A stretch of DNA of 64,000 nucleotides from Protonemura montana. Lineage: Eukaryota; Arthropoda; Insecta; Plecoptera; Nemouridae. Positions 1-64,000 of this stretch are shown piece after piece. Each line of letters begins with the position of its first letter. Position 1 is the stretch's first letter. The position numbers and the translations under genes were made by a program. Under the pieces are notes generated by a model. It did not search any database and was not told the DNA's origin. It saw only the letters and a list, made by a program, of their open reading frames with translations. The stretch lies in the NCBI GenBank assembly GCA_947568835.1, contig OX387604.1:1386001-1450000 (forward strand), in the 5' to 3' direction.

Positions 1-13213
<13,213 letters not shown>

Positions 13214-15341
13214 GATCCACTAGCAACACATTCTACATCTTAATTTACTGCTGGCAAACTTTACGGTTTAAGTTAAGGTTATAATTGTGATGTAAAGTTT
13301 GTATGTCGTGATGGCTAACTGCTGCAGGCAATTACCGTTAACCAATACGTAGTCAGTTGTCGTAGACTCGCTGACTATTTGAGACTTTCATTTCTATTCT
13401 ATGAAAGTGCATATTTCTTGCTTGATTTCTAATATGTGCCCTTCAGGATGAAAATTACCTTGTCATGCTGGTCCATGCTCCGATTCACTGTACTAATGTT
13501 TTTCGGGAAATCTGAATATTATCGTCAAATTGTGGGGTCGAGAAAAGAAAATTTCCTGTCCGATAACAAGGAAGTCGTTAAAGCAGGAGAAAAACTTGAG
13601 GTACCTTATTATGGTTTTAAAACTCATGTCTACTTTATCAACCATTGCCCTGAAGTGTACCATTATGATTGTCTGCTCATCTCCATGTCTTGGTAACCTC
13701 ACGGTGAACTTGGTTATGTTGACATGATGAATGACAGAAATAAGAATGATTTACTCTGTTTTCCCCTATTTTAGTTGTCCTCATCAGGCAGGCTTGTCTT
13801 ATTTCTCTCAATGTTGTTTCAAAACATTTAAAGGGGTTTGGTTACATGGCATTTTATCCCAAAGAACAAGCAAGCATTGAATGAAAACTTAATATGCAGT
13901 CTGTATACCTGTAGTTGACTAAGTTTATGTTTGGCGATAACCAGTTATCTTCATAATGGCTTGTAAAGTCTCACCCATGCTAAAATATGATGTTACTGCT
14001 TCATTCCATCTAATGATTCAAGATTTAAGCCATGCTATGCATTTTACGTTTGCATTTCACATTTTCTTTGTTACCGGACAACCGGTGCTCTTGATGTATC
14101 GTTACGGTATGCAACTGTGTTTAGTGGTATTATTGCATTGCTCATTAACATACCAATAATAAAATACCTATGTAATGTATATTTACGATATAGGTAATTT
14201 AAGGCATTAAGTTGCAATTAAAATCCTTGTTTTGGCACAAGCTATTCTGGCAGAGATATCTGTCCCATGTAATTTAACTTTCAAGCCTAATGCAATCAAA
14301 TGCATCTAAGCCAAAAAAAATAAAAGTTGATCAAGTTTGATTGCAAATGTTGTGTATATTATTATCTTGTGAAGCATTTTCATGGACGTTTCAAGTCGCG
14401 CCTCATTGAAACCAGTGATTATTTTTGGCGTATGTACGCTCCAACCCACCTTTTCTTGCAACAGCGTACGTCAATCACTCATTCCGGGAAAAGTTTGGTC
14501 TACTCTACATTCAAATTCAAGAAACACGTGTTCTTTTTGCGTGTTGGTGAACATTTTATTTGGAAATGGCATTGAGCAGAACGTAGGTAAATTTACAGAA
14601 TCTTATCATTTTGAAAAATAAATGCCTAAAACACTAGGACATAATTATGACTACGGAAAGCGATAGCAAGGTGAGAGCGTACCCACCTTTTTCGTTACAA
14701 ATTAACCACTGATTGAACCTCCCTCCCCAATTTTGTCATGTTAACCGTTGAGACTCGACGACTTAACAATCTAAAGATATTATTTTGTGCGATGTTTTTG
14801 CTGTAGCACATTGCACCGCTCGATTGAATACAGTGCGGGCGCCTTATGATCTTATAAATATAGTAAGATCAGCGTAAGAATTACCATTAATACGGCCGAC
14901 TCCTTACCGCAAATCAACGGGGTGGTCGGCTGCTACTAATAGTTGTTATCCTGAAGATACTATACCTATTCGTATCGCACACGATTAGATGTCAGAACGA
15001 CCTGTCGTCGAGGAGCCGTCTGAAAATGGTTAGGGCACGATATGTATTTAAGTCGGATGTCATACCACCCACGATCAAATACACCTGTAAAAACCAGAAA
15101 ACGAGTGTGCTGAAATTTGTGCTTTCAGAGTAATATGTAAAATCCCAAAACAGATTGAGACATAAAAAACTTAACCTACCTAACCTCCCAAAGCCACACC
15201 GTTACTGTCACTGATATTGAGAATTGACCCCTTAGGCATTGATATCTTGATTATGATCTGGCTAAGTCATTCGAATTTTATGTTAGATTATTACCTCAAA
15301 ATGATATTATATTTTTTTGTTTCTGTGGCTTTGTTAATCAT
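13214..15341. other. Intergenic region between HSPA4-like and TMEM272-like genes
   Basis: AT-rich sequence presumed to hold the HSPA4 3' UTR. Poly(A)-signal candidates (AATAAA) lie near 14157, 14317 and 14613. At 13617-13640 the text ggttttaaaactcatgtcta resembles the end of the hairpin-element family found in the DOCK introns, so a fragment may lie here. Open frames at 13436-13727 and 13956-14621 show no recognisable protein and are not called. Confidence 0.5.
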
Positions 15342-17653
15342 ATGAAAATTGCTCATTTTCAGCAACGATTGGAAAATTCCCAATTGGAACTAATCCTGAA
15401 CCCACGAGTCGGACCTGCTGATCTTAGAACACCACCAACGTATATTTGCAACTCTCAGGAAAATGATAACCTAGAATGCAATCCCAGCCAGCTTTCTGAC
15501 TGCCAAAGCCCTCCTTCATACGAGGATGCCACCGATCCCGACGGTATGTCATTTCTTCCATAATAATTTATCTCTCTCATCCTGGACCCAGCAAATTATA
15601 TGACACAACCAGTTTAGAACCATGTGTCGTAGGATTGAGTCAAACGTAGTAAACATGCATCAAACAAGAGTAGTTCCTTCACTTTTGCAGTCAGCACTTG
15701 GAGCACAAATCTTTGTAATAGAATTTTGACCGTGTAAGAGGTGTGTTGAATAAGTATTGTTGGTCGAATCTCTATGTCCATCTCAAGATCATAGAGCCAT
15801 AGACTAAGACCCAAAAAAATTCAATTTTAAACTCAAATTACACTTGGGTCGTTCAGAAAGCCATCTTCTTTGAAGCGAACACGACAGGTTAAATGAGAAA
15901 ATAGGAAAATCTTTGCTTGCTTTCCAAATAAGTATTCCTAGTAAATCCTTCAGTTTGCAGAGTTGTGCGCTACACATTAACAAAGTGGGAAAATGTAACC
16001 AAATCGGCATACTTCATTTAATTATTATATCCCAGAAAATAGAATGATGTCAAAATCCAATTAGCACAGATGCAATGTAAGATTTTATTCTATATATTTT
16101 TCAAGGGGTTTCTTGCAACATTTCACATCTGATTTTTCTGACTAATTTCAGTAGGGTTTCCCTTTTTCTCCTTGGGGGCTGGGGCTTTATGATTGAATTT
16201 GGGAAATGTTATTACTTGAATGTGGCTTATTTTCTTCAGCAGCTCCCCCTCCATCGTACGATTCATTGTTCGGAAGAGTTCGGCAAGCACACAGCAAATC
16301 CAAAGGAGTGGTAGACTTTCTAAAGAACGTACTCTTGCTCATTCTAGGAACACGTAAGTTACTTTTATTTCTATGTACTTTTTGTTCTAATGCCTTTATA
16401 TTAAACAAAGACAGGAGGGAGTGAAGGATGTATTACATCTTTGTTTTCTTGGTGACAATGGGAAAAACATTAACAATGTCAATTCTCCTCACACCTAGTA
16501 CTATTTTTTGTTACTTTGTCTCTTTACCCCTTTCTTACCACATACTTATTAAATAATACCTAAAAAAAAACCACCTATAATACGTTAATTTTAATTTTAT
16601 ATTTCAGTTGGCTGTTCTATAATATTAGGCATAACAATAGTGGTTCCAATCAGTATGATTGTGATGGCATTCACTTACTGGAATGAGTGTCCCAAATGCT
16701 CCTACATTCCGGTCTATCTTCTAGTTGGTGGTATGTCGAAGAAGTTGCTAATCTGTGTAAACAGCATTCGGCACCATGGGTAACAGCACTGATGGCTATG
16801 CTGTTGTTGCAGGAATTGTTGGACTTTGCAAGCAGGTGCTTCATTTCTTTACCCGAGCAGGTATCTGCAAAAGTGTACCAACAGAGGAAAGAACACACCG
16901 CAGGCACTCTCCCTGGCAAGCTATCATCAACTGCTTTCTACTGGGCTGGTTTTTTATTGGTATTTACCTAGCCCTGACGTAAATTTAAGAAATATTCAAT
17001 GGAAATGGAAATTGGTAACCTTCGATTGCGTTCGGATTACCAAGTTTCTGAAATTTTGCCAGACTTCATCAATTTTATGAACTTATTTAGAAATATCCAT
17101 CAGCTTTAGTGACTATTTTCAATCATCAACCTACGTGTGTCAGTATCTGTTCCAATAGTAAATGTGTGGTGTGCTTAGAACAAAAAACCTAAAAGCCAAG
17201 TAGACAATATTGCTTGAATTATTCCCAAAGAACCCTTTGCATCCTTATTGTCTTTCTCTTGTCGTAAAATGTGGGAAATAATTCAGAAACCAGGATGGAA
17301 AAAAAAGTAAATTTCTTGATGTCCAAAGAATCAGTATAAAAGATGGTATCTTTAAATGTTGGTTCAGTTTGTACGTGACCACTTGATATTGATTGAGATG
17401 ACATACCTACCCTTGAGAGATGAAGAAGCTTGTTGGTACCTAACAACTTATTCTGGTTGCAGGCTCAGTCTGGGTTTTCCGAGCTTACGAGCCCAACTAT
17501 GAGGGCAGCGGCAACGGAGCCGAATATTGCGACAAGAGAATCTACTTGTACTCCTTCTGGCTCCTGACCTCAGTTTACATCTTCTTGGGCGTTGTTTCCG
17601 TTAGCTTGTGCACTATCAGTGCGGCAGCAGTTTTCTGCCAGAGGCGACGATAG
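15342..17653 (+). CDS. TMEM272-like four-pass transmembrane protein
   Basis: A small integral membrane protein of unknown function related to the TMEM272 family. Exons: 15342 or 15363 to 15543, 16240-16353, 16608-16730, 16813-16959, 17463-17653. All junctions keep phase, giving about 253 residues if translation starts at ATG 15342. That ATG lies just 5' of a good acceptor (tttcag, ending 15362), so an upstream first exon is possible. The cytoplasmic N-terminus carries two PPSY-type motifs (SPPSYEDA and PPPSYDSLFGRV), potential WW-domain ligands. Four hydrophobic spans follow, around VVDFLKNVLLLILGT/GCSIILGITIVV, IPVYLLVGGIVGLC, AIINCFLLGWFFIG and YLYSFWLLTSVYIFLGVVSV. The C-terminus is QRRR. 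VWVFRAYEPNY and YWNECPKCSYIPVYL are typical of the family. The function is not known to me. Confidence 0.88.
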
Positions 17654-20264
17654 CGTTGTATCTTCGAGCTGGCTTAGAAACACTGGCTAACACCGCCAAT
17701 CACTTTTCTTTAATTATGTTGGTTGGTTTCAGCTATGCAGTGAGATTATTTTTAAAGAGGCCAATTTTACCACTTGGACTGCTTGAAAAAAAATATAAAT
17801 CCTTAGTATGACTAAAGACACAAAAAAATTAAATGTTGAGAAACAGCAACATATTTACAAACAGAATGTGCCGTGTTTTAAGCGGAATCCTGTGCTATTT
17901 TTGGGTCAATGGAAAAGCCTTGCGCTCTGGCTGAAATTTTAAATATTTTTTTAAAAAGTCCAGTGGCTAGACTTTTCTTTGACATCCAAGTCTCCAAACA
18001 AAAAATTAGAGCTTACATGTTATTAGTCTTAGAAAGAAATTAAATGTTGAATGATGTATCTGCTACAATTGCTATCCAAATGTGCCCAAACCTGAAATAT
18101 TTATCATGTAAACAATTTGATGAGACTGATTTCGAAACGTTGGACCTGTGGTTTGACGATTTTCAGTACAAATGTGAATCTATAGAAAGTTCAAAGAATG
18201 TTTCACTGTTTCTAGAAGTGTGTTAAGTCTGGATCAGATTGGCTTGCCAGCTAAGATTGTTGTTAGATTTCTTTGAGAACACTTATTTAATGCACCTTTT
18301 ATTATTCAATTGTGATGAACTGCCCGATACCAGGCACGAGTAGTTTGAAGACACATGTTCAGGTTCCAGCCAGTTATCTTTCAAAATTACGATTGTGATT
18401 CCAAAATGAAATTGATCTTTCGATTATTGTTTCCAAAACTGGTTCAAAGCTCTCTCTCAAGTTTTTCAAAGCATTCTTAGCTGATGCAAGTGTAAAGCAC
18501 TCAAGCCGCAGGGTGCATGCATGCATTAACAGCAAGGCATAGGTAACAATTTATGTCGAGTGATCCAAGAGTGATAAAAATTGAGTCTAATTGATGAGCC
18601 TAGGGAGCAATTTCCAATTTCACTTACCTCAGAAAAAAATCACTTGTTTTTTTTTTTTTTTGTATATATGTTTGCGTTTTAGCGACAAAACACTTGCTTG
18701 GATTCGAACCAAATTTGAACCATGTTTGTGTTCTCAACTTGACCCCTGCATTTTTCAGAAAAATCGGTGAAAAGTATGTGGAACTTTTCAAAATGTTGTA
18801 GTAATTTATGGCAGTTTAAAAAATCCAGACACATTGTTATTGAAATTTGCAGATACAGTTTCCATGACAACCTTTTTACAGTACGAATTTTAACAAAAAT
18901 GCAACGAACAGAAAGTACTGAATGAAGCATGCTTCATTTTTATCGTCCCAAATTATCACTTCTCTCATCTCACAACACAACTCAAATTGTGTTCTCAAAG
19001 CCCTAGTTGGTTACATGCTGTATAGCATTTTATTCAAGTGTGTTCAGAGGATTCACATGCCACAATCTGACAATGTATAAAAGGTACATATGCCAAAATA
19101 AATTGGTGTTTTATAAATGTTTATCCATTAAGAGAAGCTTACAGAAAATGATGTTGGAAATCATTAGAAACACACTCGATCTGTTTAAATCATAAGAATT
19201 ACTTTGATGTTATTTTATAAGTAAAATGAGATCTTATTGGAAGCTCTGCAGGTGCGTGCAACGTAGATGGACAGCTGTGCTTGTTGTTGCTTTTTTTGCA
19301 AATCTCAGGGCTGGAAATTGTGCCAACGGATTGTGCGGTATAGCTACCTAATTATATCATATATTAAAAGCTTATATGTGAAAGAAATCTTTGTCTGAGA
19401 GTTTTATTTTTTAAATGCATGTGGCTGGCACCTAGGATTCAGTATTTGACTACTAAATAAGTGTGTAACTACAAACAAGATACAATTTACAGCCTAAAAG
19501 ACTGCAAAGTAACTCATTACAATATGAAAACTGTGACAAAACATCTCATAGTGGTAGGTTTGGACAGGGTGTCTCCGAAAGAACACGCTATTGCGTGTCC
19601 AGATAGCTAAGTTAACATAGGATCCGACTAAAATTACAGGTTCAGTTACTCAAATTTACTTTGAGTCTCTTATATTTCTTAGTAAATTACTTCTACTAGT
19701 GAGTTTCTTCAGAGATATTTCCCTCTGCCACTTATTTCTTTTCTAGGGACTCGAAAGCTCGGCTTAAAATTTTAAAAGGCTTAAAAAAGAAACGAGAAAA
19801 AATATTGACAGTTGCAAAATTGTTTTTTGTTTTTATTAAAGAACTCTGCCTTCTAGAATTAACTGCGCACTTTTAAGTGTGCATTTTCCGAATTGCATGT
19901 TGCCATGGATACGGAGACCATGTCCAATAGACGCGCCTTCTATTCGAATCCTTGTTTGCTTATTGGACGGGTATGTCCGAATCGCAGTCGGGATAGTTCG
20001 GGGCGGTGCGGTGAGTGAGCAGAAGGCGATTGACGCTTGCAGGCTGCAGGCTGCACTTGCACTCCCGCTGCAGCGTCAACATTGACTTTAGGGTCGCCTT
20101 CAGGATGAAATTGTGCTTGTGGGTCGGTGTGGTGAGGGTATGGGGAAGTTTTTGCAACTAGAGAAAAGTCACTTGTGTCTCAGCTGCGTTTGTCGAGTTT
20201 TTTAAACACGAAGAAGAAATCATCATTCGACATAGCACGGAAAAGCTGTCACACTGCATACAGA
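17654..20264. other. Intergenic region and presumed PIM kinase promoter
   Basis: AT-rich until about 19850, with an AATAAA near 19096 that could end the TMEM272-like transcript. From about 19860 to 20260 CpG becomes frequent, and ggggcggtgcgg at about 19999 resembles a GC box. This is the likely promoter and 5' UTR of the kinase starting at 20265. Short open frames here show no conserved features. A poly(T) tract sits near 18645-18661. Confidence 0.4.
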
Positions 20265-23200
20265 ATGGAGTCTCAATTCACTTGTAGGAGCCCTGTCGGT
20301 GGTAAGTCGCTACTTGTTTTTTATTGCTATGTTATAGTAGCTGAGACTAACTTGATATTGTCGTTGAGACAATGCTTATAGCCCAAACTTATTTATTTTC
20401 CTTCAATAGAAAATGCATATCCGAGACCTAATGACATTGAGTTTGCCTACCATGTTGGAAAAATGATTGGCAAAGGAGGATTTGGTACCGTCTACGATGG
20501 AATAAGGAAGCAGGATGGCCTGCTGGTGGCAATAAAAGTTCTGGCCAAGCAGAAAGTTACCGATTGGATCAAAGTAAGCATGGAATTCAATTGTTTCTCT
20601 TGCTCATTACATTAAGCCGAGATGCCTACCTAGGTGTACCTAGGTATGTAGGTACGTAGGTACGTAGGTACGTAGGTTTACCTGCTTGTAAGTTCTTCTT
20701 GTCTAGGCCTAGGTAAACAAGAAGTATAAAAAGTAAGCCTCGGGACTATAAGCTAATCCTCCACTATACTCCATTACAGATTCATCAGCAAAATGATGTT
20801 CCCTTGGAAGTTGTCCTTCTACGTAAGTTGGCACACATCCCTGGTGTTATCAAGCTTGTCGACTACTATGAAAAACCAGACAGCTGCCTACTTGTCTTGG
20901 AGCGACCAGAACAGTCTAAAGATTTATTTGACTTCATAACTGACCGAGCACATCTTCAGGAGAGTGTGGCCCGTCATTTTTTCAAACAAGTCATAAATAC
21001 CATCATTGCCTGTCATAACGCCGGAGTAATTCATCGAGATATTAAGGTAGAGTTTACTTGCTTGTGACGCCTGACTTTCACTGGGATTTCAAAAGAGAGT
21101 AATTTTCTTGCCATAATTTATCCTACCTGCCAGTACATTATATTTCTTAATTGTGCTTCAGGATGAAAATATCCTTGTCGACCTGAAGACGTCCAGTGTG
21201 AAACTGATCGACTTCGGATCAGGAACATACTTCAAGGAAACAGTGTACACCGAATTTGATGGAACCCGTGTGTACGCACCTCCTGAGTGGATTCGCCACC
21301 GCTCGTACCATGGACAAAGCGCCACAGTCTGGTCCTTGGGCATTCTTCTCTATGGAATGGTTTGCGGGGACGTCCCCTTTGAACGCGATGACGAGATCCT
21401 CAGCGGGCAGCTACAATATCGCTCACGTCTTACGAGGGGTAAGGCAGCTTATTTATTGAGGCATGATTATTGTTTATGCTATCTCTGGTAGCCAATGCTG
21501 TGCTTAATTTTTGAAATGTCAAGCATGCTTGCAGCATTCTTTTCTTGGAACATCTAATGCTGACCAATTCTATCTTTTAGGACTTGTTTACATAAGATTA
21601 AGTATGTCATACCAAGTGTCTATTAACACCATATAGAGTGTTCTTGATATTGGATATTCCATTAAACTAAACCTAGTTTAAAAAGTGCAAATATGGTGAT
21701 TCAATTGGTGATTCAAGAATGACAGTAGAATCTTTTTCGGTAAGTGTAATAATCCTAAATACACAACGAGACATGACAACTTAACTCCAACATTTTACTG
21801 GGGAAATTGGGTTTAATCTTCTGTACATTGTCTGCATTTACAAACCGGCTGTCACAAATACAAGGTACTAGCAAGCCAGGGCGAGACATATAGGTACCGA
21901 ATGGTTTGGCGTGTTGGAACACCGGTTTTCGTTTGATCACCAAAGTTAAGCAACACTGTGTTGAGTCAAGTATTGGATGGGTGACTATCATACACATGAC
22001 CAGTTCTGTTTGGGAGAGAGGTTGGAGGGATGAAAGTTAAGCAACACTGTGTTGAGTCAAGTATTGGATGAATGACTATCATACACATGACCAGTTCTGT
22101 TTGGGAGATAGGTTGGAGGGATGAAAGTTAGTACAGCAACTTCACTCGCCTTGCTTATCAACCTCTCGACATCATGGATTTGTAAAGGAATCCTGCTGTT
22201 CGAGTTGGGACGTTAAGCTGGTGGTCCCCTTGGTGTTCTTCGACAGGAGTAGGCTACATGCCGGCACCGGGTTTCCCCTTCTTGGCTAGGTTAGGTTCAT
22301 CATCATCATCCACCACTCATTCACCGACGCCATTAGACCAGTGCCACATGGCCAGATGTCAAAACAGTGCAAACACCACAAATCAATTGAGTTAACAGCA
22401 AGCTTATGTTATTATATGCCTCTATGAGATTAGTGCAGTTCAACCAAATGATTCCTGTATGGTCTTGTTATTAATGAAATGTTTTTTGGAAAATAAGAAC
22501 TGCTTAATGAAGCAAATTGCTATCTCTGAAAAAGTACATGCTTCTGTAATGTTTCATACTGACCTCACCTGCTAAAACAGCCAGGGTACTTAGCATTCAA
22601 TATCTGGAGTAAATTTTTTTAAATTTATTTTGGCTTGTGGCGGGTTTGTTTCCTAGATTAAGCATATATAAAAGCAGTATAGTGTTTTCTTGCAACTATT
22701 CCAAAATATCAAAGTGGTCGATTCTTGTTAGGCATTGATTCCTGGTGACTTAATTCAGGAGATCTGTGGTTGTATCTTAGTAGCTAGCTACCCTGGCTTG
22801 CCATGTCTGCCTTTAATTAGCAGGTTCCTAGTTTGATCCAGGTGGCCAGCTTTTCTGGTAGTGTAAGTGCCATGTCTGCTTAGCAATTAAGAGGTGGATG
22901 GTTCTACTCTAGACATCTTGCAGGCATCTACTCCATTTGTGTTTTTTTTCTTTTCGGTTTCTTGGTGGCACAGTTCTTCCACCAAAGAGACATTGCTCCC
23001 TCCCTGCTCCATCCTAAATCGATTACCAGCCCCTTCAGACAAGAATTAATTGTGTTCGAAAGTCGTATGGCATATAAATGAGGCCTTGGGGTTTATGACT
23101 ACGTTATGTGTGTCTTCTCAGGATGCAGAGAGCTGATCGAGAGCTGCCTACATAAATCGCCCAGCCGCAGGCCTCGGCTGGAAGACATTTTGGGGCATCC

Positions 23201-23285
23201 ATGGATGAATGCTGGTGCCTGCTGCTGCCTTCAAGATGACATGGACCAAGACTGCACTGCAACTTCACATGCACATATGGTTTGA
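20265..23285 (+). CDS. PIM: PIM-family serine/threonine kinase
   Basis: A cytosolic serine/threonine kinase of the CAMK-group PIM family. Exons: 20265-20301, 20410-20573, 20780-21046, 21162-21438, 23122-23285; all keep phase and encode 302 residues, close to the usual PIM length. Motifs: glycine loop [12 protein letters not shown] (about residues 32-43), AIK lysine at 55, the PIM-specific hinge ERPE (108-111) followed by DLFDFITD, catalytic HRDIKDENIL (Asp154), DFGS (Asp173), and activation/P+1 segment [13 protein letters not shown] (187-199) ending like the PIM signature FDGTRVYSPPEW. The C-lobe has [18 protein letters not shown] and ends in HPWMNAG followed by a short Cys/Asp-rich tail. All catalytic residues are present, so it should be active. 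PIM kinases lack a regulatory domain and are constitutively active (family knowledge). Which PIM paralogue cannot be told. Confidence 0.95.
20644..20676 (+). repeat. Short tandem repeat of an 8-mer, gtaggtac-like
   Basis: About four copies of gtaggtac/gtacgtag in the second intron of the PIM kinase gene. It is a small microsatellite-like tract with no evident function. Confidence 0.8.
21897..22395 (+). mobile_element. 5S rRNA-derived SINE, copy A, with 91-bp internal duplication
   Basis: The head resembles eukaryotic 5S rRNA: ggaacaccggttttcg, gatcaccaaagttaagcaac and attggatgggtgac cover the 5S internal control region (A box to C box). The body contains cttgcttatcaacctctcga, ggaatcctgctgttcg, ccggcaccgggtttcccc, catcatcatc and gccattagaccagtgcc, shared with the copy at 36966. 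The 3' end is a caccacaaatcaat tail. A 91-bp segment covering the 5S core is tandemly duplicated (21942-22032 and 22033-22123). It lies in the intron between PIM exons 4 and 5. It is not a functional 5S gene, because the two ends of the rRNA do not pair. Confidence 0.85.
22783..22922 (+). repeat. Possible tRNA-derived SINE relic
   Basis: Two adjacent tRNA-like stretches (ggcttgccatgtctgcc...agtttgatccagg and gtgccatgtctgcttagcaa...gatggttctactct) recall the anticodon and B-box regions of tRNA. Both are decayed. The call is tentative, and a tRNA-model search would decide it. Confidence 0.25.
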
Positions 23286-25337
23286 CCCTTCCACTATTGC
23301 TACTAGGTATACTAATCGATTACTATGACACTAGCCGTGGATGCTTTAGTGCTAAACACTGATGTGTTGAAGCTAATGCAAATCGAAACGGTTTGTGCAT
23401 GCCAGATATAGGTTATGTCATCGGTACGAGCTCAATTCTATCCAGACGGACTTTAGTTTTCAATTTAGATATTTAGAAGTTGGCCATGAATAGCTCAAGT
23501 CAATGGGCCATTTTTTTTTTTTAATATATCTCTTTGTAGGTGTCTTTCACTATTTATTTTTGGTAACAAACTTTTAAGTTTTGAATTCCTTTTTTTTTTT
23601 TGTGTGGGGAGTGCATTTCAAGATTAGGGCATTTCTGATTGAGAGGGGAGAGGACATATTTCTTTGCGTTTCCTGTCTTGGATTTGCGTTTTGAGATGTC
23701 CAGAGTATTATGTTCAGAAAGTGAAAAGAAAGCAGTCCAGGCATGGGTAAGGGCTTCAAGTCTAGAAGTCTGAACATTAGTTAAGTCAGGTGAAAGCTGG
23801 TTTAACCCTCTCCACTCTGCTATGTCTAGAACAATTTGGGTCGAAATGGGTCATTATCAGACGCACGGAATAAGGGGAAAATATGAGACGGCTAACAAAT
23901 GAAAGTTCTAATGTCATTTTTAAAACGCTTTGGTTTCGACATCATTAGGATTTTTTGTTGATATTTTATCACAAACTTTAAACTTCCAATTAGGTTTTTT
24001 TTGTTTAAATCAAATTACAAATTAGAGCCTTCATTTTTTACCTGTGTCATACTTTCCACTTATTCCAGGTGTCTTACATTTACCCAACGTAATTAAGGGT
24101 CCAGAGTCGGAATAAATCGTTATTCATTCGTTTCAGAAATTTTTGAGTCGTGGATTTTGGAAAAAAATTATAATTTATAACTTTGATGCGGCCAATGCCT
24201 ATCTTCATCAATGCAAAGTAAAATTTGGAAAAACATGTAGAGAATTAGAACAGCTATTGGCATTGCAAACAAAATTTTAGTTTAATTAGTACATTTGGGA
24301 ACCAAGCATTTATAATTAGCCAGAAAAGTACGAAAGTACTATTTATTTGCTATCAGTGATAAAAATGTCACTAAAATTATATTTTCATTGAAAATGTATA
24401 GCCGTGATTTTTTAAGCTGAACCGAGCTGAAATTTTAAAATGTTTCGTCAAACTCTAACCAAAGCTTTCTAGCGAGGAATATTACTGTAGCTAAACCCTG
24501 AACATTTCAATGCCATCTCAGAATACCATCTAACCTAGAAGCATTGCCCACTGGACTCAGCATGCATCTGCCAGTCTTCCTCCTTCCACTCATCTAAGTG
24601 GCATGTCAGAAATTTGTCCATTTCCTGGTTGCAACCCAATTCTGAACTGAAATGAACCATATCACTGCCTCAATTTTGTCTGCCTGTTCACTGCCTGTTT
24701 ATAAACAGGACCCCTCCCTCCTCCACCCCCTCCCCACACACGAGAAGTGCCCTTTCTGGGGCAGGCTCCCAGATCTTTAGACTAAAGACTTTGATCTCTT
24801 GTAATTTGCTTTCTTTACAATTTTTCTTTTCGTAAATAATCGTCTTTTAATTTTTAAAAGAATATTTAAGCCAATTTTTATATTAAGAGGAATTCAGTGT
24901 TTATAGCATAAAAGAAATGAAAAAGTGGAAAGTGTTTTGCCAAGTGCAATTGATTGCAATTAGGAAGAGTGATAAAATGATCTGCATAAGCTTTCCATGT
25001 TTTGTCACTACCTACCTCTAAAAAAAAATGTGTTGTTTAAAATTCTTCATCATACAGTGTGAGTACAGATAACCAAGTAAACGTTTTGCCACATAAGATG
25101 GTAGATTTAGTTGATGAAAATATCAACCATATATACCTAGGTACCAGCAGTTGTATTCTTTTGTTCTCCTTTACAAGAACTGATCCTGACTGCCTATGAA
25201 AGGCTAACTAACTTTTCCAAAGCTTGCAAAGGGCAAAGTTACTGAATCCAGGGGTCCTGGATGTTTATTTTTGGTTTGTGGTCACCCGATTACTATATTC
25301 CTGGGAAATCGAACATGTTTTTATTTTTGGCCTTGAA

Positions 25338-25484
25338 GAATCAAAGCAGAGTTTAAACTGGGCTTTAAGGATTATCAGCCAACCACAGATGGTGCTTCCA
25401 GATTTGCAGAGTTATTGCCATGGTGATAACAGTTTTAGCCCGATAATTAGGGAAGTTTAAGTTTAAACTCTGCTTTGTGGATTC
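25338..25484. mobile_element. 147-bp palindromic (MITE-like) element
   Basis: The ends are inverted repeats: gaatcaaagcagagtttaaact on the left and, read on the other strand, gaatccacaaagcagagttt on the right, about 22 bp with two mismatches or gaps. A related end, aaactctgcttcttggattc, occurs near 40905-40924 in a DOCK intron, which suggests a dispersed family. No coding capacity. Confidence 0.6.
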
Positions 25485-25648
25485 CGATTACAATTTCCAT
25501 AAGCCAGTGCTGAAATTCTAATGTTACTGGCAGGTTTCAGCATTAATTGATATTTTTCTATTGTTCAGGATCAGAACTTTAATCTTCAAGGTCCCTAAAT
25601 AACTACAAACTTAATAATAAAAATTGGAATATAACTTTGTAAACATGT

Positions 25649-26223
25649 CAGAGGCAGTTTGTGGCACCAAAAAGTAGGGGAAGGCATAAACAAATTCCAA
25701 AGCTTCACTTCTCTGTTAAATGTTAAGGTCGATTGCGCCGTCTATCAATTCATATCTCATAAACAATTATATTTCAATGATCATTTTGCTTTATTTTTAT
25801 ACACACAGTTATTAGGTTCCACTTCAGCTACTTACTGTAAAGATTGCAAAGCCCACTTAAAAATGTTGCCAAGTTTGGCTATTCAAACCTGGCTCTGGTG
25901 CGCTGAGAACGCTGCTAACCGTTCTGATAGGCCAGGTTTTCGTCGGGATACTCTGTTACGAGGCCCATGTACTGAGCCCGGATTCCTGCACACCTTGGTG
26001 GAGCCCCGCGAACCTTAGATCCCGAAATCGGAGATGTGCCCCAATGCAGCGTCACTAGCCGACAACGTCGTGCAATGGAAGCCTGTTGCGGCTTGCATAT
26101 TAACAAGCTTTGTGGACAAATAAAATTATAAAAAGCTATCAGGGAACTAAATGAAGATCGAAACCTCCTTTCCTTTTTTTTGGGAGACCCTGCTTTAAGA
26201 GCCTCATGCACAAACTGCCACTG
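25649..26223 (+). mobile_element. hAT-like non-autonomous DNA element, copy 2
   Basis: The left end cagaggcagtttgtggcacc and right end catgcacaaactgccactg form imperfect terminal inverted repeats. They match the ends of the better-preserved copy at 51915-52610 (CAGTGGCGGTTCGTG type). The left interior caaaaagtaggggaagg also matches that copy. Bodies differ, and I see no clear 8-bp target-site duplication. It carries no transposase frame. Confidence 0.6.
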
Positions 26224-27477
26224 AACAATTCTGACCACTGTCAAAATAATTTTGGAGCTGTTACCATTTGATATATGGAGCCCGAACTCAGGCTTATCAA
26301 AACAGACCAGAACCAAAAAGAGTCCAGCATCCAATACCTTGAAAATACACTGTTGAATATTTATTTGTTTCTTGTCCTGTTTTTTTTTTCTTGGCATTTT
26401 TGCACTTATGTAATCTGATTTGTTGGCCACAAGTTGTGGAATGAAAAGTAACTGATAGCTCAGATTCTTTCTTGGCAAGTCAGCCATGAGTGAAGTATTT
26501 GTCATACAGTTCCTAGTTTTCAGATAAAGCCCTGGATATGATTTCAAAAATATATGTTTAGACATTGAATGCTAAATGAAGTCTTCAGTTGTCCAAATAT
26601 TTCGTAACATAAACCATGGTTAATTTATCATCACTTTTACCTATTCTGGATTTTTTTATATTCAAGGCTAGGAAAAATATAGATATGAGTCCCAAAATCA
26701 CTATTTGTGGCTAGGCCTTAAATATTTCCAAACATTTTCCTGCAAGTATTTCAGTGTTTAAGAAATGTCTGAGTGTAGAAAATTCAGTCATCTTTTGTTT
26801 AATGGCATGTCTGTAGAATGAGCTTCTCTTTTGTTCTCTTCAATGATTATTGATTAGTAATGATGAATTTTACATTCTATCATCAATCAACTAACTGATT
26901 GAGGAGCAACTATGATGCAACTTCTGCTTTCTATACAGACTGATATTGCTCAAATCATTTTTTACCATTCAAGTCTAACCATTGTACTTGTTTTCTTGTT
27001 TTTTTTTTCGTTGGTAAAATATATTATGTATGCGTATCAAATTGAATTTGCTCATGTTTCGATTTAGTTGATTACCCAATTCTGATCACCAAATCCACAA
27101 TCACAATTAGTGGCCAGTTCCTCTTCACCTTACCCTGGAAACATTTCAGGTGGAACATTAAGGAAAGGAAAGGAATGGAACTAGAAATAGAAATTAAATT
27201 CACACACAAACAACATAATCGACTTGAAGATGTAAGTACGTTTATTCTATCTTGCAACATTGATAGGCTCTTGATGACAAGTATTAATTGTAATGATAAT
27301 AATTATAGCTCTTAGTAATATGATTAACAACAAAATGAGTTCGAAATAGGTTGGTTGTGTTATAAAACTGATATGGTTGGCTTACAATATGACTACCACA
27401 GTTTATCGGATATGGTGTGTGGTCACAATTTGATATTACATCCTAATTGTTCTTGGCATACTGGTATTGACTAAAGA

Positions 27478-27496
27478 GGGGGGGGGGGGGGGGGGG
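27478..27496 (+). repeat. Homopolymer run of 19 G
   Basis: An uninterrupted G19 tract in intergenic sequence. It could form G-quadruplexes and is also a common site of length error in assemblies. Confidence 0.95.
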
Positions 27497-29671
27497 AGTT
27501 AAATAATAGTAATTTTAAATAATATTTCTATTGCCAGGGATTCGAACCGAAATGGTATCGCTTTTGGTTGTTGCTCAGGCACATTGATTTTCTTTGTACA
27601 ATGTGGCTCGAGTGTTTCTTCGAAACATTTTGATACTTATTACCGGAAGAGAAATATTTTGTTTGATAAATTCTGTTATTGTCTTTTTGGGAGAATAACC
27701 ACTGGCAGAGATGCTACATTTTGCAATGTACGTAGCATTTGATAGTTGTCTCTCAGTCCATCGAAAGAATCGCATGAACGCAATGACACGACTGATGGAT
27801 TTATGTCTTTGCTTGGCTGGCTACCTAAGTGCCAAATTTGTCGGGTTTGCATTTGACAAGCTCCTGGTGTGCCGGCTTTTTTCGGTTCAAGTCCCCTTAC
27901 AAAACTAGGTTTTCCCGGCCCTTACAGGCCACAATTGTTCGAATGAATTATTTCCTACTCAAATGCATTCACTTAACTGACTAAACGCTAAGAGTTATTA
28001 CCTACTTTACTTAATTTCTTTTTAATAATTTGAAAGAAATATCCATACAAGTATCAGTGATTAATGGCACATAGATGAGTTTATTGTCATTGTTGAATAG
28101 ATCAACTTGGACATGAATTGACATTGAAAATGAGTAGGTGCACAAGGAGTGACTAATGTGTCTAACAGATCCTGATTGCCACAGGAGAGGAGAGGAAAGG
28201 AATGAGGAATGGGAATGGGAGAGGATGGGAAATAACAACTAGACGTTACGTGGTAGCCAGGACGAGGTATGCTGGTATTTCAATTTTGAAGAGGACCTGG
28301 GTATTTGCTGGGTGCAGTCTTTGGAAGACATGTGCTGCTGCCATTGGCTCTCAACAGAAATGCCAGGATGATTACTCCCTCGGGGCCTAGATGAAACGGC
28401 GCTATACCGTGTCATAGCATACAAGCGGAACTACGCACATTGGCACGTTATTTGTCTTTGCTTGTGCTCATTTAATTGTGTCCTGTCAAGCCTGCAGCTG
28501 TGTCTGTCAATGGCTTGTTTTTTGGGAGAAATCATTGGCCTGGCTCGCTCTGTCTAAGGGCTGGCTAGTTCTGCGTGAACTCATCCTGGGGTGGGGAATG
28601 AGCCCTAGATCTGCTGCTGCTGTCCTAACTTGTTTTATTATTGTCTCTTGTTACTGTTATATTGATCTACACATCTAAGCTCAGTCGACTCCTATAGTAG
28701 CTTTTAGTAGGTAGGTCAGAATGAAGGTATATTATAAGGCGTTCGTAAGTATTCTTATTGTCGATTTGCACACATTATTATTCTATTAATATTATGCTGG
28801 ATTGGGGTTTCCGCATAAGTAGAATACTTAGTTATTCAGTGGAAGTTGTACGTATCACAAGTAAGTAATTTTAATTATTGTCCTGTTCCATCAAGGGGAC
28901 TGCAGAGGGGACTAGCGATATTTGATTGATTTTTTTTTTTTATGTCGAGTCCCGTGCATCGTTACTGATCGCTACCTACTGGACATTGTTTACATACTAC
29001 TGTCACTCAAATATCATAACTAGGACCAAAACAATTTCAGGGCTTGGATATGAGCGATTTATGGTTACCAAATGGGATCATTTTGATACCCTGACAGTTG
29101 ACACATATAAAAATATTAGTTTGTGTTGCTTATCACTTGAACTGAGTGGGGACTGGGGGTTATGATAGCAGATATTTGATAGATCAAACACTCGTGATAA
29201 GAACATTTCGATATCGATACAAGTCAGTCGAGTTAATTGAATTTGAAATGAAAATACCAATTCTGATAGGTAGGTATATGTAGGTATGATATGTTGCCAG
29301 AAAAAGCCACATGAGACCTGCATTTTGATATTTTTTTGATCTGATATATCATAATTTCTTGATTGATTTTCATTTTGTGATATTTCATAAACAATTGCTT
29401 GCATGTGGCTGGGGCAATATTTGACACGCGAATATAAACGCAAAGTCTCGGTAGTGGGCGCGAATGCAACGTTCTACGAGTGCAGGTACAAAGAGCTGCT
29501 ACTGTGTTGATAGGATTACCAAACAGGCTGGGGTGGGCTGGGCTAGGGTGTAGTAGGTAGTACATACGAGCTAGGCCGAGGCCGAGAGGGCGACTGCTGA
29601 TGCTGACTGGGTGCTGCTGATCCTAGCTTCTGGCGTTGACAGAGGCTGGCGGCTCAAGTTGACCATGCCGA

Positions 29672-30753
29672 TTAGTGGTGGAAAAAGCCTCTCTCGCCGA
29701 GCTGTCCAGATCTCTGAAAACAGACAGCAGGGAAGCACTGCCTAATTGATCGGTGAAGAAAGAGCGCACGGCTCCGATTCAGAATGAATTCACGGGCCAT
29801 CTTTATTAGTCTCATCTAGTTGAACATGTGGCAAAGCTCGTCGCGGCTGGCATATGTCTTTCGGGCGAGCCGAGTTTTAAGCGGGTCCGGTCTCTTTCAC
29901 TTAAGAAAATGATTTTAGTGGCAGCTCGCTCAGTCCAACTGTGGGTTCAACTCACCGTCAAAGGCTCTGCCTGGGATCTGTGCGTATTGTCCTGGAGATG
30001 CGCAGCGGTCATGTGCATGAATTCTTCGGGGTTGGCGTAGCGCAGCGGAGGGGCCAGCAAATCGGGGAAGGCGACGAGTCCTGCAGGTCGCGCTTTGGCC
30101 GCGGGGTCTTGTACCATGCGCCCGAAATAGGTGGTAGCTTGCTGATGCTGTTGTTGGTGCTGGTGCTGTTGGTGAGAGAGAGCTGCATGTCTGGCCGCCG
30201 CTTCCTCAGCCACCCTTTGCTGCTCCAACTCCCTCGCCCTTTCAGCACGAATCAACTTCTGCAGATGCTGGAAACTACCCGACTGCGGGCTCATCTGGCT
30301 CAGAGCTCCCCCGCCCCCCAGTCGAAAAGCCGTGTGCATTTTCCGTGGCACTGCCAAGGGCGGCGCGCCTTGAGGAATGCCGCCGGCTGCGCCAAAAAGA
30401 CGTGCCATTTCGCGTGACCGGGGCACCTCGAAGACTGGCCGCCCGTATACGTGTGTTTTGCGGCGTCCCCCAGCACCTGCACTGCGCGAGCTGGCATATG
30501 GGATCCACACGTTGTAAGCGAACGGGTCCCTGTACGTAGGGATCTCGTTGGTGATCTCTGTGGCTCGCGACTGCCGTTTGGAGAAGCGCCACATGGCTCT
30601 GAGTTCCTCGCAACTCGGTTCCCGGCCATCGCTAGGTGGGTTAGCCATCTCGGCACCCCCATACTCTTTGGCCAGCACACAAGTCAGGTGCACGAAGGCT
30701 AGGACATAGGCGATCGTTCCCCGCATTCTGCCGATTGCTGCTTCCGGTTGACC
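29672..30753 (-). CDS. Secreted protein, possible neuropeptide or prohormone-type precursor
   Basis: Main coding exon 30726 down to 29956; upstream to 30753 is probably 5' UTR after an acceptor (tttgtgcag). The start is ATG 30726 because it opens a clear signal peptide, MRGTIAYVLAFVHLTCVLA. A longer frame upstream lacks this at its N-terminus. After cleavage comes a conserved-looking block, CEELRAMWRFSKRQSR (39-54) then ATEITNEIPTYRDPFAYNVW (55-74), with basic sites SKR and GGRRK that could be convertase sites. A Pro/Ala/Gly-rich region and a Gln/His-rich stretch follow. There is one cysteine, and no known domain. Two 3' ends are possible: reading on to a stop at 29947 (259 residues) with AATAAA at 29807-29802, or splicing at 29956 to 29713-29672, which adds 13 codons (RSGQLGERGFFHH). 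I recall similar ELRxMW...NEIP text from arthropod secreted proteins but cannot name the family. Confidence 0.75.
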
Positions 30754-33475
30754 CTGCACAAAGATAACAGAATGCTGTCTCATCTGCGTGCCGAGTTTTT
30801 CGCTCGCACACCTAGCAGCATGTATTGGTAGCATCATTATTAGGAGCTGCAATCGTGTTCCGGTAGTCAGTCTACATCATGATAGGCAGTAAAGTCAAGG
30901 CGCAACCTTAAGGCACAACGTCTCTTTGGTACAACCTTCGAGTGGTTAACTAGGTACGCGAACTGACCAACTGATAGTGACTCCATGTTGGTTATATGAC
31001 TTGCTAGTTGGTAGCTTTAGATATACGTACTTAGCCGTCCAGGTTGCAGGTAGCGGGCATTTGCAGGCAGCTGGTCTGCTCATCTCCAATGTCGCACAAG
31101 GTATTGATCTTATCAATGAGAGCGTAGTAGCGAGGGGAGGGGAACATATGGCACAAGTTTTCATCAATGAATGTGAATGGCATGAACGGAATTGTGCAGG
31201 TTGTTCAGTATTAGTGCACATGTTGTGACATTTTGTGCGTGGCAGTGGCAAAGTCAGTGGAGGCAGGATGCATAAAGCCAAGTGTCAGTCTAGCTAGGCA
31301 TTCGAAAAAGTGTCAGGCAAAGTGTGGGTTTCGAGTCTGATACGAGCATGCATCCGCGAAACTTGCAACCTGTAATGCCTATCTATTGGAAAGTGGTGGA
31401 AATTGCCATGCAATTCAGAGGTCGTCTTTTCTTCCGATGACCTTCCCCGGGCCGGGGTCCATTTCTTGGCTTAGGTCTTGGCGCTAGCCATTACAACTAG
31501 TTGGGCACAATGCCTCATTTAATGATTGTCAGCTTGTTTTAAGCAGTGGATCAACAGGCTGCCTCTTCGTGCTAAGTACTGCATTGGCACTACAAGCTAC
31601 ATTAGTTAGGCACTGCTGTTGCTCCATACTACTTAAATGTGTCGGAGGCTGGATAAGATTGGACGTGCCAGGCTAGAATCGCCGTGGCCCGTTTGGAGTT
31701 AAGATTTTGGGGCAGGAAGGCTCAGTGAGCAGCAGCTGTTGCTAGTATACAAGGACAACAGGTTAACGTGAAGGTTTACGGGTACATCACATATTAAGGT
31801 AGATACCTACTTGGACATTTTCTCGGTCATCTATATGTCTACTTGAAACTTTCTTCATTTTCTAGATTGAGAGAGTGTTTTTCGATGGAAGTGCATTATA
31901 TGATGTGTAGGGCAGTGCAATCTTTGTCTTACCTTGTTTCTCTGGTTCTGGTTCTGGTACTGGAGGTGCGGGGTTATTTATCTAATGTTGTCGTGGTGAG
32001 GTGCAAGTATGGATATTATGCAGCTACAAGCGAGTGCAGTGCAGTGCAAGTGTGTGAGTACTGAGTAGTGGCTTTCTGACTGGCTAATTCATTGACTGAT
32101 ACAGTTTATTTTTACTAGCGGACGGAGCACACAATAATTTTGGAACGGTCAAAATCAAACGATTATTTCGTAAAATATGTTTGGACCCTAAGCATCCGGC
32201 GCAGGGTAGAACGCAAAAAGCCCGACGAACAATTTTGCCATCTTTAACCGCACGATTCTTGTGACCTCAGTCGGATTATTGCTGTGCTGCGGAGGCTATT
32301 CGGTGTGAAGCTGGAAGTTTAGCTGCCTCGCGTGCCTTGCGGACTGTCGTTTCGTCCGTCACGAGTTGAGTCCAGCGAATGTCTTTCGCTACGCAGCCCG
32401 CTGATGTCTGCTCCTCTTGTCTGCCTCCAATCCTCAGCCTCTGCGCTCTGTGCTCCGCTACGAGTTCCAAGTTCCGCTCTCTCCCACCTTCTAGATACTC
32501 TTACCCCTTTCCCCTTTCCAGATTCACCTTTCAGTTCCACCGGAAAAATACATTCATGTCCCTCCCCCCCTACCCGCTCGCAATCCCGGCCACCCACGCC
32601 CCCGCCCACGCCCCCGCCCCCAAAAGCCTTCGTAAGGTGCAGAACAGAGCGACATACAGCATTGATCATTGATCCAGCCTGCATCTAGCGCCGGCGCCTG
32701 CACTCTCGAGCCTCCAGCCAGCCGTTCCTGGAGCCGACCAATCCCTAGTAGGGAAGCGAACCCACAGCTTTTGGCGGGAACTAACGTGGGTGTTGAGACT
32801 AAAATCTTTATTGTTCGCGTTGCCACCACCTTGCGTAGGTGTAGCAGATACTTCGGTACGTTACCCACCGCCCCTTAGCCTTTCAGGTCTCACGACACAG
32901 CTGTGTCGGTGCTAACGATTCTTCGTATTTTCTCGCAGTGAAAAAAGGATGAGAGACTAAACTTTTGTTCCATTGTTGCTTACACTTCAAAAATAAGCGA
33001 TTTTATCGCAATTATATATTTTTAACAGGGCCACTGTGCTGGGATCTTGCTGAATTCATCAAGGTTACCGGCTAGAAACTTGGCATGTCCGTTTATCTCA
33101 GAGGTGACTCTTTCTCCTTGAACGTTCTGCAATTGTATTCTGGAATTCTTAGCAACTCCAGTTCAGTTAGCTGGAGTTTATTTGTAATAAGGTTAAAATA
33201 AGACTCATGCGGTGTAGGCCCATGACAGTTTACGAATCCAGTGAGGATAGTTTCCAGATCGTAACATTTCAGAGTGTAGAAAACCTTTTACTTCCCATAA
33301 TGCTAAAAAACCTTACCCTTGTGCCAAGTCCTTGCTAACAGATGCAATTAAAGCCAAAAAGTTGTACGATGGCGTAATTGCAAAATTTTTAACGCTTTAC
33401 GTTTAAAAAAAAAGGGGGAGGTTTGGATTATTTAAACGAACGTTTTTTTAATTAATTATCATTCTAATTGTATTG

Positions 33476-33778
33476 ATTTATTAGTGATGTTTAACGACGC
33501 GCTGTTTTGATGACGGGCCCTGTAGCACTGGTCTCATGACGTTGGAAAATAAGTGGACGTGTATAAAAATGATGATGAACCTAACCAAGCATAGAAGGGA
33601 GGAGTGGAAACCCGGTGCCGGCACGTAGCCTACTTCTATCGAAGAGCCTCCCCAAGGGGAACACCGCCAAACGTCCCTTCCGAAGGACGGTACAACGCGA
33701 ACAACAGGATTCCTGCACAAATCCATGCTGTCGAGAGGTTGATAAGCAAGGCGAGCGAAGTTGCTGTCGAGAGGTTGA
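33476..33778 (-). mobile_element. 5S-SINE family, minus-strand copy lacking the 5S head
   Basis: Read on the minus strand it contains cctctcgacagcatggattt, ggaatcctgttgttcgcg, ccttcggaagggacgt and ccggcaccgggtttcc, then ends in a gtcgttaaaca tail, as in the copy at 36966. The 5S-like head is missing, so it is 5' truncated. A short duplication (gctgtcgagaggttga, twice) lies at its 5' side. Open frames through it are not genes. Confidence 0.8.
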
Positions 33779-33938
33779 AATTCTTTTATGTTATAAAGAC
33801 AGCTTTTTACAAGGTAGCGCTTCAAACCCTGTTTAAATGTTGAACCCTCATTTTACCAGTTGGATGCTGGAAATAAACTACAATGGCCACAATTAAATAA
33901 CCTGTACATTTCTCACATATGTTACCCCTTCCCTTATT

Positions 33939-33965
33939 CACTGCACTGCACTGCACTGCACTGCA
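33939..33965 (+). repeat. (CACTG)5 microsatellite
   Basis: Five uninterrupted copies of the pentamer CACTG. No function is implied. Confidence 0.95.
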
Positions 33966-34290
33966 TTTGGTATTTTCTACATTACAAATTATGTGAAATT
34001 GCCCAAAAATACTTAAAAGTATCTTGTGGCCAATAAAAAATAAATCAGATACAAAATATCAAGATACATCGGAAAAAAGTATCACAGATACGGATCTCAA
34101 TTTACTTCTGTTTCTTGAAATACGTATCTCAGATACTTGATATAGATGCATAGGTTAGTTCTAGGTTAGGTTAGGTTAGAAACATACGTATAGCGTTAAG
34201 TATAGCTACGTAGGTTAGACTTTGTGATGTAATCTTTTGCTGTCATCTTCTCTCACAGGCGACTTTTTTAACAGCGGAATTCTTTTTCAG

Positions 34291-34386
34291 GGAATTGACG
34301 AAACTCCAAGGAAAGAAGTCTTCCAAGTTCAAACCAAAGATAGCGAAGTTTTCAAGAATAGGAAAGGCGTGATCCGTGGTTTCAAG
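34291..34386 (+). other. Candidate orphan exon (32 codons)
   Basis: A 96-nt open segment between a strong acceptor (attctttttcag) and a donor (AAG|gtcagg), in phase 0 at both ends. It encodes GIDETPRKEVFQVQTKDSEV, then FKNRKGVIRGFK. The ending faintly recalls a segment of GRXCR-type proteins, but that is only an impression. No partner exon was found nearby. Confidence 0.25.
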
Positions 34387-36965
34387 GTCAGGTTGCGTAA
34401 CAGGGTGTCGCTGCGACCAACGAGTAAGAGGCTTCAGAAAAACTGTCTGAAGTTGTCGCTGATAAGTAGATGGTGGGGTGATTGCATGAGGTTGTTGAGA
34501 TGGGTGTGGTCTCAAATTTTTGTTTTGTTTTTTTTTGTTTTTTGAATTTTTTGAGTAGCCAATTTCCAATTCTTGGCTGGTTAGGTAGTTCAAAAAATAA
34601 TTTGTAACTCTCAAATTAAATTTTTTTTTTATATTTTAAAATTTTTCAAAGTGCATATATTTTTACATTTTTTGAACTGAGTAGGTAATTGCAAAATTTA
34701 AGCCATGTGCCATAAGCCATCACCCGCTTGTTCAAATCGACGGAACTTAATACGCTTACTTTCTTAAACAAAGAAAACAAAAATAAAGAGCAAGTCAAAC
34801 TTACGAAATGCATTCTTCTGTCTTTATTTCCTAATATATTTTCAAACGCTTTTTGCGTTGTTCAAGTGTCTTTTGAGGCGTTCAAGATTTGAATACGATG
34901 ATGATTGTGTAGAAGCACGACTGGACAAAAAGAAGCTTTTCAACGTGTTCCTTATCTTTCTCTGATGTCATGCATTGCAGCCTTACCTTGCCTTCTTGGC
35001 CGAATGATCTAATAATGAAACCTACGTCCTTCTGGCATAGAACAAAAGGAATCTAGCAAACATTGCATTGAAATATTTTTCTCTGGAATTTTGCTTTGAA
35101 GTACAAGTTGGTGCTCAGCTAGCGTAACAACTCTATAACCATCCTGGAATTCCCCGAGTCTCAATAGTCAAGAAAATCTATGTTTATGAAGAATACAAAG
35201 AATTTTATTGAAATACTATAGAACACATCATGCGCGCCACTTCCATTCTGAGAATACAATATTTTACCCGCCACTGCACTTCGGCTTTTGTAAACCCCGT
35301 CTAGAAATGGTAATAGAATCGACCGTTAGCCACTGCTAAAATGTCTCTACCGAGTAGGCAAGTAGGCAAGAACATGGTTTGAGTTGCTAAAATAACTTAC
35401 TTCATTGTCTTGGGGTTCATTGCCACGACAACTTGATTGTTTTCTTAAAATATCACACAAAACAAAATTGCCCAATAGCTTTGGACACAATTGAAATAGG
35501 AAATATAAAACGAAATCAATTAAAGAAGGCAATTCGTGCTGTCATGTTAGTAAGCTAGGGATTTGTTTGTGCCCACAGGCCATTTGGTGCTGTTTGTCTT
35601 TTTTTAAATAATCAACTAAATACGTCGGTAATATGCTAGTTTGATTTTGGTATCGATATTGTAATTGGTTTTGTCAATATAAAGTGCATGTTTAATTTCC
35701 TAGAAATGTAACTAAACATTTAGAAGTGAACCGCCAAAATGAAATAATTTTTCGCAGTTTCAGCTCCACTGATATATGAAGACCAGACGAGCTAAGTGTG
35801 ATATTTTACAACCCATCTGTTGAGTGTTTGCCGGCTCAAATTGTCAATGGCATGGATCCTGCGCCGTAGAACCCAAACTTACTAGAAATACAGTCTTTTT
35901 GCGGCAAGCTTACAGCAGTGGACTCTTAAAGCTTGAAAAGCACATCGTATACCCTCAATGCAAAAGGTAGATTACCGCAAAAAACGTTCTCAGGAAGTCT
36001 CGTTAAATAAACATAATTACCAGAAAGGAAGCTCTGGGTAAAGAAATTCTATGATTGACGTGGATTTGTGCTGTAGGTCAGACGTAGGACTGAGTTAGGT
36101 ACACAAGTACTCAAGTAAGACTGGGCTGTTGACATCTAGACGTGCCTGGCCCAGCCCGGGCAGGCCGGCACTACCATTCAGAGCTGGCAGTCCCCGCGCC
36201 TTACCCGCGCCTGGCGAAGCCAAGGGTGCATTTTCCGAGACTTGTAGTAGGCGGCTAGGCGTCGCCAGGGAGGGGGGGAAAAAGGGACGGAAGGGGTAAC
36301 AGTCATTCATTAATTTCTCCACGTTCAATCGATAATACAACATTATGTCCTCAGTTAACTCTTATATTTTCTATCCCTCTTGAAGTGCATCAGGATTCTG
36401 TATCAGGCATCGTATGAAGCCAATGTAGCAGATAACCTGGCGTAAGTCAAGCTCTTTTAAAAAATATCAAATACACAACGGTCGTTAGTAAAAATACTGT
36501 TTAGACATATTAATCTTATTTTGTACGCATAGTTTGGTACCAAAAAACAAATTAAATTAGAACCAAACCAGTGAACATGATAAATAAGACTGACTGATAA
36601 ATCCACCGTAATCTATTCATCTGAAGAAATGTCCCCCCCCCCCTCTCATCCCACTTCCCCTCTTTTCCCCTTAGCTCTCGCAACCATGGCACCCATGGCT
36701 CTGTAACGCACAATCAACATGTGTGTGGAAAGGGGTGGGGCCCCGCAACAGTATTTAGGGCCAGGATTTAGGCGTCAGTGACGTCGGCAGCTTAGGGCGT
36801 CTCTATTTAGGGACAGAATTTACGTTATTGTCAATTTAGAAAATTTTCAGAATACTTTTCCTTACTACTTGCTAAGGGTCGACCGACATATTTTTGTGAT
36901 GTATTACCAAAATCAACGAAATGAAATGTCGAACAAGACACCGGACATCGGACATCAAATCAAAC
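34387..36965. other. Intergenic region, nothing recognised
   Basis: AT-rich, with a GC-rich patch at 36130-36290 and a C-rich tract at 36632-36680. Open frames are short and without conserved features. A few TTAGG-like units lie just upstream, near 34160-34178. Confidence 0.5.
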
Positions 36966-37400
36966 ATCGAACGGTTTGGCGTGTTGGAAACACTAATTCT
37001 CGTGAGATCACAGAAGTTAAGCAACACTGCGCTGGGCGGGTATTGGGTGGGTGACCATCATACACATGACCAGTTCTGTTCGGGAGAGAGGTTGGCTAGA
37101 TTAAAGTTAGAGCACCAGCTTCACTCGCCTTGCTTATCAACCTCTCGACAGCATGGATTTGTGGAGGAATCCTGTTGTTCGCGTTGTACCATCCTTCGGA
37201 AGGGACGTTAAGCCGGTGGTCCTAGTGGTGCTTAACTACAGAAGTAGTCAATGTGCCGACACCGGGTTTCCCCTCCTCTCTTCTAGGCTAGGTTAGATTC
37301 ATCATCATTCAAACATTCAAGGACGCCATTAGACCAGTACCGAATGCCCCCTAGTCGAAACAGTGCGTCGTTAAACACCACAAATCAATCAATCAATATC
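36966..37400 (+). mobile_element. 5S rRNA-derived SINE, copy B (best preserved)
   Basis: The 5S-like head (acggtttggcgtgttgg, cgtgagatcacagaagttaa, gggtattgggtgggtgacc) is followed by a family body (catacacatgaccagttctg, ttcactcgccttgcttatca, ccatccttcggaagggacgt, ccgggtttcccctcc, gccattagaccagtacc) and a 3' tail gtcgttaaacacc plus caaatcaatcaatcaat. The (AATC)n tail is typical of retroposition. The RNA polymerase III internal control region looks nearly complete, so it may once have been transcribed. Confidence 0.85.
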
Positions 37401-38689
37401 TGTCCGAAGAAACGTGGAAGAAACCCCACTCTTCCACAGCCCAAAGCAAAGATATTATAACTATTGAGTTTTATAACTAGTAACTACTAACTAGTAAGTC
37501 TAGAGAAAATACGCTTAAGCTAGTAGGGTTAGATTAAGATACTAACGACTTTTTAATCTATATACTAACTATTAGGTTCAGTTCAGAGCAAATATATTAT
37601 ACCTCAGTATTAGTTCCAGCAAACATTCGTTAACTGTTACTATTAGGTCCTGACCAAAGCTGCTGCCAGCAGTAGCAATGGAAATATTACAAATTAGGAA
37701 CAGAATTGAATTGAAGAACATGTGTAAATGAGAAATTGTTTGAAGAGTTTTCTGGTCCTAATAGGTATATAGGATATAGACAATACAAATGCAAATACAT
37801 TCTGATAGAACGACTGCCTATTAAAATTATAAGGACAGGGCAGCGTCGGCTTTTTAGGGTGATCTGTCATAATTGTTTCATACATCTCACTCGTTTGGTC
37901 TGTGTTTTTGTCTGTGTCACTCTGTTCTAGGAAAAAAGCCGGCAGAAAAAGGGGACGGAAATGTAAGTGATGCAAGAATACCTCGCATTTAAGGCATCTG
38001 GAAATCAATTGCATATCTCACAATGAACCACCTATGCAATAAAATATTGCTTGCTAGTAGCTTCTAGGCTATTTTTATCACTGGTATTACAAGGGAAGGG
38101 AAGGCACATTTTAACGGAGAAAAAATTTGGAAATGAAAAAAAAACAAACATACATGGGGTCTGTGTCCCTGAGAAAATATTGTTTGCCGTTCAAAAAAGT
38201 TTATTTCTCAAACATTTCTTCCCATTGGGAATCGAGCACCGATCTTTACCACTCGTGTAATAATCTCGCGTAAATATTTGAGACGGTAAAATGTTAAATA
38301 ATTATGACTTTTGTATTATAGATTGTTTATATGGGATGCGAGTTCATTTCAAATGGACGTGCGCAGCACGCCCAGCCGACGTGTGTATAAGACAGCCCTC
38401 ATGGATATCGTGTGTATAGACCTCGTCAGAAAGGCTGGGTCTCAATCTGTCAATTAGTGGTCAACATTTATGAAAGATCCGCGAACTGATTGATGTGTAA
38501 TTGAAATCTTTGCCCTATTTATGTCTGAGACTAAGGGCATTACAACGAGCCTGATAATGTCTTCGGTACAACGCGCTTTCGCCCAGAAGCTTTCAAAGTA
38601 AAAACTTAGAAATCTCAGTGAATTTAGTTGTATTCACCTAGGCGTTAGCCTGATAACCTGATAATAACAGACATGCTTTTGTCTTCCAG
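37401..38689. other. Upstream of the DOCK exons; possible first exon at 37931-37962
   Basis: AT-rich. At 37931-37962 a 32-nt segment lies between a pyrimidine-rich acceptor (tgttctag) and a strong donor (AAAT|gtaagt). Joined to 38690 it stays in frame and makes an ATG across the junction (AT|G, then QHAADVRKH). It could be a 5' exon of the DOCK gene or chance. Confidence 0.3.
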
Positions 38690-41600
38690 GCAACATGCGG
38701 CAGACGTTCGAAAGCATATGTCCTCTACTACCTATCCGATGCAGAAAAACTTGTCAAAGAGCGGAAGCAGTGTTTCTGTAAGTAGCTACCAAAAACTATT
38801 GACGACAGAATTGGAAATGTCAGTTGGCCGTTAATGACAGTCGCTGTCTTTGCTTAGGTGTCCCTGTGCGACATCGTGGATCCTGTCGACTACGAAGAGT
38901 TTCTTCAACAGCACCAGCTACTTGTCGAGCGAGATCCTTTGTCTCAAGTGCTGGATTTTCCTGAAAACGACGTCAATGTTGTCACCATACCACGCCGCAT
39001 TCGAACATTGGATCCAGTTGTTCCTAAAGAACCATTGTAAGACATTTACATAACTTAGCACTTCACTATGAGCAATTGGATAGTAAAATATTAAAATTGA
39101 GATGTTTTCAACTTACAGCAACAAGTTGGCACCTCACGTTCAAGACTGTGTGAGATGCTACATTTGTGACTGGCTGGTGGTGGATTATCAGTATCGCCGA
39201 CACTCTAGTAGTAGCTGGCTGCAAGATCTCAGTGATCTAAGGCAATCTTTGGTCTCAGCAATTCCTAGACAAGAATATGCTATGGATCACGAGTCATCCT
39301 GTGATCATTTGTCTGGCAACGACGGGGATCTTGACAGTCAGGTGCGTAAAAATACTGGAGAATGCTAGTGTGGAAAATAAAGACAGTGTCAATGATCGAT
39401 TGCTCAATCATTGCAGAGTGTGGGAGCGAGAAGCAGCTGGGCAAGCTTAAACCTTCGTAATTCAGAGTCGGACCAATTGATTCCTGGCTTGCTGGAGAGA
39501 GTACCTCCAGAAACTATTGACCAGCGCAACGAAGCTCGTCGTATGGAAGGTGTTCATCCTCCGCTGTTCCTGCTGTACCCATCCCAGGATGTATCTGAGC
39601 TGGTTGAGAGAAGGGCTCCAGCAGAGATGCCTGGCCCACCTACCCCTCATCGGATCCTTGTCAAGTGCACCCAGCTTAAGTGAGTATCTTCTTGGCTGCT
39701 CTATTCTGGTTCCCCATTTGCCTGCAATTCTGAGTTATTATTGTTTTAAATCCTCCAGGCTGTCTTTGGAGGTGGAGCCAATGTTTGCGTCGATGGCACT
39801 GTACGATGTTCGAGAGCGAAGAAAGCTCTCTGAGAATTTCTACTGGGATATGAATGAGGAAGGAATGAAGAAGATGCTAGGTGCTCATGCCCCGCACGCT
39901 GACATAAGCACTACAAGCCGAAGCTGCGTCCTGGATATTTCACACCCGTCTCCTGATCTCTTCCTTGTCATTCGCCTTGAAAAAGTGCTGCAAGGTGACC
40001 TGGCAGATGTATGTGAACCATACCTCAAAGAGGAAAAGGTAAGCACACCTCAACCTGATAGTTTCACGGGTGAATGCTGTTGATGTCCCCACCTGTACTC
40101 CAAAGCTGAGTTGGATCTACAATTTTCTGAATGTTGGATTTTTGACAGAATGTGGAGCGAGTGAAGGCAAGTGCAGCCGACGCTTGCGACCGCCTCGGCA
40201 AATACCGGATGCCCTTTGCGTGGACTGCCGTTCATCTGGCCAGCGTGCTTGGAGGTAACACCAGTGGCAACAGCGGCTCTCTTGATAGAGATGCAAGTCT
40301 CGACAAAGACTTCTCTGCCTCGCACAGCCTAGGTATGAACCTGCTATTTACCTCAGATCTTGCCTTTCTTGTAAAAATACCTCCAATTTGTTTATAACTG
40401 ATATTTACTCATTGATCCAGTATTTTAGTAAGTTTCATTGGGTTTCAATTTGGGTTCCCCCATAAAAGTCCTGTAACAGTAATGCTGGTCTTTTTCAATT
40501 TGTTTCCGTCTTTTCCAATGTGATTTCCGTAGCAATGAAAGTGAGTACGGTCTCTTGGAGAGTTGAGTAGGATTCCACGAGATTATTTTTCTCTACCACA
40601 GAGCGCAAATCCAGCTTGAGCCGGCGCGGATCTTTAGAGCGACGTGCCAGCTCTGAACGAACCGGGCCCACAGCTGTAGACCTTTCATCCTTTCGTCCAC
40701 TCACTGTCACGGTACAGAGCTTCTTCAAACAGGTAAGACGCAACCTTCATCGTATGTTTCCAGGGGCTTCATTAAAAAGGAGGGTTTAAGCTTGACCGCC
40801 ATACATTTGGGAGTCAACTTATCATCACCACATGGTAACAGCCTCTGAATGGAAACACCGTCTGTGATTGTCTGGTGATCTTTAAACTCTGCTGGTAAAG
40901 CTTAAACTCTGCTTCTTGGATTCGGCCCCAGGAACAATAAAAAAATGTGTGGTTTACGGTATTTTGCATTTAGGGTAATTTGTTAAAAATATAATTCTTT
41001 TAATCGATTTCTAACAGTCATGTAATCATTTCTGCTTCTTAAAAATCTTTGATTTGATGATATTAATTGCCTGCACTCCTGCCTATACTTGGTTCCTATA
41101 TCTGTGACAGGAGAGTGACCGATTACGTGATGAAGACCTCTACAAGCTCTTGCTGGAGCTCAAACGTCCAGCTTCGCTGCTAAAAAAGCTCAAGTGTATC
41201 CCGGGCTCCCTGAAGCTGGATATCTGCCCTTGCATCGATCAGCCCAAGTTCTCGCTAACTCCTGATCTTGACAAAATCGCCCCTTATCCGAGCCCAGGTG
41301 AGTTTTTTCACATTTTTCATCAATTTTTGAGTTCCGAAACGGGTGAAAGCGACGGTTCTGCAGTTAATGGGCATGTCCAAACTAATTGTTCTGTCAAGAT
41401 AAAAAATAAACTGCAACCATGTGTGAATGCAGCCAGAGAAGAAAAATTTGGTTTTTGATGAAATATTTCAGTCTCTATCATGACTTCTGTTATACTGACT
41501 GCTCTTTTAAAACTGCTAAACTGTTCAGCACATTATGATGGCGGTGGGCGTCCATATCTAATGTCTTGGTATGCATTAAATGTTAATACCAGTGACTGTT

Positions 41601-44600
41601 AACTGCAATAGTTTATTTAATTTTTATGCAATAGACACAGCCATAAGCACAAGGAAGCAAAAGACCAGCTTGTTATAATGTGGTTTTTGTAATTGCCTGG
41701 CAATTGCAGAGGGCAAATTGCGTCCGTGCAAAGAAGTGATGGAGTTCCCTTGCCAAGAAACCTACGGGCCTCATCACACGTACCGCAACCTGCTCTTCGT
41801 TTACCCAAAGGAAGTGAACTTCTCAAGTAGAGCTGGTAAGCCATCGGATGCCATAACCTCAACTCGTAATATCAATTGATGAGAAACCGGCACAATAACT
41901 TCAACAAACTCTGGGCCCTTGGGCAACATGCAGATGCAAATGTGTTTTGAATGGCACAAGGTAGCCTGAGATGTGGCCACCAAAAAGCCAGCAAATCTCA
42001 CTGGACTGTAGAAATATAAAGCATAAAGCATTTTCAAAAGCATAGGCTTAGAGAAAATCACCATCAGCACTGGTGTTCACGATCTAAAACAGCTTCCAAT
42101 TGACGGAGGAGGATCTAGAGCCAATATTGAAAAATCGAAAGTGTCCAACGGCCATGAGTTCTCCGAATAAATCACTAGATCATCCCACGTGAACAGAGCA
42201 CATCAAAACAAGCAAACTTGTTTTGAACCTGCATCCCCTGGTTTATACGTATTTAGCTTAGGAACCTTATCGAACACCAGAACTCCCAAAACCAAAAATG
42301 CCAATGCTATCAGAATGTATCATTTGCTGGACCGTTCTACCTGAGACAGGAAATAAAACATTTAAGTGCAGAGTTGAATATGGTGTAGGAATATTCTAAT
42401 AGAATGAAATTTATTTGGAATAAGAATCAATCCTTGTATTTTTTTAAATGTATGATGTCGCTGAAAACACTTTCTTCCTTCCAATTAACTGTAAGATTTT
42501 ATCACATTAGTAATGAAATTGGGTTTAGGTATATATTTTTTAATTGCAAAGCCTCTAACTTGTGATTTCTGTAGGCTCAGCTCGGAACATTGCGGTAAAA
42601 GTGCAGATTATGTGTGGAGAAGAGCCCTTGGATGCCATGCCTTTGATATTTGGCAAGAGCTCGTGCTTGGAACTAAACACTGAAGCATACACGTCCGTCA
42701 TATACCACAACAAGTGAGTAAACATACGTAAAACCATTTCCCGAAATAATGTGATTAATTTTTTGCTGGCAAAAGAGTGTTCTTCTAACAGCTGAAATCG
42801 ATGAAACCGTTCCATGCTTTGTGCGGTTTTCAAATGTTTGCCGTTGACGACAGGTGTCCGAACTTTCACGATGAGATCAAGATGAAGTTGCCCGCTAACC
42901 TTGGAGAAGAGCACCACCTGCTATTCACTTTCTTCCACGTGAGCTGCCAACGCAAAGCAGAGCAGACAACTGTGGAGACTGTCGTAGGATACACGGTACT
43001 GATGATTTATCACTTATCACTATTCAGTTGGTTTGGAAAGTCAAGTTTTCAAAGCTGGTACATGTGAACATTGTCGATACACAATTTCAAAATTTTGAGA
43101 GTCAGAGTTTTAGATATGTTGGGACCTTACTGAGGATAAGTTGAAGTAAGTGTAAAGTTTCTTGCTTCCTGAAGTGGGTACCTCAGGAGAAAAAAAGTCT
43201 AAGCAACTTTCACTTTTCCTTAACCTTCTCAGTTCTTTTCTGCATTCATTTATCTTCAAATTTTTGCAAATGATTTAAGCTTTCCCAGCAAAATGCTTAG
43301 AAAACACAGCAAACACAACTTAATGCAAACAATCAATCAGTTAAGTTGAAGAATTTTTAAAGACATAACCATTAAATGATATGAAACTCGATATCTCATT
43401 TACAGAAAAGTGAACATTTTTACAAATCTTGTAACCTTTTCATAATTCCATTCTATGAGATTATTTGCTGAGATATTTCACAATGAAACCATAAATTTGA
43501 GTGCTAAGATATTGTGACGGTTGTAAATGGTACCCACATTACTCACTTGGTGTAGCTCAATCTTGCTTGGCTTTGGGAAAGGTACCTATCACCTAGAGAT
43601 CACTCAGGCACTGCATATTTAAACTCAAATTGCTTTTCCATTTATTGAATCTCAAATAATTCCCCGTTGCAAACATATAAGTCTGATCTTAGACGTGGTC
43701 ACAGCAAAATCCTTACACTATGCGTAAAGTACAATAACAAGAATAACTCGTAAGAAATTGTTGGTCTTCCATCTACTTAAACAGATAGATTATGTATAAG
43801 TTTGCGTTGACACATAGCACTGCTTGCACACGGTTTATAGATGAACACGTCGATGCCCGGGTTTGCCTGGGCGGACGAGTATCCTAGCTAGAGGACCGTT
43901 GCTCGGTCTTAGCTCCCGAAGTAGACTCCCGAAATGACGGCGCCAGTGACCTATATACACCTATCTGAGCCACGCCCGACATGTGCGTTTTAGGCCACTG
44001 GCTCGCCTGCCTCCTAGTCATAGTCAGCAAGTCCAAAGTCCAGTGGTATCAATCAAATCCTTTAAACACGCTGATTGGACAACACCAAGGAATGTAAAGG
44101 TAAAATGGCGCAAACCTCGAGGCGCGTCACAATATTTTGAATTGAACCAGTATAAACCTGAATGTCACATGTTGCAGTGGACGCCGTTGTTTGCATCTGG
44201 CCGTCTTCTTTGCGGTGAGTTGTTCCTGCCGGTGATGGCCGAACCTCCACCGGCAAACTACTCGTACATCTCACCGCAAGTGTGTCTGCCCGGCACCAAG
44301 TGGGTGGACAACCACCGCGCTATCTTCACGCTATCTCTGGAACCAGTCTCTTCTGTTCATACCCAGGTGCGTAAGGGGCCAAGAAATCGTTCACAACTGT
44401 TTCTAAAATCAAGAGGAAGCCATGGATGATCAAACATAAATTGCTGAAAACTGTTCTGAGACCAATTCTCTTGTCTTTTAAAGACACTTGACCAATTAAT
44501 TATCTTGTAACCCGTGTTTGCAGGACGTTCACTTGGACAAGCTTCTGGGATTGGCCACTATGCTGGAAGGTGGCGCTGTGCCTATACGTATGGGAGAGGC

Positions 44601-47600
44601 TAACCTTGAGAAGGAGCTGAGGGCAAGGTAATCTCTTACTGGCAACCCACATCCATCTCGGTCCATCAACTTTATCATCACCCAATCTTTCACGAGCGCT
44701 ATTAGACCTGTGTCAAAACTGTATGTTTTTAAACCCCACAATCAACTGATACATCCCTGAGCAAACCAGAGCAATGTTTACAAAAGCTGGCTCTTGCTGA
44801 AAATATGCAAATGCTGAAAAAGTGAAAAAGTTTCTGGCAATGGTTGCTTTGGGCTTGGCAGAAAAAATCCCAATATACATTTTTTTTTGTTGCATTATAT
44901 CGTATTAAGTAATTGCCTGGTATTACTAGGCATACTATTACTTTGCCTGGTAATTACACATTAAAAATGTTACTTGTTGAGCTGTATATTTTTATAGTAT
45001 TGTCTTTTTAACTCTTTGAAAACCATTATCTGTATTTAAAATTTGGAACCTTTGCTACTGTGATTCACTGCATGTGGAAAATTTTTCAATTCCAAGGTGG
45101 GCATGATAATTAATTGGAAAACAAATTATGGGAGCTGTCAAGAGATTGCCGTCGAAAAATTAGAATAATCTTTCTTTGAGACCAAATCTTAATAAATATG
45201 TGTTAAATCTCAACTTTGTATAACGAAAAACAAAATTAACAGCTGGCAAAAGACATTAATTTAACAAAAATTAAGTTTTTATTTCTATGAAGTTTTGTGA
45301 TCCCATTTGAAAAGTGTCTAAATCTTTCCTTGCCAGCCAGTTTTCGATACAATTCTCTATAGAAGCTCCATCAAATCGCCGTACATATGGCACATTTGGT
45401 TGCGCTCACAAATAATATACAACTGAAAACCATTTCCAGCCGTTTCCAACCAATTTTGGCAATTTCTCTTTGGGAAACAAATATCCAAGTGCAAAGTTAA
45501 ACATACCAACAACCCCACAAAGTCCATTACATGAAAAAAGATCACCAGCATTACAAATTTCATCCTAGGTTTATGTTTACGAATGTTGCAGCTTGTCGGA
45601 GTTGGGACAGGCCAGAGCAGAGAATGTTGCCAAGTTCTTGCCACTGGTGGCAGGTAAGCTGCTAGCACTGATGGTGGGCCCCACCCACGTTGGGGGGCAG
45701 TCAGTCAATCTGGCATCCGATGCGTTCCACTCACTCTGCCTGCTGGCCAAGAATGTTTCGGTGAGTTCTCTACTGGTTATCAATCCCTACCAGGCTTTCA
45801 CAACAAATTGATCCAACACAGTAGCTTTATTAGTCAGCTACGAACCAGGTCGTTGGTGTAATTTCAGCAGTTCTGTCAGCTGTTTTCTAGTTTTGTTACC
45901 AGGTAAATATTTTGTACCATCTCCAGACTCGCTGTAAATCACTGAAAAATGTTTAAACTGAGAAGGCTTGTGAACACACTGATGCCGCAACTATACATTT
46001 TTTTTTGCAAATGAATAGGTACCCTGGACCACTTATTGACATAGAGTAAATAGTGTAGAAGTTTAGAGCTAGCAAGCAGAACTAATGCTGCACAGTACTC
46101 CATGTGTGACATAACCTATTCTGCAATGCAAACCGTGGATTTTTTTGCTTTCCAGGCCCTGCCAGGCAGGACAGGCGATCGTCATGAAAGACATTCTTTG
46201 CTTGCATCACTGGTTGCGTTCCATCGGCTGCCCACCCGCCTGCCCACGATGCCCACCGCGATGCCCGTCACGATGCCAGTCAGGCTTGCCAAGTAGGTAG
46301 CCCGTTGCTCTATCACAGCACTTCGAACAAAGCTTTTGTATTAATCTGCTCGGAAAGGTTGGATCAGGTGGTCTGCTGCAAACGCCATCAGGCAATTACC
46401 GAGCCGTTGCAACTAACTATGAGCATTATTAATACACGAGGTTAGCAGTTTTAAAACCATTACCCACTGAGGAAATTCAAACAGTTATCTGTACTTTAGG
46501 AGGTTTGCACGTAGATTCAAGTAGGTAAGTTTAGTTTTGTGGAAATTTTGCTAAGATAGTCGTTTTTGTTGCCAACTACCTATTCAACTATGGTTTGAGA
46601 TGGTTGGTGCTGAGATTGCCTGACTTCCATATTCTTGTGTTACGGTGGGTAATCAAAACGTGACTGTACAGGTTTATTTATTTATTATTGTTTATTGATC
46701 AACAACGGAGGCAAGTTCACAAGTGTGATAGAATAAAATAAGAACAATACTGAGACATTACAAACAGAACAGAATATAAAACATTTAAACGAAGAAACAT
46801 GAACGATTAAAAACATGACTATTTACAAACGTAAGCTTAAATCAAGACGTAACACGCAATGAGAGATTGCCGTAGGTAATTAAAATATTTTCAAGTTTTC
46901 ATGGGCAGCTTGTAATTATATCAATAAGCTGATCACACTTATAACAAATCGAATTGAAATACCAACTCCAATGAATTGTCTTAGGAGCAGCAGCAACCCC
47001 GACTTGAATGCCGACCTGGAAGTTGACGTGATCACAAGAGGTCTTGACCGTGCTTGCAGCATGCGTCAACAAGGTAAGCCCTTCTCACTCAACTTACTAA
47101 TATAGAAAGTCACTGCTCATTTTAACTCTGCTTTTGTTTGACAAGAATTATAGCCTTGTCTAGGATCTTCAGTCTAGGTTTTCTTTAACAAGTTTCACAA
47201 ACCCTTTAAGCACTGACTGCAGATCTGCTTATTGATGACACTTTTCTCGTAACTAGCCAGATACTATTTCACTCAAGCCTTACAACTGGCTGGCCAGCTG
47301 GTCGAATCTGTGAGCGAGCTACCCAAGATGTTTCGATAATTATATGAATGTCACTTATACCATGTGCTCCTTACAAAAACCAGCTAAAACACCGTGTAAA
47401 TGTTGCAGTTTCACTCAATTATTGCTCAAGTACGTGGTATGATGCAAGGTACTTGGTTTTTGGTCAATGGTGTAAATGATTTCACAAAAACTATTTGAAC
47501 GGGTTTTGATTGCTCAGTGAAGAACAACTGAATTTCCCAACGGTTCGTAACGTGTACCTGTTACTTTTTCAAGGACTGCTTTTACCTTTGAAAAAGTAAC

Positions 47601-50600
47601 AGGTACAAGTTACGAAACGTTGGGAAATTTAGTTGTTCTTCACTTAGCAATCAAAACCCGTTCAAATAGTTTTTATCTAAACTAGTGCTAAGGTTGGATA
47701 AAGTAGACATGAGTCTAAAAACTTTCATGGTGTAAATGATCACCTGCCAGTGCATAATCCTACCCAAAATTAGCAGGTCCTGAAATGTCCCAAGAAGAAC
47801 ATAACGCTGTTCAAATTGATGCTTTTCTAAATTGATCTAAAAATATTGAGCTCCAAAGATGATCTGGTTTTATTGGGAACAGAACTTTACTAAACATACT
47901 GTATGTTCGCCGAGGCAAAGGAAATGTAGATAATTTTTACATAGTTGTCATCCACTATCACTAAACTTAGATTCATTGGCCTGTTGGAAGATATCAAAGA
48001 AAGATGGGTTTTGGGTTGTTTCTACTTATCGGAATTCCACTGTAGCACAAACAGCAAACAGTTTTTTAAATTATCTACTTTTTTCTGTGCTGCAGGACAA
48101 GTGGATAATGGTGAGTACGCCTGGCTATGTACATATGTACCTACCTGACTTTGTACATATGTACCTACCTGACTATCTTTCCTAGTTCTCTAGTTCCTAC
48201 CTGACCACTTACCTACCTACAGTCATTTGCTGTTATAAAAACTTTATTCTTATCCCTCAAGATCTCTAAAGCTCACCCTATAATCGGGGAGTATTTTTAA
48301 AACTTGTATTAATGTCTTTGGCAATATTATAACCACCATGAAACCACATATAACTCATGCTGGTGCCCCAAAAAGTTTCGCTCTGTTTCAATTGGTTTTT
48401 CTTTTTGGTTCTTTAAAGGACTGGGGCATTTGCTAATTTTTTGCCTGTGATGAAGAAGACAGTTTTAGAACTGTAATCTGTGACGAATAAACGAAACATT
48501 GCCTATGCTCTGGTCCTTTTAGGCACCCACCATCGGAATCGAGGAAAACCAATCAATGTACAGACCCACGGTTCTTAGCCACCCTGCTGTTTCATCTGGT
48601 TTATTTTCTCTTTTGACTCATTGCATTTCCAACGCATGTTTTTAGTCTCAGAATATTTGAAACTCCTATAATTTAGCTCCCAAGGCTGAAATTGCTCTTA
48701 GGTCCAGTTTTCCAAACTTCGACTCGCTGTTGAGTTTATAACGCACGGAAATATCTGAATTTCACCGCATGCGATTGGAAGTAGCTGTGGTAAATGTTTT
48801 AACTCCCACTTAACTAGATGTTAAGAAAGTTGTAAAACAAAACATTAATATAGCCTACTGTCCGGCCATCCAGGTGGAGGGGGCGGTCTTCCAATGGGGC
48901 CTGGGGGGTCTGGGGCATCAAAGTGCCTTCACGAGGAGCTTGCTCTTCAGTGGGTGGTCAGCACCGGGCCAGCACGTGAACTGGCACTCACGCATTCCTG
49001 GTTCCTGCTGGAGCTTCTGGCCAAGAGCATGGTTCAGGAGGTCTGTTTGGAGTTGCCTCGAGACCAGCGGTTCTCCCCTCATTTCACTGACGACGTAGCG
49101 ACTTTGGCCGCGGTGCTGACTGCGGAAATCACCGCTCGACACAACAAGGACACCACTGTGAGTTAAAACAAAAACTATTTCAACTGGGTTCTTGAATGCT
49201 AAGTAAAGAACAAATAAATTTCCCAACGTTTCGTAACTTGTACCTGTTACTTTTCCAAGGGTAAGAGCAGTCCTGGCAATTTTCCAATAACAAAAGAACC
49301 ACACGAAATTATAACAATTACCAAGTTCAAGGATCCTAAATGCATCTAAATATCAGGGTCAATAACTAAAAAACTAACATATTTTGTATTTTCTGAAATA
49401 ATCAAGTAGACATAAGTCTAAAAACAATCACCACTGTGAGTTCATTTGGTGCTTGATAATAATGTGAAGAAAAGGGGAGGGAGGTGAGCCAGCTGCAGGT
49501 TGCAGATCGATAGGGTTCATTAATTTCCTGCACAAAATTGCCAATATTTAGATCATTGTTGTTACGATGAATGTATGCTACATTTGGCACAGCTAGAATA
49601 TGTTGTCATGATATTGAATGGTTTAAACATCAGGTTATTATATTTATGAAATTTGACTGCACCGCTTATTGGGATCCTTTTTGCATGGAAATATTTCAGT
49701 TGTCGCAGCGCATGAATTCGAGCCTGGCATTCTTCATGTTCGACCTGTTCTCCACGATGGACCGTGGATTTGTCTTCCACCTCATCAAGAGCTACTGCAA
49801 GCAAATGGCAATTGCGATCTCCACTGCCTCTGACCCAACAATCTTGATGGGTTTGAAAGTGAGCCTTTTATCTCCACTATCAACCATCTGCCATATTCTC
49901 GGCAGAAGCCAGATTTTTCTTGGGATACTGAAACGAGGACTGTTAGTCGTCCGGTCGGTCATGGGATAATTTTATCTTTGAGTTGAAAAGAAAGTAAAAT
50001 CAATCCTGGATCCAAGGAGTAATGTTTTACAATAATGCAACAGAAAGCTTCACCATCGGATCTAAAGATTAGTCACACTTCTTGAATTTCTGTCTCAAAA
50101 CTCAGAAGTGTTCTGCCAAAAGTTCTGTCAAAAGTGTGACACCCAAAGTCTAGTTAAAAGAATAATTTGTTTCTAGCAATGACTGCACTTTAAGGCCAGA
50201 CGAGGGAATTTCTAAGTATAACAGCTATAAGCCAGCTAATGTTCTCAAAAAAGAAATCAAATTAATCTGTCTGACACTATAGTAAGAAACCTCTGAATTC
50301 CTTTTATCGAGCGATGATGACAACCCCTTTGCCTGCCCACAGGTGGACTTGTTACGTATCGTCTGCAGCCACGAACACTTTGTGCCACTGAACCTGCCAT
50401 TTGGGACGCCAGTGATGCGGGGCTCTGCCCCCTCTTCCCCCACCCCTTCGGTCTGCTCCTCCACGAGCCAGTCTTCGCTGGCATCTACGCTTGTGCCCCC
50501 AGATCGCAGCAGCTTCTCCGAGCTGACCTCCGCATTTCAACGCCACCACTTCTTGGCTGGACTAGTGCTCTCCCAGCTGTCTTCAGTGCTGCAAACACAC

Positions 50601-53600
50601 TGCTCACAGTATGTGCTTTGCTTTTGCACTCTCATCACACGATGGACTGCTTTTCTATTATTTGTCAATTTTTGTTCAATTTTTTGAGTTGAAATATGGT
50701 CTTAAGACCAGTAATGACCAAAAGGTAACAAGAGTAACATGAAGTGGAGTAGGAACTTAAAACTGTAGAGATATTATGGAACAAAATATATCTATAGGTT
50801 AGGTGGGAAGCCATCTTATCTAGAGGTTAGGCTGGAAGCCATCTAATCTACAGGTTAGGTGGGAAGCCATCTTATCTACCAACATTAAAAGCAGGACAGA
50901 ATGCAAGACTGTTGCATCTCTTACTTGAGACAATTATAAATCAGCTTATACCCTGACTGGAAGGTGATTGGTGTTCAATGCATTCCACAGAGCGGGCTAC
51001 GCTGGAGTACAGGGTCGTGTTGTAAATCTGGTTCGTCATCTGATGACTTGCCACGACTTGGATCCACGATATGCGCTGCCTGAATGCAAGGCCAGGGTGG
51101 CCGCTCTCTACCTGCCGTTGCTAGGAATCGTGATGGACAATCTGTCCCAACTTTGTCTGCCGCTCGGTAATTTGTTTGTTGTTGTTTATTAGCCTTATTG
51201 GCTTGAGTTTTTCATGTACAATTACATAAGTATGCATTGTTTTGTTGAAGTACTTAATACAATATTTTTTCAATTGTGCTAAACAGGTTGTCCAGTTTTC
51301 TCATCTACGGCTTACCTTGATTCATTGTAGTATGGGTCACCTCGAAGATCCTCATTTACTTTATTTTAGTTGTTTTGTTACGTGACCAATGACTGATGCA
51401 ATGTAGCAATTAGCAAATGGTTTAAATGGTTTCTTGTGAAAGAAATGACTACAATACATTCTTAGAAGTCATATTTATCACAAAGTTAAAAGAGTTTGAA
51501 GAAGGCATTGGGATGATTTGCTAGGGCAGGCAGAGATTTCCAAACATAGATTAATGTGCATTATTAGTTTGTATTTCATTTGCAAGAAAATATTTGATCT
51601 CACGCTAAGAAAAAGCCTACTTTGGTGACGGGCATTTTATGGAGCATTTTTAGAGGGTTTAGAAAGACCTGACATAAGTGCATTGTCATTGATATTTGCA
51701 GTGGGTATTTCTGCGACGGGAGATGAGTTGGAACCGGGCTCTGCGTTCAACGATGTCGTGGCGATGGCTATTTCCGGCTCGTCCATCTTCAACAAAAGCC
51801 AAGGGGGTGATCTGGCACAGGTCTGCATCACTTAAAATATTAAACCAATGATTTTTACAAAGTTGTTAACAACGCTTATGTCTGTCAACAAAACCAAATC
51901 AAAGCCTTCTAGAACAGTGGCGGTTCGTGGGTCCAAAAATAGGGGAGACACCAAAAAAAATACTCACCCCAATAAATCGCCATTAAAACGCTATCAATTA
52001 TGGGAGATTCCCGTGTGTTCTGAGGTATTTTGTCGTGATTGCTAAGACAGTCATGTTGTTCTCGGAAATTACTCTCGTTGGCCGAGCTGAAACTCTCATC
52101 GCAGTCTCTGAACTGCTTGTCTCCCTGCTTTGCGAGCAAGCCAAAATAAGTTGCTGCTGAGAAACTCGTTTTGCACTCAAACGGCGTCAGAAAATGCGTT
52201 TTTCACTTTGCTTCCGGTCATTTGCATCTCTTGTGCCAACCAAGTACAGTGTCAAGGAAATTTTCCATCGGCATCGAGTGGTTTCGGCCTTTAGTGCCTC
52301 ATATGGCACCAATATGTCCATGTTCTTCTAAAACCTGGAGACTTGCTCCTACTAGCGGCTGAATTAGCACGTTAAACCTGCATAGATCCTCTATCAGTGG
52401 CGTGTTGCCTCCTCCTGGGACTGGGAGGTTAAGCTATTAACCGCAGTGCCACCATCACGCATAAAGTTAGAGCTCTTTCAAACTCTGCATAAAGTTAGAG
52501 CTTTCTACTAAAGGCTACATTGATTTTACAACAAACCCCTATTTATTCTTCCTTTCTTTTGTTTCCTGGGGTGGCACGGCCTCCCGTGGCTCATGCACGA
52601 ACTGCCACTGCTTAATATAGATCTAGTGGAAACAAATTTATACAGAAGTCTTTGAAATGCTGCTTTGTCTCGTAGGCTAGAATGTACTCCACGGTACACA
52701 ACCACTTCTCTAAACTAGGCTTGCTGGGCTATGCTGGGTCACATTGGGCTACTTATTTTTACCATATGTGGTTTGGAACTGCGTTTTGCAGGGGGGAGGT
52801 CGGTTAAGCGCAGAAACGAGAAGGCATCTTCTCGCCTGCTTCGTCTGGGTGCTGAAGAACGTGTCGAAACCGGTTCTAACTGGCTGCTGGAAGGAGCTGC
52901 CTCTAGCTCGGTTTCACCGTTTGCTCGAAACACTCGGCCTGTGCATTACGTGTCTGGAGTATCGTTCGGCCACGACCCACCGAACGGAGAGTGCGGCCGG
53001 AAGCCTACAGGCCAAGGCCAGGCTGGAAGACGTTATTCTCGGACAAGGTACATCAAACCTTCTCATTACCTTCTGAAACCATCTACACATCACTCTTATC
53101 TGTCACCTAACACCCGGCAGCTGCGTATGCAGCGGGTGGGTCTACTAGTGTCTAACAAGTTAAAAACAAGGTGTGCCAAAAGGCAAGAATTGGGGAAGAG
53201 AAAAAGGAAACTCAACTTGACGAGGTAGAAATAGCCAATTGCAAAAGATAAGAGGCTGGCACCACGAAGATTTGGCTTTGCCTTGTTCACAGAGAGAATA
53301 AGTGACGGTTCCTCGGCTATTTCTTTCTCGGTAAGTTGCATTTCCTTCTCTCCTCTTCCCCAATGTCATGAAATGATACATTTTGGGAGTAGCCTGTAAC
53401 AGAACAATAAGCCATACACTAAAAAGAGTTACCATGTTTTGAACTGCTCGTCTGGGTTTTTGCTTACTGCTGTGGGTTTCTTAAAAACAGCTGAGAAGAT
53501 TAAACCCCCATATGACTGTTAGGTTCGGCTCGGAGTGAGATGATGCAGCGGCGCAAGAACGCTGTTGCTTCCACGACGGCGCTGGACAAACCACGTTGGC

Positions 53601-56600
53601 GTAAAGAGCAGACAGGCTACCGCTCGAGCTCGGCTCTGCTGGATGCCAACGCTGGACACCACTCGGACAGGCTTGAAAGGGCAGAGCTCGGCTCCAGGCT
53701 CGAAGGAAATCTTGCCGCGGAAGTTAGTTTTACCATTCTGGACACGCTCGAAGATATCGTCCGAGTTCTCTCGCTGTCGGATCACCTGCAAGGTACTTGT
53801 TAATTAAATGCTTGTTTTTATGTCCACTAGGTGCAAGCAAGGGTGTTAATTAAGTTGATTCACCGAGTAGAAATCAACAAAAAATTGTTTAAATTTTACT
53901 TTCTTGGCATCTTTTATCACGCGAAGATGTGTTTAAAAATTAAATTCATTTCCAAAATGGATTGGAACTTTGAAGCAATTATTAGTTTCCTTTATTAAAC
54001 ATATTTTCCTGCTCATTTAGCCTGACTTAGTCCAAGGGTGAATGCAGGGGACCTTAATTTTGTTGCATATGACTTCAAGGTAGTTAAGTGGTGGCAATGG
54101 GGACGACTCCCAGTGAAAGCAGTGATAAAGTAACGGTGATGTTTTTGTTGGCAGGGCTGCTGGGAGTGGTTCTAAAGCTTTTGTTGGCTGCCCTGTCTCG
54201 AAGGCAAAGCAGCAGCGTATTGGCGAGCATGTTTGCCACTCAGCGGGCGCTAGTGTTCAAGTTTCCCAACTTGTTGTTTGACGAGGAAACGGAGCAGTGT
54301 GCTGACTTGTGCCTGCAGTTACTCAAGCACTGTAGCGGTAACCTGGCCCAGGTGCGGTCTCAAGCTTCTGCGTCTCTCTACTTGCTGATGCGTCAGAACT
54401 TCGAGATCGGGAACGTGAGTTAAAATTAGCAAAAGTCTTTGCAACTAGCGGGTCTGTTCTTACAGTTATAAGTAACTACATTGGCTCTTTGGTTTGGTAA
54501 GCAATCAAGTTACATGCCTTCTATTCACAAAACATTTCATTAGCTGTTTTCAAAGTTAGCTAAATTAATTTTCTCTTATTGATAAAGAGCAAATTTGCTA
54601 CTTATTTAGAGTTGTTATAAATAGATTTCTATTTAACAAACTTAACAAAACAACTTTGACAATAAAAGAAGTTATTTTTATGGCCAGTTCTGCCCAGTTC
54701 CTATTGTTTCTGGGGGATTTTTGTAATGGATATATTTTCCTTTTGGTTTGTGAATCTGTTTATATTTGTATCAGATAAAGATGATTTGATTTTGAAAAAA
54801 AACTAACGTCAAATACATTTGTATCATTCGAAATAACGTTTGAATGGTAATTTTCGGGCAGAACAAGCAGCATTGGTGCTGGAACTCTTAACCTATAAAC
54901 CCAGTGATATAATATTGCCAGGTATGTGGTAAATGTTATGTGTTACTTATGCTTATAGAATTTCAGAGTATTTTACATTTTGCCAACAGAACTTTGCAAG
55001 AGTGAAGATGCAAGTGACTATGTCCTTGAGCTCGTTGGTTGGAACGAGCGCGACTTTCAATGAGCAGTCTCTGCGTCGCTCGCTAAAGACAATTCTGGTT
55101 TACGCGGAACAAGACAGGGAACTTCAAGACACAAGTTTCCCCGAACAAGTCAAAGAGCTTCTCTTCAACTTGCATATGATACTATCTGACACAGTCAAGA
55201 TGAAGGAATTTAAGGAGGACCCAGAGATGCTGCTAGACTTAATGTACCGAATTGCTAAGGGATACCAAAACTCGCCAGACTTGAGAATCACTTGGCTGGA
55301 GAACATGGCTCAGAAGCACAGAGAGGTGGGAACACACTCAATTTATGCCCACTTCTGCCTCAACTTCTTTAATTGAATTACCACATTAAAGACTTATCAC
55401 AATTAAAATTTGATTGTTGTGCTAGATCACGCTTTTGTTAATATTCACGTTACGAGAAACGCTTTTGAGGCTGAAAGAAAGCTGTATCTCAGTTCAGTTT
55501 TTTCACCTGACAAAGATTTGCTATTTTTACTCAGTAAAAGTACCTCTAATATGTTGACCTAAAGCTGAAAATCATTGCAATATTGGTAGTTAGTATAGAT
55601 TTTTTTTGGTCTCTTTAGCGGAAGAACCACACCGAGGCAGGCATGTGCTTAGTGCACAGTGCTGCTTTGGTGGCGGAATATCTTCGAATGCTGGAGCCCT
55701 CTCCTGCCCTACCTGCAGGGGCGGCACATTTTGAGCGCGTTTCCCCCAACGCACTGGACGAGAGCGCCGTTTCGGATGACGTGCTACGCCCCGAAGATGA
55801 CGGCCTCTGTCTCGGCAAAGACTTCACGGAAGGTGGGCTGGTGACCCTGCTCGAGGCCGCTGCACAATCACTGTACCTTGCTGGCATGTACGAAGCCACC
55901 AACGATGTCTACCACATTCTTATACCTATTGCTGAAGCAAATCGAGACTATAAAAAGCTTACATACATTCATGGGTGAGTTTTTACCATCTTACTTTATG
56001 GTATAGACTGATATTTTAATTTGCACTACAACAAATTGTATTACCTTAAAGAAAACAAATTTTCTTAGATGATGAATGTCATTATTGTTGCAGGAAACTG
56101 CATGAGGCATTCCTTCGTGTGGAGCAACTTCAAGGGAAGCGGGTTTTTGGAACGTATTTCCGAGTAGGATTTTACGGTGCCAAGTTTGGAGACCTTAACG
56201 GGGAGGAATACATTTACAAAGAACCAACGCTGACTAAACTGCCTGAAATATTTAGCCGCCTTGAGGTACGTGTCACTTCGATAAAGACGTAATATCACAT
56301 TCCCTGTCGTCACCCACCCATCTTTAAACTCGTTTTTCTGTGCTGCCAACTTTCTACTTCTAATTAATCTTGATTAATGATGTTGTCTGCCTGGAATTCA
56401 GGCCGACAGCTTTGTTTTGGAGCACAGTTTTCTTTTGTTCAGACACAACTTTCATCCTTGCGTGCCAATCGCCACACATTGAAATTGTTTTCCATGAGTT
56501 TGGGAGAGTGACAAGGCATATGATTCCCACAAATGTAGCCTAATTATTTTTGTGTGAGATTACCTCCGATCCTGAGTCAGACGATATTTTTACTTTTGCC

Positions 56601-58285
56601 TGCCGGTTTCAGAACTTCTATGTGGAACGCTTTGGGCCAGACAACATTGTTGTCATCAAGGACTCGAACACCGTTGATCTGAGTGAGCTCAATCCGGAGA
56701 AAGCGTACCTGCAAATCACTTATGTGGAGCCCTATTTCGAGCCTTTTGAGGCAAGGCATCGAGCCACCCACTTTGACAGGAACTTTAACATGAGTGAGTA
56801 GTCATTAAACATGATGCACTAAGTACTTATCTTTCCATTGTCCAAGAAACTTCAATGATGCTGCTTTTATTACTGCCTTTCATTTTCTGCCAGATAACCT
56901 ACAACAAAATATTCTTAGATAGTTGGTATAATTCGGTGTAATGTCCGGTGACATGGGGATGCAGGACTTGTAAGCTGTGGAGATGTTAATATCGCTGGCC
57001 AGACCAACCTAATTCGGCTATTTTCTTCAACGCTTTGGTCACTCCACTTGCCTTATGAATGATTTTTTATAAGTCTTATATACTGACTTATAAAAAATCT
57101 TTTGCTATTGAACCTATTTCTTTATCATATCATCAAAAAAGAGATTTAAATTAAACAAATGTGCTCTATTTTCTGTGCAAGTGTTAGATAATGATGAACA
57201 TAACAATGTCTTGTTTAACATCTATTTAGTATCGGACAAGCTGTTTGTTTGATAAGTTCTTGCACTTATGGTCAGCTGGTAATGTGTAGCTTGGTTTTTG
57301 TGGTTTCAGAACGTTTTGTCTACGCCACCCCTTTCACCCCTTCGGGACGTGCGCATGGGGAACTTCATGAGCAACACAAGCGCAAGACGATCTTGACGAC
57401 TGCCAAGCATTTCCCATACGTCAAGACCCGTATCCAAGTAGTGCATAGGAAGCAGCTCGAGTTGTCTCCCATTCAAGTCGCCATCGAAGACATTCAGAAG
57501 AAGACGCAAGAATTGGCAGCTGCCACTCGCCAAGAACCAGCTGATCCCAAGATCTTGCAGATGGTGCTCCAAGGATGCATTGGTAGGATTTAGTTTTCTT
57601 TTAGCATACATTGTTGTTGATAGAATTGACAGGTCACTCAAGGCAGGGGGGGGGGAGTAGAGGTGGGGTTAGGTTTGTATCTTTGGAGAGAACAACCTTC
57701 CATCAGTAATATTTTTCAAATCTAGAAAATGACATGCTAAGTGAAATGAAGAAAGTACCTACATTTTATGAAGCTAATTCTAGAAATTAATTTCCAAAAT
57801 GAGTAGTACCTACCTACCATGTTTTCTTTTAAATTAAATATACAAATAAAAATTACACTTCAATATAGAAGAGTCTGTTGAATTAACATAGCTGTTTGCT
57901 TATTTCTTAGGCACAACCGTGAATCAAGGACCAATGGAGATTGCCACCGTTTTCCTTACCGACCTGAAAGACCGGCAGAAAACTCCTACCAAGCTTCAAA
58001 ACAAGCTCAGGCTCTGCTTCAAAGACTTCTCAAAAAAGTAAGTGAAACATTTAACTTATGGCTGAAAGAGAAGGATGGAAGAGTTTAGCAGTTTGCTGCT
58101 TTTATGATTTGTTCCATTACCTCACTGTGAAACATGGCTTTGCTTTCAGATGTTTAGATGCGTTGAAAAAGAACAAGAATCTCATCGGGCCGGATCAGAA
58201 AGATTACCAGCGCGAGCTGGAGCGTAATTATCACCGGTTTCAGGAGAGACTAGCTCCACTCATAATGCAGCCCTCACGCCGTTAA
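38690..58285 (+). CDS. DOCK7: DOCK7-like (DOCK-C/Zizimin-related) guanine nucleotide exchange factor, N-terminal exon missing
   Basis: Atypical Rho-family (Rac/Cdc42) exchange factor. The 32 phase-consistent exons are 38690-38777, 38858-39036, 39119-39341, 39417-39679, 39759-40038, 40149-40332, 40602-40732, 41111-41297, 41710-41835, 42575-42713, 42854-42995, 44178-44366, 44524-44627, 45592-45760, 46156-46292, 46985-47073, 48096-48110 (micro), 48874-49157, 49700-49858, 50343-50608, 50991-51166, 51702-51820, 52792-53047, 53523-53792, 54155-54414, 54990-55325, 55619-55974, 56094-56265, 56613-56793, 57310-57582, 57911-58037, 58150-58285. They give about 2004 residues. Human DOCK7 is about 2,100, so only a short N-terminal piece, including the start, is missing. 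Hallmarks: [100 protein letters not shown] and [14 protein letters not shown]6/7/8 are not separable by eye. An ATTAAA lies near 58365. Confidence 0.96.
41710..44366 (+). other. DHR-1 (C2-like) domain exons of the DOCK gene
   Basis: These exons encode roughly residues 512-710: [20 protein letters not shown], then [51 protein letters not shown] and [14 protein letters not shown]. This is the DHR-1 lipid-binding domain of DOCK proteins, which in the family recruits the protein to phosphoinositide-rich membrane. The intron between 42995 and 44178 holds a solo-LTR candidate. Confidence 0.85.
43513..44131 (+). mobile_element. Solo-LTR candidate (Ty3/Gypsy-like ends)
   Basis: A 619-bp segment begins TGTGACGG and ends GCGTCACA, the TG...CA form of LTR ends. 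ATAT flanks both sides (43509-43512 and 44132-44135), consistent with a 4-bp target-site duplication. A TATA-like sequence (cctatatacacc) lies at 43950-43962 inside a GC-rich island that stands out from the AT-rich intron. No internal gag-pol is present. It lies in the intron before the exon at 44178. Confidence 0.55.
44640..44752 (+). mobile_element. 5S-SINE tail relic in a DOCK intron
   Basis: The text tttcacgagcgctattagac, ctgtgtcaaaactgta and ttaaaccccacaatcaact corresponds to the 3' end of the 5S-SINE copies (caccgacgccattagacc, tcaaaacagtgc, aacaccacaaatcaat). It is decayed and lacks its head. Confidence 0.6.
47467..47740 (+). mobile_element. Hairpin retroelement/MITE with 14-bp target-site duplication (copy 1)
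   Basis: The 246-bp insertion (47481-47726) is flanked by perfect direct repeats ATGGTGTAAATGAT (47467-47480 and 47727-47740). Its core (47486-47674) is a nearly perfect inverted repeat with arms of about 90 bp, for example left aaaaactatttgaacggg and right cccgttcaaatagttttt. The right end gtagacatgagtctaaaaac is shared with the copies at 49165 and 58670. It lies in the intron between DOCK exons 16 and 17. Confidence 0.8.
48096..48110 (+). CDS. Candidate 15-nt microexon of the DOCK gene
   Basis: The sequence gacaagtggataatg lies between ctgtgctgcag and a strong donor gtgagt. It enters and leaves in phase 1 and adds five residues, changing the joined text from glycine to GQVDNG at the junction. 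Skipping it also preserves the frame, so it would be a neutral cassette. The support is splice consensus and phase only. Confidence 0.5.
48128..48174 (+). repeat. 24-bp direct duplication
   Basis: tgtacatatgtacctacctg plus act occurs twice, starting at 48128 and 48152, directly downstream of the candidate microexon donor. Confidence 0.9.
49151..49442 (+). mobile_element. Hairpin-family element inserted at an exon/intron junction, 14-bp target-site duplication (copy 2)
   Basis: The 264-bp insertion (49165-49428) is flanked by perfect direct repeats CACCACTGTGAGTT (49151-49164 and 49429-49442). The left repeat spans the last 7 bases of DOCK exon 18 and the 5' splice site (ACT|gtgagtt), so the splice donor is duplicated. 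Family features: acaaaaactatttcaactgg, atttcccaacgtttcgtaac, ttgtacctgttacttttcc on the left, and gtagacataagtctaaaaac on the right. Using the distal donor would meet a TAA at 49164-49166, so the proximal donor must serve. Confidence 0.85.
50793..50876 (+). repeat. 28-bp tandem repeat, three copies
   Basis: Three adjacent 28-bp units (ta-n-aggttaggtgggaagcc...atc) with few differences, in the intron before DOCK exon 21. Confidence 0.9.
51915..52610 (+). mobile_element. hAT-like non-autonomous DNA element, copy 1
   Basis: The 696-bp element starts CAGTGGCGGTTCGTG and ends CACGAACTGCCACTG, imperfect terminal inverted repeats of the CAGTGGCGG type common in hAT elements. I see no clear 8-bp duplication in the flanks and no transposase frame. 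It fills most of the intron between DOCK exons 22 and 23. A second, more decayed copy lies at 25649-26223. Confidence 0.75.
55619..58285 (+). other. DHR-2 catalytic domain exons of the DOCK gene
   Basis: These exons encode roughly residues 1590-2004, the conserved DHR-2 exchange domain. Seen: [71 protein letters not shown]-like [73 protein letters not shown] and a C-terminal [19 protein letters not shown]. The nucleotide-sensor loop region (IGTTVNQGP) is intact, so exchange activity is expected. It ends in MQPSRR without a longer tail. Confidence 0.85.
57061..57099. repeat. Perfect 15-bp palindrome with 9-nt loop
   Basis: gattttttataagtc and gacttataaaaaatc are exact inverted repeats separated by ttatatact, in the intron before DOCK exon 30. 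It could form a stable hairpin. No known function. Confidence 0.9.
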
Positions 58286-58669
58286 GCTGACCCACACACA
58301 CAGACAAACAACTGCCTGTTGACAGGCAAAGAGTTTCCAACTTTTCAGGAGCCACTTTAGACGCAATTAAAGTTTGTCAACTGATGGAAGTCGATTTCCA
58401 CTTGCGTCGACTCCACCATTTACCAAAGTTGCTTTGCCAAAGCGATAAAATCTTCCTACCAACTAGATTTGCTTGAGGGTTGAACTCACTTGAAATTCAA
58501 CTTTCAAACGATCTTTTGTCACAAACAACGTGCAAGGAAGCCAGGAAATGGACGTAGGCAAAAAGTGTTAAAAATCCTTTTGGGTCTTTTTGGGTGCGTC
58601 CATTCCATTTAAAGATTTACTAAGACGAATGTTTTCAGAGATCTGTGTTTGATTTCTACCAGCCTTTAT

Positions 58670-58960
58670 GGTTTTTAGACTCATGTCTACTTTATCTAAT
58701 ATCAGCACTAGTTTTGAAAAAAAACTTTTAAAAATTGGGTTATGAATGCTAAGTAAAATAACCAATTTTTATGACATATCTTCTCTTATACCTGTTACTT
58801 CATCAAGGGTGAAAGCAGTTCTGACAAAAAGAACTGCAAAAATATAAACAATTACCTTTTCTAGACCTTCTAGACGTTTCATTAATTCTTAATGCATGAA
58901 ACTAAAAACTTTAATAATTCAAGGCACAGATATTTTACATGTTTGATATAAAATTACCTC
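58670..58960 (+). mobile_element. Hairpin-family element, rearranged relic (copy 3)
   Basis: It begins with the family end in reverse orientation (gtttttagactcatgtctac). The text then follows copy 2: attgggttatgaatgctaag, tacctgttacttcatcaagg, gtgaaagcagttctgac, aacaattacc, aatgcat. It is rearranged, and I see no direct repeats. Confidence 0.55.
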
Positions 58961-60354
58961 AAAAAATTAGCATTTTTTTATTAGCTGAAGCAATAAGTGC
59001 GGGTGGAATAAATGCAAATTATCCGCAACTATTTGTATGCTAGGTTGCATACTTTCAAGTTTCCTGTACATTACCATTTATCTCTCAATATACCCACTAA
59101 AATATGTTCCTCTGAACCCTTTTTGGGCAAGTAGATTGAGAGACTAAAATAATCCAGTTTTAAATTGTTTTTTTTTTCTCTTTGCACTTCTGCTGTTGGT
59201 GGCTAAAATCCCATTTTCTCTTCTTTGCAGGTGGAGACATATTAAATAATAGACTTTTTGAAAAACTTGCTATTTTTTGTACCAACAGGGCATAGATGGA
59301 ACTGAAAATATGTCAAATTATAATAATTAAAATGATAATTAATTGTATTCTATGTAATTATACAAAAGATATGCTCTCTGAAAGTACTTGTATAACTAGT
59401 ATTTTTGTGACTTTTCTATTACCACATCTTTATCATACTGGGGAACATTAATTAGCAAGGAAATGTTGGCCCCCAGCAAATTCCTGAGCAAAGCCTTGAT
59501 CAAATCCCCTGAGCGAAGCCCCAAGAAAATCTCCTGAGAAAATCCAGGTAGCGGATGCCATTGACTTAACTGAAGCAGCGACTTTACCACTGTGCAACGC
59601 AGACGACTATTTTATGGAGAAAGATGAACGTATTTGAATTTCACGTTTGAAAACCCGGCCAACTGGGAAAGTATGTAACATCGAGCGTACCTTCTGTTTA
59701 GTTCGGTTAAAAACCTCGTTCCCGTTAGCAGTCTGGGATTTTATCTTTTAAAATTATTAAAATATCATGGATGATTATTATTCGTACTCGCAAGCAAGAG
59801 CTAGACCCAGCCGCCAAACCTAGCAGTGCAGAAGCCCTCGCCAACTCCAATATATGGGGTTTCACCATTTGCCACGATCTTTATCGATTAAGCAGGCGTT
59901 AGAGCCCGGTTGGAACAACGCCAGTCGAACCTATTAACGCCTGGCAGGCCCCCATTTACTCTTATTTGTAAAGTTTCACCGAACACGCAGTCGTGTTAAG
60001 CATCGTGAAACCAGCGCAATCTAGTGGATGTCTAATGTACCACGATATTTTCCAAGTTTTCTTTTTTGTTTACTCACAGTACATATTTAATACTTATAAA
60101 ATACTCATACCTGATATAATATCCATTAATATCATAATATCCATATATAGCATAATATCCAACTGTTCATTATACTGCTGTTCCGCCAGCTCCAATTAAA
60201 CAGGTGTGTTCAATATCCTGGAATATGAAAAGATTCGTTTTATAACAGCTGGGTTTAACATTTAACACAAAATAATAATTCGAGATCGTTGCGAATTACA
60301 AGAAGTTCGTCGAAATGTTTCCTCATGCTTCAGACTCTTTTTTTCGGTAGATCT

Positions 60355-60555
60355 CTTGCTGGTCCGCAGCCCGCAGAACAAACTCGGCTCCTCCACGATC
60401 TTTGAAAAATTACCCGAACCATCGGTTGGCGAGTCCTGATCTCCCCAAATCATCCAGGGTGTGAAAAAGTGTGGAGCTGTTAATCGTATCAAAGGCTTTG
60501 TGTACGTTGTATAGCGCCAGATTTTGTCAACAGATAACGCTGATTGAAGCAAATA
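60355..60555 (-). mobile_element. Decayed LINE (non-LTR) reverse-transcriptase fragment
   Basis: The minus strand reads NLALYNVHKAFDTINSSTLF, then HTLDDLGRSGLANRWFG, a stop, and FFKDRGGAEFVLRAADQ. This matches the reverse-transcriptase pattern D-x-x-KAFDTV-x-H-x-x-L...GI...L...FL-x-DR, with the catalytic aspartate region (motif A) altered to N-V-H. In-frame stops show it is dead. Confidence 0.65.
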
Positions 60556-60855
60556 TATACAATTAGCAACACTCAAAACCGTCCCCAACACTGCGCCGAG
60601 TCAGTGAATGGTAGTCCTATCTCTAAAGGTTTATCTCTAAAGGTTTATCTCTAAGGTTTTAAAATAAACTGACCCACACAATGCACAAAGCAACCACGAT
60701 TAAAGCGTGAAAAAATAAATAACGGGTGTCCGAAAGGTACCATCGCTCGTAATAAATTTAGGGAGTGCGGACGTATTGCACACTCCAACAAAATATGAAT
60801 ACCGGCCACGACATGGACCGACACTCACCTGCAAAATCGTAGAACCGACCCCCCT

Positions 60856-60880
60856 CCCCCCCCCCCCCCCCACACACACA
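60856..60880 (+). repeat. C16 run followed by a short CA repeat
   Basis: C homopolymer (60856-60871) leading into acacacaca. Simple sequence. Confidence 0.9.
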
Positions 60881-61952
60881 AACAAAATCAAATGCATCCC
60901 ACTAGGGCAGTGATGTATTCGTAAAATTAATAGTGGGTGGACTGCGTACACCCGCGTGCATTGACCAATACATCACTGCACTAGGGCAATTACTACTACT
61001 GCATTGGAATCCAGGGATGTGAGCAGTTCGAGTAACTAAGTAACACAATTCCATGAACGAGTTATCTAGGCCACCCAGCGTAGCTGGAGAATAATTGTTT
61101 AGCTCCTGCTGGATAGATAAGTTATCAAGGTCGTTTAATTTTAATAATTCTATTAATTAGCCTAAATTTCCCTGCAAATTTGAAAACAAATTCCGATGAA
61201 CAGTAAGATATTTATCCAAGTTTGGGAACAGTGTTAGTAGAAGTTAGTAGGCAAATAAGTATATATAAAAAAAAACGACATGCATTGGATTGACGTGTGC
61301 AGGTAATTATTAATACTAGAATGCAACTGCAAACGCCTTGTCCAGCTTATGAATTGCAACCGTCATAACAGATTACTGCAAATAAAGTACGCTTCTGTGA
61401 AAGATGACCCATGTAGGTAATTAGTAATTTGTAACTGCGTGATAGAATAGTGCTACATCCCTTCCATGTCTGAAAGCATTCCTGCTTGGAACAAACATTA
61501 AACATTACATTGTGATTCACGACAGAATGAAACTCGCTCACTTGTACTGTAGCTGCTTTTCAGACTAGAAGCAACCTCGTCCCGTCCCAGACCAAGTCGT
61601 AAACCTAGGTGAGCTCTGACAGATTTTTTCATTTCTAGGACCATACTAATTATTTTAAGATTGCCTTTTTAACATAACAGGGCCCTAAACTTAGAATTTA
61701 TAATTCACGCGTAGTTTCAAGGGACCAGTGCTATTGTCTTTTGGCAATAGCCTAGCCGACTAGGCTAAGCTTAAGACCAGGCTTTGCTGATGTTGAGCGC
61801 GATTAGCATGAGGAGAGCTACAAAATGCTGGCACCATGGGTCCACGCTCGGTTCATTAAAGTCGTTCGCCTGCTATTTTATGCTAAATTCCATATGGGCT
61901 AGGCTAGACCCCTGTGTGTCTGATTTTTTCGGCTGTTAGAGAAATTATTATG

Positions 61953-61979
61953 CCCCCCCCCCCCCCCCCCCCCCCCCCC
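61953..61979 (+). repeat. Homopolymer run of 27 C
   Basis: An uninterrupted C27 tract. The true length may differ because such runs are poorly resolved in sequencing. Confidence 0.95.
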
Positions 61980-62436
61980 GAAACTCGTCACAGAGATACA
62001 TTTTGGCTTTCTATTAGAAAAGAAGTTGCCACAGAAATATTTGAATTCAGTGTAATTTAGAGCAAACTTTAGTGCTTGGGGAAAACTCTGGTGGATTATT
62101 TATGAAAACAAGTGGAAGCGCCGTTAATGTTTACAAACATGACCTTACTTCTGCAGTCGATGAAACAAATGTTGAAACAAACGTGAAATTACGTTTGTAA
62201 AGTCTTTAGTGTTTGTACATTATTTTCTTACTGGACATTTTATTGGCAGAGTCCCAGTAGAATATAATATTGTCATATAAAGTCTGGAGATGTGAATCCA
62301 ACGAACGCAAGGTTTCAACATTGCACTCGTCGAGTAATATCTAGACCTACATAAATCTCATCAGGGTCTTTAAGCTGACGGCCTAGTCTGGGCCTTTTCG
62401 CAGCCCTGCGGGTGTCAACTTCGGTCATTGAAAAGG

Positions 62437-64000
62437 ATGTCAAAGTTTGATTTTGGCCCATTCCAGTGTGACATGGCCAGAAGGAGTTTGTCGGCTAACT
62501 CAGGCATGCAAAGGAATCTTTGCTCGGCCGCAGTGCATTCTGTTTCGCAGCACATCGAATTCTTCAACGAATTCAGTAAAATGGATCGAGTAAGTTGACA
62601 GGAGACGAGACTGATTCGCTTCACATATTTTTAATGCAATAATTAGTGAACTTCTCTTTCTATAACAGAAATCAAGTTGGTTGGACATTAAATTGAGGAC
62701 TTCGTTCAATATTCGTGATTAATTTTTAGAAATTTCTGATCTGCCACGTCAAATTTTTCCTCAGATAAATAAATCCTGCTATTTTAAGGCTCCAGCCTTA
62801 TTAATACATGCTTCATCAGCAACTAAAACTTGTATCCTTCCTCAGATGCTAGATTTCTGCCACTCCTTGAAGCCACTGGACAAAGCGGTCGTATTTGTGA
62901 GAAACAAGGCATGTGCAGACAACATCAGCTCGAATCTGGTACTTGCTGGCTTCACCTGCATGAGCATCCATCTTGGGTGTGACCCATGCGACCATCAACA
63001 GGCACTCAAAGATCTCATGACTGGTGACTTGCGGCTTCTGATCACCACTGACAACGCCTGGTTAGAAAAAGAAGAGTTTACGTGAGTTTACTCAGTTCAG
63101 ATTTGTGTGCGACCGCTGCCTTGCAATGTGTTAGGATTTTGAGGCAATAACTTATCAAACTTATCATTCTTATATCACTCCAAAATCTCTTCAAATTGGC
63201 AACAACACTGGAAGTGTCCAACGTTTCAAGGCTCAAGGCCTTGAAGCGGCTATAAACCCCACTTTTTATTTATTTTCATGTCTAATACAGTGACCATTGT
63301 CATTAAGGTGACACAGTAATAATTTAACTACCCATTGCATAAAAGCTAAATCCAGGCCATTTTGCAGCCATGTAGTAAACTACGATTTTCCGCTGAAAAT
63401 TGAAGAGTATGTGCACCGCCTGCAACAGGCCGGCCGTGCTAGGAAGAAGGTCCAGGTTCTCAGCCTGCTCAACCACTGTAATTGGTCATCGGCAAAACTG
63501 CTCATAGAAACACTGGAGGCAACCTCTCAGGTATGCACAAGGATACAATCATGGCCTAGCTCCACTTGGAGAATGATATTTCAAATAAAAGTTGTACTTT
63601 GAAAATGTGGTTGTCAGAAATCTTGACAGAAATGACAAATTTTTTTAACTTGTTGTGTAGCAAATTATTAGATGGGTCTCATCTAAAGTCAAGATTCACT
63701 TGTTCTCAAATTAACAAATTACCTTTACTAAGATTTGCGTTAATTTAACTTAATTCGATCATAGGTATAAAATGATAATGTTGTTGAAATTGAATTTAGA
63801 ACACAGAATTGAATATTATGTTCTGTTCTATTTTTGTTCAGGTCTCAAGTGTAGGTGTAGTAGCTATTCTTTGAGACGTGTGCTATTCTTTGAGATTCTA
63901 AGACTCTAGTCTCTACTCTACAGGAGGTGCCGCAGGAGTTGCGGGAGATGGCCGATCGCTTCAAGGATTGGCGTGAGCGGAAGAGTGGCGGTAAGGGTGG
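62437..64000 (+). CDS. DDX43-like DEAD-box protein, RecA-2 half with degenerate motifs (partial, runs off window)
   Basis: Exons: 62437-62589 (the exon may start upstream; ATG at 62437), 62846-63081, 63368-63530, 63924-64000 and beyond. All junctions are GT-AG and keep phase, with about 209 residues visible. The text HSVSQHIEFFNEFSKMDRML, KAVVFVRNKACADNISSNL, HVVNYDFPLKIEEYVHRL and VPQELREMADRFKDW follows the second RecA domain and C-terminus of DDX43/HAGE-type helicases. The usual HGD-x-x-Q-x-x-R reads HLGCDPCDHQQ. Motif V (ATDLASRGLD) reads TTDNAWLEKEE. Motif VI (HRIGRTGRAG) reads HRLQQAGRAR, so the arginines needed for ATP hydrolysis are disturbed. No RecA-1 domain (Walker A, DEAD) was found in the 4 kb upstream. 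It could be an inactive paralogue, a truncated duplicate or a young pseudogene with open frames. Confidence 0.75.

Follow-up and report, generated by a model that had tools for sequence, protein, structure and literature searches.

The window analysed here, the whole of a 64,000-nucleotide stretch of Protonemura montana DNA (C16:1386001-1450000), carries exons of a gene for a DOCK6/7/8-type protein, and at one of its exon-intron junctions a short piece of dispersed repeat lies between two copies of the same 5' splice site. Translation and protein comparison identify the exons at 48874-49157 and 49700-49858 as consecutive parts of such a protein: the joined peptide of 147 amino acids (translated from 48876) aligns with DOCK6 (Dedicator of cytokinesis protein 6; PDB 9vm2; E 3.2e-31), and the alignment runs across the junction unbroken. 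Because no gap falls at the join to 49700, the first exon is placed as ending at 49157 in phase 0, with its donor GTGAGT at 49158. An empty-site paralogue or second haplotype of this exon was sought in the organism's own genome, where the exon gave a single match only. The features of the junction, in window coordinates, are as follows.

48874-49157, plus strand: DOCK6/7/8-type exon, its end inside the left repeat; the acceptor (...CCAG before 48874) was read by eye
49151-49164, plus strand: target duplication, left-hand copy (CACCACTGTGAGTT), made up of the last 7 exon bases and the first 7 intron bases
49158-49163, plus strand: upstream 5' splice site GTGAGT in the original frame, from the phase-0 join to 49700 without a gap against DOCK6
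49164-49166, plus strand: TAA, in frame by translation and read if the downstream donor is used
49165-49428, no strand assigned: putative Penelope-like retroelement fragment of 264 bp, belonging to a dispersed family
49165-49400, minus strand: piece from the 3' region of the element, inverted, about 236 bp (reference 292 down to 47; alignment 49161-49401)
49401-49428, plus strand: forward 3' end of the element, 28 bp (reference 307-335; final base common with the repeat), recognised by its terminal motif
49429-49442, plus strand: target duplication, right-hand copy (CACCACTGTGAGTT), a perfect repeat at a spacing of 278
49436-49441, plus strand: downstream duplicate 5' splice site GTGAGT, read from the sequence; if used, it would lengthen the transcript by 278 bp and bring in a stop at once
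49700-49858, plus strand: next DOCK exon, from the DOCK6 alignment of the joined peptide

The 14-mer CACCACTGTGAGTT occurs twice on the plus strand of the window. A chance origin is very unlikely, since a perfect 14-bp direct repeat appeared anywhere in 601 bp in only 36 of 20000 first-order Markov simulations, in which its position was free and no coincidence with element ends was required, and since the observed repeat sits on the ends of a dispersed repeat. The 264 bp between the copies begin and end, to within a few bases, where other members of the family do. It had originally been predicted that a 264-bp element is flanked here by perfect 14-bp repeats coinciding with its boundaries, that the left repeat spans the end of the DOCK exon and its GT donor, and that target-site duplication thereby produced two identical donors 278 bp apart; the located repeats, the ends of the related copies, the gap-free phase-0 join and the GTGAGT in both repeats bear this out. 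As to its extent, 8 bp of the duplication (CCACTGTG) are certain and 14 bp are the maximum, because the CA at the right end and the AGTT at the left end are also present in family sequence at those places, so that as many as 6 of the 14 bp may reflect chance sharing or microhomology with the element.

Judged by its sequence, the insert derives in rearranged form from the 3' end of a Penelope-like retroelement and does not constitute an independent hairpin element. Its earlier description as a member of a hairpin family stood as far as the family is concerned, in that other members possess inverted arms, but not for the copy in the window, where a search of 49000-49600 for inverted repeats of at least 12 found none. 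L017 supplied the 335-base 3' reference by which the pieces were defined, and compared with its nearest relatives the insert has 11 mismatches in a 241-column alignment and 7 gap bases, a difference of roughly 5%. In the 5' inversions of L1 elements, which arise by twin priming, an inverted 5' piece precedes a forward 3' piece and a little sequence is lost where the orientation changes; the present insert likewise runs inverted and then forward with a small deletion between. Unlike L1 twin priming, however, the inverted start in this family often falls in a narrow zone, positions 283-293 of the reference: among 30 copies chosen by an exact 3' end and aligned to the reference, the inverted piece starts within that zone in 12, elsewhere in 5 and is lacking in 13. 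Such clustering suggests a set terminal structure over random priming.

The family to which the insert belongs is dispersed through the genome, with at least 60 matches among those listed (the best 40 of 2654 first-look candidates were scored) and 3311 occurrences of the exact terminal 22-mer of the 3' end, a lower bound on the number of copies. Within the sample picked by 3' end, copies have that end in common and vary in 5' extent, and the 12 copies with the clustered inverted start display a one-sided tail, the inversion beginning some 45 bases before the 3' end is reached. In 4 of the 10 longer copies read (L060, L064, L066 and L068), pieces of a reverse transcriptase open reading frame adjoin the same 3' region, that of L066 matching Pfam RVT_1 (E 9.8e-14) and, weakly, group II intron and other reverse transcriptases in PDB (best E 0.00055). 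On its motifs we provisionally take this enzyme to be of Penelope type, and presume that a motif downstream of it in L064 and L060 (KGVYEVSC...YIGETGR..., with KGVYEVSCECGKVYIGETGR in L064) is GIY-YIG-like; L066 has YIRETGR in its place. Searches for a GIY-YIG domain gave no match in Pfam, none in PDB up to E 10, one unnamed family in PHROGs (0.016) and an unrelated family in NCBIfam (0.34). Adjoining L066, and upstream of its reading frame, L069 contains an inverted 3' region (reference 335 down to 205, tail included), after which the reading-frame pieces are interrupted by stops.

These features resemble those of the Penelope-like elements of Adineta vaga, for which the available part of PMC3846280 describes inverted pLTRs, a one-sided tail and target duplications of around 10 bp: the present family likewise combines a reverse transcriptase, inverted terminal-repeat pieces of its 3' region, a short tail at one end and target duplications. 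Unlike the elements in that part of PMC3846280, the copies considered here are mostly very short 3' scraps. The shared combination probably places the family among the Penelope-like elements, with the endonuclease as the sole defining part unconfirmed.

Several further observations concern the family's distribution and the contents of the window. A motif further upstream in the element has 149 exact copies in the genome, and the 10 longer copies read were drawn from these. Longer copies lie within 2 Mb of a contig end at 55 of 87 places (the 100 listed of 149, reaching into C12, minus 13 on contigs of unknown length), where 15.7 would be expected if they were uniform, and 35 of the 38 closest copies (the best 40 minus the window copy and one on C3) lie within 3 Mb of a contig end against 10.2 expected, figures in which contig ends are possibly not chromosome ends and general repeat density is uncontrolled. 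L007 and L008 (C16 near 26.81 and 26.79 Mb) each span 3246 bp, lie about 16 kb from one another and show 100% identity, through either recent duplication or an assembly artefact. Across eight sources compared with known RNA families at the gathering threshold, the only match was in the window, a single 5S rRNA at 36966-37085 on the plus strand (full model, 50.7 bits); six loci searched at E up to 10 gave seven matches, none at gathering score and none a ribozyme. Matches to MIR2646 in L019 (E 9.2e-16, 78 bits) and L011 (4.1e-05, 37 bits), set against a cut-off of 245, were taken for chance AT-rich fold-back likeness. A COX1-like stretch with stops at 17133-17360 on the minus strand of the window (31.5 bits, below the family cut-off) is perhaps a nuclear copy of mitochondrial DNA; C4 holds larger COX1 matches, at 5.76 and 5.78 Mb, which are equal or similar to the one on the small contig C34. 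Translated with the invertebrate mitochondrial code, COX1 gives SQESGKKEAFG and KIFSWLAT, whereas the ascidian code yields residues that are less usual there.

Flanking duplications recur among the copies. The right flank was compared with the best match at the left end in 34 of them (30 with an exact 3' end, two in the window, L002 and L010), and scores of at least 9 were reached by 15 copies against 0.45% of mismatched pairings, scores of at least 11 by 11 copies against none. The 15 clear repeats measure 12-18 bp, 12 of them 12-15 bp, under a scoring that allowed one mismatch; in the other 19 copies the same method found no clear repeat, the left end being perhaps misplaced in some. Within the window itself, a neighbouring copy at 47484-47722, in another DOCK intron, also consists of an inverted and a forward piece and has a perfect 14-bp target duplication, ATGGTGTAAATGAT, just outside it. 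A third copy at 58668-58827, on the minus strand, is older-looking (about 72% identity over 113 bases), with a 3' end that looks intact.

For the host gene, the two donors differ in their consequences. Translation past the upstream donor gives VS and then TAA (...HNKDTTVS*), so a transcript spliced from 49436 would carry a premature stop codon, as had been foreseen, and the upstream donor was likewise correctly expected to preserve the DOCK reading frame. The accompanying idea that the gene was rescued by its own duplication is not supported: where the complete donor falls within the target duplication, the gene is intact at every stage, and rescue is unneeded. Sequence alone does not tell which donor is chosen, for they do not differ between -7 and +7, and local RNA folding around them is mixed, with no decisive guide to which is accessible. 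In experiments with duplicated donors, the site nearer the acceptor has sometimes been favoured. Because the exon's own signals adjoin the upstream donor, it is expected to be the one mainly used, and some use of the downstream donor is quite possible.

How much of the duplicated donor is host sequence depends on the true length of the duplication. Were this only some 8-10 bp, extended by microhomology, the AGTT after the upstream GTG would be derived from the element and the donor would be part host and part element. Longer copies do have the family sequence AGTTTTAACAAAAACT here, and L010, which has the same arrangement, also has AGT in common with its right-hand flank; against this, the window sequence AGTTAAAAC differs by two bases from the family's AGTTTTAAC, where a 14-bp duplication needs no change, and other copies show clear repeats of 12-18 bp. 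We therefore regard the shorter duplication as rather unlikely. The same insertion could also have acquired a role, its downstream donor now being a regulated site that adds a stop and tunes DOCK output via nonsense-mediated decay. The identity of the donors from -7 to +7 and the in-frame stop would suit such a role, as would the human gene in which, according to the available part of PMC5585400, proteins such as SRSF1, together with hnRNP A1, decide which of two competing donors is taken. Selection on the downstream donor is nevertheless not needed to account for the perfect repeat, given that the neighbouring intronic copy has a perfect 14-bp repeat too and that, at a difference of roughly 5%, the probability that 14 sites stay unaltered is near 0.5; with only 11 mismatches in 241 columns against its nearest relatives, the 14-mer can survive without it. 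Selection inferred from the repeat was accordingly discarded, and a regulated donor seems to us very unlikely.

Two other origins would change the nature of the event itself. The long inverted arms of some family members are what a cut-and-paste DNA element, a MITE or foldback, would lead one to expect, but reverse transcriptase pieces adjoin the same 3' region, the window copy has no inverted repeat, and the copies combine a common 3' end with variable 5' extent (in a sample picked by that end) and flanking repeats of variable length. A MITE or foldback transposon was ruled out on the first two of these grounds, and we lend the idea of a DNA element hardly any credence. Introners, which according to the available part of PMC9860276 often draw their splice sites from the target duplication, offer a precedent for an element that created the intron it now occupies. 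Beyond the right-hand repeat, however, the intron continues through about 257 bp of different sequence that includes an acceptor, TTTCAG, and because this acceptor lies beyond the repeat the intron would still have both splice sites if the insert were removed. With donor and acceptor independent of the insert, intron gain is exceedingly improbable. The present case is like introners in that the target duplication carries a 5' splice site, and unlike them in that introners, as that part of PMC9860276 has it, make a new intron within an exon, whereas here a spare donor was added to an intron whose splice sites are independent of the insert.

We thus return to the insertion of a Penelope-like fragment with a duplication of 8-14 bp that copied the DOCK donor, the upstream donor being mainly used, an account to which as a whole we assign a probability of about 0.85. 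From the anatomy of the junction, the reading frame with its stop, and the dispersed family with its reverse transcriptase, we infer the following order of events and use of donors. A staggered cut would have been made across the end of the DOCK exon and its 5' splice site, and a rearranged 3'-terminal Penelope-like copy integrated there; fill-in of the staggered ends would then have duplicated 8 to 14 bp and left an exon end and donor on both sides of the insert. Splicing mainly from 49157/49158 would leave the protein unchanged and the intron longer by 278 bp (542 bp in all), while splicing from 49435/49436 would add 278 bp and an immediate stop, leaving the mRNA open to nonsense-mediated decay. 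Had the duplication been shorter, the AGTT in the upstream donor would have come from the element, with an equal outcome. Because a 14-bp duplication keeps the left exon and donor, the insertion would have been harmless from the start unless the downstream donor competes.

Random insertion would be expected to yield about 4-15 donor-duplicating cases in the genome, calculated from 3311 copies (a lower bound), six fitting positions of a 9-base donor in 14 bp and an assumed 50,000-200,000 donors. A single case in DOCK is thus unremarkable, and the recurrence of such insertions is at this point a calculation and not an observation; GTRAGT at control offsets of 40-52 from the terminal motif occurs 29 times in the genome, a count that is uninformative by itself. 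As we read it, the DOCK insertion is a new case of an already known kind of event, and any function is purely hypothetical.

The locus offers a natural pair of identical 5' splice sites 278 bp apart in one intron, an arrangement that laboratory tests of splice-site choice must build. Since copies of the family are numerous and a complete 5' splice site fits within its target duplications, many duplicated-donor pairs may have arisen through it, some of them adding stops and so lowering or tuning the output of their genes, DOCK among them, a speculation that we consider distinctly doubtful. More generally, an element whose duplication exceeds a 5' splice site in length could strike exon ends harmlessly, and such insertions may therefore be retained more often than other hits in or near exons.
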